From Pseudoruegeria sp. HB172150 (GTDB lineage: Bacteria > Pseudomonadota > Alphaproteobacteria > Rhodobacterales > Rhodobacteraceae): a stretch of 64,000 bases of DNA. The notes below the pieces were generated by a model that was not told where the DNA came from, did no database searches, and was given only the letters and a program-made list of their open reading frames with translations. Where the stretch lies: NCBI RefSeq assembly GCF_013184805.1, contig NZ_JAATNG010000004.1, positions 124,001 to 188,000 on the forward strand, given 5' to 3'. Positions within the stretch are counted from its first letter, which is position 1; each line of letters starts with the position of its first letter. The position numbers and the translations under genes are program-made. Positions 1 to 64,000 of the stretch are shown here, one piece after another.

Positions 1-1620
1 CTTTGCCAGCGCGTGGCGTGTGCGCTCGTAGAGACAGCTGAGCCAGCCGCACGCGTCGCGGCCCTCGGTGTAATCGTCTTCGCGGCCCAGGGCCCGGGCG
101 AGGCGTGCGAAGATCTCGTAATCGTCCAGGGCTTCGCCCGGCGGTGCCGCCAGTGCCCGCATCGGGACAAGGTTCGGATCGTTGGCCCCCGCACCGATAT
201 CGTCGCGTTCCAGCGTCACGGTGGCAGGCAGAACGATGTCCGCGTGATGCGCCGTTGCGGTGGCCACCGAGTCGTTGACGACAACCGTGTCGGGCCGCGC
301 GAAGGCGCGCGCCAGCCGCGAGAGATCCTGATGGTGGTGGAACGGGTTGCCGCCGGCCCAGTAGACCAGCCGGATATCGGGATAGGTCCGGGTTTCCCCG
401 TCAAAGGAATAGGAATCGCCCGGGGACAGCAGCATGTCGGCGATCCGCGCGACCGGGATGAAATCCGACACTCGGTTGCGGCCCTGCGGAAGCGTCGGCA
501 GCGGCACCGCGAGCGGCGGTTTGCCGACATTGCCGATGGAGCCGAGCCCGAAGGTCACGCCGCCGCCGGGCAGCCCGATGTATCCCAGCATCGCGGCCAG
601 CGTGATGCCCATCCAGATCGGCTGTTCGCCGTGGCGGGACCGCTGCAGCGAATAGCTGAGGGTGATCATGGTGCGCGTCGCCGCCATCCGCTCGGCCAGC
701 TTGGTGATCGTGTCCACCGGGATGCCGCAGATTTCCGCCGCCCACGCGGGGGTCTTCGGAATGCCGTCTGAGTGTCCGAGGAGGTATTGTTCGAATTCCG
801 GGTAGCCGGTGGTGTAGCGGTCGAGGAAGTCGCGATCGTGCAGGCCCCTGTCGACGAGGTGATAGGCGAGGCCCAGCATAAGCGCGGTGTCGGTGCCGGG
901 GGCCACCGGCAGCCATTCGGCATCTGCTTCGACAGGCAGGTCGTCTCGAATGGGCGAGGCCAAGACGAATCCCGCACCGCGCTCCGCCGCGCGGGCGATG
1001 GCGCCGCGGGCGACGTGGCGGCTGTTGCCGCCGCCGGAGATGGCGGCGTTGCGCACCGGGAGACCGCCGAAGCAGACGACGAGGCCGGACTGTTCGGCCA
1101 GCCCCGCCCAGCTGTCCATGCTGCGCGTAAAATGATGCAATGCCCCGATGATATGCGGCAGCAGGACCTCGGCGGCGCCGTTGGAATAGGTGGTGCGCGA
1201 GGCGACGTAGCCGCCCATCACGGTATTCATGAAGCGGTGGACATGCCCCTGCGCGTGGTGAAATCGCCCGGCGCTGGACCAGCCGTAGGACCCTGCGAAG
1301 ATCGCTTTCGGCCCGTGGCGGTCGCCGATGCGGCGCAGCTCGTCCGACAGCAGCCGGATCGCCTCGGGCCAGTCGACCGGCACGAAAACGTCACGGCCGC
1401 GCCGGTCGTCGGGACCGGGGCCGTCCTCCAGCCAGCCGCGGCGGATCATCGGGCGGGTCAGGCGGGCAGGATGCGACAGCACGTTGGCGAAGTTGTCGAT
1501 GATCCGAGAGGGGTCGGGATCGTCTGGGCTATGGCGCAACTCGACCGTTCCGCCGGATAGGCGGGCGGAGAAGGAACCCCAATGCGAGGAATGCGGGAGG
1601 AATCTTTGCGGTGCGGTCAC
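1..1620 (-). CDS. Molybdopterin-dependent S/N-oxide reductase (BisC/TorA type), C-terminus cut by window edge
   Basis: The frame is open from a GTG at 1620 to the window edge, giving the first 540 residues of a protein whose family usually has about 770. The N-terminus carries the family pattern HSSHWG followed by DPDPSRII and PMIRRGWL. About residue 115 is GSYGWSSAGRFHH, where a serine is the expected molybdenum ligand in the DMSO reductase family. There is no twin-arginine signal peptide, so a cytoplasmic enzyme like biotin sulfoxide reductase is more likely than periplasmic TorA or DmsA. It should reduce S- or N-oxides with a bis-MGD cofactor. A GGAAAG about 6 nt upstream supports the GTG start. 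The substrate cannot be told from the sequence. Confidence 0.88.
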   Translation of the reverse strand, partial: MTAPQRFLPHSSHWGSFSARLSGGTVELRHSPDDPDPSRIIDNFANVLSHPARLTRPMIRRGWLEDGPGPDDRRGRDVFVPVDWPEAIRLLSDELRRIGDRHGPKAIFAGSYGWSSAGRFHHAQGHVHRFMNTVMGGYVASRTTYSNGAAEVLLPHIIGALHHFTRSMDSWAGLAEQSGLVVCFGGLPVRNAAISGGGNSRHVARGAIARAAERGAGFVLASPIRDDLPVEADAEWLPVAPGTDTALMLGLAYHLVDRGLHDRDFLDRYTTGYPEFEQYLLGHSDGIPKTPAWAAEICGIPVDTITKLAERMAATRTMITLSYSLQRSRHGEQPIWMGITLAAMLGYIGLPGGGVTFGLGSIGNVGKPPLAVPLPTLPQGRNRVSDFIPVARIADMLLSPGDSYSFDGETRTYPDIRLVYWAGGNPFHHHQDLSRLARAFARPDTVVVNDSVATATAHHADIVLPATVTLERDDIGAGANDPNLVPMRALAAPPGEALDDYEIFARLARALGREDDYTEGRDACGWLSCLYERTRHALAK

Positions 1621-1848
1621 TGTGCTCTTTCCGATATGCCGACCCGCGCCAGGGGACAGAGGGCGGAACGACCTTTCCACATTGTGCCGCGCCGCGCGGG
1701 CGGATGCCAGCGGATGAGCGTGGGATGTTCTGGTTTCTCTGCGGCCCGCAAAGGACTTGCGCGCGAGTGATTAATTCAACGCCGCCAATGCGTTCCCTTC
1801 GCGCCCGCCGGAACGAGATCGGGATTGTAAATCAGGCTGAAACCGCCG

Positions 1849-1876
1849 CTCCCGGAAGGCTTGCCTGCCCCGGGAG
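1849..1876 (-). terminator. Hairpin just downstream of tRNA-Thr
   Basis: CTCCCGG and CCGGGAG can pair around a 14-nt loop, directly after the CCA end of tRNA-Thr on the minus strand. No T-run follows, so this is a plausible but unproven 3' processing or termination structure. Confidence 0.4.
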
Positions 1877-1879
1877 GGC

Positions 1880-1955
1880 TGGTGCCGGTGATAGGACTCG
1901 AACCTACGACCCCATCATTACGAATGACGTGCTCTACCAGCTGAGCTACACCGGC
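1880..1955 (-). tRNA. tRNA-Thr (anticodon CGT)
   Basis: Read on the minus strand, the cloverleaf is complete: acceptor GCCGGTG pairs with CACCGGC, the D-stem is GCTC/GAGC, the anticodon stem CGTCA/TGATG encloses loop TTCGTAA with anticodon CGT (decodes ACG), and the T-loop is TTCGAGT. The CCA end is encoded (1882-1880). It lies about 50 bp downstream of hemY on the same strand. Confidence 0.97.
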
Positions 1956-2004
1956 CATTGGCGGGCCGTTTAGCACCCGCCGTGGCCAGAGGGTAGCCCC
2001 AAAA

Positions 2005-3576
2005 TCACGGTTTTTTCGCGTCCGTCTCCTCTACGGTTTCCGCTTCGGCGATCTCGTAATCGGCGGGCGGGGCATGGGGTTCTTCGTCCGGCGCGGCGTC
2101 GGGTTTGGGCGTGGCGGCCTTCGGGGCGGGCGCGGGTTCCGGCATCGGCGCCGCCTGCGTCTCCACCGGGGCGGGCACGGGGTCGGGCTCGGGCTTTTTC
2201 GGTTCGCCGACAATCATCGGCAGCATGCCGGTGGCGCCGGGCATCGCAACCTCGCCCTCGGCCGGGACGCGCCAGGACAGCGTGTCGAAGCCGGAACAGT
2301 TGGAGCAGATCGGCGCCCAGTGGGCGTGGATGCTCTGGCAGTTGTCGCAGACCCATTGTGGCCCGCGCGACGCGGTAAGCGCACGGGTCAGGTAGGCGCG
2401 GACGATGGTGTCGTCGGAGCCTTCGCCGCGCTCGATGGCGGCCATGATGGCGAGCGAGCGCGCGGTCGGCTGCGATTGCGCCAGGTCGCCGAGAGCGCGG
2501 CGAGCGGCCGGAAAGTCCTCGGCGGCAATCAGGAGTTCGGCCGCAAGCATCTTCGTTTCCGGGTTTTCCGGGTGCTGTTTCGTCAGCACCGAGAAGCGCT
2601 TCACCCGTTCGGCCGGCGTTTCGTCGGGCGCGATTTCGGCGAAGGCGGCGGCGAGGTCGGGATGCGGCTGCACCTCCCACGCCTTGCGGATGACGCGGGT
2701 TGCGTAGCGGGGTTTGCCCTGCTCGATATAGCCGCGCGCGGCCATGACGGCGGCTGGGATCAGGTCGGGCGACAGGCGGTTCGCTTCGATGGCGGCTTCG
2801 CGCGCCTCGATGCTGCTGTCGGCGCTGAACACCGCCTCGGCCTCGGAGAGGGCCAGCACCGCATCGCGGCGACGGTAGACGTCGCGCGGCAGTGAGCCTT
2901 GCTTGAGCTTGGCGCCCAGCGTGTGGCGGGCGCCCTTCCAGTCGCCGTGCTCCGCCTGCAGGCGCAGCAGGATGTCCTGGGTTTCCTCGTGCCGCGGCTT
3001 CAGGGCATAGGCCTTTTCGGCCAGCTTCATCGCGGTGTCGGTGTCCCCCTCGGCCAGCTTCTGTTTCATGATGCCGCGGATGCCGACAAAGCGGGTGCGG
3101 TCATCGGCCAGCAGCTGCTTGTAGGTCGCTTCCGCCTTGGCGCGGTCGCCCTCGATCTCGGCGGCCTGCGCGATCAGCAGGTTCGTCAATTCGGGCCGGT
3201 TGAGGTACTTGTCCGCTTTCTGCGCCTTGGTCATGGCCAGCCGCCCCTCGCCCGAGGCCAGCGCCATCATGCCGTCAGCCAGGGCCTGGAAGCCCTTGCG
3301 CTCGCGGTTGCGGGCGAAGTAGCGGGAGATCGCGGTTTCGTCGCCATTCAGGAAGCGGAAGATCGCGACCAGCAGGCCGACGAGCTTCAGGAACAGCCAG
3401 ACCGCCAGTACCAGCAGGATCAGGGCGATCACCGCCTGCAGCGGGCCGAGCACGAATTCGGTATAGCCAATCGCGATGCGTATGCTGCCGTCGGTTTCCA
3501 GCAGGTAGGCCGCACCATAGGTGGCCGCCGCGATGAGGGCGACGAACAGGATGACCTTTATCAAAGACCAGAGCAT
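2005..3576 (-). CDS. hemY: HemY-like inner-membrane TPR protein with C-terminal zinc-ribbon-like motif
   Basis: 523 residues. Two hydrophobic segments (about 4-27 and 43-72) precede a long helical region with tetratricopeptide-like repeats, the layout of the HemY N-terminal family. C410-X2-C413 and C424-X2-C427 form a rubredoxin/zinc-ribbon-like pair resembling the metal site at the C-terminus of LapB/YciM. A Pro/Ala/acidic tail follows. The role in haem synthesis is inferred from family and location; no catalytic residues are visible, and this is not the protoporphyrinogen oxidase also called HemY. It lies 10 bp downstream of the Mic60-like gene. A GAGGA upstream supports the ATG at 3576. 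Confidence 0.88.
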   Translation of the reverse strand: MLWSLIKVILFVALIAAATYGAAYLLETDGSIRIAIGYTEFVLGPLQAVIALILLVLAVWLFLKLVGLLVAIFRFLNGDETAISRYFARNRERKGFQALADGMMALASGEGRLAMTKAQKADKYLNRPELTNLLIAQAAEIEGDRAKAEATYKQLLADDRTRFVGIRGIMKQKLAEGDTDTAMKLAEKAYALKPRHEETQDILLRLQAEHGDWKGARHTLGAKLKQGSLPRDVYRRRDAVLALSEAEAVFSADSSIEAREAAIEANRLSPDLIPAAVMAARGYIEQGKPRYATRVIRKAWEVQPHPDLAAAFAEIAPDETPAERVKRFSVLTKQHPENPETKMLAAELLIAAEDFPAARRALGDLAQSQPTARSLAIMAAIERGEGSDDTIVRAYLTRALTASRGPQWVCDNCQSIHAHWAPICSNCSGFDTLSWRVPAEGEVAMPGATGMLPMIVGEPKKPEPDPVPAPVETQAAPMPEPAPAPKAATPKPDAAPDEEPHAPPADYEIAEAETVEETDAKKP

Positions 3577-3586
3577 GCAGGCGTCC

Positions 3587-5104
3587 TCAATTCTGTTCCA
3601 GTTGCGCAGCGAGATTGTCGGCAGCGGCGAGGGCCGTGCGCCGGGACTCGGCCTGCGCCGCCCAGTCCGCCAGTGCCTGCCGCCCGACCTCGGGCAGGGC
3701 GTCGATTTCCGTCAGCGCGGTTTCAAGGTCGCCGCGGGACAGTGCCGCCTCGGCCCGCGACAAGACGGCATCGGGATCGTTGCCGTCACGCGGGGCGAGC
3801 GAGCGGGCGCCAAGCTGGGTGCGCACGAAAGCCTGGAAGGGGCTGATCTCACCCTCGTCCGCGGCAGCTTCGGTCGACAGGGCCAGCGCGCGGCGGGCGT
3901 ATTCGGGGAAGCTTTCGCGCAGGGCGCCGAGCGTGGGAATGCCGGTCTCGGCGGCATCGGATAAAGGCGCCGGAACATCGGCACCGGAGAGTGTGCCGAC
4001 TTCTTGTAGCGGCTCGGCAAAGGATCCGCCGGAGGCGAGCGCGGCGGTCACCTCGGTCATCGCGGCGCGCGCCTCGGCCAGCTGCGCGGCGCGCTGGGCG
4101 GCGGATTCGGCTTCGGCCGCGGTAGCCCGAACGCTTTCCAGCTCCGCCAGCTTCGCATTCAGCTCTTCCTGCAGCGTGGCAAAGCGGCCATCTAGACCGG
4201 CCTGCAACTCGCTGAACTTTTCGTCATAGGCATCCGAGATCGCCTGCGGCAGTTCTGCCTCGGGGATCTGTTGCACGGCGAGGTCTTGCAGACGCGCATC
4301 GGTGCCGTCGAGACGGTTTGCGAGGGCGGTCAGGGCATCGGATGTCGCCTCGGTCGCGGATCGCTGTTGGTCGAGCGCCTCGGTTACGGCGCTGAGGTCC
4401 GGTTCGGCCTCTTCCAGCGCATCGATCTCGGATTGCGCGGCCTGCAGCGCCTCGCGCGCTTCGGTCAGTTCGGTCTGCAGGGTGTCGACGCGGGCCACCA
4501 GTTCCTTGTCGGTGCCGCCCAGGTCGACGATCCCCTGCTGCTGCACGAGATAGAGGATTCCGGCGCCGACGACTGCGGCGATCACGCCGCCGAGCAGCAT
4601 CGGAAAGAGGCCGGAACCGCCGGACGGCGGCGGCGTGGTCGCGATCTCGGTCGCGGGTGGCGGCGATTCGCTGTGCTGGAAGGTGGCGGTGGGTTCGGAA
4701 TCGGTTGAGGCTTCTTCGCCGGGCGTCGGCGCTGCGCTGTCGTCGGCTGCGGCGAGCGGGGTATCGGTTTCGTCGACCGACGGTTCGCCCGCGATGACAG
4801 CGCCGCCGGTGTCCTCGGGGGTTTCGGAAGTCTCGTCCGGCTTTGGTGCCTCAGGTTCGCCCGCTTCTGCCGCAGTGGCGTCCGTCGACTCCGCGTTCGT
4901 ATCTTCCAAGTCCTTCTTGGGCTCGGACGTGTAGATCGGGGTATCCGTCGTATCGGGGGACGCATCCGTGATGGCTTCGTCGCCGGTTTCCGGATCTGTC
5001 TTATCACCGGCTGGCAGGCTGTCCTCGGCGGGAAGCGGATCGACCGGATTGTCCGGCTTCTCCGTCTCGGCTTCGGTCTTGTCGCTCTTCGGTTTTCTCG
5101 CCAA
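3587..5104 (-). CDS. Mitofilin/Mic60-like inner-membrane protein (COG4223 type)
   Basis: 505 residues from a TTG at 5104 with AAGGGG upstream. Residues 1-160 are Pro/Glu/Asp/Thr-rich and low complexity. Residues 165-188 form one membrane segment. About 198-345 is a charged Ala/Glu/Gln helix consistent with a coiled coil, and the C-terminal ~100 residues look like the conserved mitofilin-type domain. This layout matches alphaproteobacterial Mic60, the bacterial counterpart of the mitochondrial MICOS subunit, which is known to sit in the haem gene cluster, here between hemD and hemY. A role in envelope contacts or membrane shape is inferred from family. The TTG start is the only in-frame start near the ribosome site. 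Confidence 0.8.
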   Translation of the reverse strand: MARKPKSDKTEAETEKPDNPVDPLPAEDSLPAGDKTDPETGDEAITDASPDTTDTPIYTSEPKKDLEDTNAESTDATAAEAGEPEAPKPDETSETPEDTGGAVIAGEPSVDETDTPLAAADDSAAPTPGEEASTDSEPTATFQHSESPPPATEIATTPPPSGGSGLFPMLLGGVIAAVVGAGILYLVQQQGIVDLGGTDKELVARVDTLQTELTEAREALQAAQSEIDALEEAEPDLSAVTEALDQQRSATEATSDALTALANRLDGTDARLQDLAVQQIPEAELPQAISDAYDEKFSELQAGLDGRFATLQEELNAKLAELESVRATAAEAESAAQRAAQLAEARAAMTEVTAALASGGSFAEPLQEVGTLSGADVPAPLSDAAETGIPTLGALRESFPEYARRALALSTEAAADEGEISPFQAFVRTQLGARSLAPRDGNDPDAVLSRAEAALSRGDLETALTEIDALPEVGRQALADWAAQAESRRTALAAADNLAAQLEQN

Positions 5105-5186
5105 GGACTGGACCCCTTAATCGGACTGCGACCGGATTGCCTGTCGCGGGACAACGAGTCAAACCTAGTCCGCTACGGGCACGGCC

Positions 5187-5897
5187 TCAAGCGCGGCGCG
5201 TGCCGTAGGCTTCTGAGAGTTTGCCCAGAATTCCGGCAGCCTCCGGCTTCTCTGCGACAAGGAGCCGCGCCGGAGTGGGGCCGGTCCATGCCTCCGCGAC
5301 CGCCTGGCTGAGCGCGATCAGGGTTAACGGCGCGCTCGCGGATGCGCCAGCATCGCCGAGGATCCGGGCGCTGCGGGGCGAGAAGAGCGGGGCGATGACG
5401 GGGGTGTCGGAGGCGAGCAGGGCCTGCGCCTTTGGGGTCAGCGGTTGCCGTAGCTGCCGGTAGAGTGTGACGTCTTCGATGTCGAAGCCGGCGGCGGTGA
5501 GGCGTTCGCGTACTTCGCCCCGCGTTTCGGCGCCGTGGGCGAAGAGGAGGCGGCCCTGCGGCGCCTCGGCCCGGATCAGGGTGACAAGATCGTCGGCGCT
5601 TCCCCCGGCGGAGATGGCGGTCATCCCTGCGGCATCGGCAGTCGCGGCGGTGCGGTCGCCGACGCAATAGGCAGTGAGCCCGCTGACGTCGGCGGCTTCG
5701 GCGAGGGCGCGTGCGCCGTTCTCGGACGTCAGGATGACTGCGGCGATGGCTTTGAGCGAGACGGCGGCGCCGGTGGGCTCGATCTGCAGTACAGGCGAGA
5801 TGACCACGGGCACCTCTGCTCCGAGCCGCGCGCGCGCTTCGGTGGCGAAGCGTTCGCTCTGCGCCTGTGGGCGGGTCAGCAGAAGGGTCGGTGTCAC
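5187..5897 (-). CDS. hemD: Uroporphyrinogen-III synthase
   Basis: 236 residues from a GTG at 5897. HemD closes hydroxymethylbilane to uroporphyrinogen III, the last shared step before sirohaem, cobalamin and haem branch. Seen here: the N-terminal TPTLLLTRPQAQSERF, the mid-region VILTSENGARAL and the C-terminal FSPRSARIL, all typical of this poorly conserved family. The open frame extends upstream, but the GTG gives the normal length and avoids overlap with the divergent tsaD. The Mic60-like gene follows 82 bp downstream, so hemD, the Mic60 gene and hemY probably form one transcription unit. Confidence 0.88.
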   Translation of the reverse strand: MTPTLLLTRPQAQSERFATEARARLGAEVPVVISPVLQIEPTGAAVSLKAIAAVILTSENGARALAEAADVSGLTAYCVGDRTAATADAAGMTAISAGGSADDLVTLIRAEAPQGRLLFAHGAETRGEVRERLTAAGFDIEDVTLYRQLRQPLTPKAQALLASDTPVIAPLFSPRSARILGDAGASASAPLTLIALSQAVAEAWTGPTPARLLVAEKPEAAGILGKLSEAYGTRRA

Positions 5898-5972
5898 GTT
5901 GCGGCCGCCGGGATTGCCTGAGGATGGGGCGGGTGTTACCTGCCGGAAGAAATCCACGCAATGGGCGGGACC

Positions 5973-7070
5973 ATGGCCGCGACGCTTACGATACTGGGGC
6001 TGGAGAGCAGCTGCGACGATACAGGGGCCGCTGTGGTGCGGCAGCGCGACGATGCCGCGCCCGAGATCCTTGCGAATGTCGTGGCCGGGCAGGGCGACCT
6101 GCACGCGGCTTTCGGCGGCGTCGTGCCCGAGATCGCGGCGCGGGCGCATGTGGAAAAGCTGGACCTCTGTGTGGAGCGTGCGCTGGAGGAAGCCGGGCTG
6201 CGGCTGTCCGACATGGATGCGGTCGCGGTAACGGCGGGACCGGGGCTGATCGGCGGAGTGCTGGCTGGGGTGATGTGCGCCAAGGGGCTGTCCGCCGGGG
6301 CGGGGCTGCCGCTGATCGGGGTGAACCACCTGGCCGGTCACGCGCTGACGCCGCGGCTGACGGACGATCTGGCCTATCCCTACCTGATGCTGCTGGTGTC
6401 CGGCGGGCATTGCCAGTTCCTGACCGTGGGCGGGGCGGAGGATTTCTCGCGCCTTGGCGGCACCATCGACGATGCGCCGGGCGAGGCTTTCGACAAGACG
6501 GCGAAGCTGCTGGGGCTGCCGCAGCCGGGCGGGCCTGCGGTGGAGGCGGAGGCGGAGAAGGGCGATGCGACGCGGTTCGCGTTCCCGCGGCCGCTGCTGG
6601 ACCGGCCGGGATGCGACATGTCCTTTTCCGGGCTGAAGACGGCGCTGTTGCGGGCGCGCGACGCTGTAGTCGTGGAGAAGGCCGGGCTGACGGAACAGGA
6701 CCGCGCAGACCTGTGCGCCGGGTTCCAGCAGGCCGTCTGCGACGTACTGGCGGAGAAGACGCGGCGCGCGCTGGCCGAGTACATGGCAGAGGAACCCGAG
6801 GCGCCGGCGCTGGCTGTCGCGGGCGGTGTCGCCGCGAACAAGGCAATCCGCTCGGCGCTGGAAGCCGTGGCGGAGGAGGCGGGCGTTGCGTTCACCGCGC
6901 CGCCGCTAGCGCTTTGCACCGATAACGCGGCGATGATCGCCTGGGCCGGGATGGAACGCTACCGGCTGGGGCTATTCGACGACCTCGATCTGGCCGCGCA
7001 TCCGCGCTGGCCGCTCGACCAATCCAGCCAGCCGATGCTAGGCAGCGGCAAGCGGGGGGCCAAGGCATGA
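5973..7070 (+). CDS. tsaD: tRNA N6-adenosine threonylcarbamoyltransferase
   Basis: 365 residues from the ATG at 5973; an in-frame ATG at 5961 would add four residues. TsaD transfers the threonylcarbamoyl group to A37 of ANN-decoding tRNAs, working with TsaB and TsaE. The ASKHA-type fold shows [10 protein letters not shown] at the N-terminus, the metal-binding NHLAGHAL near residue 115, and [22 protein letters not shown] and [10 protein letters not shown] further on. It is divergent from hemD and overlaps gpsA by 4 bp (ATGA), so the two are co-translated. Confidence 0.96.
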
Positions 7071-8032
7071 GTGTCGCGGTCTTTGGCGCGGGCGCATTCG
7101 GAACTGCGCTGGCGGTGGCGCTGGCGCGGGACGGGCAGGCAGTGACGCTTTGGGCGCATGACGCCGATCATGTCGCGGCGATGGCCGAGGCGCGGGAGAA
7201 CGCAAAGCGGCTGCCGGGTGTCTCCCTGCCAGCGATGCTGAGTGTGACGGCGGAGGCAGACCGTGCGGCCCGCGCCGACGTGATCCTGATGGCCGTGCCG
7301 ATGCAGACTCTGGCAGGTGTTCTGGAAGCCCATGCCGGGCTGTGGCAGGGCAAGCGCATCCTCGCCTGCTGCAAGGGCGTGGAGCTGGCGACCGGGCGGT
7401 TCCCGTCGCAGGTGATCGGCGATTGCGCAGCGGGCGCGGTGCCTGCGCTGCTGTCCGGCCCCAGCTTTGCCGTGGATATCGCCGCCGGGCTGCCGACCGC
7501 GCTGACCCTTGCCGCCGCTGACGAGGACGAGGCACAGGCGCTGCAGGAGCAGCTGTCGACGCCGGTCCTGCGGCTTTACCGCAGCACGGACATGGCCGGG
7601 GTGGAACTGGGTGGCGCCCTGAAGAACGTGATCGCCATCGCCTGCGGCATGGCGATTGGCGCAGGGCTTGGCGAAAGCGCGCGCGCGGCCCTGATCACGC
7701 GCGGTTACGCCGAGATCCAGCGGCTCGCGGTGACGCGCGGCGCGAAGCCGGAGACTCTGGCCGGGCTGTCTGGCATTGGCGATCTGGTGCTGACCTGCAC
7801 ATCGGAAAAGTCCCGGAACTACGCGTTCGGGTTGCGGCTGGGCCAGGAGGGCCACGCCGAAACGATTGCCACGACCGAGGGTATCGCGACGGCCCGCGCC
7901 GTCACTGCCGTGGCGGGGCGCGAAGGGCTGGAGATGCCGATTACGGCGGCCATCGCCGCGGTGCTCGACGGGAAATGGACGGTGCATCAGGCCGCCGAAG
8001 CACTGATGACGCGGCCGCTGAGATCCGAGTGA
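7067..8032 (+). CDS. gpsA: Glycerol-3-phosphate dehydrogenase [NAD(P)+]
   Basis: 321 residues, normal length. It reduces dihydroxyacetone phosphate to sn-glycerol 3-phosphate for phospholipid synthesis. The Rossmann motif [10 protein letters not shown] is at the N-terminus. [17 protein letters not shown] and the catalytic-lysine region [13 protein letters not shown] are present, as is [12 protein letters not shown]. The start overlaps the tsaD stop. Confidence 0.96.
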
Positions 8033-8091
8033 GCTTGTGGCGCGCCGGCGGATTTCCTAGACATTCGGCAACCACAAGAAGGAGCGTCGCC

Positions 8092-8511
8092 ATGGCCTAC
8101 TGGCTGTTCAAGTCTGAACCCTCGACCTGGTCCTGGGACGATCAGGTGGCCAAGGGAGAGGCGGGCGAAGAGTGGGACGGCGTCCGCAACTATCAGGCGC
8201 GTAACCATATGCGCGAGATGAAGCTGGGCGATCTGGGGTTCTTCTACCACTCGCAAAGCGAAAAGGCCGTGGTCGGTATCGTCGAAGTCTGCGCCGAGAT
8301 CCATCCGGACAGCACGACCGATGACGAACGCTGGGAATGCGTGGACATCATGGCGGTGAAGCCGGTCAGAACGCCGGTAACGCTGGCCGAGATCAAGCAG
8401 AACCCGAAGCTTTCCGACATGGTGCTGGCCAACAACACGCGGCTGTCGGTGCAGCCGGTGACCGAGGCCGAATGGAAAGAGGTCTGCGCGATGGCGGGCG
8501 TCGACCCCTGA
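8092..8511 (+). CDS. EVE domain-containing protein
   Basis: 139 residues. MAYWLFKSEPSTWSWD at the start and WDGVRNYQARNHMREM at about 31-46 are hallmarks of the EVE/YTH-like family (formerly DUF55), proposed to bind modified bases in RNA or DNA. VGIVEV and VKPVRTPVTL complete the fold. AAGAAGGAG upstream fixes the ATG at 8092. It lies 59 bp downstream of gpsA on the same strand. The ligand cannot be inferred from sequence. Confidence 0.9.
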   Translation: MAYWLFKSEPSTWSWDDQVAKGEAGEEWDGVRNYQARNHMREMKLGDLGFFYHSQSEKAVVGIVEVCAEIHPDSTTDDERWECVDIMAVKPVRTPVTLAEIKQNPKLSDMVLANNTRLSVQPVTEAEWKEVCAMAGVDP

Positions 8512-8591
8512 GCCATTCCTGTGGCCCGGTGGGAAATCCTGCGGCATAGTTCCCGGCATCGTGGACAGCGCGCAGGACAGGGTACATTGCC

Positions 8592-8975
8592 ATGGACATC
8601 TTTGCCATCATAGGCGCCGCGGCGGCGGCTTGGATTTTTGGCGCGATCTGGTACGGGTTTCTGGGCGCGCGCTGGATGGCGGCCTCTGGCCTGACCGAGG
8701 ATAGCATCGACCGCAAGAACGCGGTCCCCTATGTCGGCAGCTTCGTCTGTGCGCTGCTGGTGTCGACCATGTTCTGGCACGTGCTCAAGACGGCGGAGAT
8801 CGTCGGGATCGGGGAATCGGCACTGACAGGGCTTGGTCTGGGCCTGTTCGTTGCGGCGCCATGGATCGCGACCAACGTGCTGTTCAGCCAGCGCGACAAG
8901 AACCTGATCTGGATGGATTGCGCCTATCCCGCGGGCGGCATGACACTGATGGGCATCGTGCACGCGCTGATCTGA
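8592..8975 (+). CDS. Small membrane protein, DUF1761 type
   Basis: 127 residues with about four hydrophobic segments (1-22, 46-66, 82-100 and the C-terminal 15). The N-terminal IFGAIWYGFLGARWMAASG and the later FVAAPWIATN match the DUF1761 family pattern of short inner-membrane proteins of unknown function. It appears monocistronic, with a hairpin just downstream. Confidence 0.72.
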   Translation: MDIFAIIGAAAAAWIFGAIWYGFLGARWMAASGLTEDSIDRKNAVPYVGSFVCALLVSTMFWHVLKTAEIVGIGESALTGLGLGLFVAAPWIATNVLFSQRDKNLIWMDCAYPAGGMTLMGIVHALI

Positions 8976-9002
8976 TACGCACCTGACATTCTGGCAAAGA
9001 AA

Positions 9003-9032
9003 GGAGGGCCGCGACCCCGGTCGTGACCCTCC
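9003..9032 (+). terminator. Hairpin downstream of the DUF1761 gene
   Basis: GGAGGG pairs with CCCTCC, with an inner GCGACC/GGTCGT stem. No T-run follows, so termination is only plausible. The rest of 8976-9232 holds no gene I can support. Confidence 0.4.
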
Positions 9033-9232
9033 AAACTCCCCACGCGCCTCACGGCCCACCGGGCTCCCCACGCGTTCGGTTTAAGGTCTGACCTTCTGGT
9101 CGAGTTGGATTTACTATGGCCCGATCAAGGCGACCGTGCAAGGAAAGCCTGTCTAAAACTCTTTCTATCGCAACAGGTTAGTCGTAACGGATCGTTAACT
9201 AGCGGATCTGCTGGCGGTAGGCCGTATCCTTG

Positions 9233-9574
9233 TCAGCCGTAGACGGATTCTTTTCCGAACCGCTTCACCAGCATGTAGTAGACAACGGGGCGATACTTGT
9301 TCCGCTCGGACGTCCCGTAGGTCTCGATTACCGCCTGAACGGCATCCATCAGCTCGGGGCCATCGGGCAGGGCCAGTTTCTTGATGAGGAAGTTGTTCTT
9401 CACCGTCTCCAGTTCCGACGGCTGGCTGGCGGTGACGGTGGCGCCGTCGTCATCGTAGATCGAGGGGCCGCAGCCGATTGCGACCTTGGTCAGGAGGTCC
9501 AGATCCGGCGTTACGCCGCATTTGGTGCGCAAATCCTCGGCGTATCGCGTGATCAGGTCGTCTCGTCGGCCCAT
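9233..9574 (-). CDS. DUF2853 family protein
   Basis: 113 residues, the full family length. It begins MGRRDDLITRYAEDL, contains LLTKVAIGCGPSIYDDD and SELETVKNNFLIKKL, and ends with YMLVKRFGKESVYG, patterns I recognise from DUF2853. It is small, soluble and has no catalytic motif that I recognise. AAGGGAATCGG before the ATG gives a ribosome site. Function unknown. Confidence 0.85.
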   Translation of the reverse strand: MGRRDDLITRYAEDLRTKCGVTPDLDLLTKVAIGCGPSIYDDDGATVTASQPSELETVKNNFLIKKLALPDGPELMDAVQAVIETYGTSERNKYRPVVYYMLVKRFGKESVYG

Positions 9575-9704
9575 CCGATTCCCTTGCTGGTCTGTCCTGA
9601 CACCCGGCGGATCGCATGCCGCCCGCCGCCGGGCGTGCCGATCAGGTTAATCAGCAATCTGCGGCGGACCAAGGCAAAAGCAGCTGCCAGCGGGCACCCG
9701 CCGG

Positions 9705-10670
9705 TCACGCGGCCAGCCGCGCCTCGAGTTCGGCAAGGCTCATCGACCCGGGCCCCTTGCCGCTCGCCAGGAGCTCTGTCGAGAGAAACGTCAGCGCGTC
9801 GTTCAGCGGAGTCGGAACGCCGTGCAGCCGGCCCAGAAGGGAAATCTCGCCGTTCAGATAGTCCGTCTCGATGCTGCCCGCACCACGCGCCAGGCTTTGA
9901 GAGGTGGAGCCTCCGATGCGCGGTGCGTCGGGAAGCTTGGCCTGCCTGATCGCTTCGCGCCGTCCGTCGTCGAAGCCGACATTGCGCCACGCGATTCCGG
10001 CCGCGTCGTACACGGCGCTCGCCTCTGCCCGCACCCGGTCGCGCAGATCGTCCTTACTGGTCCCGTGGCCAAGTGCTGCCTCCAGGATGTTGTTCGTGTT
10101 GAGCAGCAGCTTTCCGTATTTGCTGGCCATCACGTCCTCCATGACGAAACACGCGATATTCGCGGCTTCCAGCGCCTCTGCCAGTGCCGCGTCGTCAGAG
10201 TCTGTCCCGTGCGGATATCGTCCGATATCGTACATGCCAAAGCGCGGCTCCACCGTCACGCTGACCTTTCCGGGTTCGAGATAGGTTGCCGGCATCATGA
10301 CAGTCACGCCGTGGACATTCGGAAACACCCGCAAAGCAGCGCGCTCGTTCGCGACGCCGTTCTGGCAACAGAAGATCGCCTGTTCGCGTACACCGGCCAG
10401 GCGCAGGGCATCCAGCGCCGCCGCAGTGTCCTGCCCCTTCATCGTCAGCAGGATGCAGTCGTCGGGGCGGAACTCGATTTCGGCGGGGCTGGAAACACAG
10501 GGAAACTCTGCCCTCTCGCTGCCACGATAGCTGATCAGCGTCAGACCGTCGCTGCGGATGGCGTCCAGCATGCGGCCACGGGCGATGCCGACCACGTCGC
10601 GGCCGGCAATTGTCAGGGCTGCTGCCAGGGTCCCACCGATGGCCCCGACGCCGTAAATGATGAATCGCAT
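9705..10670 (-). CDS. Ketopantoate reductase-like protein (ApbA/PanE family)
   Basis: 321 residues. The N-terminal Rossmann motif GVGAIGGTLAAAL and the central KYGKLLLNTNNILEA (the family's catalytic lysine and asparagines) identify the family, which reduces 2-dehydropantoate to pantoate with NADPH. The C-terminal ETDYLNGEISLLGRLHGVPTPLN is also typical. Many paralogues act on other 2-oxoacids and no pantothenate gene is nearby, so panE is not assigned. GGAGGG upstream supports the ATG. Confidence 0.85.
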   Translation of the reverse strand: MRFIIYGVGAIGGTLAAALTIAGRDVVGIARGRMLDAIRSDGLTLISYRGSERAEFPCVSSPAEIEFRPDDCILLTMKGQDTAAALDALRLAGVREQAIFCCQNGVANERAALRVFPNVHGVTVMMPATYLEPGKVSVTVEPRFGMYDIGRYPHGTDSDDAALAEALEAANIACFVMEDVMASKYGKLLLNTNNILEAALGHGTSKDDLRDRVRAEASAVYDAAGIAWRNVGFDDGRREAIRQAKLPDAPRIGGSTSQSLARGAGSIETDYLNGEISLLGRLHGVPTPLNDALTFLSTELLASGKGPGSMSLAELEARLAA

Positions 10671-10728
10671 GCTGCCCTCCTGTTCGTTTTCGGCGCAAGA
10701 AGGACGGAAGCCGCCCCGACATGCAAGA

Positions 10729-10752
10729 GGCGCGCCGGGGTTCCGGCGCGCC
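10729..10752 (-). terminator. GC-rich hairpin between the PRC-barrel gene and the ketopantoate-reductase-like gene
   Basis: A perfect 10-bp stem, GGCGCGCCGG with CCGGCGCGCC, around loop GGTT, located 44 bp after the PRC-barrel stop. The flanking T-tract is poor on both strands. Confidence 0.6.
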
Positions 10753-10795
10753 TTCGTTGTTTCGGACCGGCTTCAGCAGCCGGATTGCCCGAAAA

Positions 10796-11572
10796 TTACC
10801 CAGACGTTTCGTCAGTCTCGGTTTCAGCTTCGGTTTCCGTTTCCATCTCGGTCTCTGCAGCGCCGTCCGTTTCGGTCTCGGCAGCAGCGTCGGCCTCGGT
10901 ATCGGTCTCGGTTGAGCTGTCCATTTCGGTTTCGGCGGCGGCGTCCGCCTCGCCTTCGGTCGCGGCCGGTTCTTCCGTGGCTTCATCCGCGGTCTCTTCG
11001 GTGGCCGGTTCCTCCATTGCAGAGTCGTCCGACGCAGAGCCCTCGGACGCATCCGCGGCAGGTTCTTCCGGCGCGGTCTCGTCCATTTCCGATTGGATCA
11101 GCTCGGCGATGGGCGTTTCGTCCGGCAGACCTTCAACGCCGGATTCGTCGAATTCCGGTTGCGCCTTGAGCGTTTCCTTGTCGGTGCTCAGGGTGAAGCC
11201 GGTGCCGTCTTCGTTCAGCTGGAAATCCTCCAGCGGAAGGGCGACGGTGTATTCGCCCAGACCGATGAAGCCGCCGATGCCGAGCACGGCCTTGGCGCCA
11301 TCCGGAGGGCTAACGACATAGTCGATCTCTGCGATGCGGTTGCCTTCGGGATCGTAGGCAATCATGCCGACAACGTCACCAACCGTCATCTCTTCGATGC
11401 TGGTAAAGGCCGGCGCCGCGGGTTCGGCGGTTTCAGCCATGGTGCTGTCGGTCATCGTATCCGTAGCAGCCGGATCGGTGGCCGTGGTGGTGTCCTGGGC
11501 AAGTGCGCCGCCGGCAAGCAGGGCCGAGAGAGCCGCACCAGTCATGAGGGTCTTCAGTTGCGTCAGTTTCAT
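10796..11572 (-). CDS. Secreted PRC-barrel protein with long acidic low-complexity tail
   Basis: 258 residues. A signal peptide (1-25, ending ALA) exports it. After an Asp/Thr/Ala linker, about residues 56-140 form a PRC-barrel domain (SIEEMTVGDVVGMIAYDPEG, VPLEDF-like VALPLEDF). From about residue 160 the tail is almost only E, T, A, D and S, with runs such as ETETEA. PRC-barrel proteins are often periplasmic or RNA-associated; its partner is unknown. AAGGAGG precedes the ATG. The tail's composition suggests a soluble disordered spacer or cation-binding segment. Confidence 0.8.
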   Translation of the reverse strand: MKLTQLKTLMTGAALSALLAGGALAQDTTTATDPAATDTMTDSTMAETAEPAAPAFTSIEEMTVGDVVGMIAYDPEGNRIAEIDYVVSPPDGAKAVLGIGGFIGLGEYTVALPLEDFQLNEDGTGFTLSTDKETLKAQPEFDESGVEGLPDETPIAELIQSEMDETAPEEPAADASEGSASDDSAMEEPATEETADEATEEPAATEGEADAAAETEMDSSTETDTEADAAAETETDGAAETEMETETEAETETDETSG

Positions 11573-11710
11573 CTGTGCCTCCTTGAGTCACTGTATGACC
11601 CAAGAATGCGGTACCGGATGGTTTCGTTCCGGTTCTGACGCGGAATTAGGCGGGAATCACAGGAAATGGGCAGGAATGGCGACAGCCCGCCCAAAAGCGG
11701 AGTCGCGATT

Positions 11711-11751
11711 GGCCGGTTCCCGCCAATGGAGAATTTCTGCGGGAACCGGCC
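11711..11751 (-). terminator. Long perfect hairpin downstream of ahcY
   Basis: A perfect 13-bp stem (GGCCGGTTCCCGC with GCGGGAACCGGCC) around a 15-nt AT-rich loop, 14 bp past the ahcY stop. There is no T-run, so it may be a stabilising 3' end or a Rho-independent-like terminator. Confidence 0.6.
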
Positions 11752-11765
11752 GAATTGCGCGCTAT

Positions 11766-13160
11766 TTAGTAGCGATAGTGCTCGGGCTTGAAGGGGCCTT
11801 CGGGTTTGACGCCGATGTAAGACGCCTGGTCCGTGGACAGCTCTGTCAGCTTCGCGCCGATCTTGGCGAGGTGCAGCCGCGCGACCTTTTCGTCCAGGTG
11901 CTTCGGCAGGACGTAGACCTCGTTCTTGTACTGGTCACCCTTGGTGAACAGTTCGATCTGCGCCAGCGTCTGGTTGGTGAAGGACGCGGACATCACGAAG
12001 GATGGGTGCCCGGTGGCGTTGCCTAGGTTCAGCAGACGGCCTTCGGACAGCAGGATGATACGAGAGCCCGAGGGCATCTCGATCATGTCCACCTGGTCCT
12101 TGATGTTGGTCCACTTGTGGTTCTTCAGCGCGGCAACCTGGATCTCGTTGTCGAAGTGGCCGATGTTGCCGACGATCGCCATGTCCTTCATCTCGCGCAT
12201 GTGCTCGATGCGGATGACGTCCTTGTTTCCGGTGGTGGTGATGAAGATGTCGGCGGAGGCCACTTCATCTTCCAGCGTGGTCACCTCGAAACCGTCCATT
12301 GCGGCCTGCAGGGCGCAGATCGGATCGACTTCGGTCACCTTAACGCGGGCGCCTGCACCGCGCAGCGAAGCGGCCGAGCCCTTGCCCACATCGCCATAGC
12401 CGCAGACCAGGGCGACCTTGCCGGCCATCATCGTGTCGGTGGCGCGGCGGATACCGTCGACCAGCGATTCCTTGCAGCCGTACTTGTTGTCGAATTTCGA
12501 CTTGGTGACGCTGTCGTTCACGTTGATCGCCGGGAAGGGCAGATGGCCCTTTTCCATCATCTGGTACAGGCGATGCACGCCGGTGGTGGTTTCCTCGGTC
12601 ACGCCCTGAATCATGTGGCGCTGCTTGGTGAACCAGCCGGGGCTTTCCTTCATGCGCTTCTTGATCTGGGCGAACAGCGCCTCTTCCTCTTCCGAGGTCG
12701 GTACTTCGATAAGGTCGGTTTCACCTTCCTCGACCCGCGCGCCCATCAGGACGTAAAGCGTAGCATCGCCGCCGTCGTCGAGGATCATGTTGCAGCCGCC
12801 TTCCTCGAAATTGAAGATGCGGTCGCAGTAATCCCAGTATTCCGGCAGCGTCTCGCCCTTGACGGCAAAAACCGGCACGCCCGCGGCGGCGATTGCGGCG
12901 GCGGCGTGGTCCTGGGTCGAGAAGATGTTGCACGAGGCCCAGCGCACGTCGGCTCCGAGGGCGACGAGCGTTTCGATCAGAACCGCCGTCTGTATGGTCA
13001 TGTGCAGCGAACCCGCGATGCGCGCGCCTTTCAGCGGCTTCGATTCGCCATATTCTTCACGCAGGGCCATCAGGCCCGGCATCTCGGTCTCTGCAATGTC
13101 TAGTTCCTTGCGGCCAAAGGCTGCAAGGTTGATATCCTTAACAATGTAGTCCTGTGCCAT
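11766..13160 (-). CDS. ahcY: Adenosylhomocysteinase
   Basis: 464 residues from the ATG at 13160 ([16 protein letters not shown]), preferred over an upstream in-frame ATG at 13226 because it matches the family N-terminus and has GGAG 9 nt upstream. It hydrolyses S-adenosylhomocysteine to homocysteine and adenosine. Seen: [40 protein letters not shown], the NAD-binding [10 protein letters not shown] and the C-terminal PEHYRY. I looked at the 100 bp upstream for an SAH-type riboswitch and see no convincing fold. Confidence 0.96.
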
Positions 13161-13445
13161 ACAGTCGGGCTCCACAAGCAATTCCACGATCGCAGTCGCC
13201 TTAGCATCAAGCCTCAGAACCAGCAACGTCCGTTCCCGAACTTACCCCCCGATGGCGTCGTTTACAGGGTCAGTGGCTTGTTCTAGTGGGTGAAAGATGA
13301 GCATCGGAAACAGTCCTGATCGGGAGTCGCGCATGGCGTGTACGGATCGCGCTACGATGGCATGCGTGCTGCCGCCGGCCCGCATGGCTGCGGCGTACGC
13401 CGCGCGGAGCGCCTGTGACCTCGAGGCAGTGCGTCGCCGGAACGA

Positions 13446-14057
13446 ATGGGCCAGGATCGCATGACGAAAGCGCCGCGCGCCTGGCAGAGGATGCTATCTG
13501 GCCGCAGGCTGGACCTGCTTGACCCCACACCGATGGATATCGAGATCGAGGATATCGCCCATGGTCTTGCCTTCGTCGCGCGGTGGAACGGCCAGACGCG
13601 GGGCGATTATCCGTACTCGGTGGCCGAGCATTCACTGCTGGTCGAGGAGATCTTTGGCCGGATGCGCCCGGATGCTCCGGCGAAATGGCGGCTGGCGGCG
13701 CTGCTTCATGACGGGCCGGAATATGTGATCGGCGACATGATCTCGCCGGTGAAGGCGGCGGTGGGGCCGGAATACGGCGCGCTGGACGAGCGGCTGGCGG
13801 CGGCGATCCACCTGCGCTTCGGCCTGCCGGCGGCAATTCCGAAGGCGGTGAAGAAACAGATCAAGCAGGCCGACAAGGTATCCGCCTGGCTGGAGGCGAC
13901 GCAGCTTGCCGGGTTCTCCGAGGCTGAGGCGACGAAGTTCTTCGGCCGGCAGGCGGCGGAGGTCATCGATGGGCTGCGCCTGCACCTGCGGCCACCGATA
14001 GAGGTGCGGGCGGCCTTCACGGCGCGGCACGCCGAGTTGCTGGAGGCGATGGGATGA
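13446..14057 (+). CDS. HD-domain hydrolase (YfbR-like phosphohydrolase family)
   Basis: 203 residues, or 198 if translation begins at the ATG at 13461. SVAEHSLLV (about 60-68), LAALLHDGPEYVIGDM (about 85-100) and the later QADKVSAWLEA supply the His and Asp ligands of an HD metal site. The family includes 5'-nucleotidases acting on dNMPs, but the substrate cannot be named from sequence. It overlaps the next gene by 4 bp (ATGA), so the pair is co-translated. Confidence 0.82.
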   Translation: MGQDRMTKAPRAWQRMLSGRRLDLLDPTPMDIEIEDIAHGLAFVARWNGQTRGDYPYSVAEHSLLVEEIFGRMRPDAPAKWRLAALLHDGPEYVIGDMISPVKAAVGPEYGALDERLAAAIHLRFGLPAAIPKAVKKQIKQADKVSAWLEATQLAGFSEAEATKFFGRQAAEVIDGLRLHLRPPIEVRAAFTARHAELLEAMG

Positions 14058-14536
14058 TCCATGTGAGGCGGGCGGGGACGGCGGATGCCGGAGCGATGGC
14101 GGAGCTGTTGAACGAGATCATCGCGATCGGGGGGATGACGGCGATCACCGAGCCGGTGGACGGGGCGACGCTGACCGAATGGATGCGGTCCGATGAAAGG
14201 TCCATTTGGCACGTGGCGGAGGACGAGGGCGGCGAGGTGCTGGGGTTCCAGTGGGTCGATCCGCATCCGAAAATGGGGCCCGAGGTCGCCCAGATCGCGA
14301 CCTTCGCCAGGGTCGGGAGGACCGGGCTGGGGATCGGGTCGAAGCTGTTCGAGGCGACGAAGGCGGCGGCGAAACAGGCGGGCTATGGCTGGATCAATGC
14401 CGAGATCCGGGCGGACAATCCCAGCGGGCTGACCTATTACCAGAGCCGGGGCTTCGAGGATTACGGGCGGATCGAGGGCTACCGGATGGGCAACGGGCAG
14501 GTCGTCGACAAGGTGCTGAAACGCTACGATTTCTGA
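14054..14536 (+). CDS. GNAT-family N-acetyltransferase
   Basis: 160 residues. IHVRRAGTADAGAMAELLNEII opens the fold. FARVGRTGLGIGSKLFEA supplies the acetyl-CoA-binding segment, with GLGIGS as a loop of the R/Q-x-x-G-x-G/A type. ADNPSGLTYYQSRGFEDYGR is the usual C-terminal half. The substrate is unknown. A repeat with a hairpin lies immediately after the stop. Confidence 0.88.
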   Translation: MIHVRRAGTADAGAMAELLNEIIAIGGMTAITEPVDGATLTEWMRSDERSIWHVAEDEGGEVLGFQWVDPHPKMGPEVAQIATFARVGRTGLGIGSKLFEATKAAAKQAGYGWINAEIRADNPSGLTYYQSRGFEDYGRIEGYRMGNGQVVDKVLKRYDF

Positions 14537-14601
14537 GGCGTCCCCATGGGGACGGGGGGTCAAGTCATTGATTTCAGGCGTGGTAGCGCTAACCTCTGTA
14601 T
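14537..14601 (+). repeat. Dispersed intergenic repeat, copy 1
   Basis: It starts with the palindrome GCGTCCCCATGGGGAC and continues with TCAAGTCATTGATTTCAGGC at 14560-14579, then a TAGCGCTA palindrome. The same order is found at 58292-58353. Directly behind the acetyltransferase stop, the first palindrome could also act as a terminator. Confidence 0.8.
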
Positions 14602-14831
14602 GCGGACAGCCCCGCGCCAGGCCGTCCCCGGCGCGCGGCCGGGGCCAGCAAGCGGCCAACGCGGCGAAGCGCGGCCATCAGCGATCCAAGGCGGCGTTTC
14701 CTGCGGGCGCGGCGTGCCTCGCGCTGCCGCAGGCGCCAGGCGATGCGGTGTTCGTACTGCGGGCAGCGTGGCGGTCCGGCAGGGTCCAAGGGACCCGTGC
14801 CACGAAGCAGGTCGTGGTTTAGCTGTGTCAT
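14589..14831 (-). CDS. Possible small basic protein, doubtful
   Basis: 80 residues, very Arg-rich in the middle (RLRQREARRARRKRRL), with fairly GC-rich third codon positions. It would be divergent from the LysR gene. There is no good ribosome site (only GGAC upstream), and its last codons run into the dispersed repeat. I do not recognise it; it may be a chance ORF in GC-rich DNA. Confidence 0.3.
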   Translation of the reverse strand: MTQLNHDLLRGTGPLDPAGPPRCPQYEHRIAWRLRQREARRARRKRRLGSLMAALRRVGRLLAPAARRGRPGAGLSAYRG

Positions 14832-14934
14832 AGGGTTTGTCCGGTTGCAGGGTGACGTGATTACGGATTATCTACTGCAAATGCTGCGAAACCCGCAGTC
14901 AGGAAAAATGACCTTCTTAAAGCAGAGCTAATAG

Positions 14935-15819
14935 ATGCCGGATATCGACTGGCGCCGCCTTCCGCCGCTTGCCTCGCTTCGGGCCTTCGAGGCCACGGCG
15001 CGGCTGGAAACCTTCAGCGCCGCCGCCCGCGCGCTGAACGTGACGCCGGCAGCCGTGGCGCAGCAGGTGCGCGCGCTGGAGGAGGAACTGGGCGTGTCGC
15101 TGGTGCGTCGCGCCGGGCGCGGGCTGTCGCTGACGCCGGGCGGCGCGCGGCTGGGAGCGTCGCTGACCGACGCGTTTTCGCAGGTCGCAGGCGCCGTCGA
15201 AACGGCGCGCAACGCGGATCGCGAACGCGGGATACGGGTCGCCTCGACCCCGACCTTCGGCAGTATGGTGCTGATGCCCAGGTTGCAGGAATTCTGGCGG
15301 GAGCATCCGGGTACCCCGTTGTCGCTGTCGCCAAATGAAAAGATCAGCGACCTGCGGCGCGGCCAGTACGACCTAGCGATCCGCAGCGGCACCGGCGACT
15401 GGCCCGACGGGCAGGCGGAACTGCTCTTTGCGTCCCGCTATGTTCTGGTCGGCGCGCCCGGTCTTGTGGGCGATGACCCCGATATCCGGGCGCTGCCGTG
15501 GATCGGCCCGGTGTCCGGCCTTGACCATCGGGCGATGGAGTCGCTGGATATCGACCCCGGTAAGGTGACACTGCACGGGTTGGAATCGCAGGCGCTTTTC
15601 GTGCCGGCGGCGGTGCAGGGCGTCGGGCTCCTGCTGGCGGCGGAGGCGGTGGTGAGGTCGGAAATCGAGACCGGCCAACTGGTCGAGATTCCGATGCCGG
15701 AAACGCCGCCAATGAACCTCTGGATCGTCACCCCGCAAGGCCCGGTCCGTCCCGCCGTTCGCGATTTCATTGACTGGCTGAGAAAGACATTCGGCGACAA
15801 GCGCAAGACCGTGGAGTAG
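14935..15819 (+). CDS. LysR-family transcriptional regulator (GcvA-like)
   Basis: 294 residues. The N-terminal LPPLASLRAFEATARLETFSAAA and the LNVTPAAVAQQVRALEEELGVSLVRR helix-turn-helix (about 33-60) are typical of the GcvA branch. The effector domain has FWREHPGTPLSLSP and DLRRGQYDLAIRSGTGDWP. The effector and targets are unknown, and no metabolic gene is divergently paired with it. Confidence 0.9.
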   Translation: MPDIDWRRLPPLASLRAFEATARLETFSAAARALNVTPAAVAQQVRALEEELGVSLVRRAGRGLSLTPGGARLGASLTDAFSQVAGAVETARNADRERGIRVASTPTFGSMVLMPRLQEFWREHPGTPLSLSPNEKISDLRRGQYDLAIRSGTGDWPDGQAELLFASRYVLVGAPGLVGDDPDIRALPWIGPVSGLDHRAMESLDIDPGKVTLHGLESQALFVPAAVQGVGLLLAAEAVVRSEIETGQLVEIPMPETPPMNLWIVTPQGPVRPAVRDFIDWLRKTFGDKRKTVE

Positions 15820-15831
15820 GTCGCGATCCCC

Positions 15832-15855
15832 TGCTTCTTCTGGTCGCAAATATCC
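15832..15855 (+). repeat. CTTCTTCTGGTC intergenic repeat, copy A (short)
   Basis: TGCTTCTTCTGGTC followed by an AAATAT stretch. The same core occurs twice more at 34.7-34.9 kb. It is followed by a GGGGGG/CCCCCC hairpin. Confidence 0.65.
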
Positions 15856-15865
15856 TGGGGGGTCT

Positions 15866-15908
15866 GGGGGGCAAAGCCCCCCGGCCGGTCGGATCGCGAA
15901 GCGATCCG
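15866..15908. terminator. Two adjacent hairpins between convergent LysR and lipoprotein genes
   Basis: GGGGGG-CAAAG-CCCCCC (15866-15882) and CGGATCGC-GAA-GCGATCCG (15890-15908). They lie between convergent genes and could terminate both. Neither has a clear T-run. Confidence 0.45.
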
Positions 15909-16015
15909 AAACCAGCAGCGTTGTCGATTTGACCTGAATCGCGCAACGCTGCCTGAAATCAGAGATTTCAACGCAGTGCGTGATGCGGTCTGTTTCAGGC
16001 CAAGATCGAAACGCT

Positions 16016-16531
16016 TTACCGGAAGAAGCAGCTCGTCCCGGCCCAGAGCAGCTGTAACTCGGCATCCTGGGTACCGTCCGGCAACAGCCCGAATACACCG
16101 CCCGTCTCGAATTCCACGCCCAGCGTTGTAGCCTCGAACGGCCCGGCGCCGGATGCTTCCAGCGCGGTCCGGGTCGTGCCCGGCCGCAGCCCGTTGGCGG
16201 TGACGATGCCGGCGCCGTCCGCGACCCAGCCGCGGAAGGCGTCCTGCTGGAACAGCAGGTCCAGCCCGTCATACTCGACGATCAGCGTCGGGCCCGCGCC
16301 GCATTCCGGGTTGCTCACCTGCGAGGACGGCGCCGCGCCCATCAGCCTCGTCACGGCGGCGAGAGTGCTGTCCCGTGTCCGGCCGAAATCGATCCGCAGC
16401 GGGCTGCCCTCGATGGCAAGGCCACTGGCGTCGGGGCGGATCGTGCCGCCGGACGGTGCGGACGGGTCAGGCGTGCCGGAACAGGCCGCCAGCAGCAGTG
16501 CGGCGGCGACGAAGAGAAGACGGGCAATCAT
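16016..16531 (-). CDS. Putative lipoprotein downstream of regA
   Basis: 171 residues. The signal sequence ends in the lipobox LLLAAC (Cys17), so it should be lipidated and held at the membrane facing the periplasm. The mature part resembles no family I can name; two later cysteines (NPECGAG and GTSCFFR) could form a disulfide. It starts 5 bp after the regA stop, so it is probably transcribed with regA and may belong to the redox regulon, which is inference. Confidence 0.75.
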   Translation of the reverse strand: MIARLLFVAAALLLAACSGTPDPSAPSGGTIRPDASGLAIEGSPLRIDFGRTRDSTLAAVTRLMGAAPSSQVSNPECGAGPTLIVEYDGLDLLFQQDAFRGWVADGAGIVTANGLRPGTTRTALEASGAGPFEATTLGVEFETGGVFGLLPDGTQDAELQLLWAGTSCFFR

Positions 16532-16535
16532 GGCG

Positions 16536-17090
16536 TTACCTCGGGCTTCGTTTCGCGAGTATTCGCTGCAGCGTCCGGCGGTGCATGTTCAGCCGCCGCG
16601 CAGTTTCAGAGACGTTGCGGTCGCAGAGTTCGTAGACGCGCTGGATGTGTTCCCAGCGCACGCGGTCCGCGCTCATCGGGTTTTCCGGCGGCGGCGGCAG
16701 GGTATCGCCCTTTGCCAGCAGCGCGTTGGTGACGTCGTTGGCGTCGGCGGGCTTGGAAAGGTAGTCGGTGGCGCCGATCTTGACCGCGGCGACGGCGGTG
16801 GCGATGGCGCCGTAGCCGGTCAGCACAACGATGCGGCTGTCGGGGCGGCGTTCGCGCAGGACCTCGACCACGTCGAGGCCGTTGCCATCCTCGAGCCGCA
16901 GGTCGACGACGGCATAGGCGGGCGGGCGGGCGGTGGCGATCGCCTTGCCGCCGGCGACGGAATCCGCCGTCTCTACCTCGAAGCCGCGCTTTTCCATCGC
17001 GCGGGCGAGCCGGCGCAGGAACGGCTCGTCGTCATCGACCAGCAGAAGCGACCTGTCGGGTCCCAGTTCCTCCACGTCGCGATCCGGCAT
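16536..17090 (-). CDS. regA: Redox response regulator RegA/ActR/PrrA
   Basis: 184 residues from the ATG at 17090, the usual RegA length; GAGGAC upstream supports it over the longer frame. The receiver domain has acidic residues at DDDEP (19-23), the phosphoacceptor D63 in VVDLRLEDG, T91 in VVLTGYG and K113 in LSKPAD. The C-terminal NVSETARRLNMHRRTLQRILAKR is the Fis-type DNA-binding helix-turn-helix. RegA controls photosynthesis, respiration, carbon and nitrogen fixation genes in relatives. Confidence 0.96.
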   Translation of the reverse strand: MPDRDVEELGPDRSLLLVDDDEPFLRRLARAMEKRGFEVETADSVAGGKAIATARPPAYAVVDLRLEDGNGLDVVEVLRERRPDSRIVVLTGYGAIATAVAAVKIGATDYLSKPADANDVTNALLAKGDTLPPPPENPMSADRVRWEHIQRVYELCDRNVSETARRLNMHRRTLQRILAKRSPR

Positions 17091-17159
17091 ATGGCTGTCC
17101 TCTCCCGCATTTTCCCGTTTCGGGACATTAAGATGCCCGGAGTCGCGGGTCAATTTGTC

Positions 17160-17804
17160 TCAGTTCGTGGGGGTATCGGGCGCGGCGTCGATGAAACAGG
17201 AGGTCCGGTTTGCGATGTCCTCGGCGGTGTCGTCGCGGTTGAAGAACTCGACAAACCCGGTCTCTGGCAGGACCAGATAGGTCTGGGTCGAGTGGTTCAC
17301 GAGGTAGTAGTCCGGGTCGCCTTCCTGCTTGGAATAGAAGGTACGGTAGGCCTGCGACGCTGCCTTTACCTGCTCCGGCGTGCCGGTCAGGCCGATCATG
17401 TCGTCATGCATCCAGCCGGTCCAGTCCCTGACCACCTCGGGCGTGTCGCGTTCGGGGTCGATGGAGATGAAGACAGGCTGCACGTCATAGCCCTTTTCGA
17501 TCAGCAGATCGGTCGCCTCGGCGTTGCGGGCGTTGTCCGCGGGGCAGATATCGGGGCAGAAGGTGTAGCCGAAATAGATCAGGCTGGGCTTGGTGATGAC
17601 GTCCCTGTCGGTCACCGTCTCGCCATCGCCGTTGACCAGGGTGAACGGCCCGCCGATCTGGCCCGCGCCGCCGGCGACCGCACTTTCGCGGCAGGGGGCA
17701 AAGGGATCGTCGGAGCTGGGCCGCATCATCGTCGCCCAGAACGTTCCGCCCAGCAGCCCGGCCAGGGCAACCGCCCCCAGGATCGCGTAGGTCTTCACCG
17801 TCAT
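17160..17804 (-). CDS. senC: SCO1/SenC/PrrC family copper protein
   Basis: 214 residues from the ATG at 17804, with GAGGCGGGG upstream. One N-terminal membrane anchor (about 6-26) places the thioredoxin-like domain in the periplasm. C83 and C87 (FCPDICP) and H171 (VNHSTQTYLV) are the copper ligands of the family, which helps build the CuA centre of cytochrome oxidase and influences Reg signalling. It precedes regA and is divergent from regB, as in Rhodobacter. Confidence 0.94.
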   Translation of the reverse strand: MTVKTYAILGAVALAGLLGGTFWATMMRPSSDDPFAPCRESAVAGGAGQIGGPFTLVNGDGETVTDRDVITKPSLIYFGYTFCPDICPADNARNAEATDLLIEKGYDVQPVFISIDPERDTPEVVRDWTGWMHDDMIGLTGTPEQVKAASQAYRTFYSKQEGDPDYYLVNHSTQTYLVLPETGFVEFFNRDDTAEDIANRTSCFIDAAPDTPTN

Positions 17805-17879
17805 GTCGCCCCGCCTCATACGTTGATCGCTGCCGCCGCGCGGCTTAACAAGGATTTACGGCACGATCTAGGGGCGCCG

Positions 17880-19280
17880 ATGTCCGATCCCAACCCCGGC
17901 CTGCTGGCCACGGAAATCCGCAACCGCTGGGTCCGCCTGCGGACCCTGGTGGTATTGCGCTGGATCGCCATCGCGGGCCAGCTTGCCGCGATCATCGTCG
18001 GGCAGCGGTTTTTTCACCTGAGTCTGGAGCTTGGCTGGTGTTTCGTCGCCATCGGCGCGGCCGTCATCGCCAATCTGGTGATGATCTACATCTACCCCGA
18101 GAACAAGCGGCTGAGCGAAGGCGAAGTGACGGCGATGCTGCTGTTCGACCTCGCGCAGTTGTGTTTCCTGCTGTTCCTGACCGGCGGGCTGAACAACCCC
18201 TTCGCGCTGCTGGTTCTGGTGCCGGTGACGATTTCCGCGACGGCGCTGAACCTGCGCGCGACGATGCTGCTGGGCGCGGTGGCGATCGTGCTGATCTCTG
18301 TCGTCGGCTGGGTGCATCTGCCGCTGCGCACGGCGGAAGGGTTCGTCATGCGGATGCCGCTGGTGTTCCTGTTCGGGATGTGGGTGGCGATCACGACGGG
18401 GATCGTGTTCATCGCGGTCTATGCGCGCTGGGTGACGTCGGAGATCCATTCGATGTCCGAGGCGCTGCTGGCGACGCAGATGGCACTGGCGCGGGAGCAG
18501 AAGCTGACGGATCTGGGCGGCGTGGTGGCGGCGGCGGCGCATGAGCTGGGCACGCCGCTGGCGACGATCAAGCTGGTGAGCCGCGAGCTGGCGGAGGAGC
18601 TGGAGGACCGGCCGGAGCTGAAGGAGGACGCGGAGCTGATCAGCGGGCAGGCGGACCGCTGCCGCGATATCCTGCGGTCGATGGGGCGGGCGGGGAAGGA
18701 CGACCTGCACATGCGGCACGCGCCGCTGGGCGAGGTGATCCGCGAGGCGGCGGAGCCGCACCGGAAGCGCGGCAAGGAGCTGGTGATCGACCTGGCGCCG
18801 GGCGAGGGCGGCGAGCTGGCGCAGCCGCAGATCGCGCGGCGGCCGGAGATCATCCACGGGCTGCGGAACCTGATCCAGAACGCGGTGGATTTCGCGGAAA
18901 CCACGGTGTGGATCGACGCGGTCTGGACCGACAGCGCCATCGAGCTGCGGATCATCGACGACGGCCGCGGGTTCCCGCCGCACCTGCTGGGCCGGATCGG
19001 GGACCCGTTCGTGCGCAACAGGCGGGGGGCGGACGAGGACCGCGCGCGGCGGCCGGAATACGAGGGGATGGGGCTGGGGCTGTTCATCGCCAAGACGCTG
19101 CTGGAACGGTCGGGCGCCGAATTGAGCTTTGCGAATGGCCGCGACCCCCTGATGCCGCGCGGCGGGCCCGGAACGCGGTCCGGTGCGATCGTCGAACTGG
19201 TCTGGCCCCGCCAGCGTATTTCCCCGGCTGAAGAGGCCAGCGAAGGCGGGCTTGGTGAAAACCAGCCAATCCAGGTTTGA
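17880..19280 (+). CDS. regB: Redox sensor histidine kinase RegB/PrrB
   Basis: 466 residues from the ATG at 17880; the frame is open far upstream, but this start matches the family. Six hydrophobic segments lie in residues 22-182. The ubiquinone-binding motif GGLNNPF is at 102-108. The phosphorylated His is H221 in AAHELGTPLATIKL, and the redox-active Cys is C261 in DRCRDILRSMGRAGKDD. The ATPase domain shows NLIQNAVDFA, DDGRGFP and GMGLGLFIAKTLL. All residues needed for sensing and kinase activity appear present. It phosphorylates RegA. Confidence 0.97.
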   Translation: MSDPNPGLLATEIRNRWVRLRTLVVLRWIAIAGQLAAIIVGQRFFHLSLELGWCFVAIGAAVIANLVMIYIYPENKRLSEGEVTAMLLFDLAQLCFLLFLTGGLNNPFALLVLVPVTISATALNLRATMLLGAVAIVLISVVGWVHLPLRTAEGFVMRMPLVFLFGMWVAITTGIVFIAVYARWVTSEIHSMSEALLATQMALAREQKLTDLGGVVAAAAHELGTPLATIKLVSRELAEELEDRPELKEDAELISGQADRCRDILRSMGRAGKDDLHMRHAPLGEVIREAAEPHRKRGKELVIDLAPGEGGELAQPQIARRPEIIHGLRNLIQNAVDFAETTVWIDAVWTDSAIELRIIDDGRGFPPHLLGRIGDPFVRNRRGADEDRARRPEYEGMGLGLFIAKTLLERSGAELSFANGRDPLMPRGGPGTRSGAIVELVWPRQRISPAEEASEGGLGENQPIQV

Positions 19281-19337
19281 TGCAAATACTATTCAACAAT
19301 TACATTACGATACGTAACCCGAATTGACGATTTTGGC

Positions 19338-19353
19338 TTAACTATATTTTAAC
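19338..19353 (+). promoter_or_regulatory. Candidate CtrA-binding site
   Basis: TTAA-CTATATT-TTAAC, an exact match to the alphaproteobacterial CtrA consensus TTAA-N7-TTAA(C), in a short AT-rich island 51 bp upstream of the PAS gene. It suggests cell-cycle or motility-type CtrA control. Confidence 0.6.
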
Positions 19354-19403
19354 ATTTGCTTGAATAGCGTGCCGGTGGGACAAGGGTAGCACTGGACGTA
19401 ATA

Positions 19404-20984
19404 ATGGAACTCGCGGGCCTCGTTCAGGCGGCGGTACTGGTATTCACGGCATTTCTGACGGCGGCCGCCGCATTATTTGCGGTTCATTCAAGTATTGGGC
19501 GGCGCAACAGAAACGGAGCCTGTTGCAGGCCCGAGGTCGCCTTTCTTTTCGATGGTAATTCACTGGTCGACGCAACCCCGGCCGGCCGGCGTCTGCTGCA
19601 ATACGCGGGCGGGCGGGGCTGCGACATGACCCGACTCGTGGCCTTCCTGGCGCCGCGGTTTCCCGGTCTCTCCGCGCGCGTCCGCGCCTGCGGAGAAGAG
19701 GACCGCATGCTCTTGCTGTCCGCCGATTCACGTACACGGCTGGAGCTGAAGACGACGGGCGGGCGGCTTCGGATTTCGCTGCAGGATATTGTCGAGGATC
19801 ATTCGGATCACCCTGACTGGCACAGCCTGAACGCGCTTGTGGCCGAGCTGGAGCTGCATCGCTCTGTGTCGGAACATGTTCCCGTGGCAATCTGGCGGCA
19901 GGAGCCGGATGGCCGCGTCGTCTGGGGCAACGCCGCATACTGGTCGCTGGCCGAACGGATGGAAACGGTGGCGGACCTCTCCCCCGGGCAGTTTCCGCAG
20001 GTGTTCAAGGACCTGACAAACACGCTGGTTGCGTCCGAGAGTGCGCACCGGCTGCAATTGAAACTGCCGGGTGAATCGGAGAGGCTGTGGTTCGAGGTAT
20101 CCGCCTGTACCCTGGGCGCCGACAGCGTATTCACCGCCGTGCCGGCCGATACCGTCATCTCGGCTGAACGCAAACTGCGCGAATTCACGCAGACCCTGAC
20201 CCAGACCTTTGCGCATCTCAGCGTCGGGCTCGCGATTTTTGACCGCAAGCGGCAACTGACGCTGTTCAATCCGGCACTGGGCGATCTGTTGGGATTCGAC
20301 GCGGAATTCCTGGTGGCGCGGCCGAACCTGATGCGGTTCCTCGACCAGCTGCGCGAGCGTCACATGATGCCGGAGCCGAAGGACTACAAGACCTGGCGGC
20401 AGCAGATGTCCGACCTGGAGGCCGCGGCGGCGGAGCGCAGCCATTCCGAAACCTGGCCATTGCCCGACGGGCGCACCTTTCGCATCACCGGCCGGCCCCA
20501 TCCTGACGGCGCCGTCGCCTTCCTGTTCGAGGATATCAGCGCCGAGATCACACTAAGCCGCGAGTTCCGGGTCGAGCTGGAGACGGGGCAGGCGGTCATC
20601 GACACGATGGACGAGGCGATCGCCGTGTTCTCGGCGGACGGGCGCATGACTTTTGCCAACCGCGCCTATGCGCGGCTGTGGAATCTGGAGAACGAGAGCA
20701 AGACGGACATAGTGACGTTCATAGACGCGTCGCGCCGCTGGCAGCAGGCGTGCATGCCGTCGCCCGTCTGGGGCGATGCGCGCGACTTCGCCTCGGAAAT
20801 GTCGGGCCGCACGACCTGGCATGCAGAAGTCCGGCTGGCGAACGGCCGCAAGGTCGCCTGCCGCTTCGAACCATTGCCGGGCGGCGGCACCATGGCGGGT
20901 TTCACCCAGGCTCAGCTGCAGTTGTTCAAGGCAAATGGCACCGACCAGGGCGATGCGGTCACCACGGCGGTCGGTCACGTATGA
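19404..20984 (+). CDS. Membrane-anchored PAS-domain protein without kinase domain (possibly DivL-like)
   Basis: 526 residues. One membrane segment (about 5-27) is followed by at least three PAS-like units (about 155-250, 265-375 and 395-500), the last two of the PAS-7 type (TFAHLSVGLAIFDRKRQLTLFNPAL; IDTMDEAIAVFSADGRMTFANRAYARLW). It stops without any HisKA or ATPase domain, so it is not itself a kinase. Directly downstream of regB and behind a CtrA-type site, it could be the DivL-like PAS protein of Rhodobacterales; this is inference from context. No DNA-binding or cyclase domain was found. Confidence 0.82.
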   Translation: MELAGLVQAAVLVFTAFLTAAAALFAVHSSIGRRNRNGACCRPEVAFLFDGNSLVDATPAGRRLLQYAGGRGCDMTRLVAFLAPRFPGLSARVRACGEEDRMLLLSADSRTRLELKTTGGRLRISLQDIVEDHSDHPDWHSLNALVAELELHRSVSEHVPVAIWRQEPDGRVVWGNAAYWSLAERMETVADLSPGQFPQVFKDLTNTLVASESAHRLQLKLPGESERLWFEVSACTLGADSVFTAVPADTVISAERKLREFTQTLTQTFAHLSVGLAIFDRKRQLTLFNPALGDLLGFDAEFLVARPNLMRFLDQLRERHMMPEPKDYKTWRQQMSDLEAAAAERSHSETWPLPDGRTFRITGRPHPDGAVAFLFEDISAEITLSREFRVELETGQAVIDTMDEAIAVFSADGRMTFANRAYARLWNLENESKTDIVTFIDASRRWQQACMPSPVWGDARDFASEMSGRTTWHAEVRLANGRKVACRFEPLPGGGTMAGFTQAQLQLFKANGTDQGDAVTTAVGHV

Positions 20985-21102
20985 GCCGGTGACTCTGCGG
21001 TATTCCGCAGCGTAATTTCTGATTGGGCGGCCATACGCCTGCCTTTATTTTGCGCCAGCAATCCTATATCAGCCCGGACACCCCACTCCGGAGACCAAAC
21101 CG

Positions 21103-22302
21103 ATGACCGCGCCGTCCGCACCGATCACGCAGGATGTCCTGACGATTCCGCGCAAGGAAACTGCGTCGGAACGGCGGAATCTCGTCGGTCTGACCCGCGA
21201 GAAGTTGCGTGACGCCCTGATCGAGGCGGGAACGCCCGAGAAGCAGGCGAAGATGCGGGTCGATCAGCTGTGGCAGTGGATCTACCAGAAGGGCGTGCGC
21301 GACTTCGACTCGATGACCAACCTGGCGAAGGCCTATCGCGCCACACTGGCGGAGGCGTTCGAGATCGTCGTACCAGAGGTGGTGCAGCGTCATGTATCGG
21401 CGGATGGCACGCGGAAATACCTGGTGCGGATCGCCGGCGGCCACGAGGTGGAAACCGTCTATATCCCCGAGGACAGCCGCGGCACCCTGTGCATTTCGAG
21501 CCAGGTCGGCTGTACCCTGACATGCAGCTTCTGCCACACCGGCACCCAGAAACTGGTGCGCAACCTGACCGCCGGAGAGATCGTCGGCCAGATCATGCTG
21601 GCCCGCGACGACCTTGGCGAATGGCCCGAGCCGGGGCGCGCCCCGAAGGACGAGACGCGGCTGATTTCCAACATCGTGCTGATGGGGATGGGCGAACCGC
21701 TATACAACTTCGAGGCGGTGCGCGACGCGATGAAGATCGCGATGGATGGCGAAGGTATTTCCCTTTCGCGCCGGCGCATTACGTTGTCCACGAGCGGCGT
21801 GGTGCCCGAGATCGCGCGCACGGCCGAGGAAATCGGCTGTATGCTCGCAGTATCGTTCCACGCGACTACGGATGACGTGCGGGACAAGCTGGTGCCGATC
21901 AACAGGAAGTGGAACATCGTCGAACTGCTGGACGCCTTGCGCGCCTATCCGAAGCTGTCGAATTCGGAGCGGATCACCTTTGAATACGTGATGCTGAAAG
22001 GGATCAACGACAGCGACGCGGATGCGCGGCGGCTGGTGAAGCTGATCCGCGGCATTCCGGCCAAGATCAACCTGATCCCGTTCAACGAATGGCCCGGCGC
22101 GCCTTATGAACGGTCTGACTGGGAGCGGATCGAGGCGTTCGCCGACATCGTCTACAAGGCGGGCTATGCCTCGCCTGTCCGGACTCCGAGGGGAGAGGAC
22201 ATCATGGCTGCCTGCGGGCAGCTGAAATCAGCAACGGAACGCGGCCGCAAGAGTCGCGCACAAATCGCTGCGGAGGCAGGCGCAGCTGGAGCAGGAGCCT
22301 GA
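21103..22302 (+). CDS. rlmN: 23S rRNA (A2503-C2) / tRNA (A37-C2) methyltransferase, radical SAM
   Basis: 399 residues. The radical-SAM cluster is C137-X3-C141-X2-C144 ([11 protein letters not shown]). The N-terminal [15 protein letters not shown], the central [12 protein letters not shown] and the late MAACGQL with the methyl-accepting catalytic Cys are all present. It methylates C2 of A2503 in 23S rRNA and A37 in some tRNAs. GGAG 9 nt upstream supports the ATG. The next gene begins 5 bp later. Confidence 0.97.
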
Positions 22303-22306
22303 AACC

Positions 22307-22780
22307 TTGACCAAGCTAGTACGACCGATTGCCGCCCTTATTGTGTTCATTACGCTGGCTTTGCCGGTGCAGGCCGCGTGCTCACGCCCCGGCGGATCCG
22401 AAGCCGCCGCGCAGCAGGTCGTCGCGGAGACGAATGCGCTGCGGCGCCAGAAGGGCCTGCCGCCGCTGCGGATCTCGCCCGCGCTGATGAAGGCGGCGCA
22501 GGATCAGGCCTGCCACATGGCCGCGACGAAGAACATGACCCATACCGGACAGAACGGATCGTCCATCGCCGACCGCGTGAATGGCGTCGGCTATCGCTGG
22601 ACCTTCGTGGCCGAGAACGTGGCCTTTGGCCAGCGTTCCGCGGGGCAGGTGATGGAAAGCTGGGCCAAATCCTCCGGCCACCGCCGCAACATGCTGAGCG
22701 GCGCGCGCGAGATCGGCGTGGCGCTGGCAGTCAATGGCGGCCGTCCGTACTGGGCGATGGTGCTGGCGTCGCCTCTGTAA
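22307..22780 (+). CDS. Secreted CAP-domain (SCP/PR-1 family) protein
   Basis: 157 residues from a TTG at 22307 whose ribosome site (GGAG) lies inside the end of rlmN. A signal peptide (1-23) is followed by a compact CAP domain: VVAETNALRRQKGLPPLRIS, MTHTGQNGSSIADR, AENVAFG and SSGHRRNMLS, giving the two His and Glu residues of the conserved pocket. Bacterial CAP proteins are exported, but their activity is rarely known. Confidence 0.85.
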   Translation: MTKLVRPIAALIVFITLALPVQAACSRPGGSEAAAQQVVAETNALRRQKGLPPLRISPALMKAAQDQACHMAATKNMTHTGQNGSSIADRVNGVGYRWTFVAENVAFGQRSAGQVMESWAKSSGHRRNMLSGAREIGVALAVNGGRPYWAMVLASPL

Positions 22781-22782
22781 GG

Positions 22783-23628
22783 CTATTGCCGCGCGCCGCC
22801 GGGCGCGGCGCGCGGATCTTCCCAATTGTCGATGGCTTCGATGGCCTCTTCCGCCGTTTCGACGAAGCGGAAGAGCTGCAGGTCGCTTTCCGCGATGGTG
22901 CCCGCTTCGGCCAGCGCCTGCCAGTTCACGATCTTCTCCCAGAACGCCCGCCCGAACAGCAGCAGCGGGATCGGGTCCATCTTTTTCGTCTGGATCAGGC
23001 AGAGCGTCTCGAACAGTTCGTCCATCGTGCCGAAGCCGCCGGGGAAGATGCAGACCGCTTTGGCGCGCAGGAGGAAGTGCATCTTGCGGATCGCGAAGTA
23101 GTGGAAGTTGAAGCACAGGTCTGGGGTGACGTAGCTGTTCGGCGCCTGCTCGTGCGGGAGGACGATGTTGAGGCCGATGGAGACGCCGCCGGCCTCTTCG
23201 GCGCCGCGATTGCCGGCCTCCATCACGCCGGGGCCGCCTCCGGTGACGATGACGTTCTCGCGCCCGCCTGCGCCGCATTGCCCGCGCTCGGTCATCAGGC
23301 GGGAGAACTTGCGCGCTTCCTCGTAGTATATGGACAGGTCGGCCAGCGTCTCGGTCCGCGCCTCGGCCCTGCGGGAGGGTTCGGGCACGCGGGCGCCGCC
23401 GAACAGGACGATGGTGGATTCGACGCCGTATTCTGACAGCAGCAGTTCCGGCTTCATCAGTTCGAGCTGCAGCCGCACGGGGCGCAGTTCGTCCCGGCAC
23501 AGGAAATCGTCATCCTCGAAGGCCAGCCGGTAGGCCGGGGCGCGGGTCTGCGGCGTATCAGGGGTCTGCCGCGCGTTTTCCCTGTCCTGATGTGCGTCGG
23601 GGAACCTGTGCTTGCCGAAATCCTTCAT
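22783..23628 (-). CDS. LOG family protein (TIGR00730-type Rossmann fold)
   Basis: 281 residues from the ATG at 23628, supported by [30 protein letters not shown] and [13 protein letters not shown] are the nucleotide-binding and PGGxGTxxE motifs of the family that includes cytokinin-activating LOG phosphoribohydrolases and AMP nucleosidase-like enzymes. The ~70 N-terminal residues are extra compared with short LOG proteins. It is divergent from dapD. The substrate is likely a nucleoside monophosphate, by family. Confidence 0.87.
22789..22815. terminator. Very strong GC hairpin at the convergent gene ends
   Basis: A perfect 11-bp stem (CCGCGCGCCGC with GCGGCGCGCGG) with loop CGGGC. It overlaps the last codons of the LOG gene and lies 8 bp after the CAP gene stop, so it may terminate the CAP transcript. 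Confidence 0.45.
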
Positions 23629-23716
23629 CGCTGCCTCCTGCCTTGCATTGCACCGCCTACATCGAGCCTCTATAGCCACAACCCGACAAAGACCCAACGG
23701 AATGCGGAGCGCCCCG

Positions 23717-24544
23717 ATGTCCAACGCCCAGCTTGAAACCGCCATCGAAGCCGCCTGGGAGGCGCGCGATACGATCACCCCCGCGACCACGGGCGAGACC
23801 CGCGAGGCCATCGAGGACACGCTGAACGCGCTGGATTCCGGCGAGCTGCGGGTGGCGGAAAGGCAGGCGGACGGCAACTGGCAGGTCAACCAGTGGGCCA
23901 AGAAGGCCGTGCTGCTGGGCTTTCGCATCAAGGACATGGAACAGCAGGACGGCGGCCCGCAGGGCGGCGGCTGGTGGGACAAGGTCGACTCGAAGTTCAA
24001 GGGCTGGGGCGACAACCAGTGGAAGGCCGCGGGCTTCCGCGCCGTGCCGAACTGCGTCGTTCGCAAGTCGGCCTATATCGCGCCCGGCGTCGTGCTGATG
24101 CCGTCCTTCGTGAACCTCGGCGCTTATGTCGACAGCGGCACGATGGTGGACACCTGGGCCACGGTCGGATCCTGCGCGCAGATCGGCAAGGGCGTGCACC
24201 TGTCCGGCGGCGTGGGCATCGGCGGCGTGCTGGAACCGCTGCAGGCGGGCCCGGTCATCATCGAGGATAACTGCTTTATCGGCGCCCGGTCCGAAGTGGT
24301 CGAAGGCGTGATCGTCCGCGAGGGAGCGGTCCTGGGGATGGGCGTGTTCCTTGGCCAGTCGACCAAGATTCTGGATCGCGAGACCGGCGAGGTCATGTAT
24401 GGTGAGGTACCGCCCTATTCGGTGGTCGTCGCGGGCTCGATGCCGTCGAAGGGCGGCGTGCATCTGTACTGCGCGGTGATCGTGAAGCGGGTGGACGAGA
24501 AGACAAGGTCGAAGACCGGGATCAACGAACTGCTTCGGGACTAG
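23717..24544 (+). CDS. dapD: 2,3,4,5-tetrahydropyridine-2,6-dicarboxylate N-succinyltransferase
   Basis: 275 residues, the family length. It succinylates tetrahydrodipicolinate in the lysine/meso-DAP pathway. The left-handed beta-helix of hexapeptide repeats covers about 110-240 ([49 protein letters not shown]). The ATG at 23717 has GGAG upstream. dapE of the same pathway lies 4.7 kb away on the same strand. Confidence 0.97.
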
Positions 24545-24553
24545 GAGGGTGCC

Positions 24554-24799
24554 ATGGGACTGGGACTGATCGGATCCATCATTGTCGGCGGGCTGGCCGG
24601 CTGGATCGCCAGCATAATCATGAAGGCGAACACCGGGATCATCGTGAACATCATTCTTGGGATCGTGGGCGCCTTCGTCCTGAACCTGATCCTGAACCTT
24701 CTCGGCTTTTACGCCGAGAACGCCCTTGTCCCGCAGCTGATCGTCGGTCTGCTCGGCGCCTGCCTGCTGATCTGGGGCTACAGGCAGATGAACAAGTAG
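24554..24799 (+). CDS. GlsB/YeaQ/YmgE-family stress membrane protein, copy 1
   Basis: 81 residues, almost entirely hydrophobic, with three membrane helices rich in Gly and Ile. GLAGWIASIIMKAN and the C-terminal LLIWGYRQM match the transglycosylase-associated (GlsB) family. Function unknown; often stress-induced. It starts 9 bp after dapD and may be co-transcribed with it. Confidence 0.88.
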   Translation: MGLGLIGSIIVGGLAGWIASIIMKANTGIIVNIILGIVGAFVLNLILNLLGFYAENALVPQLIVGLLGACLLIWGYRQMNK

Positions 24800-24801
24800 A
24801 A

Positions 24802-24825
24802 GGGACCGTCCTGCCGGGACGGCCC
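24802..24825 (+). terminator. Hairpin after the first GlsB-type gene
   Basis: CCGTCC/GGACGG stem extended by GGG/CCC across a bulged A, two bases after the stop. No T-run. Confidence 0.4.
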
Positions 24826-24919
24826 GCCACGGCGTATCGCGGAACAAAACGCGGTTGCCCGGCGTTTCCTTTGCGTCAGCCCGCCGGGAAGCGGGCATTC
24901 GTAACGAGAGGGAGACGTC

Positions 24920-25174
24920 ATGACCGGCATCGGCTGGCTGGCTGCCATCATTATCGGCGGCATCGCGGGGTGGCTCGCGGAACAATTCATGAAATCGAAC
25001 ATGGGCATCCTGATGAACATCATCCTCGGCATCGTCGGGGCGATCGTTCTGAACGCCATTCTTATGGCGATCGTCGGCGGAACGCTCGGCGGCTGGATCG
25101 GACAGCTGATCATCGGCTTCATCGGGGCCTGCCTGCTGATCTGGATCGCACGGATGATCCGGCGCACGACCTGA
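24920..25174 (+). CDS. GlsB/YeaQ/YmgE-family stress membrane protein, copy 2
   Basis: 84 residues and a clear paralogue of the previous gene: GGIAGWLAEQFMKSN, NIILGIVGAIVLN and GACLLIWIARM align along the whole length. Three membrane helices. AGAGGGAGACG upstream of the ATG gives its own ribosome site, and hairpins on either side suggest a separate message. Confidence 0.88.
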   Translation: MTGIGWLAAIIIGGIAGWLAEQFMKSNMGILMNIILGIVGAIVLNAILMAIVGGTLGGWIGQLIIGFIGACLLIWIARMIRRTT

Positions 25175-25199
25175 CGCGCCCTGCTGGCGTTTGAATTCC

Positions 25200-25232
25200 G
25201 GCCCGTCGCTGCCTGCGGCGGGCCTTTTCTTT
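25200..25232 (+). terminator. Rho-independent terminator
   Basis: GGCCCGTCGC and GCGGCGGGCC pair around TGCCT with one mismatch and are followed by TTTTCTTT. It is the best canonical terminator in the window and ends the dapD/GlsB region. Confidence 0.85.
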
Positions 25233-25280
25233 GCGGTCAAAGCGCTGGTGCGGCCCGGATACGGGTGGTATCGGGCGGCC

Positions 25281-25619
25281 ATGAAAAAGGAAAAGAAACC
25301 GCAACAGGTCTACACCCTGCTGGTCGAGGTCGGCCGCAAGGCCGGTGACGGGCTGCCAGATGGATCAACGGGCGCGGCGCTTATGTGCTACGCCTCTGGC
25401 GTGGACGAGGCGGAGGCGGTGCGCGAGACGGTGGCTATCCTGAAGCAGGCGGACATGAACCCGCTGGACGTGACGGGTTACGGAACGCTGGAGGAGCGGC
25501 TGGAGGAAGGCCACGAGATTTCCGACGAGGAACGCGGGCTGATGGACCGGGCGCTGCAGGAAAACTCGGTGATCGTGGCGCAGATGACGCCGTTCTACGA
25601 CAAGGAGGGCGAGGCGTGA
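25281..25619 (+). CDS. Conserved-looking hypothetical protein
   Basis: 112 residues from the ATG at 25281. It is charged and soluble with no signal or membrane segment. QQVYTLLVEVGRKAGDGLP and the repeated acidic helices (GVDEAEAVRETVAILKQA) suggest an alpha/beta fold, but I do not recognise a family. Its stop overlaps the HAD gene start by 4 bp (GTGA), implying translational coupling. Confidence 0.72.
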   Translation: MKKEKKPQQVYTLLVEVGRKAGDGLPDGSTGAALMCYASGVDEAEAVRETVAILKQADMNPLDVTGYGTLEERLEEGHEISDEERGLMDRALQENSVIVAQMTPFYDKEGEA

Positions 25620-26266
25620 GCGCGGTCTTCCTGGATCTCGACGGGACGCTGACCGATCCGAAGCCGGGGATCACCGGGTCTGCCGCCTATGCGCTGAAGG
25701 CTGTCGGCCTGCCGGAGCAGGACCCGGAAGAGCTGACCTGGATGATCGGGCCGGCGCTGATCGACAGTTTCGCCAAGCTTGGCGCCGCGGACCCGGCGGC
25801 GGCGCTGGCCGCTTATCGAGAAGCCTATTCCGGCGGCGGCATGTTCGATTGCGCGGTCTATGACGGGATAGCGGAGGCTCTGGCGGCGCTGCGGGCCGCC
25901 GGGCACCGGCTGTTCCTGGCGACCGCAAAGCCGCATGTCTACGCGGTGCAGATCACCGAACGGTTCGGGCTGGACGGGTATCTGGAGGCGCAGTTCGGGC
26001 CGGAGATGGACGGCACCCGGAACGACAAGGCAGAGTTGCTGGTACATGCGCTGGGCCAGACCGGAGTGATGGCGGAGACGGCCGTGATGGTGGGCGACCG
26101 GGTGCACGACATCGTGGCCGGGCAGAAGAACGGGATGGCGACGGTGGGTGTCCGCTGGGGCTATGGTACGGATGACGAACTGGACCAGGCGGATGCGATC
26201 TGCGAGGCGCCTTCGGATCTGCCGCGCGTCATCGAAACGCTGCTGTCGGGGCGCGCCGCCGGATAG
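25616..26266 (+). CDS. HAD-superfamily phosphatase (Gph/PpaX-like)
   Basis: 216 residues from a GTG at 25616. Motif I is FLDLDGTLTDP with nucleophile Asp8. T/S motif II is at LFLATAKPH, and motifs III-IV are NDKAELL and VMVGDRVHDIVAGQKNGM. The cap domain between motifs I and II resembles phosphoglycolate phosphatase. The substrate is uncertain. Confidence 0.88.
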   Translation: MSAVFLDLDGTLTDPKPGITGSAAYALKAVGLPEQDPEELTWMIGPALIDSFAKLGAADPAAALAAYREAYSGGGMFDCAVYDGIAEALAALRAAGHRLFLATAKPHVYAVQITERFGLDGYLEAQFGPEMDGTRNDKAELLVHALGQTGVMAETAVMVGDRVHDIVAGQKNGMATVGVRWGYGTDDELDQADAICEAPSDLPRVIETLLSGRAAG

Positions 26267-26275
26267 CGGCGGCGC

Positions 26276-27331
26276 CTAGGCGCAGAGGTTCGCGACCAGC
26301 ACGCTTGCCTCGTAGGGCTCCAGCACCGTTCCGGCGATTTCCTCGTGTACCGGAAGGCGGCCCGCCGGGATGCCGGCGAAGAGCGAGCAGGTCTGCCGCG
26401 CGGGCTGCCGGGCGAGATCGCCCAGATACAGGCTTTCCGCCCAGCCGCCGGCCACGTTCACGCAGTCATGGTGATCGAGGACCATCTGGTAGTAGCGGGC
26501 GGTCGCGCCGGACCCGGCATGCGCCGGTCCGATCATCGGGCCGAGGTGTCGCGCCTCGACCAGCGCATTCTCGTTTCCAAACAGGTATTCCGTGTCGGTG
26601 CCGTTGACCCGGATCCGGTGATGCGGCGCGACACAGAGATCGGTGCGCAGTCCGAGGAAGGGCGCGCGCAGGCGGACGGGGCGGAAGCTGCCGGTGGCAG
26701 GCATTTCATGCGACACCAGATGACGGATCGGCTGGGCGCCGTTGCGGGCGGTCAGAACCTCGTCGCCTTCCGCAAGATCCTCGATGCGGCGGGGGCCGTC
26801 GGGGGTGCCGATCCAGCTGCCTTCAAGGAAGCCGGGCATCGGGCCGGAGGGTTCGATCCGGTCGGACACGGCGAAGAGCGACACGGCCGGGTCGATGAAG
26901 GCCTGCCCGTTGACGAGATCGTGGATGTCCTCGCCCAGCAGCGGCTGCGGTTCCTCGAAGAACGCATGGACGGCGGTGCCGGAGGTGGTGTTTTCCGCGG
27001 TCAGCACGCCGCGCCGCGCGGGTGCGTCCCAGGAATAGGTCAGGCGCAGGGTATCGTGCGAGGTGGTGCGCGGCTTTTTCAGGATCGCCTGGGTGATCGT
27101 GTCGGCCTGCCGGTGCTCGACGGAGATATGCGCGTTCTTCGCCAGCGTCACCGAGAAGCGGCGGAACCAGCCGTTGGTGCGCTCCATCTCGATCATGTTC
27201 AGCTTCTGCGGCCGGTCGCCGTAAAGCTGGACCTCGATCATCACGCTGCCGCGCGTGATCAGGTCATCGAGGTCCTTGCCCTGCGGTGCGCGCAGGCAGT
27301 GGCGGCCGTCCGAGATTGCAAGCCAGGTCAT
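26276..27331 (-). CDS. Hint-domain protein lacking the nucleophilic Cys
   Basis: 351 residues. Residues 1-160 have no family I recognise. From about 166 a Hint (hedgehog/intein-like) domain begins with PGFLEGSWIGTPDG, then EDLAEGDEVLT, LRTDLCVAPHHRIRVNGTD, and ends with HDCVNVAGGWAESLYLG. Where the partner protein has PCF, this one has P166-G167-F168, so the autoprocessing Cys is missing. It overlaps the upstream Hint gene by 4 bp (ATGA) and must be co-translated with it. It ends 9 bp from the convergent HAD gene. Confidence 0.8.
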   Translation of the reverse strand: MTWLAISDGRHCLRAPQGKDLDDLITRGSVMIEVQLYGDRPQKLNMIEMERTNGWFRRFSVTLAKNAHISVEHRQADTITQAILKKPRTTSHDTLRLTYSWDAPARRGVLTAENTTSGTAVHAFFEEPQPLLGEDIHDLVNGQAFIDPAVSLFAVSDRIEPSGPMPGFLEGSWIGTPDGPRRIEDLAEGDEVLTARNGAQPIRHLVSHEMPATGSFRPVRLRAPFLGLRTDLCVAPHHRIRVNGTDTEYLFGNENALVEARHLGPMIGPAHAGSGATARYYQMVLDHHDCVNVAGGWAESLYLGDLARQPARQTCSLFAGIPAGRLPVHEEIAGTVLEPYEASVLVANLCA

Positions 27332-28902
27332 GCGGCGACTCCTTCGATCAGGACGCGCGCCTCGTACCCCTTCAGCGTCCGGCGCGCGGCGGGGCCGTAG
27401 CCTTCGCCGGTGGTCGGGTCGAGCTGGGGGAACAGCGCGCGGATTTCGTTGAGCACATCGGGTTCGAACAGCCCGCTGGTCTGCGGGCCGGGCAGGAAGC
27501 TTTCGCTGGGCAGCCCTTCGGAGATCACCACCTGATGCGCGTCGAACAGCAGGTGGACGTAGTCGACGGTGCCGCCTTCTACCCGGGTGACGGTGCGGCC
27601 GTTCAGCAGGTGAAGGGCGGGCACGAGCACCTCGCCCTCGCCGAAGAGAAGCTCGGCCATCGTGTCGCGGATCAGGATGCGGTGCTGCGGCGAGACCATC
27701 AGGGTGCGATGGGTGCCGAAGGTGTGGGCGGCGATGCGGATCGGGGCGAATTTGCCAATGGCGGCGACACGGCGCCTGCCGATCCAGCGCAGGGGCTGCG
27801 GGCCGTTGTCCTGGGTCAGGACAAGGTCGCCGGGGCGCAGGGTTTCTGCCGGAACCTCGCCCGCGGGCGTGCGGATCAGCGTGCCGGCGACGAAGCAGGG
27901 CACCGTGCTGACGGTGACGTAGCCGGTGTCGGTATGGCCCAGGTCGTCGGCGATCGCGTAGGTGAAATTCGCGATCTCCTCGTCGCTGTCGACGTGGATC
28001 GTGAAGGTGCCGTCGGCGTTCAGGGTCACTTCCTGCCCGTTCGGCAGCGTGACCTGATCGCCCGCATTTACCGCGACCCCGTTGATGTGGGTGACGTGAA
28101 GCGTGCCGCCGGTGGAGCTGTGATCGTTCGCCAGAACGTCGATGGTCTTGCTTTCGCCGGGGTCGATGCGGACCTCGTCCTCGTTGGCGATCAGGACGGT
28201 CTGCACGCTGTTGCCGGCGATCAGAAGGTTGGAGTCGTAGTTCGCGTCCGACACGTCGGCGATGCCGATGCGGATCGAGTTCACCACGCCCGCGTTGACC
28301 GGGATGGTCAGAGTCATGGTGACGGTGAACCCGTCCATCTCGGTATTGTACTGGTCGGACGTGTTGTCGTTGTAGAGGTTGATATTGTTGATCTGGTTGA
28401 CGTTTCCGACGCTGGTGGAGCCGTCGCCCACGGTGATCTGCGCCGGTACGCCGTTGATCCAGACGCCGACCGCGTCGTTGTAGATGGAGTTGGCGTATTC
28501 GGGATATTCGTCGGAGGAGAAGACGAACTGCATCGTCAGGGTGTCGCCCTGCGGGATGAAGTCGGCCTCGATCCAGGCGGCGTCGTAGGTGTTGGTGCCG
28601 ACGAGGTCGTTGAAGTCGTCGTCGTTGTTAACGCCGTTCGACGAGGTTGTCTGGTTTGTATCCTGGTTCGACTGACCGCGGCTGTTGGTGAATCCGCTGG
28701 CCTGTCCGGTGGACAGGATCACGCCTGTGTCGGAGGGCGTCGCGTCGGGCGAGATGCTGTCGCCATTCGAATAGATGCCAGAAGAACGGTCGTCGCCGGT
28801 ATAGGTCGCAGCGACAACTTCCACGCCGTCGCCGAAGATGGCCTCGGCCATCTCCATCGCGGACGCGTTGGTGTCGATGGGCAACGTGCGTGCTCTGACC
28901 AT
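27328..28902 (-). CDS. Extracellular-type protein with choice-of-anchor-L-like domain, cadherin-like module and Hint domain
   Basis: 524 residues from the ATG at 28902 (AGGAGAG upstream). There is no classical signal peptide, as is usual for proteins of this kind that may use another export route. Residues 15-240 resemble a choice-of-anchor L domain (FSSDEYPEYAN; AVGVWINGVPA; IADVSDANYDSNLLI). Residues 245-333 look like a cadherin/VCBS-type beta module (TIDVLANDHSSTGGTLHV). The Hint domain starts with Cys336 in VPCFVAGTLIRTPAGEV and includes MVSPQHRILI and FDAHQVVISEGLPSESFLPG. An autoprocessing role is inferred from the intact Cys. Confidence 0.82.
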   Translation of the reverse strand: MVRARTLPIDTNASAMEMAEAIFGDGVEVVAATYTGDDRSSGIYSNGDSISPDATPSDTGVILSTGQASGFTNSRGQSNQDTNQTTSSNGVNNDDDFNDLVGTNTYDAAWIEADFIPQGDTLTMQFVFSSDEYPEYANSIYNDAVGVWINGVPAQITVGDGSTSVGNVNQINNINLYNDNTSDQYNTEMDGFTVTMTLTIPVNAGVVNSIRIGIADVSDANYDSNLLIAGNSVQTVLIANEDEVRIDPGESKTIDVLANDHSSTGGTLHVTHINGVAVNAGDQVTLPNGQEVTLNADGTFTIHVDSDEEIANFTYAIADDLGHTDTGYVTVSTVPCFVAGTLIRTPAGEVPAETLRPGDLVLTQDNGPQPLRWIGRRRVAAIGKFAPIRIAAHTFGTHRTLMVSPQHRILIRDTMAELLFGEGEVLVPALHLLNGRTVTRVEGGTVDYVHLLFDAHQVVISEGLPSESFLPGPQTSGLFEPDVLNEIRALFPQLDPTTGEGYGPAARRTLKGYEARVLIEGVAA

Positions 28903-29199
28903 CCCGACTCTCCTGCCTCGAAGAGGCTGGACGGCACCCACGAGTCCCAGCGCCGCGCCTGAACGCAACGCCGATCACCATTCCCGCAAGCTGACTGCCC
29001 GTGCCGCTTGTGCGGCGTTCTACTGCCTCTTTTACTGGTGTTTTGCCCAAGCGCGGCCCGTCTTGGCGAGGAAAATCCGGCGGGCGGCGCGTATCGGGGC
29101 GCGTCGTGAGTCGAAATGGTCACAGGTGTTTCCGCTGCGCGTCCGATTGCGCGCGGCGGGGCGGGATAGTAGCAATCCTGGAATCGAAGGAGCCCTTGC

Positions 29200-30348
29200 A
29201 TGACCGACCCCGTCGATCCCGTCGACCTGACCGCCCGCCTGATCCGCTGCCCGTCCGTGACGCCAGAGGAAGGTGGCGCACTGCGGCTGCTGGAGGCGGA
29301 GCTGACCTCTGCAGGTTTCCAGTGCTGGCGCCTGGACCGGGGCGAAGTGTCGAACTTGTACGCGCGCTGGGGCGCGAAGGGGAACGTGAGGACCTTCGGG
29401 TTCAACGGGCACACCGACGTCGTGCCGGTGGGGGACGAGGCAGCCTGGACACGTGATCCGTTCGGCGGCGCGGTGGAAGATGGCATCCTGTGGGGGCGTG
29501 GGGCGACGGACATGAAATCCGGCGTGGCGGCCTTCGCCGCGGCGGCGATGGATTTCGTGCGCGAGACGCCGCCCGAGGGCGCGGTGGTGCTTGCGATCAC
29601 CGGCGACGAGGAAGGCGACGCGGTGGACGGGACGACGGCGCTGCTGGACTGGATGGCGGAGCAGGGCGAGCGGATGTCGGTCTGCGTGGTCGGAGAGCCG
29701 ACCTGCCCAGAGAATATGGGCGAGATGATCAAGATCGGGCGGCGCGGGTCGATGTCGGCCTTCTTCGTGGCGAAGGGCGTGCAGGGGCATTCGGCCTATC
29801 CGCACCGGGCAAAGAACCCGGTCTCGGCCATGGCGCGGTTGTGCGACAGACTGGCGTCGCACGAGCTGGACTCGGGGACGGAGTTTTTTGACGCCACGAC
29901 GCTGGCGGTGACCACGATCGACACCGGCAACCCGGCCAATAACGTGATCCCGGCGGCCTGCCGGGCGACGGTGAACATCCGTTTCAACGATGCGCATGAC
30001 TCGGATGGCCTGGCAGCATGGCTGCGGGCGACGGCGGATCAGGTCACGGCGGAGACCGGGGTGGAATTCGCGGTGACCGTGAAGGTGTCGGGCGAGAGCT
30101 TTCTGACGCCGCCGGGGGACCTGTCGGCGCTGGTGGCGGGCGTGGTCGAGGCAGAGACGGGTATCGCGCCGGAGCTGTCGACCACGGGAGGGACCTCGGA
30201 CGCGCGGTTCATCAAGGATCACTGCCCGGTGGTGGAATTCGGGCTGGTCGGGAAGACAATGCACAAGGTGGACGAGAACGTGCCGGTGGAGCAGATCGTT
30301 CAACTGAAGGGCATATACCGCAAGATCCTTGAGGCATATTTTGCCTGA
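29200..30348 (+). CDS. dapE: Succinyl-diaminopimelate desuccinylase
   Basis: 382 residues. Zinc peptidase M20 family: [26 protein letters not shown] and [12 protein letters not shown] give the two-zinc site and the catalytic Glu. [18 protein letters not shown] closes the site. It removes succinate from N-succinyl-LL-diaminopimelate in lysine/peptidoglycan synthesis. AAGGAG upstream supports the ATG. Confidence 0.96.
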
Positions 30349-30366
30349 CCGCCCGGGTCGGGGCTG

Positions 30367-30948
30367 ATGCGCCGCAGGCCTACGCTTGTCATCATGGTGA
30401 AGGAGCCGCGGCCGGGGCGGGTGAAGACCCGTCTGGGGCGCGGGATCGGCATGGTCGCGGCGGCCTGGTGGTTCCGGCGGCAAAGCCTGTCGCTGATCCG
30501 GCGGCTGCAGGACCCGCGCTGGCGGCTGGTGCTGGCGGTTTCCCCGGATGCCGAGGGGATGGCCAGCCGGGTCTGGCCCGCGCATCTGCCGCGCGTTCCG
30601 CAGGGGGCGGGCGACCTGGGAGACCGGATGGCGCGGCTGCTGCGGTCGATGCCGCCGGGACCGGTGGCGGTGATCGGGGCGGATATTCCAGGGATCACGA
30701 CGGCGCATATCGCCGGGGCCTTTCGGCTGATACAGCGCCATGATGCGGTCTTTGGACCGGCAGAGGATGGCGGCTACTGGCTTGTCGGGCTGAAGCGGAC
30801 GGCGGCGGTGCCAGCGGGGATCTTCGGCGATGTCCGATGGTCCACGGAACATGCGCTGGCGGACAGCGTTGCCTCGCTTGAAGGCATCCGCATCGGTTAC
30901 GCGGCGGTGCTTCGCGACGTGGACGAGGCCGCTGACCTTTCCGCATGA
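30367..30948 (+). CDS. DUF2064 / TIGR04282-type glycosyltransferase-like protein
   Basis: 193 residues. VIMVKEPRPGRVKTRLGRGIG at the start (nucleotide-sugar-binding loop of the GT-A fold), AVIGADIPGITTAHI in the middle and AVFGPAEDGGYWLVGLKR later are diagnostic of this family, which includes putative arsenosugar-synthesis enzymes. Nothing nearby concerns arsenic, so the substrate is open. It sits 18 bp after dapE. Confidence 0.85.
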   Translation: MRRRPTLVIMVKEPRPGRVKTRLGRGIGMVAAAWWFRRQSLSLIRRLQDPRWRLVLAVSPDAEGMASRVWPAHLPRVPQGAGDLGDRMARLLRSMPPGPVAVIGADIPGITTAHIAGAFRLIQRHDAVFGPAEDGGYWLVGLKRTAAVPAGIFGDVRWSTEHALADSVASLEGIRIGYAAVLRDVDEAADLSA

Positions 30949-30979
30949 CGTCCGGCGCGCTCCGTGATACCGCAAACGC

Positions 30980-33235
30980 ATGAGCAGCCTTCCCACGAAA
31001 CAGCAGATACTCGACTGGATTTCGGCGCATCCGACGCAGACCTCGAAGCGCGATATCGCGCGTGCCTTCGGCATCAAGGGGCAGCAGCGGATCGACCTGA
31101 AGCGGATGCTGAAGGAGCTGGAATCCGAGGGACATCTGGAGAAGCGGCGCAAGACCTACCGCGACCCTGACAAGCTGCCACCCGTCTCGGTGCTGGAGGT
31201 GCAGGCGCCGGATGCCGATGGCGACCTGTTCGCGAAACCGCTGGAATGGCAGGGCGACGGGCCGGAACCGAAGATCCTGCTGATGCCGCGCGCCTCCGAT
31301 CCGGCGATGGGCGGCGGCGACCGTATCCTTGCCCGGCTGACCGAGGTGAAGGGCGAAGGCCACGCCTACGAAGCGCGGCTGATCCGCAAGATCGGATCGA
31401 ACCCGCGCCGGGTGCTGGGCATTTTCCGCAAGGGCGCCGAGGGCGGCCGCATCGTGCCCATCGACAAGGGCAGCGACAAGGAATGGCGGGTGAACGCGGG
31501 CGCCACCCACGGCGCCAAGGACGGCGAACTGGTCGAGGCAGAAAGTGCAGGGCCGCGCGGGCGCATGGGCCTGCCGATGGCGCGCATCGTGACACGGCTG
31601 GGCGATCCGACGGCGCCGAGGGCGGTGTCGCTGATCGCGATCCATCAGCACGGCATACCCGACGATTTCCCGGACGACGCCATTGCCGAAGCGGATCGCG
31701 CGAAGCCCGAGGGTCTTGGCAAACGCGAGGATCTGCGCGACCTGCCGCTGGTCACCATCGACCCGGCCGATGCGCGCGACCACGACGATGCGGTCCATGC
31801 CCGTGCCGACGAGGACCCGAAGAACGCGGGCGGCTTCCGCGTCTGGGTCGCCATCGCGGATGTCGCGGCCTACGTGACGCCCGGTTCCGCGCTGGACCGC
31901 GAGGCGCGGAAGCGCGGCAACTCCACCTATTTCCCCGATCGGGTGGTGCCGATGCTGCCCGACCGCTTGTCCGGCGACCTGTGTTCGCTGCACGAGGGCG
32001 TGCCGCGCGCCTGCATCGCCGTCGAAATGGTGCTGAACGCCGCCGGCGAGAAGATCCGCCACCGGTTTACCCGCGGGCTGATGAAATCCGTGGCCTCGCT
32101 GAATTACGGCGAGGTGCAGGCCGCGCGCGACGGGACGCCGAACGAAAAATGCGAGCCGCTGATGGACGATGTCATCGGTCCGCTCTACGCCGCCTACGAG
32201 GCCGCCGCGAAGGCGCGCGAGGCACGGCAGCCGCTGGACCTGGACCTGCCGGAGCGGCGGATCGAGCTGACCGAGGAGGGGCAGGTGAAATCCGTGGCCT
32301 TCCGCGACCGGCTGGATGCGCACAGGCTGATCGAGGAATTCATGATCCTCGCCAATGTCGCCGCCGCCGAGGAGCTGTTCGCGCGCCGCCGCCCGCTGCT
32401 GTATCGCGTGCACGAAGAGCCGGACCCGATGCGGCTGGATGCGCTGCGCGAGGTGGCGCAGGCCAGCGGGTTCAACCTTGCGAAGGGGCAGGTGCTGCAT
32501 ACGCGGCACCTGAACACGCTGCTGGACCAGGCCGAGGGCACCGAGTTCGACGAGCTGATCAACATGTCGACCCTGCGCTCGATGCAGCAGGCCTATTACG
32601 CGCCGGAGAACTTCGGGCATTTCGGGCTGGCGCTGAAGGCCTACGCGCATTTCACCTCGCCGATCCGGCGCTATGCCGACCTGATCGTGCACCGGGCGCA
32701 GATCACCGGGCATAGCTGGGGCAAAGACGGTCTGAGCCCCGAGGATATCGACCATCTGGAGCAGACGGCGGAGCATATCTCGGAAACCGAGCGCCGCTCG
32801 ATGGCCGCCGAGCGCGACACCAACGACCGGTATCTTGCGGCCTATCTCGCCGACCGCGTCGGCAACGAGTTCGCCGGCCGCATTTCCGGGATCCAGCGCT
32901 TCGGCGCCTTCGTGCGGCTGGACGAGACCGGCGCCGACGGGCTGATCCCGATCCGCACGATGGGGCGCGAGTTCTTCCATTACGACGGACAGGCGCAGAC
33001 GCTTATGGGCGCAGACAGCGGGCTGGTGCTGGGGGTCGGCGACGAGGTGACGGTGCGCCTGACCGAGGCCGAGCCGGTGAGCGGCGGGCTGATGCTGGAA
33101 CTGCTGGAGGTGCGCGGCAACGCGATGCCGCGCGGGCCGCAGCCCGGCCGGTCGAAGCTCAAGCGGCCTAAAGCGGTGCGGGCGAAACGGAAGGGCGAGA
33201 AGACCGCCCGCAAGGTGCGCCGGACCCGCCGTTAG
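30980..33235 (+). CDS. rnr: Ribonuclease R
   Basis: 751 residues. An N-terminal winged-helix segment (about 1-65) is followed by cold-shock-like OB domains. The RNB catalytic domain carries the Asp cluster in TIDPADARDHDDAV near residue 260, and SPIRRYADLIVHR lies further on. An S1 domain (FAGRISGIQRFGAFVRLDETGADGLIP) and a very basic C-terminal tail complete the enzyme. It degrades structured RNA 3' to 5'. The ribosome site is weak. Confidence 0.96.
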   Translation: MSSLPTKQQILDWISAHPTQTSKRDIARAFGIKGQQRIDLKRMLKELESEGHLEKRRKTYRDPDKLPPVSVLEVQAPDADGDLFAKPLEWQGDGPEPKILLMPRASDPAMGGGDRILARLTEVKGEGHAYEARLIRKIGSNPRRVLGIFRKGAEGGRIVPIDKGSDKEWRVNAGATHGAKDGELVEAESAGPRGRMGLPMARIVTRLGDPTAPRAVSLIAIHQHGIPDDFPDDAIAEADRAKPEGLGKREDLRDLPLVTIDPADARDHDDAVHARADEDPKNAGGFRVWVAIADVAAYVTPGSALDREARKRGNSTYFPDRVVPMLPDRLSGDLCSLHEGVPRACIAVEMVLNAAGEKIRHRFTRGLMKSVASLNYGEVQAARDGTPNEKCEPLMDDVIGPLYAAYEAAAKAREARQPLDLDLPERRIELTEEGQVKSVAFRDRLDAHRLIEEFMILANVAAAEELFARRRPLLYRVHEEPDPMRLDALREVAQASGFNLAKGQVLHTRHLNTLLDQAEGTEFDELINMSTLRSMQQAYYAPENFGHFGLALKAYAHFTSPIRRYADLIVHRAQITGHSWGKDGLSPEDIDHLEQTAEHISETERRSMAAERDTNDRYLAAYLADRVGNEFAGRISGIQRFGAFVRLDETGADGLIPIRTMGREFFHYDGQAQTLMGADSGLVLGVGDEVTVRLTEAEPVSGGLMLELLEVRGNAMPRGPQPGRSKLKRPKAVRAKRKGEKTARKVRRTRR

Positions 33236-33328
33236 CAACCTCTTGCCCATTTGTCAGATCTCCGGTTCCACCGTCGATTCGGGGCTGATACACTGTGCGC
33301 GACCTGGGGGAGGACGAAAGGACGATGA

Positions 33329-34597
33329 ATGCGCATCCCGCATTGCGTGATCATGGCCTGCGCCCTCTGGGCAGTGCCTGTTGTGGTTTCGGCCGACCCG
33401 CTCGGCCCGGCGGTATCGCGGCTGCCTGAGCCGCGGCCCGTGATTGAGCTCGTGGCGGCCACCCGCAATCCCCCCGACGCCGTCAGCTTTCCGGCCTGGA
33501 TCGAGGAATTCCGCAAGCGCGCCCTGGCGCTGGGCATCCGGGCGGATGTCTACGACACGGCGATGCGCGGCATCGTCTTCAATGCCAAGGTGGTGGAGCG
33601 CGACCGGCATCAGGCGGAGTTCACCAAGCAGATCTGGGAATACCTGGATACCGCGGTGTCCGACCTGCGGGTGACGAACGGGCGCGCGGCGGTGCGCGAC
33701 AACGGCAAATTGCTGGATGGGATCGAGGCGCGCTATGGCGTCGAGAAAGAGATCGTCGCGGCGATCTGGGGGCTGGAAACGGCCTATGGCACTTTCCTTG
33801 GCGACACGCCGATCGTCGCCGCGATGGCGTCGCTTGCCTATGACGCGCGCCGCGCGGATTTCTTCGAGGAACAGCTGATCGCGGCGCTGAAGATCATCCA
33901 GTCAGGCGACGTGGACAGCGCGCACATGGTCGGCAGCTGGGCCGGCGCGATGGGGCATACGCAGTTCATGCCCGGCTCCTACCTCGCGCACGCGGTGGAC
34001 TATACCGGCGACGGCAGGCGCAACATCTGGGGCGACGACCCGTCGGATGCGCTGGCCTCGACGGCGGCCTACCTGCAGCACCACGGCTGGAAGAAGGGCC
34101 AGCCCTGGGGGATCGAGGTGAAGCTGCCGGACGGGTTCGACTATGCCGAGACCAGCGAGCGGATCAAGAAGCCGGCGGGCTACTGGAACGGGCTGGGCGT
34201 GCGCGATCTGCAGGGGCGCGAATTGCCCTCGAACGGGCCGACCTCGGTGCTGCTGCCTGCGGGCCACAAGGGCGCGGCCTTTGTGATCTACGAGAATTTC
34301 CACGTTCTGGAGAAATATAACACGGCGGACGCCTACGTGATCGGCGTCGGCCACCTCGCCGACCGCATCGCCGGCGGCCCGGCCATCGCGGCCAGCTGGC
34401 CACGCGGCGACCGCGCCCTGTCCTTTGACGAAAAACAGGAACTGCAGCGGCGTCTGCTGGCCGAAGGCTTCGACCCGGACGGGGTGGACGGGATCATCGG
34501 CCCGAACACCATCGCCGCGGTGAAGGCGTTCCAGGCCTCGGTCGGCATGGTGCCCGACGGCTATGCCTCGCTGGAGATCCTGACGCGGCTCAGATGA
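33329..34597 (+). CDS. Lytic murein transglycosylase, MltB-like (SLT_2) with peptidoglycan-binding domain
   Basis: 422 residues. A signal peptide (1-22, VVVSADP) exports it. The catalytic domain has IWGLETAYGTFLGDTP with the catalytic Glu near residue 150, and AGAMGHTQFMPGSYLAHAVDY. The C-terminal ~60 residues (LQRRLLAEGFDPDGVDGIIGPNTIAAVKAFQ) form a PG_binding_1 domain. It cleaves glycan strands to 1,6-anhydroMurNAc ends. The ATG at 33329 is preferred over ATG 33325, which is out of frame. Confidence 0.94.
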   Translation: MRIPHCVIMACALWAVPVVVSADPLGPAVSRLPEPRPVIELVAATRNPPDAVSFPAWIEEFRKRALALGIRADVYDTAMRGIVFNAKVVERDRHQAEFTKQIWEYLDTAVSDLRVTNGRAAVRDNGKLLDGIEARYGVEKEIVAAIWGLETAYGTFLGDTPIVAAMASLAYDARRADFFEEQLIAALKIIQSGDVDSAHMVGSWAGAMGHTQFMPGSYLAHAVDYTGDGRRNIWGDDPSDALASTAAYLQHHGWKKGQPWGIEVKLPDGFDYAETSERIKKPAGYWNGLGVRDLQGRELPSNGPTSVLLPAGHKGAAFVIYENFHVLEKYNTADAYVIGVGHLADRIAGGPAIAASWPRGDRALSFDEKQELQRRLLAEGFDPDGVDGIIGPNTIAAVKAFQASVGMVPDGYASLEILTRLR

Positions 34598-34675
34598 GCG
34601 CTTCCGCGCACGCCGATTTTCGCCCGTGGCGGCGCGACGTGTCTGCCCGGCGTGGCAATGCTTGCGGGTTCGGGA

Positions 34676-34710
34676 GCCTCCGGCGGAAGTATTTCTGACC
34701 AGAAGAAGCA
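34676..34710 (-). repeat. CTTCTTCTGGTC intergenic repeat, copy B
   Basis: A 35-nt element on the minus strand, inverted relative to copy C with two mismatches. It ends in CCGCCGGAGGC. Copies B and C face each other across 113 bp. Confidence 0.8.
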
Positions 34711-34823
34711 TGGTCCAGCCCCCCACTCCGTTGCCGGTAGCGGGGGGCCTTCTCCTGGTACGGTCATCGGCGCTTCCGCCTGTACCGCCGGGTCAGCCTG
34801 TCCGATTTTGGTTAATAGTCCGT

Positions 34824-34858
34824 TGCTTCTTCTGGTCGAAAATACTTCCGCCGGAGGC
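34824..34858 (+). repeat. CTTCTTCTGGTC intergenic repeat, copy C
   Basis: A 35-nt element, 33 of 35 positions equal to copy B read on the other strand. With copy B it forms a large inverted repeat in the gap between the transglycosylase and dnaE2 genes. Confidence 0.8.
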
Positions 34859-34888
34859 AAAAAGTTCTTTTGGCCCGCCGTAGCCGCC

Positions 34889-37858
34889 TCACGCGAAGTG
34901 CCGCGCGTTGCGGGGGTGCCAGTGCATCGGCACTGATTTTGCGCGCTTGCCGGGCAGGGGGACCACGACATGCGCCTGTGGTGTCAGGCGGTCGCGCAGC
35001 AGCGCCAGCGGGTGCGCGCGCAGGCTGAGGCGCATGGCGACGAAATCCTCGACCACCTGTTCGCCAAGGGTCATGTCGGGCAGGAACACCTGCGGCTCGA
35101 CGATCCCCTCGCCGTCGAGGTCGCCCCTGAACAGAGGCAGGTCCTCTGCCTCGGGCAGGGCGCGCGCGTTCCAGAGGGCGTGGCGGCGGGGCAGCGAGAG
35201 GCTGGCGAAGGCGTCGGCCTCTGCCAGCTTGCGGATCATCTTCGGCGCCAGCCCGGCACGGCGGCGGATATCCTCGACCGAGCGGTAGCCGTTGCCGCGG
35301 GCGGCCATCAGCCAGTCGCCGTCCTCCTCGGACATGCCGTTTATCTGGCGGAAGCCCAGCCGCAGGGCCAGCTCGTTCTCGTCGGTCAGCTCTACCGTGT
35401 TGTCCCAGTTGCTGGCGTTGATGTCGACGGGGCGCACCTCCACCCCGTGCTCGCGGGCGTCGCGGACGATCTGGGCCGGCGCGTAGAAGCCCATCGGCTG
35501 CGCGTTCAGCAGGGCACAGGCGAAGATCGCCGGGTGGTGGTATTTCAGCCAGGCGGAGGCGTAGACCAGCAGCGCGAAGCTTGCGGCGTGGGATTCCGGG
35601 AAACCGTAGGAGCCGAAGCCCTCGATCTGGGAAAAGCAGCGCTGGGCGAAGTCCTCGTCATAGCCGTTCCCCCGCATGCCGTTCAGGAAGCGGGCGCGGA
35701 AATCCGACACGTTGCCGTGCTTCTTGAAGGTGGCGAGCGACCGGCGCAGGCGGTCGGCCTCTTCCGGGGTGAAGCCGGCGCCGGTGATCGCGATCTGCAT
35801 CGCCTGTTCCTGGAACAGCGGCACGCCCAGCGTCTTGCTGAGCACCTTGCCCAGCTCGTCGGAGGGGAATTTCACCTGCTCCTCGCCGTTGCGGCGGCGG
35901 ATATAGGGGTGGACCATGTCGCCCTGGATCGGGCCGGGGCGGATGATCGCCACCTCGATCACCAGATCGTAGAAGGTGCGCGGCTTCATCCGCGGCAGGA
36001 AGTTCATCTGCGCCCGGCTTTCCACCTGGAAGACGCCCAGCGAATCCGCCCTGCAGAGCATGTCGTAGACCTGCGGATCGTCGGAGGGGATGCCGGCGAG
36101 ATCGTAGGTGACCTGGTGATGGTCGCGGATCAGGTCGAAGGCCTTGCGGATGCAGGTCAGCATCCCCAGTGCCAGCACGTCGACCTTGAGGATCCCCAGC
36201 GCGTCGATGTCGTCCTTGTCCCAGGGGATGACGGTGCGGTTTTCCATCGTCGCGTTCTCGATCGGGCAGAGTTCGTCGAGCCGTCCCTCGGTCATGATGA
36301 AGCCGCCGACATGCTGGCTGAGGTGCCGGGGGAAGCCGATGATCTCGTAGATCAGCGCCATGGTCTGCTGCAGGCGCAGGTCCTGCGGGTCCAGCCCGAT
36401 CTCGCGCATGCGGTGCGCCTCCAGCCCCTTTGCCGAGAAGAAGCCCCAGAGCTGGGAGGAGAGCGCCGAGATCGTGTCCTCGGTCAGGCCCATTGCGCGG
36501 CCGACCTCGCGGATGGCGCGCTTGCCGCGATAGTGGATCACAGTGGCGCAGAGCCCGGCGCGGTGACGGCCGTAGCGTTCGTAGATGTGCTGGATCACCT
36601 CTTCGCGGCGCTCATGCTCGAAATCGACGTCGATATCGGGGGGCTCGTCGCGGGCCTCGGATACGAAGCGTTCGAAGACCATGGTGCCGACCTCGGGCGA
36701 GACCGAGGTGACGCCAAGGCAATAGCAGGTGACCGAATTCGCCGCCGAGCCGCGCCCCTGGCAGAGGATGTTGCGGGAGCGGGCGTAGTGCACGACGTCG
36801 CGGACGGTCAGGAAATAGGGTTCGTATTTCAACCTGGCGATCAGGTCGAGTTCGTGCTGCAGCAGCGCCCGCACCTTTTCCGGCGCACCGTTGGGATAGC
36901 GCCAGTCCAGCCCCTCCCAGGCGAGGCGCGACAGGCGCTCGGAGGGGGCCTCGCCCTCGGCGATCTCGGACGGGTATTCGTAGCGGAGCTGGGCAAGGTC
37001 GAAGCCGCAGCGTCCGGCGACCTCTGCGCTGCGGTGGACGGCGTCCTCGTGGCCTTCGAAAAGGATCAGCATCTCTTCTTCCGAGCGCAGGCGCTGCTCG
37101 GAATTGGCCAGCGCGGCACGGCCAAGCTGATCAACGCGCACGCCTTCGCGGATCGCGGTCAGCACGTCGGTCAGCTTGCGCCTTTGCCCGTGATGCATCA
37201 CCGGTGCGCCGGAGGCGACGGTGGGCAGACCGAGATCGGCGGCCAGCGCGGCAAGCCGGTCGAAGCGCGCGCCGTCCTGGCCGTCGTAGAGCGGCGCCAT
37301 CAGCAGGGAGACCTGTCCGGGGAAGCTGCGCGCCAGCCGTGCCGCCCGTGACTGCCAGTCGCCCGCGCCGCCCTTTGCCGTGGGCGCCCCTGGCGGGTGG
37401 AGCAGCATCTCCTGCCCCTCCGCCCATGCCATCAGGTCGTTGAAGTTTAGCAGGCAATTGCCCTTTTCCGCCGTGAGACGGCCCTTGGAGATCAGGCGGG
37501 ACAGCCGCCCCCAGGCGGCGCGGTCGCGGGGCAGGACGGTCACGGTAAACCCGTCCTCCAGCACGATGCGGGCGGCGGGGATCAGACGCGGGACGGTGTC
37601 GATGGGAGCCGAGGGCGGTTTCGGGATATGCGCCGGGCGCGGCGGGCCGATGAGGCCTGCCTCCTGCCGCAGGCGGACGTCGCGGGCGATTTCCTTCATT
37701 TTGGTATGGGCGCGGACGATGCCGGCGACGGAATTCACATCGGCGACGGCCAGCGCCGGGATGCCGAGGATGGCGGCGCGGCTCATGTATTCCTCGGGGT
37801 GCGAACCGCCGGTGAGGAAGGTGAAATTCGAGGTTATGTCGAGTTCCGCAAAGGGCAT
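34889..37858 (-). CDS. dnaE2: Error-prone DNA polymerase DnaE2 (ImuC)
   Basis: 989 residues. An N-terminal PHP-type domain (SNFTFLTGGSHPEEYM) is followed by the C-family polymerase core with the catalytic Asp pair in PPDIDVDFEHERREEV, YGRHRAGLCATVIHYRGKRAIREVGRAMGL, and FPESHAASFALLVYASAWLKYHHP. The short C-terminus lacks the beta-clamp and tau regions of DnaE1. It performs mutagenic lesion bypass in the SOS response, normally with ImuA and ImuB, which are not encoded beside it here. A LexA-like box lies just upstream. Confidence 0.94.
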   Translation of the reverse strand: MPFAELDITSNFTFLTGGSHPEEYMSRAAILGIPALAVADVNSVAGIVRAHTKMKEIARDVRLRQEAGLIGPPRPAHIPKPPSAPIDTVPRLIPAARIVLEDGFTVTVLPRDRAAWGRLSRLISKGRLTAEKGNCLLNFNDLMAWAEGQEMLLHPPGAPTAKGGAGDWQSRAARLARSFPGQVSLLMAPLYDGQDGARFDRLAALAADLGLPTVASGAPVMHHGQRRKLTDVLTAIREGVRVDQLGRAALANSEQRLRSEEEMLILFEGHEDAVHRSAEVAGRCGFDLAQLRYEYPSEIAEGEAPSERLSRLAWEGLDWRYPNGAPEKVRALLQHELDLIARLKYEPYFLTVRDVVHYARSRNILCQGRGSAANSVTCYCLGVTSVSPEVGTMVFERFVSEARDEPPDIDVDFEHERREEVIQHIYERYGRHRAGLCATVIHYRGKRAIREVGRAMGLTEDTISALSSQLWGFFSAKGLEAHRMREIGLDPQDLRLQQTMALIYEIIGFPRHLSQHVGGFIMTEGRLDELCPIENATMENRTVIPWDKDDIDALGILKVDVLALGMLTCIRKAFDLIRDHHQVTYDLAGIPSDDPQVYDMLCRADSLGVFQVESRAQMNFLPRMKPRTFYDLVIEVAIIRPGPIQGDMVHPYIRRRNGEEQVKFPSDELGKVLSKTLGVPLFQEQAMQIAITGAGFTPEEADRLRRSLATFKKHGNVSDFRARFLNGMRGNGYDEDFAQRCFSQIEGFGSYGFPESHAASFALLVYASAWLKYHHPAIFACALLNAQPMGFYAPAQIVRDAREHGVEVRPVDINASNWDNTVELTDENELALRLGFRQINGMSEEDGDWLMAARGNGYRSVEDIRRRAGLAPKMIRKLAEADAFASLSLPRRHALWNARALPEAEDLPLFRGDLDGEGIVEPQVFLPDMTLGEQVVEDFVAMRLSLRAHPLALLRDRLTPQAHVVVPLPGKRAKSVPMHWHPRNARHFA

Positions 37859-37869
37859 GCGGAGAGTAT

Positions 37870-37884
37870 ATTCACGTTTTGTTC
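37870..37884. promoter_or_regulatory. Candidate LexA box upstream of dnaE2
   Basis: On the plus strand, ATTC-N7-GTTC, one mismatch from the alphaproteobacterial SOS box GTTC-N7-GTTC, 12-26 bp upstream of the dnaE2 start codon. Confidence 0.5.
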
Positions 37885-37946
37885 TCGTGTGGAGTCGAAC
37901 GTTTCGTCAGCGGATCAAATCCGTCTTTCTTAAGTGAAACGGAGCG

Positions 37947-38423
37947 TCAGCTTGCCGTGCAGCTGTTGGCGAAGCAGTCCCTGATGACCTCGAGCGTCTC
38001 TTCGGTCGGCTGGGGGAAAACGTTGCTATAGCACGCGTCGATCGCCAGCACCGGCACCGCCTCGGGCGAGTCGACCCGCAGGAAGGTCAGCGTTTCCACG
38101 TCGGTTTGCAGTTCGGCGCACCAGGGGCCGATGCAGGATTCGACGACGTGCACGGTCTGGCTCAGCGGTTCGGTTGGGCCGCCCTGGCTGACCGTGTGGC
38201 CCTCGAAGGTGACCTCGTATTCGCGACTATCGCCATTTGTGGTGCCGTCTGGCCGCGGGCCCGGTCCACCGGAAAACGTCCCCAGCACAATCATGTAGAC
38301 CTCTTCGGCCGCGGAGGCGTCGGAAAAGGCCTTCATCGCGTCAGGGGCCATGCAGGAGAGCGCGGCGGCCTGGGTGCCGGCCAGGCAGGCGGCGGCGAGC
38401 GGAATGGTGAATCGCAGGGTCAT
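37947..38423 (-). CDS. Exported hypothetical protein
   Basis: 158 residues from the ATG at 38423, with GGAGG upstream. A signal peptide ends at about residue 17-18 (TQAAA-L). Six cysteines in the mature part ([30 protein letters not shown]) suggest disulfides and a periplasmic location. I do not recognise the family. Its start overlaps the rppH stop by 4 bp, so it is translationally coupled to rppH. Confidence 0.78.
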
Positions 38424-38902
38424 CGGAGTGCCTCCCGGAAAGCGTTCATGACCTCGATATAGGTCGCGCGCTTGAACGGGACGATGGCGTCGATCAGATC
38501 GTCGGCGGATATCCACCGCCAGCGGGAGAATTCGGGATGCGCCGTGTCGATCACGATGCGTTCATCGGTGCCGTAGTAGCGCATCAGGAACCAGCGCTGC
38601 TTCTGTCCGCGATAGCGGCCTTTCCAGACCTTGCCGATCAGCTCGTCCGGCAGGTCGTATTGCACCCAGTCGGGAGCCTCCGCCTCGACCGTCACGAGAT
38701 CGGCGGTCACGCCGGTTTCCTCGTAGAGCTCGCGCAGAGCGGCGTCCTGCGGCTGCTCTCCGTCGTCGATGCCGCCCTGGGGCATCTGCCAGGCGCCGGG
38801 CGTGTCGATGCGCTCTCCGGCGAAGATCAGGCCCTGCGGGTTAGCGAGGACGACGCCGACGCAGGGGCGGTAGGGGAGTGTCAGTTTCTCTTCGGGGGTC
38901 AT
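38420..38902 (-). CDS. rppH: RNA pyrophosphohydrolase
   Basis: 160 residues from the ATG at 38902. The Nudix box is complete: [23 protein letters not shown] (shown in part: [17 protein letters not shown]). [11 protein letters not shown] before it and [17 protein letters not shown] after it are RppH signatures. It removes pyrophosphate from the 5' end of RNA and so starts decay. The longer upstream frame is not used. Confidence 0.93.
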
Positions 38903-39022
38903 GGCAGGCTCCGGTCCGGTTGGCGGGACCGTAGGGCAGGCGGCCGCGAAGGGAAAGCGGGCGCCTTGCGCGCGAGGCGCCGGATCGCATAGGACCGATG
39001 GAAGGCAACGAGGGATCCTGAA

Positions 39023-39439
39023 ATGACGGATGCGGTGGCAGAGGCGAAACGGATCGTGGAGACCTATCTGGAGCTGTCGATGGTGCCCGATCCCGAGGGT
39101 GCGGCGGCATACCTGTCCGACGATTTCGAGATGACCTTTACCGGCGGGCGGAAGCTGGGCGGTCCTGCGGGAAGTGCGGCGTTCAACGCGAAACGCTACG
39201 CCTGGGTGAAGAAGCGGTTCCTGCGGACCGATGTGGCGCTGGACCAGGAGACGGGCGAGGTGCGGGTCTACAATACCGGCCACCTCTACGGTGAATGGCC
39301 GGACGGGACGCCATTTGACGGCAACCGCTATATCGACATCTTCACCGTGCGCGATGGCCGGATCGTCAGCACGGATGTGTGGAACGACAGTGCCGAGATC
39401 CTGCTGGACCGTGCCGGGCTGGCCGAGGCGCCGCTGTGA
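39023..39439 (+). CDS. SnoaL/NTF2-like protein
   Basis: 138 residues. A cone-shaped alpha+beta fold is indicated by [35 protein letters not shown] and [23 protein letters not shown]. Such proteins bind or isomerise small molecules. The stop overlaps the GTG start of the deacetylase gene by 4 bp, so the pair probably works in one pathway that I cannot name. Confidence 0.82.
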
Positions 39440-40314
39440 GCCTGCCGGGCAACGGACGCTACGACTATGTACCGATCACGCGGCGGCCGGATTTCACCTG
39501 GCCGGGCGGAAAGCGGCTGGCGGTGTATCTGGGCGTGAACCTTGAGCATTTTGCCTTTGGCGAGGGGCTGGGCGCGGAGCTGGCGCCGGGCGGGCCGCAG
39601 CCGGACGTGCTGAACTATGCCTGGCGGGATTACGGCAACCGCGTTGGGGCGTGGCGGCTGCTGGATCTGCTGGACGCGCTGGACCTGCCGGCGACGGTGC
39701 TGGCGAACAGCGCGATGTACGACTATGCGCCCGAGCTGATGGCGGCGCACCGGGCGCGCGGCGACGAGATCGCCGGGCACGGCCGTACGAACAGCGAGCG
39801 GCAGAGCGTGCTGGACGAGGCGGCGGAACGGGCGCTGATCGCCGAGGCGACGGGGGTGCTGACTCGAGCCGAAGGGCGAGCGCCGAAGGGCTGGCTGAGC
39901 CCGTGGATCGCGGAGAGCCGTGCCACGCCCGACCTGCTGGCAGAGGCGGGCTATGCCTATACTCTGAACTGGTGCATGGACGATCAGCCTGTGCGGATGC
40001 GGACGGCGCATGGCGACCTGCTGGCGGTGCCTTATCCGCAGGAAGTCAACGATATCCCGGCGATTGTGGCGCGCAAGGACGGGGCGGCGCAGTTCGCCGA
40101 CATGATCATCGACACCTTCGACGAGATGCTGGAGCAGTCGGAGAGCCAATCTCTGGTGATGGGCATCGCGCTGCATCCCTACATCGTCGGACAGCCCTAT
40201 CGCCTTCGGCATCTGCGCCGGGCGCTGACGCATATTGCCGGGCATCGCCACGCTGTCTGGATCGCGCGGGCGGAGGACATCTGCGACGCATTCCTTGCGG
40301 CCACTGGCGATTGA
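39436..40314 (+). CDS. Polysaccharide deacetylase-like (NodB/PuuE-type) hydrolase
   Basis: 292 residues from a GTG at 39436. It has the NodB fold of the allantoinase PuuE group: [36 protein letters not shown] (metal His region), [10 protein letters not shown] and [12 protein letters not shown]. This group acts on C-N bonds of purine breakdown products or N-acetylated substrates. No purine catabolism gene is nearby, so the substrate is open. Confidence 0.87.
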
Positions 40315-40332
40315 CCGCTCCTGAATGAAAAA

Positions 40333-40350
40333 CGGCCCCGGATGGGGCCG
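40333..40350 (-). terminator. Bidirectional terminator between the deacetylase and ctpA genes
   Basis: CGGCCCC-GGAT-GGGGCCG. On the minus strand it is followed by TTTTTC and so suits ctpA; on the plus strand CTTCT follows. The genes converge on it. Confidence 0.85.
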
Positions 40351-40392
40351 CTTCTCTGCTTCGCATGGCCGTTGCCGGCCAGGATGAGATCC

Positions 40393-41739
40393 TTATTCCG
40401 CCGAGGCGATTGCCGACAGGCCGTGCAGCAGGTCGACGGCGTAGCTCAGCTGGAAGTCCTCATCGCGGAGCTTCGCGGCTTCCTCGGCCTCGGCCTGTTC
40501 TTCCTCGATCTGGCGGCGTTCGTCCTCGGTCAGCGAGTCGTTGTTCAGCGCGCCGCGCAGGTCGGCTTCGGACCGTGTGCGGACCGGAGAGTCGTCCTCT
40601 TCCTCGAGCGGATGCGGCGTCGGCTGTTCCACGACGATATCGGGCGAGACGCCGAGCGCCTGGATCGAGCGGCCGGACGGGGTGTAGTAGCGCGCGGTGG
40701 TCAGGCGCATGGCGCCGTCGCCCCGCAGCGGCATGACCGTCTGGACCGAGCCCTTGCCGAAGGACTTGGTGCCGACGACGATGGCGCGGCGGTGGTCCTG
40801 CAGCGCGCCGGCGACGATCTCGGACGCCGAGGCGGAACCGCCGTTGATCAGCACGACCATCGGCTTGCCATCGGCCAGGTCGCCAGGCGTGGCGTTGTAG
40901 CGTTCGCCATCCTGCGGATCGCGGCCGCGGGTCGACACGACCTCGCCCGCATCGAGGAAAGCGTCGGACACCTTGATCGCCTGGGTCAGCAGGCCGCCCG
41001 GGTTGTTGCGCAGGTCGAGGACGAAGCCGTCGATGTTCTGCATGCCGCCGAGTTCGTCGACCGCTTCCTTCAGGCCCTCTTCGAGGTTCGGATAGGTCTG
41101 GTCGTTGAAAGTGGACACGCGCATGACGACGGTCCGCCCCTCTGTCCGGGTGCGCACGGCGGTCAGCTTGATGGTGTCGCGGATGATCGAAACGTCGAAG
41201 GGTTCGTCGATGCCCTCGCGGACCACGGTGATGACGATCTCGGACCCGACCGGGCCGCGCATCAGTTCCACCGCTTCGTCGAGGTTCAGGCCGAGCACGG
41301 ATTCGCCATCGACGTGGGTGATGAAATCTCCGGCCTCCATCCCGGCCTCATCCGCCGGGGTATCGTCCATCGGCGAGACGACCTTGACGAAGCCGTCCTC
41401 CTGCGTGACCTCGATGCCGAGGCCGCCGAATTCGCCGCGGGTCTGAACCCGCATGTCATCGGCGTCGTCGGGCGAGAGATAGCTGGAATGCGGATCGAGT
41501 GAGGTCAGCATGCCGTTGATCGCGGCTTCGATCAGTTCGCCTTCGTCGACCTCCTCGACATACTGGGCGCGGATGCGCTCGAAGATGTCGCCGAACAGGT
41601 CGAGCTGTTCATAGACCGATGTCTTGCGCTCGCTTTCCTGCGCCAGAAGCGGGCCGGCGATCTGCGTCGTCGCGATGGCGCCTGCAACGGTCCCGGCCAA
41701 AGCGGCCATTACGAATTTCTTCATACGCGTCCTCGTCAT
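40393..41739 (-). CDS. ctpA: S41-family C-terminal processing protease
   Basis: 448 residues. An N-terminal signal or anchor (about 8-30) is followed by a PDZ domain (about 85-165, LGIEVTQEDGFVKVVSPMDDTPADEAGMEAGD) and the S41 catalytic core with the Ser in NGGSASASEIVAGAL and the Lys in VGTKSFGKGSVQT. A charged C-terminal tail ends the protein. It cleaves periplasmic proteins near their C-termini. It overlaps the envC-like gene by 4 bp. Confidence 0.95.
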   Translation of the reverse strand: MTRTRMKKFVMAALAGTVAGAIATTQIAGPLLAQESERKTSVYEQLDLFGDIFERIRAQYVEEVDEGELIEAAINGMLTSLDPHSSYLSPDDADDMRVQTRGEFGGLGIEVTQEDGFVKVVSPMDDTPADEAGMEAGDFITHVDGESVLGLNLDEAVELMRGPVGSEIVITVVREGIDEPFDVSIIRDTIKLTAVRTRTEGRTVVMRVSTFNDQTYPNLEEGLKEAVDELGGMQNIDGFVLDLRNNPGGLLTQAIKVSDAFLDAGEVVSTRGRDPQDGERYNATPGDLADGKPMVVLINGGSASASEIVAGALQDHRRAIVVGTKSFGKGSVQTVMPLRGDGAMRLTTARYYTPSGRSIQALGVSPDIVVEQPTPHPLEEEDDSPVRTRSEADLRGALNNDSLTEDERRQIEEEQAEAEEAAKLRDEDFQLSYAVDLLHGLSAIASAE

Positions 41740-42851
41740 CTTTCAATGGCGAACCATCTGCCCGGGTCAATCGGACTGTCGCCTTGCCTTGCCTCTATAT
41801 AAAGCGTTTCGGTGCGGTTAACGCCACCACCATCCGTGGCGTCCGCGAGAAACGCTGCGCGATCCGGTGCATTTCCGCCCATCAGCCCAACTGGCGTGCT
41901 GGCCGGCAGAACTTCGCCAATGTCACCGTATACCTCATCGAGCCCGGCCAACACCAAAAGATATCCGCCGCCAGGCTCCAGAATCATCACATTTCCGTAG
42001 TCCAAAAGGGGCCCGCGGTAACGGATCGTTGCGGGCCAGGGCGTGGTGACCAGCGCGCGGGGCTCTGTCGCGATGACGATGCCGGGGCGGGAGATGCCGG
42101 CAGCGTCGGCCTCTCCGGCACGGCGCAGCACGGTTCCGGAGACCGGCAGCGGCAGACCGCCGCGATCCGGGTCGAAATCGGGGAGGTCCTCGCCGGTGTC
42201 GTCGAGGCCGGTCAATCCGGCCGCGAATGCCTGTAATGTTTCCGCCCCTTCGATCAACCGGCTCAGCGCCTCGGGGTCGCTCAGCAGGCGTTTTGGCAGG
42301 TCGACGCGGTTGGAGATCGCCTGGCTCAGGGCAGTGCGCGCTTCCTGTACGCCTTCGAGGCCCTGTTGCAGGGTCTCGGCTGCGTTTTCCTGAATGGCGC
42401 GGAGCGTCGCGATTTCCTCTAGGTCGCGGCGCAGCTTTTCGGCTTCCTCCTGCAGTGCCGGGGTGATCTGGCTGACGATCATGCCGGAGCGGGCGGTGCC
42501 GATGGGGCCGTCGGGATGAAGCATCAGCAGAGGCGCGGGCGAGGCTTCGATGGATTGCAGCACGCCCAGAAGCTGCATCACCTCTTCGCGCTTGGCTTCG
42601 AACCTGCGGCTCAGCGCGGCTTCGCGGATCGCGGCGCGGCGCAATCCTTCGCGTAACGCGGTCAGGCCGTTCTCGTAGGCGCGGATCGTCATGGTCAGGG
42701 CGCGCACCCGGTCCGAGGCGCGCTCTGCCGCGGAAAGAGCGTTCTGCGCGGCTTCGAGCTGCCCGGCCGCGCGGCGCGCGATGACGCCGGGGTCTTCCTG
42801 CGCATGCGCAGGAAAGGCCAGAAGCAGGGCAAGAACCGTCGCAAGCCTCAT
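41736..42851 (-). CDS. EnvC-like murein hydrolase activator with degenerate LytM domain
   Basis: 371 residues. A signal peptide (1-17) is followed by a coiled-coil region (about 28-190) and a C-terminal LytM/M23-like domain (about 250-345: LPVSGTVLRRAGEADAAG, VTTPWPATIRYRGPLLDYGNVMILEPGGG). The zinc-binding HxH and HxxxD residues of active M23 peptidases are absent, as in EnvC, which activates amidases instead of cutting. It is translationally coupled to gpmI and ctpA. Confidence 0.87.
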   Translation of the reverse strand: MRLATVLALLLAFPAHAQEDPGVIARRAAGQLEAAQNALSAAERASDRVRALTMTIRAYENGLTALREGLRRAAIREAALSRRFEAKREEVMQLLGVLQSIEASPAPLLMLHPDGPIGTARSGMIVSQITPALQEEAEKLRRDLEEIATLRAIQENAAETLQQGLEGVQEARTALSQAISNRVDLPKRLLSDPEALSRLIEGAETLQAFAAGLTGLDDTGEDLPDFDPDRGGLPLPVSGTVLRRAGEADAAGISRPGIVIATEPRALVTTPWPATIRYRGPLLDYGNVMILEPGGGYLLVLAGLDEVYGDIGEVLPASTPVGLMGGNAPDRAAFLADATDGGGVNRTETLYIEARQGDSPIDPGRWFAIER

Positions 42852-44368
42852 ATGTCGAGCAGGCTCTTCCCGGTCATTTCCTCTGGCTGTTCCAGCCCCA
42901 TCAGTTGCAGAAGCGTCGGCGCAAGGTCGGCAAGGCGGCCATCGTGCAGCTTTGCCCCGTCCGGCGCACCGTAGACGATGACCGGCACGAGGTTCGTCGT
43001 GTGAGATGTGTGGGGACCGCCGGTTTCGGGGTCGACCATGGTTTCGCAGTTACCGTGATCGGCGGTGACAATCATCGCGCCACCAGCCTTGTCGAGCGCC
43101 TCCAGCACCTTGCCGAGCCCCTGATCCACCGTCTCGCAGGCCTTGATCGCGGCCTCGAGGATGCCCGTGTGCCCGACCATGTCGGGGTTGGCGTAGTTGG
43201 TGACGATCAGGTCATAGCCCTTCCTGATAGCCTCGACGAATTTCTCCGTCACCTGCGGAGCGCTCATTTCCGGCTGCAGGTCGTAGGTCGCGACCTTGGG
43301 CGAGGGCGGCATGAAGCGGTCCTCACCCTTTTCCGGCTCTTCCTTGCCGCCGTTCAGGAAGAACGTGACATGCGGGTACTTTTCCGTTTCGGCCAGGCGG
43401 AATTGCTTCAGCCCGTGCTTGGCGACCCATTCCCCGATCGTGTCGACGATCTTCCGCTTCGGATAGGCGGTCGTCATGTACTTGTTGTGGCGGTCGGAAT
43501 ACTCGACCATCCCCAGCAGCGCGGACAGGTGCGGGCGGGTGCCAACGTCGAAGTCGGAAAAATCCGGTTCGCCGATGGCGCGCAGGATTTCGCGGGCGCG
43601 GTCGGCGCGGAAATTGATGAAGAAGATGCCGTCGCCATCCTCGATCCCGTCATGGCCGGACAGAACGGTCGGCGTTATGAATTCGTCGGTCTCGCTGCGG
43701 TCGTAGGCGCGGGCGATCGCGTCGTCGGCGCTTTCGGCGATTTCGCCGTCGCCCTTGACCATCGCGTCATAGGCCTTCTCGACCCGTTCCCAGCGGTTGT
43801 CGCGGTCCATCGCGTAGTATCGGCCGGAGACAGAGGCGATCTCGACGCCATCGGGAAGGTCGGAGATGAACCTGGCGACCGTATCGCGGGCGGATTTCGG
43901 CGGCACGTCGCGACCGTCGGTGATGACGTGAATGGCGACCGGCACATCCCTGTCGCGCAGGATCTTTGCGGCGGCGACGATATGGTCCTGATGGGCATGG
44001 ACGCCGCCGGGGGAGGTCAGCCCCATCAGATGCGCGGTGCCGCCCGCCGCTTTCACCTTGTCGGCAAAGGCAAGGATGGCCTTATTCCTGAAGAAGGATC
44101 CATCCTCGATTGCAAGGTCGATCTGGCCCAGGTCCATCGCCACGACGCGACCGGCGCCGATATTCGTGTGGCCAACTTCCGAGTTGCCCATCTGCCCCGT
44201 CGGCAATCCGACGTCGGGTCCGAAAGTGGTGAGGAACGCGTGCGGGCAGGTTTCCCAGAGCCGGTCGAAGTTCGGTGTGTCAGCGAGAACGGGAGCATTG
44301 GCCTCTCGCTCCTCACGATAGCCCCAGCCATCGAGAATACACAGAACCACGGGTTTCGGATGGGTCAT
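42848..44368 (-). CDS. gpmI: 2,3-bisphosphoglycerate-independent phosphoglycerate mutase
   Basis: 506 residues from the ATG at 44368, with AGGAG upstream. It interconverts 3- and 2-phosphoglycerate in glycolysis. The first metal site is in VLCILDGWG. The catalytic Ser is in GQMGNSEVGHTNIGAGR. VTDGRDVPPKSA, NFRADRAREI and the second metal site in ITADHGNCETM are all present. First gene of a gpmI-envC-ctpA unit joined by 4-bp overlaps. Confidence 0.97.
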   Translation of the reverse strand: MTHPKPVVLCILDGWGYREEREANAPVLADTPNFDRLWETCPHAFLTTFGPDVGLPTGQMGNSEVGHTNIGAGRVVAMDLGQIDLAIEDGSFFRNKAILAFADKVKAAGGTAHLMGLTSPGGVHAHQDHIVAAAKILRDRDVPVAIHVITDGRDVPPKSARDTVARFISDLPDGVEIASVSGRYYAMDRDNRWERVEKAYDAMVKGDGEIAESADDAIARAYDRSETDEFITPTVLSGHDGIEDGDGIFFINFRADRAREILRAIGEPDFSDFDVGTRPHLSALLGMVEYSDRHNKYMTTAYPKRKIVDTIGEWVAKHGLKQFRLAETEKYPHVTFFLNGGKEEPEKGEDRFMPPSPKVATYDLQPEMSAPQVTEKFVEAIRKGYDLIVTNYANPDMVGHTGILEAAIKACETVDQGLGKVLEALDKAGGAMIVTADHGNCETMVDPETGGPHTSHTTNLVPVIVYGAPDGAKLHDGRLADLAPTLLQLMGLEQPEEMTGKSLLDI

Positions 44369-44532
44369 CGGAATGCTCCTGCCTGTCAGCGTTTGTCTAC
44401 CCCCGTGGCCACCGGGATTGAACCGGATTTTTTTCCTGCGATTCCCGAATGCCAAGGCTGACCCGACGTCGCGCTTTTCTGCTGCGCGCCCCGGTTGGCG
44501 GCGTTAAAGTTTCGCGACCACTCGAGGAACCC

Positions 44533-45087
44533 ATGCCACCGATCCGTACTACCCGCCTGGTCGTGACCGTGGCCGCAGTCGCGGACGCGACCGCGCTTGC
44601 GCGCTACTCGGCGCGCAATGCGGCGCACCTGGCGCCGTGGGAACCGGCGAGGCCGCAGGGCTATCACAGCGAGAGCGCCTGGGTCGACCGGCTGGCCCTG
44701 AACGTGGCAGAGGCTGCGGCGGGGCGTTACATGCCCTTCGTGGCGCGGTTGCACAACGACGAAGAGATCGTGGCCACGGCCAACCTGTCTAACATCGCGC
44801 GGGGCGTGTTTCAGGCCTGCACACTGGGGTATTCGGTGGACGCCGCGCTGCAGGGGAAGGGCGTGATGGCCGAAATGCTGGAAGCGGTGCTGGACCATGC
44901 CTTCGGGGAAATGGGGTTGAACCGGGTGATGGCGAATTACCTGCCGGAGAACGCACGCTCCGCCGCGCTGCTTGAAAGGCTGGGGTTCGAGCGCGAGGGG
45001 TATGCCAAGCGTTATCTGAAGATCGGCGGCGAATGGCGCGACCATGTGCTCACCTCCCGACTGGCGCCGGAACCGCCTAGGATCTGA
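44533..45087 (+). CDS. GNAT N-acetyltransferase, RimJ/RimL-like
   Basis: 184 residues from the ATG at 44533, with GAGG upstream. IRTTRLVV opens the fold. GYSVDAALQGKGVMAEMLEAVLDHAFGEMGLNRV contains the acetyl-CoA-binding loop, and NARSAALLERLGFEREGYAK is the typical last part. RimJ acetylates ribosomal protein S5, and this protein is 184 aa long, close to that family's length, but the substrate is not shown. It is divergent from gpmI. Confidence 0.87.
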   Translation: MPPIRTTRLVVTVAAVADATALARYSARNAAHLAPWEPARPQGYHSESAWVDRLALNVAEAAAGRYMPFVARLHNDEEIVATANLSNIARGVFQACTLGYSVDAALQGKGVMAEMLEAVLDHAFGEMGLNRVMANYLPENARSAALLERLGFEREGYAKRYLKIGGEWRDHVLTSRLAPEPPRI

Positions 45088-45093
45088 CCCCGG

Positions 45094-45564
45094 CTATTCC
45101 CGGTGATAGGGTGTGCCGGCGAGGATAGAGGCGGCGCGGTAGAGTTGCTCGGACAGCATCACGCGCACCAGCATATGCGGCCAGACCATCGCGCCGAAGC
45201 ACAGCGCGAAATCGGCTTCGCTTCGGAGAGACGGGTCGAGCCCGTCAGCGCCGCCGATCAGGAATGCCGCATCCTGGACGCCCTCGTCACGCCAACGTCC
45301 AAGCAGTTCAGAGAATTCGGGGGAAGTGAGGCGCTTGCCGCGCTCGTCCAGCACCGCCAGCTTCGCGCCCTTGGGCACCGAGCGGCGCAACAGATCCGCC
45401 TCGGCCACCATGCCGCCACCCTTGCGGTCTTCGACCTCGGTCAGCGTTGCGGGACCCAATCCAAGACCGCGCCCGGTCCGGTCGAACCGGGTAAGATAGT
45501 CGTCTACCAGTGCGCGCTCGGGTCCGGACCTTAGCCGCCCGACCGCGCATATGTTCAGACGCAT
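45094..45564 (-). CDS. rlmH: 23S rRNA pseudouridine-1915 N3-methyltransferase
   Basis: 156 residues from the ATG at 45564. The SPOUT knot shows LAVLDERGKRLTSPEFSELL, FLIGGADGLDP and the C-terminal VRVMLSEQLYRAASILAGTPYHRE, which is almost invariant in RlmH. It methylates pseudouridine 1915 in helix 69. It follows rsfS with stop and start sharing one base. Confidence 0.97.
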   Translation of the reverse strand: MRLNICAVGRLRSGPERALVDDYLTRFDRTGRGLGLGPATLTEVEDRKGGGMVAEADLLRRSVPKGAKLAVLDERGKRLTSPEFSELLGRWRDEGVQDAAFLIGGADGLDPSLRSEADFALCFGAMVWPHMLVRVMLSEQLYRAASILAGTPYHRE

Positions 45565-45974
45565 CAGACCTTCGCGACGACCGCTTCGCCGGGGCTCATC
45601 CACATCTTCTCTAGCTGGTAGAACTCGCGCACCTCGGGGCGGAACACGTGGACGATGATATCGCCCGCGTCGATCAGCACCCAGTCGCCCTGGTCCTTCC
45701 CCTCGGTCTTGCAGACCAGGCCGAAGCGCTCTTTCAGCCGCTCGGCCAGCTTGTCCGAAATCGACGCGACCTGGCGCGACGACCGCCCGGAAGCGATCAC
45801 CATGAAGTCCGCCATTTCCGACTTGCCCTGCAAGTTGATGGAAACCACGTCTTCGGCCTTGTCGTCTTCGAGAGAGGAAAGGATTTGCTCAAGCAGTTGC
45901 TCGCTTGAAGCTTGCGCCGAGACATCCGTCATCGGTGCACCGGTAACGGCCTCACCCTTGGCCGTCGTTGCCAT
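45564..45974 (-). CDS. rsfS: Ribosomal silencing factor
   Basis: 136 residues if begun at the ATG at 45974. The ATG at 45932 (MTDVSAQASSE) is an equally fair start, because the AGGAGG upstream is 17 nt from 45974. LEDDKAEDVVSINLQGKSEMADFMVIASGRSSRQVASI and GDWVLIDAGDIIVHVFRPEVREFYQLEKMW are classic RsfS. It binds uL14 and blocks subunit joining when nutrients are short. Confidence 0.93.
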   Translation of the reverse strand: MATTAKGEAVTGAPMTDVSAQASSEQLLEQILSSLEDDKAEDVVSINLQGKSEMADFMVIASGRSSRQVASISDKLAERLKERFGLVCKTEGKDQGDWVLIDAGDIIVHVFRPEVREFYQLEKMWMSPGEAVVAKV

Positions 45975-46196
45975 GTAAGACAGGACATTGTCCTCCTTCG
46001 CTACGCGCCGCACTAAGCCCCGGCGCAGGGCATGCCTATTAATTAGCATCGACCCCCTGATTTCTCAATGATCGGGGCGGGTTTGTTCGCCCACAGGCTG
46101 GGAATCGCACAGAATTGCGGCAAATAGGTAACCTGTGGGAACGAAGCGCGAGAATTTGCCGAACCACTGCAGGGGAGCGGACCACTGATCAACTCG

Positions 46197-47039
46197 ATGC
46201 AAAAAGCGGTGCGGCCGACCTGGCGTGTCATTTCAGGAGTGTTCAGCGCCATCGGCGAGCGAAATCTGGACCTGATTTCGGCAGGTGTCGCATTCTGGGG
46301 TGTCCTGGCGATTTTTCCAGCGGTGGCAGCCGTTATCGCGCTGTGGGGCTTCTGGTTCGATCCGCATGTAATCGAAGAACAGATGGGCCTGCTTGAAACC
46401 TTCATCCCCAACGAGGCGTATAAACTGCTGAACGATCAGGTCACTGCTCTGATCGCCACCAACAATAGCACGCTTGGCTGGACCACGATCATCTCCACCG
46501 GTTTCGCGATCTGGTCGACTCGCGCTGGCGTGGGCGCTTTGCTGCGCGGGCTGAATGCGGCCTACGGGGTGGAATCGCGCAAGGGGTTCTGGCCGATGCT
46601 CTGGGCCGTCCTGATGACGATCATCCTGGTCGCCGTGGCGTTCTTCGCCTTGGCCAGCGTGGTTGTTGTGCCAATTGTCCTGCAGTTCCTGCCACTGGGC
46701 GACTCGACCCAGTCTGTCCTCTCGCTTGCGCGCTGGCTTCTCACCGGCACCGTGATGCTGCTTACGCTGTCGCTGGTCTATCGCTACGGACCGAACCACC
46801 GCGGACGTCGCCCCCGCTGGCTGAGCGCGGGTGCGGTACTTGCACTGGCGATCTGGGCCATCGCTTCGGCGGGCTTCACGATCTATCTGTCCAACTTCGG
46901 AAACTACAATCAGGTATACGGGTCGATCGGCGCCGTTATCGCCCTGCTGATGTGGTTCTGGATCAGCGCCTATACCGTGCTTTTCGGCGCCGCGGTGAAT
47001 GCCGAGATCGACATGGTGCAGCCGGCCGGTTCGACGTGA
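46197..47039 (+). CDS. YihY/BrkB-family inner-membrane protein
   Basis: 280 residues with about six membrane segments. ISAGVAFWGVLAIFPAVAAVIALWG, LNAAYGVESRKGFW, YRYGPNHRGRRPRWLSAGAVLALAIW and GSIGAVIALLMWFWISAYTVLFGAAVNAEI are the family signature. The family was once misnamed ribonuclease BN; its transport or envelope role is uncertain. Convergent with the MscS gene. Confidence 0.92.
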   Translation: MQKAVRPTWRVISGVFSAIGERNLDLISAGVAFWGVLAIFPAVAAVIALWGFWFDPHVIEEQMGLLETFIPNEAYKLLNDQVTALIATNNSTLGWTTIISTGFAIWSTRAGVGALLRGLNAAYGVESRKGFWPMLWAVLMTIILVAVAFFALASVVVVPIVLQFLPLGDSTQSVLSLARWLLTGTVMLLTLSLVYRYGPNHRGRRPRWLSAGAVLALAIWAIASAGFTIYLSNFGNYNQVYGSIGAVIALLMWFWISAYTVLFGAAVNAEIDMVQPAGST

Positions 47040-47045
47040 TCCTTC

Positions 47046-48386
47046 TCAGTCGGGAACCGAGGGGCGGGCCGGACGAGTTGTCAGCTCGCTGCCTTCCAGC
47101 ACCCGAACCTCGCGCTGCGGGAATGGAATCGACACGCCGTTTTCCTGAAACGCGTCCCATAGCGCCAGGTAGACGTTGCCGCGAATGTTGGTGAGGCCCT
47201 GCGTCGGGTCGGTGATCCAGAAACGCAGGATGTAATCGACGGAGGAATCTCCGAATCCGACGATGTGACAGACAGGGGGACGATGCGATAGCACGCGGTC
47301 AACGTTCAAGGCCGCGGCTATCGCGAGTTTTCTGACCTTATGCGGATCGTCGTTGTAAGAGGTCCCGAAGAAGATATCGAGCCGCACAAAGTCATTCGAG
47401 TGGGACCAGTTGACCACCTGACCGGTGATGAGGTCCTCGTTTGGGATTAGGTATTCTTTCCCGTCCCTCGTTGTGATGGACACATAACGCGCTCCGAGCG
47501 CATTAATCCAACCAAAGGTCTCACCCAGTGAGATGACGTCTCCGGGTTTGATTGACTTGTCCAGAAGGATGATCACGCCGGAGACGAGGTTGGACACCAC
47601 TTTCTGCAGGCCGAAGCCCAGGCCGACGCCGATTGCGCCCGAGAGAACGGCCAGCCCGGTCAGGTCGAAACCCACCGCCTTGAGCCCGATGAAGAAGGCA
47701 GCGGAGTACAGGGTGATCTGCACGACCTTGACCAGCAGCACGCGCATCGAGGGCGAAATATCCTCGTTGTCGCGGATGCGCGTGGCGGAGGTGTTGGCGA
47801 TTATCCGGGCCGCGGTGAACAGGATCGCCGTAACTACCGCTGCCTTCAGGATCGCAAGGGCAGACAGGCGGAAGCTGCCGAACTCGATGGCCAGGCCGTC
47901 GAGTATGTCTGTCGCCTCGTCGGTCAGTCCGAGGAAATAGGCGGTGACGTAGATCCAGAGCGCCCAGCTTACCAGCCGCCGCAGGAACGGGTTGCGCACC
48001 AGCCTTGCTGTCAGGCTGACCACCAGCCAAGCGGTGGCAATGGAGGCCGCGAGGGCGAGGATGTAGCGCCTTGACGGGAAGACGGTGATCAACTCCATCA
48101 CGAACACGGAGGACCACGCAAGCAGGCAGAAGTAGATCAGGGTCAGCCGCCGCTGGAGCAGGACCAACGCCCGCAGGCGCCATTTCGGCCAGCCTTCCAA
48201 CTGGCGCATCCATTCCCGTATCGGTGGCGTGGTCCAGCGGTCCAGCAGCCATGCGATGCCGAAACAGCCGATCAGGATCGCGATCTGGGTCAGTCGGGAC
48301 GGCATCAGCAGAAGCGACGCCTGCATCTGGAACACCGCCCAGAACTCGCTCAGTGTCGCGACATAGCTGTCAATGTCCGGTTCCAT
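47046..48386 (-). CDS. MscS-family mechanosensitive channel-like protein
   Basis: 446 residues from the ATG at 48386, with GGGAGG upstream. Several membrane helices cover about 25-265. The pore helix and beta domain are at LSGAIGVGLGFGLQKVVSNLVSGVIILLDKSIKPGDVISLGETFGWINALGARYVSITTRDGKEYLIPN (parts seen: GLGFGLQK, KPGDVI). Members release solutes during osmotic downshock. The extra N-terminal helices place it in the longer MscS subfamily. Confidence 0.92.
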   Translation of the reverse strand: MEPDIDSYVATLSEFWAVFQMQASLLLMPSRLTQIAILIGCFGIAWLLDRWTTPPIREWMRQLEGWPKWRLRALVLLQRRLTLIYFCLLAWSSVFVMELITVFPSRRYILALAASIATAWLVVSLTARLVRNPFLRRLVSWALWIYVTAYFLGLTDEATDILDGLAIEFGSFRLSALAILKAAVVTAILFTAARIIANTSATRIRDNEDISPSMRVLLVKVVQITLYSAAFFIGLKAVGFDLTGLAVLSGAIGVGLGFGLQKVVSNLVSGVIILLDKSIKPGDVISLGETFGWINALGARYVSITTRDGKEYLIPNEDLITGQVVNWSHSNDFVRLDIFFGTSYNDDPHKVRKLAIAAALNVDRVLSHRPPVCHIVGFGDSSVDYILRFWITDPTQGLTNIRGNVYLALWDAFQENGVSIPFPQREVRVLEGSELTTRPARPSVPD

Positions 48387-48684
48387 CGCGCCTCCCTCGG
48401 GGTGATATGGTTGCACGGGGGTGCAATTCCAGCAAGCAACGGGCCATCAAGGATTTTCGTAGGGTTCGAGCGGCGCTGCGTGTTGCCGCCCCGGATGTAT
48501 CGTATGCGAGGCGTGAGAATTGCATCGGCTGGCGCAATCCGACATTTCGATTTCGGGCTCAGGCACGCCGGATGCCAGGCTTCTCGATACAACTTAAAAG
48601 CTATGACCTTCGGGCCAGAAGTTTGCGGCCGGCCTGCTTCCTGCGCTGGTTGGCGCTGTCCCCGTGATCCCATAGACTGCCCCC

Positions 48685-49059
48685 ATGCGCCTGAGTCTGA
48701 TCGCCCTTCTGGTTCCGGACTACGATGAAGCCATCGCCTTTTTCACGGCGCTTGGTTTCGACCTGATCGAAGATACGGATCAGGGGGAAAAGCGCTGGGT
48801 CGTGATACGCCCGCCCGGCGGCGGCTCGGATATCCTGTTGGCCCGCGCCGTGGACGATCAGGCCGAGGCCATCGGCTTTCAGACAGGAGGCCGGGTAGGT
48901 TTTTTCCTGACCACAACCGATTTTGCAGGCGATGCCGCTCGCATACGCGCCGCCGGCGGATTTTTCGAGGAAAGACCCAGAGAAGAGCCTTACGGTACGG
49001 TTGCCGTATTCCGCGATCCGTGGGGCAATCGCTGGGACCTGATCCAGCCGGCGATCTGA
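48685..49059 (+). CDS. VOC-family (glyoxalase/dioxygenase fold) protein
   Basis: 124 residues. Two beta-alpha-beta units: LIALLVPDYDEAIAFFTALGFDLIED and RVGFFLTTTDFAGDAARIRAAGGFFEERPREEPYGTVAVFRDPWGNRWDLIQP. The FRDPWGNRWDLIQ end is typical. Metal-site residues are not clear, so the reaction is unknown. The ~300 bp upstream to the MscS gene holds no gene I can support. Confidence 0.88.
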   Translation: MRLSLIALLVPDYDEAIAFFTALGFDLIEDTDQGEKRWVVIRPPGGGSDILLARAVDDQAEAIGFQTGGRVGFFLTTTDFAGDAARIRAAGGFFEERPREEPYGTVAVFRDPWGNRWDLIQPAI

Positions 49060-49107
49060 CGGCTGCGGCATTAACCTTAAACGTTCAACGTGTTGGACGG
49101 ATTCATC

Positions 49108-49194
49108 ATGAATCCTGTAATTACTGATCGAGAGGCTTTCGGTCTCTGGCGGGTACGTTTCCTGACGAAACTCGCGACGGTTCCTGGGGGGTAA
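49108..49194 (+). CDS. Possible 28-residue peptide ORF, doubtful
   Basis: ATG at 49108, TAA at 49192. The peptide begins MNPVITDREAFGLWRVRF and ends near LATVPGG. GGACGG upstream is a weak ribosome site. It stops 18 bp before the TTG of the next gene and could be a leader peptide or a chance ORF. Confidence 0.2.
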   Translation: MNPVITDREAFGLWRVRFLTKLATVPGG

Positions 49195-49212
49195 TCGCTG
49201 GAGGAACACATC

Positions 49213-49755
49213 TTGCCGCTGGATCAGATTTACCAACCGGAAAGCGGGATACTGTCAATTGCCGTGTGGGGCTACGTGAGTGACGTCGAACTGGACGAAG
49301 CGCGGGATGCTTCGGCACAGCTATTCGTCAAGATGCTACCGACGGTCGTGTATTTCGATCTGCGACTGGTTATCGACTATCCGGAGATCTATCCCCGGTG
49401 CGTCCGGTTCCTGAACTTCGCCAACGGTGCGGCCGAGGTGGCGGGGCGGACACTTCCTATCCTTATCAGCGCGCCTTTCGGTTCGCTCGGCCACTCGATC
49501 GGTCGTGTCTACCTGTCGCAGTCGGTCGTCAGTCCGTTCATTAGCGTCGAACTCGTGGAAGACGTGGTCACAGCCTGCGACCGGTTGCGCCGACTGACCG
49601 GTTCCGGTGGGTGTTGCCCCGTGCATCATGTTACCGGGGAAGGCACGGCGCCGGCCGCTTCCTGTCTTTGTGCGGTTTGTCCGATCGCCGGCGGCCGCGT
49701 TATCTCTCGGGTGCGGGCTGAGCCAGGTGGCCGGCCGTCGACTGGCGAACGCTGA
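49213..49755 (+). CDS. Hypothetical protein, possibly STAS/SpoIIAA-like
   Basis: 180 residues from a TTG at 49213, supported by an excellent GGAGG 8 nt upstream. The first ~125 residues read like an alpha/beta domain (SGILSIAVWGYVSDVELDEARD, TVVYFDLRLVIDYPEIYPRCVRFLNFA, LPILISAPFGSLGHSIGRVYLS), reminiscent of STAS/SpoIIAA-like proteins. The last ~50 residues are Cys/Gly/Pro-rich and may be read through non-conserved DNA. No family identified with certainty. Confidence 0.55.
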   Translation: MPLDQIYQPESGILSIAVWGYVSDVELDEARDASAQLFVKMLPTVVYFDLRLVIDYPEIYPRCVRFLNFANGAAEVAGRTLPILISAPFGSLGHSIGRVYLSQSVVSPFISVELVEDVVTACDRLRRLTGSGGCCPVHHVTGEGTAPAASCLCAVCPIAGGRVISRVRAEPGGRPSTGER

Positions 49756-49974
49756 CGGCAGATACCGTGGATTTGCCTTACCCGAGTGTATTGCCTTGAA
49801 TAGCGGCCCGATGCGGCGTATCTGGGCGTGCATGAATCTTGTGTTCGATCTCGGCGACCGCGTGCGCCTGCGCGAACGGTTCCACGGTGCGACCCGGACG
49901 GTGCTCGCCCGCCTATAAGGCTGCGCCACTCCCCGAAATCCCCGAGACAAGAACCATCCACGGAGAGAGGAACC

Positions 49975-51381
49975 ATGACCGCTCCGAAGACACTCTATGA
50001 CAAGATCTGGGACGCCCATCTGGTGCATGAAGCGGAAGACGGCACGTCCCTGCTATATATCGACCGCCATCTGGTACATGAAGTGACAAGCCCGCAGGCT
50101 TTTGAAGGTCTGCGCATGTCGGGCCGCAGCGTGCGTGCGCCCGATAAGACCATCGCGGTGCCGGATCACAACGTGCCGACCACGCTGGACCGCGCGAATG
50201 GCGGCATGAACGAGGAAAGCCGTATCCAGGTCGATGCGCTGGACAAGAACGCCAAGGATTTCGGGATCCACTATTATCCCGTGTCCGACGTCCGTCAGGG
50301 CATCGTTCACATCGTCGGGCCCGAAAACGGTTGGACCCTGCCGGGCATGACCGTGGTTTGCGGCGACTCGCATACGGCTACGCATGGCGCCTTCGGCGCG
50401 CTGGCGCATGGGATCGGTACGTCGGAGGTGGAGCATGTGCTCGCCACACAGACGCTGATCCAGAAGAAATCCAAGAACATGAAGGTAGAGATCACCGGCA
50501 AGCTGAACCCCGGTGTGACCGCCAAGGACATCACCCTTTCGGTGATAGGCGCGACCGGCACCGCCGGCGGCACCGGGTATGTCATCGAATATTGCGGCGA
50601 GGCGATCCGCGATCTGTCGATGGAAGGCCGGATGACCGTCTGCAACATGGCGATCGAGGGCGGCGCCCGCGCCGGCCTGATCGCACCGGACGAGAAGACC
50701 TTCGACTACGTCAAGGGCCGGGCCCATGCTCCGAAAGGCGCGCAGTGGGAAGCGGCGATGAACTGGTGGAAGACGCTTTATTCCGATGACGACGCGCATT
50801 GGGACAAGGTCGTGACCATCAAGGGCGAGGATATCGCCCCGGTCGTGACATGGGGCACCTCTCCCGAGGACGTGCTGCCGATCACCGCGGTCGTACCGGC
50901 GCCCGAGGATTTCAAGGGCGGCAAGGTCGAAGCGGCCAAACGGTCCATCGAATACATGGGCCTGACGCCCGGACAAAAGCTTTCGGATGTCGAGATCGAC
51001 ACCGTCTTTATCGGCTCGTGCACCAATGGCCGGATCGAGGACCTGCGCGCCGCGGCCGCGATCCTGAAGGGCAAGAAGATCAAGGAAGGTCTTCGCGCCA
51101 TGGTCGTTCCGGGTTCCGGCCTTGTCCGTGCCCAGGCCGAAGAAGAGGGCCTGGCCGAGATCTTCATCGATGCCGGGTTCGAATGGCGGCTTGCGGGCTG
51201 TTCCATGTGCCTGGCGATGAACCCGGACCAGCTGGCCCCGGGCGAGCGCTGTGCGTCCACGTCGAACCGGAACTTCGAGGGAAGGCAGGGCTACAAGGGC
51301 CGCACCCACCTGATGTCCCCCGCCATGGCCGCCGCTGCGGCGGTGACGGGGAAACTGACGGATGTGCGGGATCTGCAGTGA
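49975..51381 (+). CDS. leuC: 3-isopropylmalate dehydratase large subunit
   Basis: 468 residues. Aconitase fold: [32 protein letters not shown], the 4Fe-4S cysteines in [13 protein letters not shown] and in [12 protein letters not shown], and [30 protein letters not shown]. It isomerises 2- to 3-isopropylmalate with LeuD, encoded 1 kb downstream beyond two unrelated minus-strand genes. GGAGAGAGG upstream fits the ATG. Confidence 0.97.
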
Positions 51382-51407
51382 TGTGGCCGCCCTTCGGGGC
51401 GGCGGCG

Positions 51408-51938
51408 TCAGTGGATTCGGAGCGCTCGGCTGACATCGGCCAGCGCGCCGCACTGCCGGTCGTTCAGCGTTTCGCCCTCGGGCGCAAGCGTGTTGCGGAC
51501 GATGGTCAGCAGCGGCGTGACGGCGGCCGAGCCCGACAGCTTGAAGAGCTTGCGGGACAGCCGTGCGATCGCCGAATCCACCGTGCCGCATTGCCCGACC
51601 AGCCAGCGGCCCAGTACCAGAAGCTCGACCGCCTCGGGGCCGGTGACGTCCAGCACGTAACGGATCTCGCGGGTCAGCCGTTCCTGCTTTTCCTTCGTCG
51701 GCAGCATGTCGAGTTCGAGGAAGGCTGCGGCCAGGCCGGCAATGGCGATGCGCTCATCCTCGATGCTTTCTACGGGATGGGTGTTGGCCTTTTGCCGGAA
51801 CCGGAAGCGGTGGGCCGCAAGGCCGACATCGGTGGCGGCGCCCAGAAGGTCCGACGCCAGATGTGCCGCGCTGCTGGCACGCAGGAAGAAGTAGTAAAGG
51901 GCGATCAGGGCACCGAGACCGGCAATCACGAACGGCAT
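51408..51938 (-). CDS. Hypothetical membrane-anchored protein, possibly TerB-like
   Basis: 176 residues from the ATG at 51938, with AAGGAG upstream. One N-terminal membrane segment (1-20) is followed by an all-helical soluble domain. ESIEDERIAIAGLAAAFLELDMLPTKEKQERLTREI resembles the TerB/DjlA-type metal-binding helical fold, but I cannot confirm the acidic ligands. It lies on the opposite strand between leuC and leuD. Confidence 0.7.
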   Translation of the reverse strand: MPFVIAGLGALIALYYFFLRASSAAHLASDLLGAATDVGLAAHRFRFRQKANTHPVESIEDERIAIAGLAAAFLELDMLPTKEKQERLTREIRYVLDVTGPEAVELLVLGRWLVGQCGTVDSAIARLSRKLFKLSGSAAVTPLLTIVRNTLAPEGETLNDRQCGALADVSRALRIH

Positions 51939-51952
51939 GAACCTTGCTCCTT

Positions 51953-51982
51953 GGCAGCGTCTGAACGTCAGACGGCGCTGCC
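51953..51982 (-). terminator. Hairpin between two minus-strand unknown genes
   Basis: GGCAGCG/CGCTGCC plus an inner CTGA/TCAG stem, located between the stop of the 52020-52295 gene and the ribosome site of the next. Confidence 0.4.
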
Positions 51983-52019
51983 GGGGGCAGAGTTCAAAAA
52001 ACATCGTGGCGGGCTGCGG

Positions 52020-52295
52020 TCAGGTCTTGGTGATCATGCAGATGAACGGCTGCTCGCTGTTGCCATCGAAGATCAGGTTGCCAAGCGCCGTCACGGTCTT
52101 GCCGTCTTTGCTCTTCATCGCGGCGTTCAGCTCGAAGTCGATGTGATCGAGGCCGGAATGCGCGTCGACCCAGTCCATGAAAGCCCGCATCACGCGGACG
52201 GGCGACTGGCTCATCAGGTCCTCGGGCCCCTCGAAGGTTCGCACGCCTTCGGCGTCGCGATTGCCGTGCATCAGGCTGGCTGTGTAGTTGGCCAT
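52020..52295 (-). CDS. Small hypothetical protein
   Basis: 91 residues with no signal or membrane segment. It begins [21 protein letters not shown] and contains [34 protein letters not shown] do not recognise the family. Codon use is like the neighbours. It is divergent from leuD. Confidence 0.72.
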
Positions 52296-52431
52296 TTGGC
52301 GGGTCCTTCCCGGGTCCGTTCCGTGTCGGACCCTCTTAGGGCTGCCGCATGACAGTTATACGACATATCGGCGCGGAGGCCGCGCCGTGTTATCTGCAAT
52401 TCAGGGTCCAGTCGGGCCGGGAGTAAACAAG

Positions 52432-53037
52432 ATGGACAAATTCACCACGCTGACCGGGATTGCCGCGCCGCTGCCGCTGATCAATGTCGACACCGACATG
52501 ATCATCCCGAAACAGTTCCTGAAGACGATCAAGCGCGAAGGCCTTGGCGTTAACCTGTTCGACGAGATGCGGTATGACCGAGAAGGAAACGAGGTTCCCG
52601 ATTTCGTGCTGAACAAGCCGCAGTACCGCGAGGCGGAGATCCTTGTGGGTGGCGACAACTTTGGCTGCGGTTCGTCGCGCGAGCATGCGCCCTGGGCGAT
52701 CAAGGACTTTGGAATCCGCTGTGTGATCGCGCCGAGCTTCGCCGATATCTTCTTCAACAACTGCTTCAAGAACGGGATTCTTCCGATCCCGCTGCCGCAG
52801 GAGCAGGTCGATATCCTGATGAAGGACGCCGAGAAGGGAGCCAATGCGCGGATGACGATCGACCTTGAAAATCAGGAGATCACGACTTCTGACGGTGAGG
52901 TGATCAAGTTCGAAATCGACCCGTTCCGGAAGCATTGCCTATTGAATGGTCTCGACGATATTGGCCTGACTTTGGAAAAAGCGGCGGCAATTGACGCATA
53001 CGAGACTGGAATGGAACAAAGTCGGCCTTGGGTCTGA
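52432..53037 (+). CDS. leuD: 3-isopropylmalate dehydratase small subunit
   Basis: 201 residues from the ATG at 52432, with GGGAG upstream; the frame is open earlier, but this is the family start. [44 protein letters not shown], and [17 protein letters not shown] form the swivelling domain that completes the LeuC active site. The C-terminal [24 protein letters not shown] is typical. Confidence 0.97.
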
Positions 53038-53058
53038 AATTCGCCAAAACCACTATAT

Positions 53059-53087
53059 CTGGGGCCACCTTTCGCCGGGGGCCCCAG
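53059..53087 (+). terminator. Hairpin downstream of leuD
   Basis: An 8-bp perfect stem (CTGGGGCC with GGCCCCAG) 21 bp after the leuD stop. No T-run. The rest of 53088-53293 is AT-richer and is the probable promoter region of the next gene. Confidence 0.5.
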
Positions 53088-53293
53088 CCCGCTGCTAAAT
53101 TGATGCAATAGCGCACCACTTGTTCCACGAAAAGGCCCGATTCTTTTTGTTACCTTTTCCAGACACTTGCTGGCTAAATTGAAAGTAGGCAGAAATTGGG
53201 CGAGTTTGAGGCGAACCGTCACAATCGACGGGATCAAGTTGGAACAAGGAGGTGGCAAGGCACCGCCTCCGTCCAGTTCGAGGGTGCACAGCG

Positions 53294-54127
53294 GTGATTT
53301 CACGGCTAGCAGGCGCATTGTTGCGCGCGATCCTGGTAGTGTTGCTTGTCGCAACGCCTTCGCTGCTTCTTCCGGATGTCAGCTCGGATGTGACGCAGAT
53401 CGTGGCGCTCCTTTCGATCTTTGCCGCCGCCCTGACCATCTTTGAATACGCCTCCGTCTATCCCGGCATCGTCGAATTCCGGAACGCACCGCCATTCAAT
53501 CGCCTGCGCTTCATCTCTCTGTTCCTGATCGTGTTCCTGATCTCTATGGTCGTGCGGGGCGAAACCAACCCGTCCGCAGTGACCGACGCGATCACCGATT
53601 TCGGAACCGGAATCGGAGAGGCGATCGACTTCCCCTACAGCCCTGTGCGCCAGATCCTGCTGCTGCTGCCCGACGACACGATCTCTGAACATGTCGGTCG
53701 TGTGCGCATGGCCGCCGGTATCAGCTATTTCATCTCGATGCTGACGCTGGCGGTGTTCTATTTCTTCGTCCGGATCCGCAACTGGCCGCTGAACCGCGGA
53801 CCGTTCAATGTCTGGGTGAACCTGCCCACTTTCGACCCCACCACCGGCGGCGACGTGGTCGCCCGCCTGGAGCGCGATGCGCGCTTTAACATTGTGGTAG
53901 GATTTACCATGCCATTCATGATCCCGGCGGCGTTGAAGGCGTCTGAGTCCCTGTTTGGACCGGTGACGCTCGACAACCCGCAGTCGATGGTCTGGATCGT
54001 GGCGGCATGGGCGTTTCTTCCTGCAAGTCTTCTGATGCGCGGTCTGGCGATGGCGCGGATCGCGGAGATGATCGAACGCAAGCGCGCAAAGACCGCGCAG
54101 GCGCGTCAGGCGTTGCAGCCGGCCTGA
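53294..54127 (+). CDS. Hypothetical integral membrane protein
   Basis: 277 residues from a GTG at 53294 with GAGGG upstream. About five or six membrane segments (for example LAGALLRAILVVLLVATPSLLL, IVALLSIFAAALTIFEYASVY, FISLFLIVFLISMVV). A soluble loop includes FDPTTGGDVVARLERDARFN, and the basic C-terminus faces the cytoplasm. It looks conserved in Rhodobacterales from context near leuD, but I cannot name a family. Confidence 0.8.
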   Translation: MISRLAGALLRAILVVLLVATPSLLLPDVSSDVTQIVALLSIFAAALTIFEYASVYPGIVEFRNAPPFNRLRFISLFLIVFLISMVVRGETNPSAVTDAITDFGTGIGEAIDFPYSPVRQILLLLPDDTISEHVGRVRMAAGISYFISMLTLAVFYFFVRIRNWPLNRGPFNVWVNLPTFDPTTGGDVVARLERDARFNIVVGFTMPFMIPAALKASESLFGPVTLDNPQSMVWIVAAWAFLPASLLMRGLAMARIAEMIERKRAKTAQARQALQPA

Positions 54128-55218
54128 TCCTTCTTTTCCTAGGTGTATGTAGCGCCTCAGCGGAAACGCTGCGGATCGCGACTTGGCATGTCGAGATGCA
54201 GCGGCGCGGCCCGGGGCTGCTGCTGCGTGACCTGCTTCAGGGAGAAGCCGAAGATGTGGCAAGCGTTGTCGGGACGGTGGCCGAGATGTCGCCAGACATC
54301 CTGCTTCTGACCGGGTTTGACTGGGACGCGGGACTGACGGCGGCCGGCGCGCTGGTAGGGCGGCTGGCCGAAGCGGGCGCAGCCTATCCATATCGGTTTG
54401 CGATGCGGCCAAACAGCGGCATGGCGACCGGCCTGGACATGGACGGCGACGGACGTCTGGGCGGTCCGCGCGATGCGCAGGGATACGGTAATTTCGCCGG
54501 GCAGGGTGGGATGCTGCTTTTATCGCGTCTGCAGGTTCAGGAGGATCGGGTGCGCGATTTCTCTACTCTGCTTTGGACGGAGCTTCCCGGTGCGTTGCTG
54601 CCCGAAGCGGACGGTAAGCCGTTTCCCTCGATAGAGGCGCTTGAGGTGCAGCGCCTGTCGCAGACCGGGCATTGGGATGTCCCCGTCGTTCTGCCGTCCG
54701 GAGCGATCCTGAACCTGCTTTGCTTCGCCGCCGGCCCGCCGGTTTTCGACGGGCCAGAGGACAGGAACGGCAAGCGAAACCACGACGAAGCGACGCTGTG
54801 GGTGCATTACTTGGATGGCTCACTGGACGATCAGCCGCCTGAAACCCCGGTCGTCGTCATGGGCAATGCCAATCTCGACCCGGAAGACGGCGACGGTCTG
54901 CATGAAGGCGTGGGCGGTTTGTTGAGGCATGACCGGCTGCGCGATCCCGGGCCGGTGAGCGCAGGCGGTGCCGAGGCGGCCGCGCTTCAGGGCGGCGCGA
55001 ATGCCGGGCATCGCGGCGATCCGGCGCTGGATACGGCGGACTGGAGCGACGAGAGCGGGCCGGGCAACCTGCGTGTCAGTTACGTGTTGCCCGACGCCGC
55101 GCTGAAGGTGGCGGCGTCGGGCGTGTTCTGGCCGGTGACGGATGACCCGCTGCGGCCCTTGGTCGAGGGCGAGGACGTGCCCCGTCACAGGATGGTCTGG
55201 GTCGACCTGGCCTTCTAG
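54007..55218 (+). CDS. Endonuclease/exonuclease/phosphatase-family protein, start uncertain
   Basis: The only in-frame ATG is at 54007, overlapping the previous gene by 121 bp and giving an unlikely charged N-terminus. A CTG at 54124, overlapping the upstream TGA, would give a short signal-like ILLFLGVCSASA followed by ETLRIATWHVEM, which is where the fold begins. EEP-type features: SPDILLLTGFDWD, GNANLDPEDGDG and the terminal HRMVWVDLAF. In most members the first motif is T-x-N; here it is TWHVE, so the usual Asn is replaced by His. Export is plausible; activity is doubtful. Confidence 0.72.
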   Translation: MGVSSCKSSDARSGDGADRGDDRTQARKDRAGASGVAAGLILLFLGVCSASAETLRIATWHVEMQRRGPGLLLRDLLQGEAEDVASVVGTVAEMSPDILLLTGFDWDAGLTAAGALVGRLAEAGAAYPYRFAMRPNSGMATGLDMDGDGRLGGPRDAQGYGNFAGQGGMLLLSRLQVQEDRVRDFSTLLWTELPGALLPEADGKPFPSIEALEVQRLSQTGHWDVPVVLPSGAILNLLCFAAGPPVFDGPEDRNGKRNHDEATLWVHYLDGSLDDQPPETPVVVMGNANLDPEDGDGLHEGVGGLLRHDRLRDPGPVSAGGAEAAALQGGANAGHRGDPALDTADWSDESGPGNLRVSYVLPDAALKVAASGVFWPVTDDPLRPLVEGEDVPRHRMVWVDLAF

Positions 55219-56105
55219 GCTGCAACGCGCAGCGCAGGCTTGGCCGTTTGGAGGCCGAGCTTGGCGCTCAACGCGTCGTCGAGCGGCGTATACTGGAAGC
55301 CCGGCAGCAACGTCTTCATCCGCCGGTCCGACAGACTGTGGTCGAGATCGAAGAGATAGCGCATCTCTAGCAGTTCGCGCGCCATTTCCCAGACTGGCGA
55401 CAAGAGCTGCATGATAACCCAGGGAAACTGCACCGTCTTGAGGCGCCGGCCGGTCAGGGCCTCGATCTTCGCTTTCAACTCGGTGCCGGACAGGCTGTAA
55501 CCGGGGAATGGCACATCCACGAACTGTGCCAGTTCATGCCGTTTGTCCGAAAGCGCCGCGGCGGCACGGGCCCAGTCGGGCAGGTAGCACCAGTTCTGCA
55601 CTGCATCCGGTTTACCGGCGGTGGTGAATTTGCCCTTGGACTGCGCCCGCAGGGTCACCTCGCTCATCACGTCATCCTCGCTTTTCGGGTCGATGTAGTT
55701 CCCGGCCCGCAGGATGATCGTTTGCACACCGCTTTCGCGATAGGCCTGCTCCATCTCTTCGCGGATGCGGCCCTTGCGGGTGATCGGCGTATGTGGCGTG
55801 GTCTCAGACCACTCGCCGTCGCGGTTGTCGCCGAAATTGTAGAGATTGCCGGGGATAATTACCGTGCAGCCGTTGGCTTTGGCGGCCTCCAGCACCTGTT
55901 TGGTGATCTTGGGAATGATGTTGGCCCAGTCGTGGTACTTCGGCGGGTTCATCCCGTTGACGATCACGTCCACGCCCCTTGCGGCGACGGTCATGTCGGT
56001 TCCCCGCTTGAACCGGCGTACGGTCCAGCCAGCGGCCTTGAAGGCTCTTTCAGAGTTGCGCCCGATCTTGCCCGATGCGCCGGCGAGTAGAACTATCTTG
56101 GTCAT
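55215..56105 (-). CDS. NAD(P)-dependent epimerase/dehydratase-like protein
   Basis: 296 residues from the ATG at 56105, with AAGGA upstream. The N-terminal nucleotide motif is LLAGASGKIGRN. IIPGNLYNFGDNRDGEW and GVQTIILRAGNYIDP fit atypical short-chain dehydrogenases; the usual YxxxK is not clear. It is divergent from a LysR gene that may control it. The substrate is unknown. Confidence 0.85.
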   Translation of the reverse strand: MTKIVLLAGASGKIGRNSERAFKAAGWTVRRFKRGTDMTVAARGVDVIVNGMNPPKYHDWANIIPKITKQVLEAAKANGCTVIIPGNLYNFGDNRDGEWSETTPHTPITRKGRIREEMEQAYRESGVQTIILRAGNYIDPKSEDDVMSEVTLRAQSKGKFTTAGKPDAVQNWCYLPDWARAAAALSDKRHELAQFVDVPFPGYSLSGTELKAKIEALTGRRLKTVQFPWVIMQLLSPVWEMARELLEMRYLFDLDHSLSDRRMKTLLPGFQYTPLDDALSAKLGLQTAKPALRVAA

Positions 56106-56160
56106 GTCGAATATCCTTGATTGGTGTGGTGGGTCTGTTTCGATGGGAGAAATCTGGCGC

Positions 56161-56180
56161 ATTCTCCGGTGAATGAGAAT
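56161..56180. promoter_or_regulatory. Candidate LysR operator palindrome
   Basis: ATTCTC-N8-GAGAAT in the 109-bp gap between the divergent epimerase and LysR genes. It fits a LysR-type interrupted palindrome and could control both. Confidence 0.4.
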
Positions 56181-56214
56181 TGCGAGAATTTGCAGGTATG
56201 CTATTCATTATTGA

Positions 56215-57105
56215 ATGGATGAGTTGCACCGCATCGACTGGTCCCTGGTCCAGGCTTTCCTGGCTGTGGCCGAAACAGGCAGCCTGTCCGCCGCCGCGCG
56301 AGAACTGGGGACAAGCCAGCCGACCGTCGGCCGTCAGATCCGTGCGCTGGAGGAACAGCTTGGCGCAGAACTGGTGCAGCGGCGACCGCGCGGACTGGCG
56401 CTGACCTCGCTGGCAGAGTCGATGTTGCCGCCCGCCCGGGCGATGCGCGAGGCCACGCGCGAGATGGCGATGACGGCGGCCGGTCAGGAACAGGATATCC
56501 GCGGTACCGTGCGGATAACCGCAAGCGTTGCCATGTCGGTGCACCACCTGCCGGCGATCCTTGCGGGGGTGCGGTCAGATCACCCCGAGATTTCGGTCGA
56601 ACTGGTGGCGACGGACAGCAGCCGCAACCTTCTTTACCGCGAGGCAGATATCGCGGTGCGCATGTACCGGCCGACGCAGCTTGATCTGGTGGCCCGGCAC
56701 TTGGGGGAGATACCGCTCGCCGCATTTGCCGCGAAAAGCTACATCGCGCGGCGGGGGCGGCCGACGGCGGACACGCTGATGGAACACGACGTGGTCGGGT
56801 TCGACACCGACCCGCTGATCCTGGAAGGGTTCCGCGAGGCTGGGCGCGATGTCGACAGGGAATGGTTTTCGACCCGCTGTGACGACCACATCGCCCAATG
56901 GCAGCTGGTGCGCATGGGTGCGGGCGTCGGTTTCGCGCAGCAGGCCGTTGGCCGGGCCGACCCATTGGTCGAGGAGCTGGATCTGGACTTTCCCTTTCCC
57001 GAGCTGCCGGTCTGGCTGACCGCGCACGAGGCGATGCGACATACACCGCGGATCCGGCTGGTCTGGGATCGGTTGGCGGAGGGTCTGATGCCGTTGGTTT
57101 CTTGA
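56215..57105 (+). CDS. LysR-family transcriptional regulator
   Basis: 296 residues. The helix-turn-helix is in [55 protein letters not shown] (core [20 protein letters not shown]). The effector domain has [26 protein letters not shown]. The ribosome site is weak: the ATG at 56215 has no close purine run. It probably regulates the divergent epimerase gene. Confidence 0.9.
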
Positions 57106-57170
57106 CCCTCCGGCGGTGCCGGGATAGGCGATTGCCGGAAAAGAAACCCATGCACGGAAGGGAACCCGCC

Positions 57171-58274
57171 ATGTCCAACCCCTCGCTTCTGATCCTGCCC
57201 GGTGATGGCATCGGCCCCGAGGTCATGGCCGAGGTGCGCAAGGTCATCGACTGGTTCGCCGAGAACCGCGGCATGGCCTTCGATGTCAGCGAGGATCTGG
57301 TGGGCGGCTGCGCTTATGACGCGCATGGCACGCCGCTGACCGACGAGACGATGGCGAAGGCGCAGGAGGTGGATGCCGTCCTGCTGGGCGCCGTTGGCGG
57401 GCCGAAATACGACAGCCTGGACTTCAGCGTGAAGCCGGAGCGGGGCCTGCTTCGGCTGCGGAAGGAGATGGACCTCTATGCCAACCTGCGGCCGGCGCAG
57501 TGCTTTGACGCCCTCGCCGATTTCTCTTCGCTGAAGGCGGATGTGGTCGGCGGGCTCGACATCATGATCGTGCGGGAACTGACTTCCGGCGTCTATTTCG
57601 GCGAGCCGCGGGGCGTGTTCAAGGAAGGCAACGAGCGGGTGGGGATCAACACCCAGCGCTATACCGAGAGCGAGATCGCGCGGGTGGCGCGGTCGGCGTT
57701 TGAACTGGCGCGGAAGCGGGACAACAAGGTCTGCTCGATGGAGAAGGCCAACGTGATGGAATCGGGCGTGCTGTGGCGCGATGTCGTGACCGAGGTGCAT
57801 GCCGCCGAGTATCCGGACGTCGAGCTGTCGCACATGTATGCCGATGCGGGGGCGATGCAGCTGACGCGCTGGCCCAAGCAGTTCGACGTGATCGTGACGG
57901 ACAACCTGTTCGGCGACCTTTTGTCGGATCTGGCGGCGATGCTGACGGGGTCGCTGGGGATGCTGCCGTCGGCCTCGCTGGGGGCGCCGATGGCGAACGG
58001 GCGGCCGAAGGCACTCTATGAGCCGGTGCATGGCTCGGCGCCGGACATCGCGGGGCAGGGCAAGGCGAACCCGATCGCCTGCATCCTGAGCTTCGCCATG
58101 GCGCTGCGGTATTCCTTCGACAAGGGCGACGAGGCCACGCGGGTGGAGAAGGCGGTCGAGAAGGTGCTGGCGGACGGGCTGCGGACGGCGGACCTGCTGG
58201 GGCAGGAGGGCGTCGCGCCGGTGTCGACCGGAGAGATGGGCGATGCCATCGTGAAGGCGCTGGGAGAGGTCTGA
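57171..58274 (+). CDS. leuB: 3-isopropylmalate dehydrogenase
   Basis: 367 residues from the ATG at 57171, with GGAAGGG upstream. [73 protein letters not shown] and [20 protein letters not shown] are the isopropylmalate/isocitrate dehydrogenase signatures with NAD preference. It oxidises 3-isopropylmalate to 2-oxoisocaproate. The dispersed repeat lies 17 bp past the stop. Confidence 0.97.
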
Positions 58275-58291
58275 ATCGGGGCCGGAAAAGG

Positions 58292-58353
58292 GGCGTCCCC
58301 ATGGGGACGCCTTTCAAGTCATTGATTTCAGGCATGTTAGCGCAAACGTCTGT
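58292..58353 (+). repeat. Dispersed intergenic repeat, copy 2
   Basis: GGCGTCCCCATGGGGACG, then TCAAGTCATTGATTTCAGGC at 58314-58333 and TTAGCGCAAAC, in the same order as copy 1 at 14537. As there, it sits right after a gene stop, so its first palindrome may serve as the leuB terminator. Confidence 0.8.
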
Positions 58354-58540
58354 TTGGGGACGTTGTCGCGGCGCCGGGGCCAAGGGGCGGGTCCACTTCG
58401 CGCCGATGGAGTTTGCGACAACCGTGTCAAATACCAATGAGAGGGCTGACCGAGCGGCACGATATTCCAATTGAGCGGCGCGAAACGGGTCCGCTGGGAC
58501 ATTGGTGACTGCCGTATGATCACCACATTCAATGCTTAAA

Positions 58541-58568
58541 CCGTTCCCACCGACATTGAGCGGAACGG
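58541..58568 (+). promoter_or_regulatory. Hairpin covering the ribosome site of the orphan membrane gene
   Basis: CCGTTCC pairs with GGAACGG across 14 nt; the right arm contains the only Shine-Dalgarno-like purines before the ATG at 58572. Confidence 0.35.
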
Positions 58569-58571
58569 TAG

Positions 58572-59555
58572 ATGTTCACAAGTCTAGTTCTTTGCCTGTT
58601 GGCGGTCTTTGCCGTCCCGATGGGGTGGAGGCTTGTGGCCCCGCTGCGCGGTGAGGAGCCGCAGATACGTGGTATCGCCCCGATCATCCTGAGCGTATTG
58701 CTGGTATTCGTCGTCGTTGGATTGGCAAATCGGCCGGGCGGCCTTGCTCCATACGAAATGGTACTGCCTGTAGGCTTCGCATTTTTCCTGTTCCTGGCCA
58801 GTTTGAGCTCTTTCGCCGGATCAATGCTCAGGCGGTTCGTGCCTCGCAGACGCTGGCAATTTTCGATTGCTCTCCTTTTGCTGGTGCTGCCGACCGGTCT
58901 GGCAGTTTTTGCGAAACACCTTGTCGATGCAAGGAAGGCGGCGGATGAGGCGCAGGCAGCAAGAGACTTTGCGGAATTTCAGCTAACCACTGTAGAGGGA
59001 ATGTTCGGCGATCACCTCATCCGGCTTCCAGCCAGTCCGCAGATCGAACTTTTCTATCAGTGCGTGAGACCAGATTCGAAGGACATCACGCGCTGCAAGT
59101 CGAAATTCTCGGAGTTTCCGGGGCTGACAGATTTGGGGGCTGCGGACGCCGAGTTCGAGGAGATAGACCTGTCCGGCAAGGCGGTCGAGTGTGATCGCGG
59201 CTGTCTGACTCACGACAGGATCGCGGCCTGGTGCGATGTGCGGCAGGATCTGTGGGGTAGCGTGTGGTGCGAGGCGAGCGATGCCACCAAGCTGCGTTTT
59301 TCCAGTAAATCGAGCGAGCGAGCTGATAGATCGGATTCCGACAAGTGGTCCTACCTGGAAACGGGTGAAGAAGGCCTTTCGCTCCACTGCATGGACGTCT
59401 GGGGTGGTAAACATTGCCAAGCGCATTTTGAGTTGGCCCCCGGTGTGCATGGCACGGCACTATTTAGCTACCCGAACATGGATGAGCTGTCGGAAAGGTC
59501 ATCCGACATGCGCATTGTCGCCGAGCGTTACTGGGCTGCCATGACTGACTCGTAG
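58572..59555 (+). CDS. Orphan membrane protein with extracytoplasmic domain
   Basis: 327 residues. Four hydrophobic segments lie in the first ~116 residues (for example MFTSLVLCLLAVFAVPMGWRL, GIAPIILSVLLVFVVVGLA, FSIALLLLVLPTGLAVFA). A soluble domain of ~200 residues follows, with several Cys (FYQCVRPD, ITRCKS, VECDRGCLTH, AWCDVRQ, LHCMDVW). I recognise no family. Codon use is less GC-biased than the neighbours, which suggests a more recent arrival. Confidence 0.72.
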   Translation: MFTSLVLCLLAVFAVPMGWRLVAPLRGEEPQIRGIAPIILSVLLVFVVVGLANRPGGLAPYEMVLPVGFAFFLFLASLSSFAGSMLRRFVPRRRWQFSIALLLLVLPTGLAVFAKHLVDARKAADEAQAARDFAEFQLTTVEGMFGDHLIRLPASPQIELFYQCVRPDSKDITRCKSKFSEFPGLTDLGAADAEFEEIDLSGKAVECDRGCLTHDRIAAWCDVRQDLWGSVWCEASDATKLRFSSKSSERADRSDSDKWSYLETGEEGLSLHCMDVWGGKHCQAHFELAPGVHGTALFSYPNMDELSERSSDMRIVAERYWAAMTDS

Positions 59556-59598
59556 AGCGCAGAGCGCGCACGGAACCGCGTTATGCCTCGCCATCCGT

Positions 59599-60480
59599 TC
59601 AGAACACCAGCGACCTGTGCGCCATGACGCCGGCGAGCGCGCCGGCGCCGATGGCGAGGGAGACGGAGTGCATCCCCGATGACAGGTCGCCGCAGGCGAA
59701 GACGCCGGGAAGGCTGGTCTGCTTCATCTCGTCCACCCGGACCTGTGTGCCCATCGGCGCTTCGTCCATGGCGCAGCCGAGCGTTTCGGCGATGCCGGAC
59801 GAAGGTTGCGTCCGGGTGGCGGTGAAGAGGCCGGCGAAGGAGAGCGTGCGGCCATCGGCAAGGCGCACGTCGGCGCTGCCTTCGAGGGCGGCGATGGGGG
59901 TGGGCTCTACCGTGATGCCGCGCGCCTCGAAGGTGCGGCGCTGGTCGGCGTCGGGGGTGAAGACGTCGTTGGTCAGAAGGGTGACGGTTCCCCAGTCGGT
60001 CAGCAGTTCGGCCTGATGCACCGCCATCGGGCCGGTGGCGATGATGCCGATGGCGCCGCCACCCTGTTCGTAGCCGTGGCAGTACGGGCAGTGGAAGATG
60101 TGGCGGCCCCAGCGTTCGGCGAGGCCGGGAATGTCGGGCAGCGTGTCGGTCACGCCGGTGGCGAGGACGAGCCGTCTGGCGGTGGCTTCGCTGCCGTCGG
60201 GCAGCCTCACTGCATAGCCGTCACCGGTGGCGCGGGCATTGGTGGCCGAACCGTCGGCCCAGGCGAGGGTGGGGTAGGCGAGGAGCTGCGCCTTGGCGGT
60301 CTCTGCGATCTGCGCGGGATCGGCGCCGTCCTGCCCGAGGAAGCCGTGGGAATGGGCGGCGAAGCGGTTCCGGCGCTGTCCGGCGTCGATGACGAGGACG
60401 TTGCGGCGGGCACGGGCGATCTGCAGGGCGGCTGCCATTCCGGCGTAGCTGCCCCCGATGACGATCACGTCATGGGTCAT
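59599..60480 (-). CDS. FAD/NAD(P)-dependent disulfide oxidoreductase (thioredoxin-reductase-like)
   Basis: 293 residues. The FAD site is VIGGSYAGMAAALQIARARR. The redox-active pair is in FHCPYCHGYE (CPYC), and a second FAD contact is GVFACGDLSSGM. The short form with CPYC resembles GliT-like or low-molecular-weight TrxR-like enzymes whose partner is a small dithiol rather than thioredoxin. It is 5 bp downstream of an Rrf2 regulator, so the pair is an operon. Confidence 0.9.
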   Translation of the reverse strand: MTHDVIVIGGSYAGMAAALQIARARRNVLVIDAGQRRNRFAAHSHGFLGQDGADPAQIAETAKAQLLAYPTLAWADGSATNARATGDGYAVRLPDGSEATARRLVLATGVTDTLPDIPGLAERWGRHIFHCPYCHGYEQGGGAIGIIATGPMAVHQAELLTDWGTVTLLTNDVFTPDADQRRTFEARGITVEPTPIAALEGSADVRLADGRTLSFAGLFTATRTQPSSGIAETLGCAMDEAPMGTQVRVDEMKQTSLPGVFACGDLSSGMHSVSLAIGAGALAGVMAHRSLVF

Positions 60481-60485
60481 TCTGT

Positions 60486-60923
60486 CTATCCTTCTCGGTA
60501 CCGCTTGTGACGGCTTGTGAACTCGCGGGCCAGATCGGCCAGCGTGATGGCGGCGAAACGGTTCAGCAGCAGCGCCTCTGCCTCGGCGAAGGTCTCGTCG
60601 AGGATGGCGTTCACCGATTGCTCTACCAGGCAGTCCGGCGTCTCTGTCCGGTTGCCGATGGCGAAGACGGCGGGTTCCCCCAGCGCTTCGTGCAGCTGGC
60701 GGAGCGTCAGCTTTTCGAGGTCGCAGGAGATCGTCCAGCCCCCGGCATGGCCCTTGGCGGAGGACACGTAGCCGGCCTTGCGCAACAGGCCCATGGTGCG
60801 GCGGACCACGACTGGGTTGGTGCGCATGCAGTCGGCCAGAACCTCTGACGTGACCGGGCCGTCCTGTTCGGACATATGAAGCAGGGCATGGAGAACGGAA
60901 GAAAGTCGGCTGTCGCGTTTCAT
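60486..60923 (-). CDS. Rrf2-family transcriptional regulator
   Basis: 145 residues. The winged helix is at VTSEVLADCMRTNPVVVRRTMGLLRKAGYVSSAKGHAGGWTIS (core NPVVVRRTMGLLRKAG and GGW). It has only C32, C67 and C98, not the three closely spaced Cys that bind an Fe-S cluster in IscR or NsrR. It probably senses a thiol or electrophile signal and controls the downstream oxidoreductase; this is inference. No Shine-Dalgarno is visible. Confidence 0.88.
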   Translation of the reverse strand: MKRDSRLSSVLHALLHMSEQDGPVTSEVLADCMRTNPVVVRRTMGLLRKAGYVSSAKGHAGGWTISCDLEKLTLRQLHEALGEPAVFAIGNRTETPDCLVEQSVNAILDETFAEAEALLLNRFAAITLADLAREFTSRHKRYREG

Positions 60924-60940
60924 GTAACTTTAGATATTAC
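60924..60940 (-). promoter_or_regulatory. AT-rich promoter/operator just upstream of the Rrf2 gene
   Basis: Read on the minus strand it contains TAATAT (60938-60933) as a -10-like element 10 nt from the ATG, and the ends GTAA/TTAC form a weak inverted repeat. This suggests a nearly leaderless, self-controlled message. Confidence 0.3.
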
Positions 60941-61055
60941 GATTCCGATCAGATGGGAAGCGTCAAATTGCTGGCGGAAAAAAGACCGGCCGGTGTGCCT
61001 TGACGGTATCCCGGAATACGCCATTGTTCGCGATAACACCCCGGGACGTAACTTC

Positions 61056-62033
61056 ATGCATGACGCGGCAAAATCGAACTTGCGCGGCGCGGCCTTCGCC
61101 TTGGCGGGCTTTGCGCTATTCGCCACCCACGACGTGGTGGTCAAATCGCTCGGCGCGCAGTTCGCGACGTTTCAGATCATCTTTTTCAGTGTGCTGCTGA
61201 GCTTCCCGCTGGTGATGCTGATGCTGATGCGGGACACGAACGCGGGCACGCTGATTCCGGTGCATCCGTGGTGGACAGCCTTGAGGACGGCGTCGGCGGT
61301 GGTGACTGGGCTGTGCATTTTCTACGCCTTCGCGACGCTGCCGCTGGCCGAGGTTTACGCGATCATCTTCGCGATGCCGCTGCTGATCACGGTGCTGTCG
61401 ATCCCGATCCTCGGGGAACATGTGGGTCGGCACCGCTGGGCGGCGGTGGCGGTCGGGCTGGTGGGCGTTCTGGTGGTTCTGCGGCCGGGCGCGTCGGAGT
61501 TCACGCTTGGGCATATCGCGGCGCTGACCGGGGCCTGTACCGGGTCCCTCGTGTCGATCATCGTGCGCAAGATCGGGCAGGACGAGCGCAACGCGGTGCT
61601 GCTTCTGTACCCGATGATGGCGAACTTTCTGGTGATGGCGTCGGTCCTGCCCTTCGTCTACCGGCCGATGGAAGTGCATCACCTGGGACTTGTCGGCCTG
61701 ATGGCGGTGCTGGCCTTTGTCGCGGGGCTGCTGATGATCCAGGCCTACAAGGCCGGCGACGCCGCCATCGTCGCCCCGATGCAGTATTCGCAGATGGTCT
61801 GGGCGGCGATCTACGGGTTCTATTTCTTCGGTGAATCCGTCGACACGATGACCTGGATCGGTGCCGGGATCATCATCGCAAGCGGCCTGTATATCGTGCT
61901 GCGCGAGAGCCTTGGCGGGATGTCGCGGGTCACCCCGGTTCTGCGCGCGCGTTCGCGCGTAGAGACCGGCACGACACCGCGAATGTCGGTCCTTCACCGG
62001 ATCGGCCGGCGCAGCGTTCAGAGCACGCATTGA
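61056..62033 (+). CDS. DMT-superfamily transporter (EamA domains)
   Basis: 325 residues from the ATG at 61056. Ten membrane helices in two EamA repeats: FALAGFALFATHDVVVKSLG at the start and GDAAIVAPMQYSQMVWAAIYGFYFFGESVD in the second repeat are typical of RhaT/RarD-like carriers. A ~30-residue basic tail follows the last helix. It likely exports or imports a small metabolite; the substrate is unknown. Confidence 0.9.
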   Translation: MHDAAKSNLRGAAFALAGFALFATHDVVVKSLGAQFATFQIIFFSVLLSFPLVMLMLMRDTNAGTLIPVHPWWTALRTASAVVTGLCIFYAFATLPLAEVYAIIFAMPLLITVLSIPILGEHVGRHRWAAVAVGLVGVLVVLRPGASEFTLGHIAALTGACTGSLVSIIVRKIGQDERNAVLLLYPMMANFLVMASVLPFVYRPMEVHHLGLVGLMAVLAFVAGLLMIQAYKAGDAAIVAPMQYSQMVWAAIYGFYFFGESVDTMTWIGAGIIIASGLYIVLRESLGGMSRVTPVLRARSRVETGTTPRMSVLHRIGRRSVQSTH

Positions 62034-62079
62034 GGGTATTGCAAAAGGCCGCGCGACTCGGTACTGCACCCGCCACGGT

Positions 62080-62156
62080 CGGAGTGTAGCTCAGCCTGGT
62101 AGAGCACTGTCTTCGGGAGGCAGGGGTCGTGAGTTCGAATCTCGCCACTCCGACCA
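62080..62156 (+). tRNA. tRNA-Pro (anticodon CGG)
   Basis: Complete cloverleaf: acceptor CGGAGTG/CACTCCG, D-arm GCTC/GAGC, anticodon stem CTGTC/GGCAG with loop TTCGGGA and anticodon CGG (decodes CCG), T-loop TTCGAAT, discriminator A and encoded CCA. Its 3' half is repeated at 63623-63671. Confidence 0.97.
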
Positions 62157-62847
62157 ATTTAATCGCGCGCCTCCGCTTCCAATATTTCCGCCTTCGCACC
62201 GGAAGCGCCGAGATACCCTTCGTCGCCCGTCGATGGCCGCTGCTGTTTCCACTTGAAAACAAGGGTGATGGCGCAGTTGCTTCGATTGCCGTTTGGCCAC
62301 GGTCGTTCCGAAGACGCGTGCGCCATCGGCCAAGGGGACGTCGCGGTGCGTTGCCCAAGGAATCGCCGTATTTTCTAGGACGCGAGGCGTCACGCCCGTC
62401 ATGTTCGCGCCAGCCGCGAGCATGCGCCACGTCGTTTTGATCGGCCTGCAGCAGGATCCCCGGGGCCGGACAACCCGTTCGCGTAGCATTTCTCAGCAGC
62501 GCGCGTGAGATAGCGGCATGCGAGGCAGCCGCGAGGGTTGCCACTTCCCCTTTGTCTTTTTCGCCGCGCAGGATCCTGGCCTTCCGGAAGACGATGCCGC
62601 GGTCGGTGCCGATCCATCCATCTTTGGGGGGAATGCCGAGGCGATTGTTCTGCAAGTTGTTCGGCCACGATCTGTAGTGAATGGGTACAGAAAAAGACCG
62701 CGACATTGTTAACGGGACCAAGTGTCGCCGTTGCGGTTTCGTCCTACAAACAGCCTAAGTTTGAAAAGGGAGGCATTCGCCTTGCGTCTGGCGACGGAAA
62801 GCGTTTCAAGGGTGATCTGTGGCCAGTAGGCAGAAGGGGCGGCAGGA
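62157..62847. other. Gene-poor stretch between tRNA-Pro and the sulfotransferase gene, possible gene remnant
   Basis: About 690 bp with no gene I can support. On the minus strand around 62400-62700 a frame reads plausibly (VFRKARILRGEKDKGEVATL, AAASHAAISRALLRNA), and a second frame continues at about 62250-62430 (TPRVLENTAIPWATH). This would be expected of a gene broken by a frameshift. The family is not recognised. Base composition is a little more AT-rich than the core genes. Confidence 0.35.
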
Positions 62848-63525
62848 ATGCTGGTATCGCATACGAACAAGTTCATCTACCTAAAGACCAGAAAGACTGC
62901 CAGCACGACGATCGAGGGCGCACTAGAGCGCTTCTGCGCACCGCCTGGTCATAAGATCGAGCACTATAGACCTTTTCTATCGACGGAATACGGCGTCATC
63001 GCCGCGCGCGCTGGTGGTGGAAAGTCTGATGATCTGTTGTGGGCCCATTCATCGGCACAGGCAGTGAAGGACTATCTGGGTGCCGGCACATTCCGCCGCT
63101 ACGAGAAGATCTATGCGGTGCGGAATCCGTTCGACAAGGTGGTTTCCTGGTTCTGGCATGTCATGCCCAAGCATGTCCGGGAGGGCTTGGAAGACGACTT
63201 CGATCAAGCGCAGTGGCTGTTCCGGCGTTGGATCCTGATGCGACCGCAGTTGCCGACAGACCTCCAGTTCTACCGAGTTCGCGCAGGCAAGTTTAAGGCT
63301 TTCGTCATTCGCTATGAAACCATGACTGACGACCTCAGCCGCCTGTTCGAATCGTGGGGCGAGACCTTCGATCCGGCCGGCCTGCACGATTGGAAGACCC
63401 AGCAGCGCCGCCATAAAGGCATTCCACTTTCCGAGTATTACGACGACGACGCAATCTCCCAGGTTCGAAACCAGTTCAAGAGCGACTTCGAGAGCTTTGG
63501 GTATTCGATGGATGTACCGTCGTAG
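62848..63525 (+). CDS. Sulfotransferase-family protein
   Basis: 225 residues. The PAPS 5'-phosphosulfate loop is KTRKTASTTIEGAL near the N-terminus, and the 3'-phosphate motif is YAVRNPFDKVVSWFWHV near residue 92. The later FVIRYETMTDDLSRLFESWG is also typical. It would transfer sulfate from PAPS to a carbohydrate or other acceptor in the cytoplasm. No polysaccharide cluster is nearby. Its codons are less GC-biased than the core genes, and it sits between tRNA-Pro and a copy of the tRNA 3' half, so it was probably acquired. Confidence 0.85.
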   Translation: MLVSHTNKFIYLKTRKTASTTIEGALERFCAPPGHKIEHYRPFLSTEYGVIAARAGGGKSDDLLWAHSSAQAVKDYLGAGTFRRYEKIYAVRNPFDKVVSWFWHVMPKHVREGLEDDFDQAQWLFRRWILMRPQLPTDLQFYRVRAGKFKAFVIRYETMTDDLSRLFESWGETFDPAGLHDWKTQQRRHKGIPLSEYYDDDAISQVRNQFKSDFESFGYSMDVPS

Positions 63526-63622
63526 TGGAGGGTCCACAAAGTCACTGAAAGGCGTGCCGGGGTCTGAGTGCCGACGAACCGTGCCGGAATCATTCCCTCA
63601 AGACGGGCCAAGTGCGTTAGGG

Positions 63623-63671
63623 CTGTCTTCGGGAGGCAGGGGCGTGAGTTCGAATCTCGCCAGCCCAACCA
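63623..63671 (+). repeat. Partial copy of the tRNA-Pro 3' half (candidate attachment site)
   Basis: 49 nt running from the anticodon stem to CCA, matching 46 of 50 positions of 62107-62156 with one deletion (20 identical bases at the start). The D-arm and 5' acceptor strand are missing, so it is not a working tRNA. It has the form expected of an attachment site left by integration at tRNA-Pro. Confidence 0.8.
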
Positions 63672-63774
63672 TTTCACCACTGATTACGGATGATCTGATT
63701 GGGGGTTCCGCCTCCGATCCGGGCCCCCCGCATCACAAGCCGTTTGTCTTGAGGGGCCGTCGTCCGGCACTCCG

Positions 63775-64000
63775 CTAGATCACGGCGGTCTGCTGCACAC
63801 CGGCGGCATCGAGGAAGATCGCTTCCACCTGATCGGGAATCCCGGCCGCAGGGGTCGTCAGTTGCGCCACGGCGGTTCCGTCGACCTCGAGCGTGCCGCC
63901 GACGTTGTCGTAGCCAATGCGGTCTGCCGCGACTTCGCCGGCCAGGAGCTGAACGAGGGTGGTCAGGTCCACCTGGTCGTATTCGGCGGGTGACGCGCTG
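63775..64000 (-). CDS. C-terminal end of an unidentified protein, cut by window edge
   Basis: The frame is open from the right edge to a TAG at 63775, giving the last ~75 residues (for example LVQLLAGEVAADRIGYDNVG, ending GVQQTAVI). It is Ala/Val/Asp-rich with no Cys and looks beta-rich and acidic, like tails of surface or calcium-binding proteins. A GTG at 63972 could start a short protein, but the frame continues upstream without a stop. Function cannot be told. Confidence 0.5.
   Translation of the reverse strand, partial: SASPAEYDQVDLTTLVQLLAGEVAADRIGYDNVGGTLEVDGTAVAQLTTPAAGIPDQVEAIFLDAAGVQQTAVI

Follow-up and report, generated by a model that had tools for sequence, protein, structure and literature searches.

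The DNA at positions 62080-63671 of the window, which runs from a proline tRNA gene to a second, partial copy of that gene's 3' end, is very probably the eroded stub of a larger genomic island or prophage at tRNA-Pro(CGG). The window is the whole stretch of DNA that was analysed, 64 kb in length (G000:C16:124001-188000), and comes from a genome (G000) of 5.06 Mb in 21 contigs. This reading is built on the att duplication that bounds the stretch, on the integrase remnant within it, of which the family and orientation are shown, on further members of that family beside the same tRNA in other genomes and on the variability of the DNA to the right of the tRNA. The first-pass annotation of this DNA had offered three options, a miniature island, the stub of a larger island and a hotspot for single cargo genes. 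It is the second that is now favoured, since the remnant comes from a family of integrases for which this tRNA is an insertion target, and it is found in the place and orientation expected of it. The first option, which would have no integrase, is disfavoured because the element did once have one, now dead, and the single-gene hotspot is not borne out by the islands found at this site in other genomes. The features of the locus and its flanks are as follows.

60876..62033, plus strand: conserved left flank, a transporter-like ORF (DMT type by reading of the ORF, no database call)
62080..62156, plus strand: intact tRNA-Pro(CGG) (ARAGORN; Rfam, 60.7 bits), the 3' 50 nt of which (62107-62156) are attL by the repeat
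62214..62567, minus strand: remains of a tyrosine integrase, its C-terminal third in decayed form, related to the phage 16-3 Int type (profile, tblastn)
62568..62625, minus strand: weak candidate for a frameshifted extension of that remnant (the profile positions run on in a different reading frame; score -3.5, alone not significant)
62848..63525, plus strand: intact sulfotransferase gene, 225 aa, PF03567 (Pfam), the only surviving cargo gene
63623..63671, plus strand: attR, a displaced 3' fragment of tRNA-Pro(CGG) (repeat, whole-genome search, shuffles)
63775..64000, minus strand: right flank, outside the element; a giant RTX-like adhesin gene (ORF reading), which extends past the window, has its 3' end here

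The duplicated tRNA end

The fragment at 63623-63671 copies positions 28-77 of the tRNA in the same orientation, with 46 identities, 3 mismatches and 1 deleted base, and the first 20 nt of the repeat are identical in attL and attR. ARAGORN, Rfam and the alignment thus agree with the first-pass annotation, in which the 3' 50 nt of the tRNA recur about 1.5 kb away as a 49-nt copy with 46 matches that lacks the 5' half. A search of the whole G000 genome with the tRNA returned the copy with an E value of 3.8e-13, and its local alignment score was 38.5 where 300 shuffles reached 14 at most, so that a chance origin is excluded.

Sequence likeness by itself would also fit a chance match or a tandem tRNA gene that has degenerated, a reading so improbable that it can practically be set aside. 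The 5' half of the tRNA is absent upstream of the copy, ARAGORN and Rfam call no second tRNA near the site at 62080-62156, the E value and the shuffles leave chance far behind, and 3' tails of the same kind are found in other genomes. The integrase remnant and the lack of a 5' half jointly refute it. Had the copy been part of another intact tRNA, this would, as was named in advance, have spoken against integration of an element at the 3' end of the tRNA, but according to ARAGORN and Rfam it is not. The idea of such an integration is supported by the att duplication and by the integrase remnant.

Substitutions in the displaced tail (63620-63671) give an acceptor 3' half, CAGCCC, that is complementary to GGGCTG at its start and upstream. 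A tRNA-like fold of the copy was considered and rejected, as with a z of -1.03 it is no better than shuffles. A scan for promoters and terminators gave nothing above chance, and a repeat search found, besides the tRNA repeat, only short chance-like repeats.

A decayed integrase beside the tRNA

The DNA enclosed by the two att sites had been described as containing a gene-poor stretch and no integrase. The second statement holds for an intact gene only, and the gene-poor stretch is not empty, as the decayed C-terminus of a tyrosine integrase lies on the minus strand at 62214-62567. The minus strand at 62226-62555 was first flagged by tblastn of integrases from the same tRNA in other genomes, three of which match the remnant region in searches of the 64-kb window with E values of 9.6e-9 (G272), 2.3e-8 (G146) and 4.3e-5 (G154); the reversed window, as a control, gave no tblastn match. 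A first profile, made of 14 ORFs of related loci, matched 62214-62567 with an i-E of 3.2e-16, the next match among 384 six-frame pieces of the window having an E of 0.3. In this profile one ORF (L158) was in a non-integrase frame, and another (L160) was dropped from the second model, which replaces the first and is made of 24 sequences chosen by similarity to the G146 integrase, none of them from G000. The second profile gave an i-E of 8e-13 at the same position and an E of 2.4 for the next match in the 384 six-frame pieces. Pfam and PHROGs are both blind to the remnant, a 92-aa piece of it having been tried in each and given no match.

What is left is about the last third of the protein, with an in-frame stop and with the N-terminal part missing. 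In the alignment the His, Arg and His of the HxLRH motif and the Tyr are replaced, which we take to be the catalytic residues of a tyrosine integrase, and these are consequently not intact. The missing part of the gene would run into the sulfotransferase gene, where the profiles found no significant trace of it, therefore the integrase gene is truncated. The C-terminus of the remnant faces the tRNA, from which it is 57 bp away.

The integrase family and phage 16-3

From its sequence the remnant appears to be homologous to the Int family of Rhizobium phage 16-3. The link runs through intermediate integrases, as 16-3 Int has no match in the 64-kb window by tblastn at E 0.05, the same being true of RHph_Y1_10 Int, and the G146 integrase does not match G000 at E 1e-8 in a scan of 295 genomes of the family. 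The G146 integrase is itself 34% identical to 16-3 Int over 98% of its length (E 2e-41) and is matched by other Rhizobium phage integrases with up to 36.5% identity; a phi3LM21 integrase is also among its matches.

The record of phage 16-3 (DQ500118) annotates attP next to int. Within this attP a 45-nt stretch, from TTCGGGA of the anticodon loop to CCA, is identical to the window tRNA at 38 of its 45 positions, and the annotated 23-bp core matches the tRNA at only 12 of 23 positions in an ungapped comparison. The int gene is 81 bp from the tRNA tail in attP and faces it, the same relative orientation as that of the remnant in the window. PMC12429752 lists tRNA-Pro(CGG) as the integration site of phage 16-3, and the prophage phi3LM21 is described in PMC5537653 as sitting at tRNA-Pro(CGG) with the gene reconstituted. 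In two further papers, a prophage of Paracoccus yeei is placed beside tRNA-Pro(TGG) (PMC6209633) and tRNA hot spots in Sinorhizobium are treated (PMC11476347). A phage collection searched with the tRNA gave 220 records and, among the matches listed, these were mostly annotated tRNA-Pro.

In the bacterial family the G146 integrase, used as a query, matches 30 of 295 genomes at E 1e-8. Flanks of up to 1.5 kb were fetched for 30 integrase loci and contain a tRNA in 22 cases, which is Arg in 8, Val in 6, Pro(CGG) in 5 and Thr in 3. In the Pro(CGG) cases G146, G272 and G154, long open integrase frames lie directly downstream of the tRNA and face it. A C-terminal integrase piece follows tRNA-Pro(CGG) in G121 (L183, L180), with two stops inside, and in G084 (L182, L174), as an open frame of 124 aa near the contig end; these pieces are parallel remnants at the same site. 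In G092 and G119 a relative of the integrase adjoins a partial tRNA-Pro tail.

The insertion site in related genomes

To the left of the tRNA the DNA is common to all four congeners and this likeness ends within 3 bases of the tRNA end, with no DNA to the right shared with any of the four in the stretches compared. It had been proposed that the same cargo and the same partial copy in all relatives would argue against an inserted element, and this is not what is seen, as the four congeners are also without the cargo. No relative with an empty site and the same right flank was found, and as the right flank is not beside the tRNA in any of the four congeners the original extent of the element cannot be reconstructed. 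A 20-kb piece of G000 that starts 22 kb to the right of the tRNA has its counterpart in G004 at 1.99-2.02 Mb, and the tRNA-Pro of G004 is some 260-290 kb away from there.

More widely, a match to the tRNA at E 1e-9 is present in 147 of 198 family genomes. The DNA following tRNA-Pro(CGG) on the right was compared for 35 loci in 35 genomes, on the plus strand and over up to 18 kb, several being shorter at contig ends; G010, G204 and a second copy in G002 were left out, and the five compared loci with the least similar tRNA (77-81%) also type as tRNA-Pro(CGG). The right side differs in almost all of these genomes, with nine pairs sharing more than 200 bp in total, the right sides of G002 and G004 being collinear nearly throughout and G016, G018 and G019 having some pieces in common. 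The tRNA-Pro(CGG) site is a hotspot.

Partial 3' tails of tRNA-Pro number at least seven in six genomes (G000, which has two, G003, G092, G136, G146 and G169). In G092 and G169 a single contig carries both the tRNA and the tail, at a distance of 14.7 and 17.7 kb respectively, and integrases lie between them. The cargo, from a reading of the ORFs, is a type I restriction-modification set in G092 and satellite-like genes in G169. A hotspot that gathers single cargo genes without integrases would also give a right side that differs in almost all genomes compared. We regard it as extremely improbable, and it finds no support because both of these contiguous islands are multi-gene and carry integrases; the recurrence of one integrase family at the site tells against it as well.

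In the G092 island (L090) the tail is a perfect 46 nt and a distant integrase of the 16-3 type stands at the tail end. The end of an integrase was also suspected beside the tRNA in G003 and was rejected, Pfam giving no support.

The second orphan 3' tail of tRNA-Pro(CGG) in G000 is on contig C1 (L008:8605-9801, G000:C1:2436604-2437800) and has 48 of 50 matches. It begins 4 nt past the stop codon of an intact and different tyrosine integrase (C1:2436604-2437746), and the only full-length tRNA-Pro match seen on C1 is tRNA-Pro(TGG). Beyond the tail and integrase come genes for a large serine recombinase and for an ATPase that resembles those of conjugation coupling, and most of this region has no match in the four congeners. 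The case of G119 (L185) is comparable, with a G092-like integrase beside an 83% tRNA-Pro tail and the tRNA on a different contig.

A further possibility is that the stretch is a miniature att-flanked cassette that is still mobile by means of an integrase acting in trans, for example that at C1:2436604-2437746. It would then resemble the CIMEs, which are cis-mobilizable elements with att sites and without recombination genes. The first 20 nt of the repeat, including the anticodon loop, are the same in attL, attR and the C1 orphan tail, and an intact integrase abuts this tail. The crossovers of such integrases are expected at the anticodon loop, and with those 20 nt identical at both ends the integrase of another element could excise the cassette. 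We consider such a mobile cassette very unlikely. The remnant inside the stretch suggests that the element once had its own enzyme, and the C1 integrase is of another type, having an Arm-DNA-bind_3 domain and a best tblastn match in the stretch with an E of only 0.81 that lies away from the remnant. The right att site has drifted, with 4 changes in 50, and no close relative of the cargo was found in the 295 family genomes or the four congeners. As in CIMEs, the cargo is flanked by two att-like repeats and there is no functional recombinase; unlike them the locus has an integrase remnant, and its mobilisation is putative only. Judged on sequence, there is accordingly a very small chance that the 1.5-kb stretch can still be excised as a single-gene cassette by the integrase of another element at the same tRNA.

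Proposed history and known systems

The preferred reading, that of an eroded stub, would begin with a site-specific recombination event that put an element into tRNA-Pro(CGG) at its 3' end, the enzyme probably being a tyrosine integrase of the Rhizobium phage 16-3 type that the element itself encoded. With a new 3' half supplied by the arriving DNA, the tRNA would have stayed whole at attL, and the old 3' end would have been pushed to the far side, where it is now attR (63623-63671). The integrase gene would have been just inside attL and reading towards the tRNA. A later deletion may have taken the N-terminal two thirds of the integrase and most of the island, with the remaining stretch decaying until attL, a dead integrase fragment, the sulfotransferase gene and a mutated attR were left. 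Both this deletion and the size of the part that was lost we infer. Integration of the 16-3 type at the anticodon region would explain why the repeat is direct, why the tRNA is intact and its former 3' end displaced, and why the enzyme fossil lies where it does and points the way it does, and the loss of the integrase N-terminus and island body, together with decay, would explain the remaining features.

The rules of Islander that were used ask for a tDNA with a downstream 3' fragment, an integrase ORF inside and a length of 2-200 kb, the 2-kb lower limit and the required integrase being given as a filter in PMC4383910. The locus has the tDNA and 3' fragment, has no integrase ORF and at 1.5 kb is below the range, and as it fails these two filters the fitting name for it is island remnant and not island. 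It is like the tRNA islands described in PMC4383910 in its intact tDNA, in the displaced 3' fragment that lies downstream in the same orientation and reaches the tRNA 3' end, in a repeat that starts at the anticodon arm and in its tyrosine integrase, here a remnant. It differs from them in its small size and in having only a decayed C-terminal stub of the integrase, being a fossil and not putatively active.

With phage 16-3 the locus has in common the integrase family, via intermediates, the target tRNA-Pro(CGG) and an int 3' end that faces the tRNA tail, but its integrase is truncated and, as far as its residues can tell, catalytically dead, and the stretch has no recognised phage gene apart from a weak PHROGs match of the sulfotransferase. 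The islands of G092 and G169 are likewise bounded by tRNA-Pro(CGG) and its own 3' tail, but they have a complete integrase at the tail end and a cargo of several genes.

Island remnants are a common type of genome fossil, and both the fate of this element and its kind are ordinary. No published description of this locus was found in the literature on loci of this type. It is a clean example of an island that has decayed to near nothing, in which the two ends, a fossil of the enzyme and one gene persist, and in one bacterial family relatives of the phage 16-3 integrase have repeatedly been used, and have decayed, at tRNA-Pro(CGG). Remnants of this sort would escape island finders that demand a length of 2 kb and an integrase that is intact.

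The sulfotransferase gene and the right flank

The first-pass annotation had a single sulfotransferase gene in the stretch, with codons less GC-biased than usual, and both points are upheld. The product matches PF03567 with 35.8 bits against a curated cut-off of 22 (E 1.2e-8), and its GC3 is 70% compared with a median of 81% for 38 long window ORFs that a simple rule selected; total GC is 56% for the gene and 65% for the window. None of the ten other ORFs in or overlapping the stretch matches Pfam at 0.01. The gene is still open, thus it has perhaps been kept by selection.

The sulfotransferase is missing from all four congeners at E 1e-3. Relatives are present in 19 of the 295 family genomes, G000 included, all others having 38% identity or less, and the 1.5-kb flanks of the 19 other loci that were fetched are all free of tRNAs. 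The sole relative in genome_contigs is that of Ferirhizobium litorale, at 47% identity, and no integrase was seen adjoining it in the ORF list. Five plasmid records match at 1e-10, the best with 40% identity. The phage collection gave no tblastn match at 1e-3, and in PHROGs there is a weak match (E 5.9e-5) to a family of sulfotransferases carried by phages, which is classed as 'moron'. The gene looks like a horizontally acquired accessory gene. That it was part of the original island cargo we infer only, since nothing links the sulfotransferase to this type of island.

It is possible, if rather unlikely, that two events are superimposed here, with an old island leaving attR and the integrase stub and the sulfotransferase being inserted later by unrelated recombination. 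The gene is intact amid decay, its homologues are patchy with none seen beside tRNAs, and it is absent from the congeners, all of which would suit a separate arrival. However, no transposase-like ORF is present, the other ORFs being without a Pfam match, no terminal repeat was found that brackets the sulfotransferase, and an intact cargo gene in a decayed island requires no second event.

Outside the element, the giant and repetitive RTX-like adhesin gene of the right flank runs on to G000:C16:199958, and next to it, from a reading of the ORFs, are apparent type I secretion genes (HlyD-like, ABC and TolC-like).
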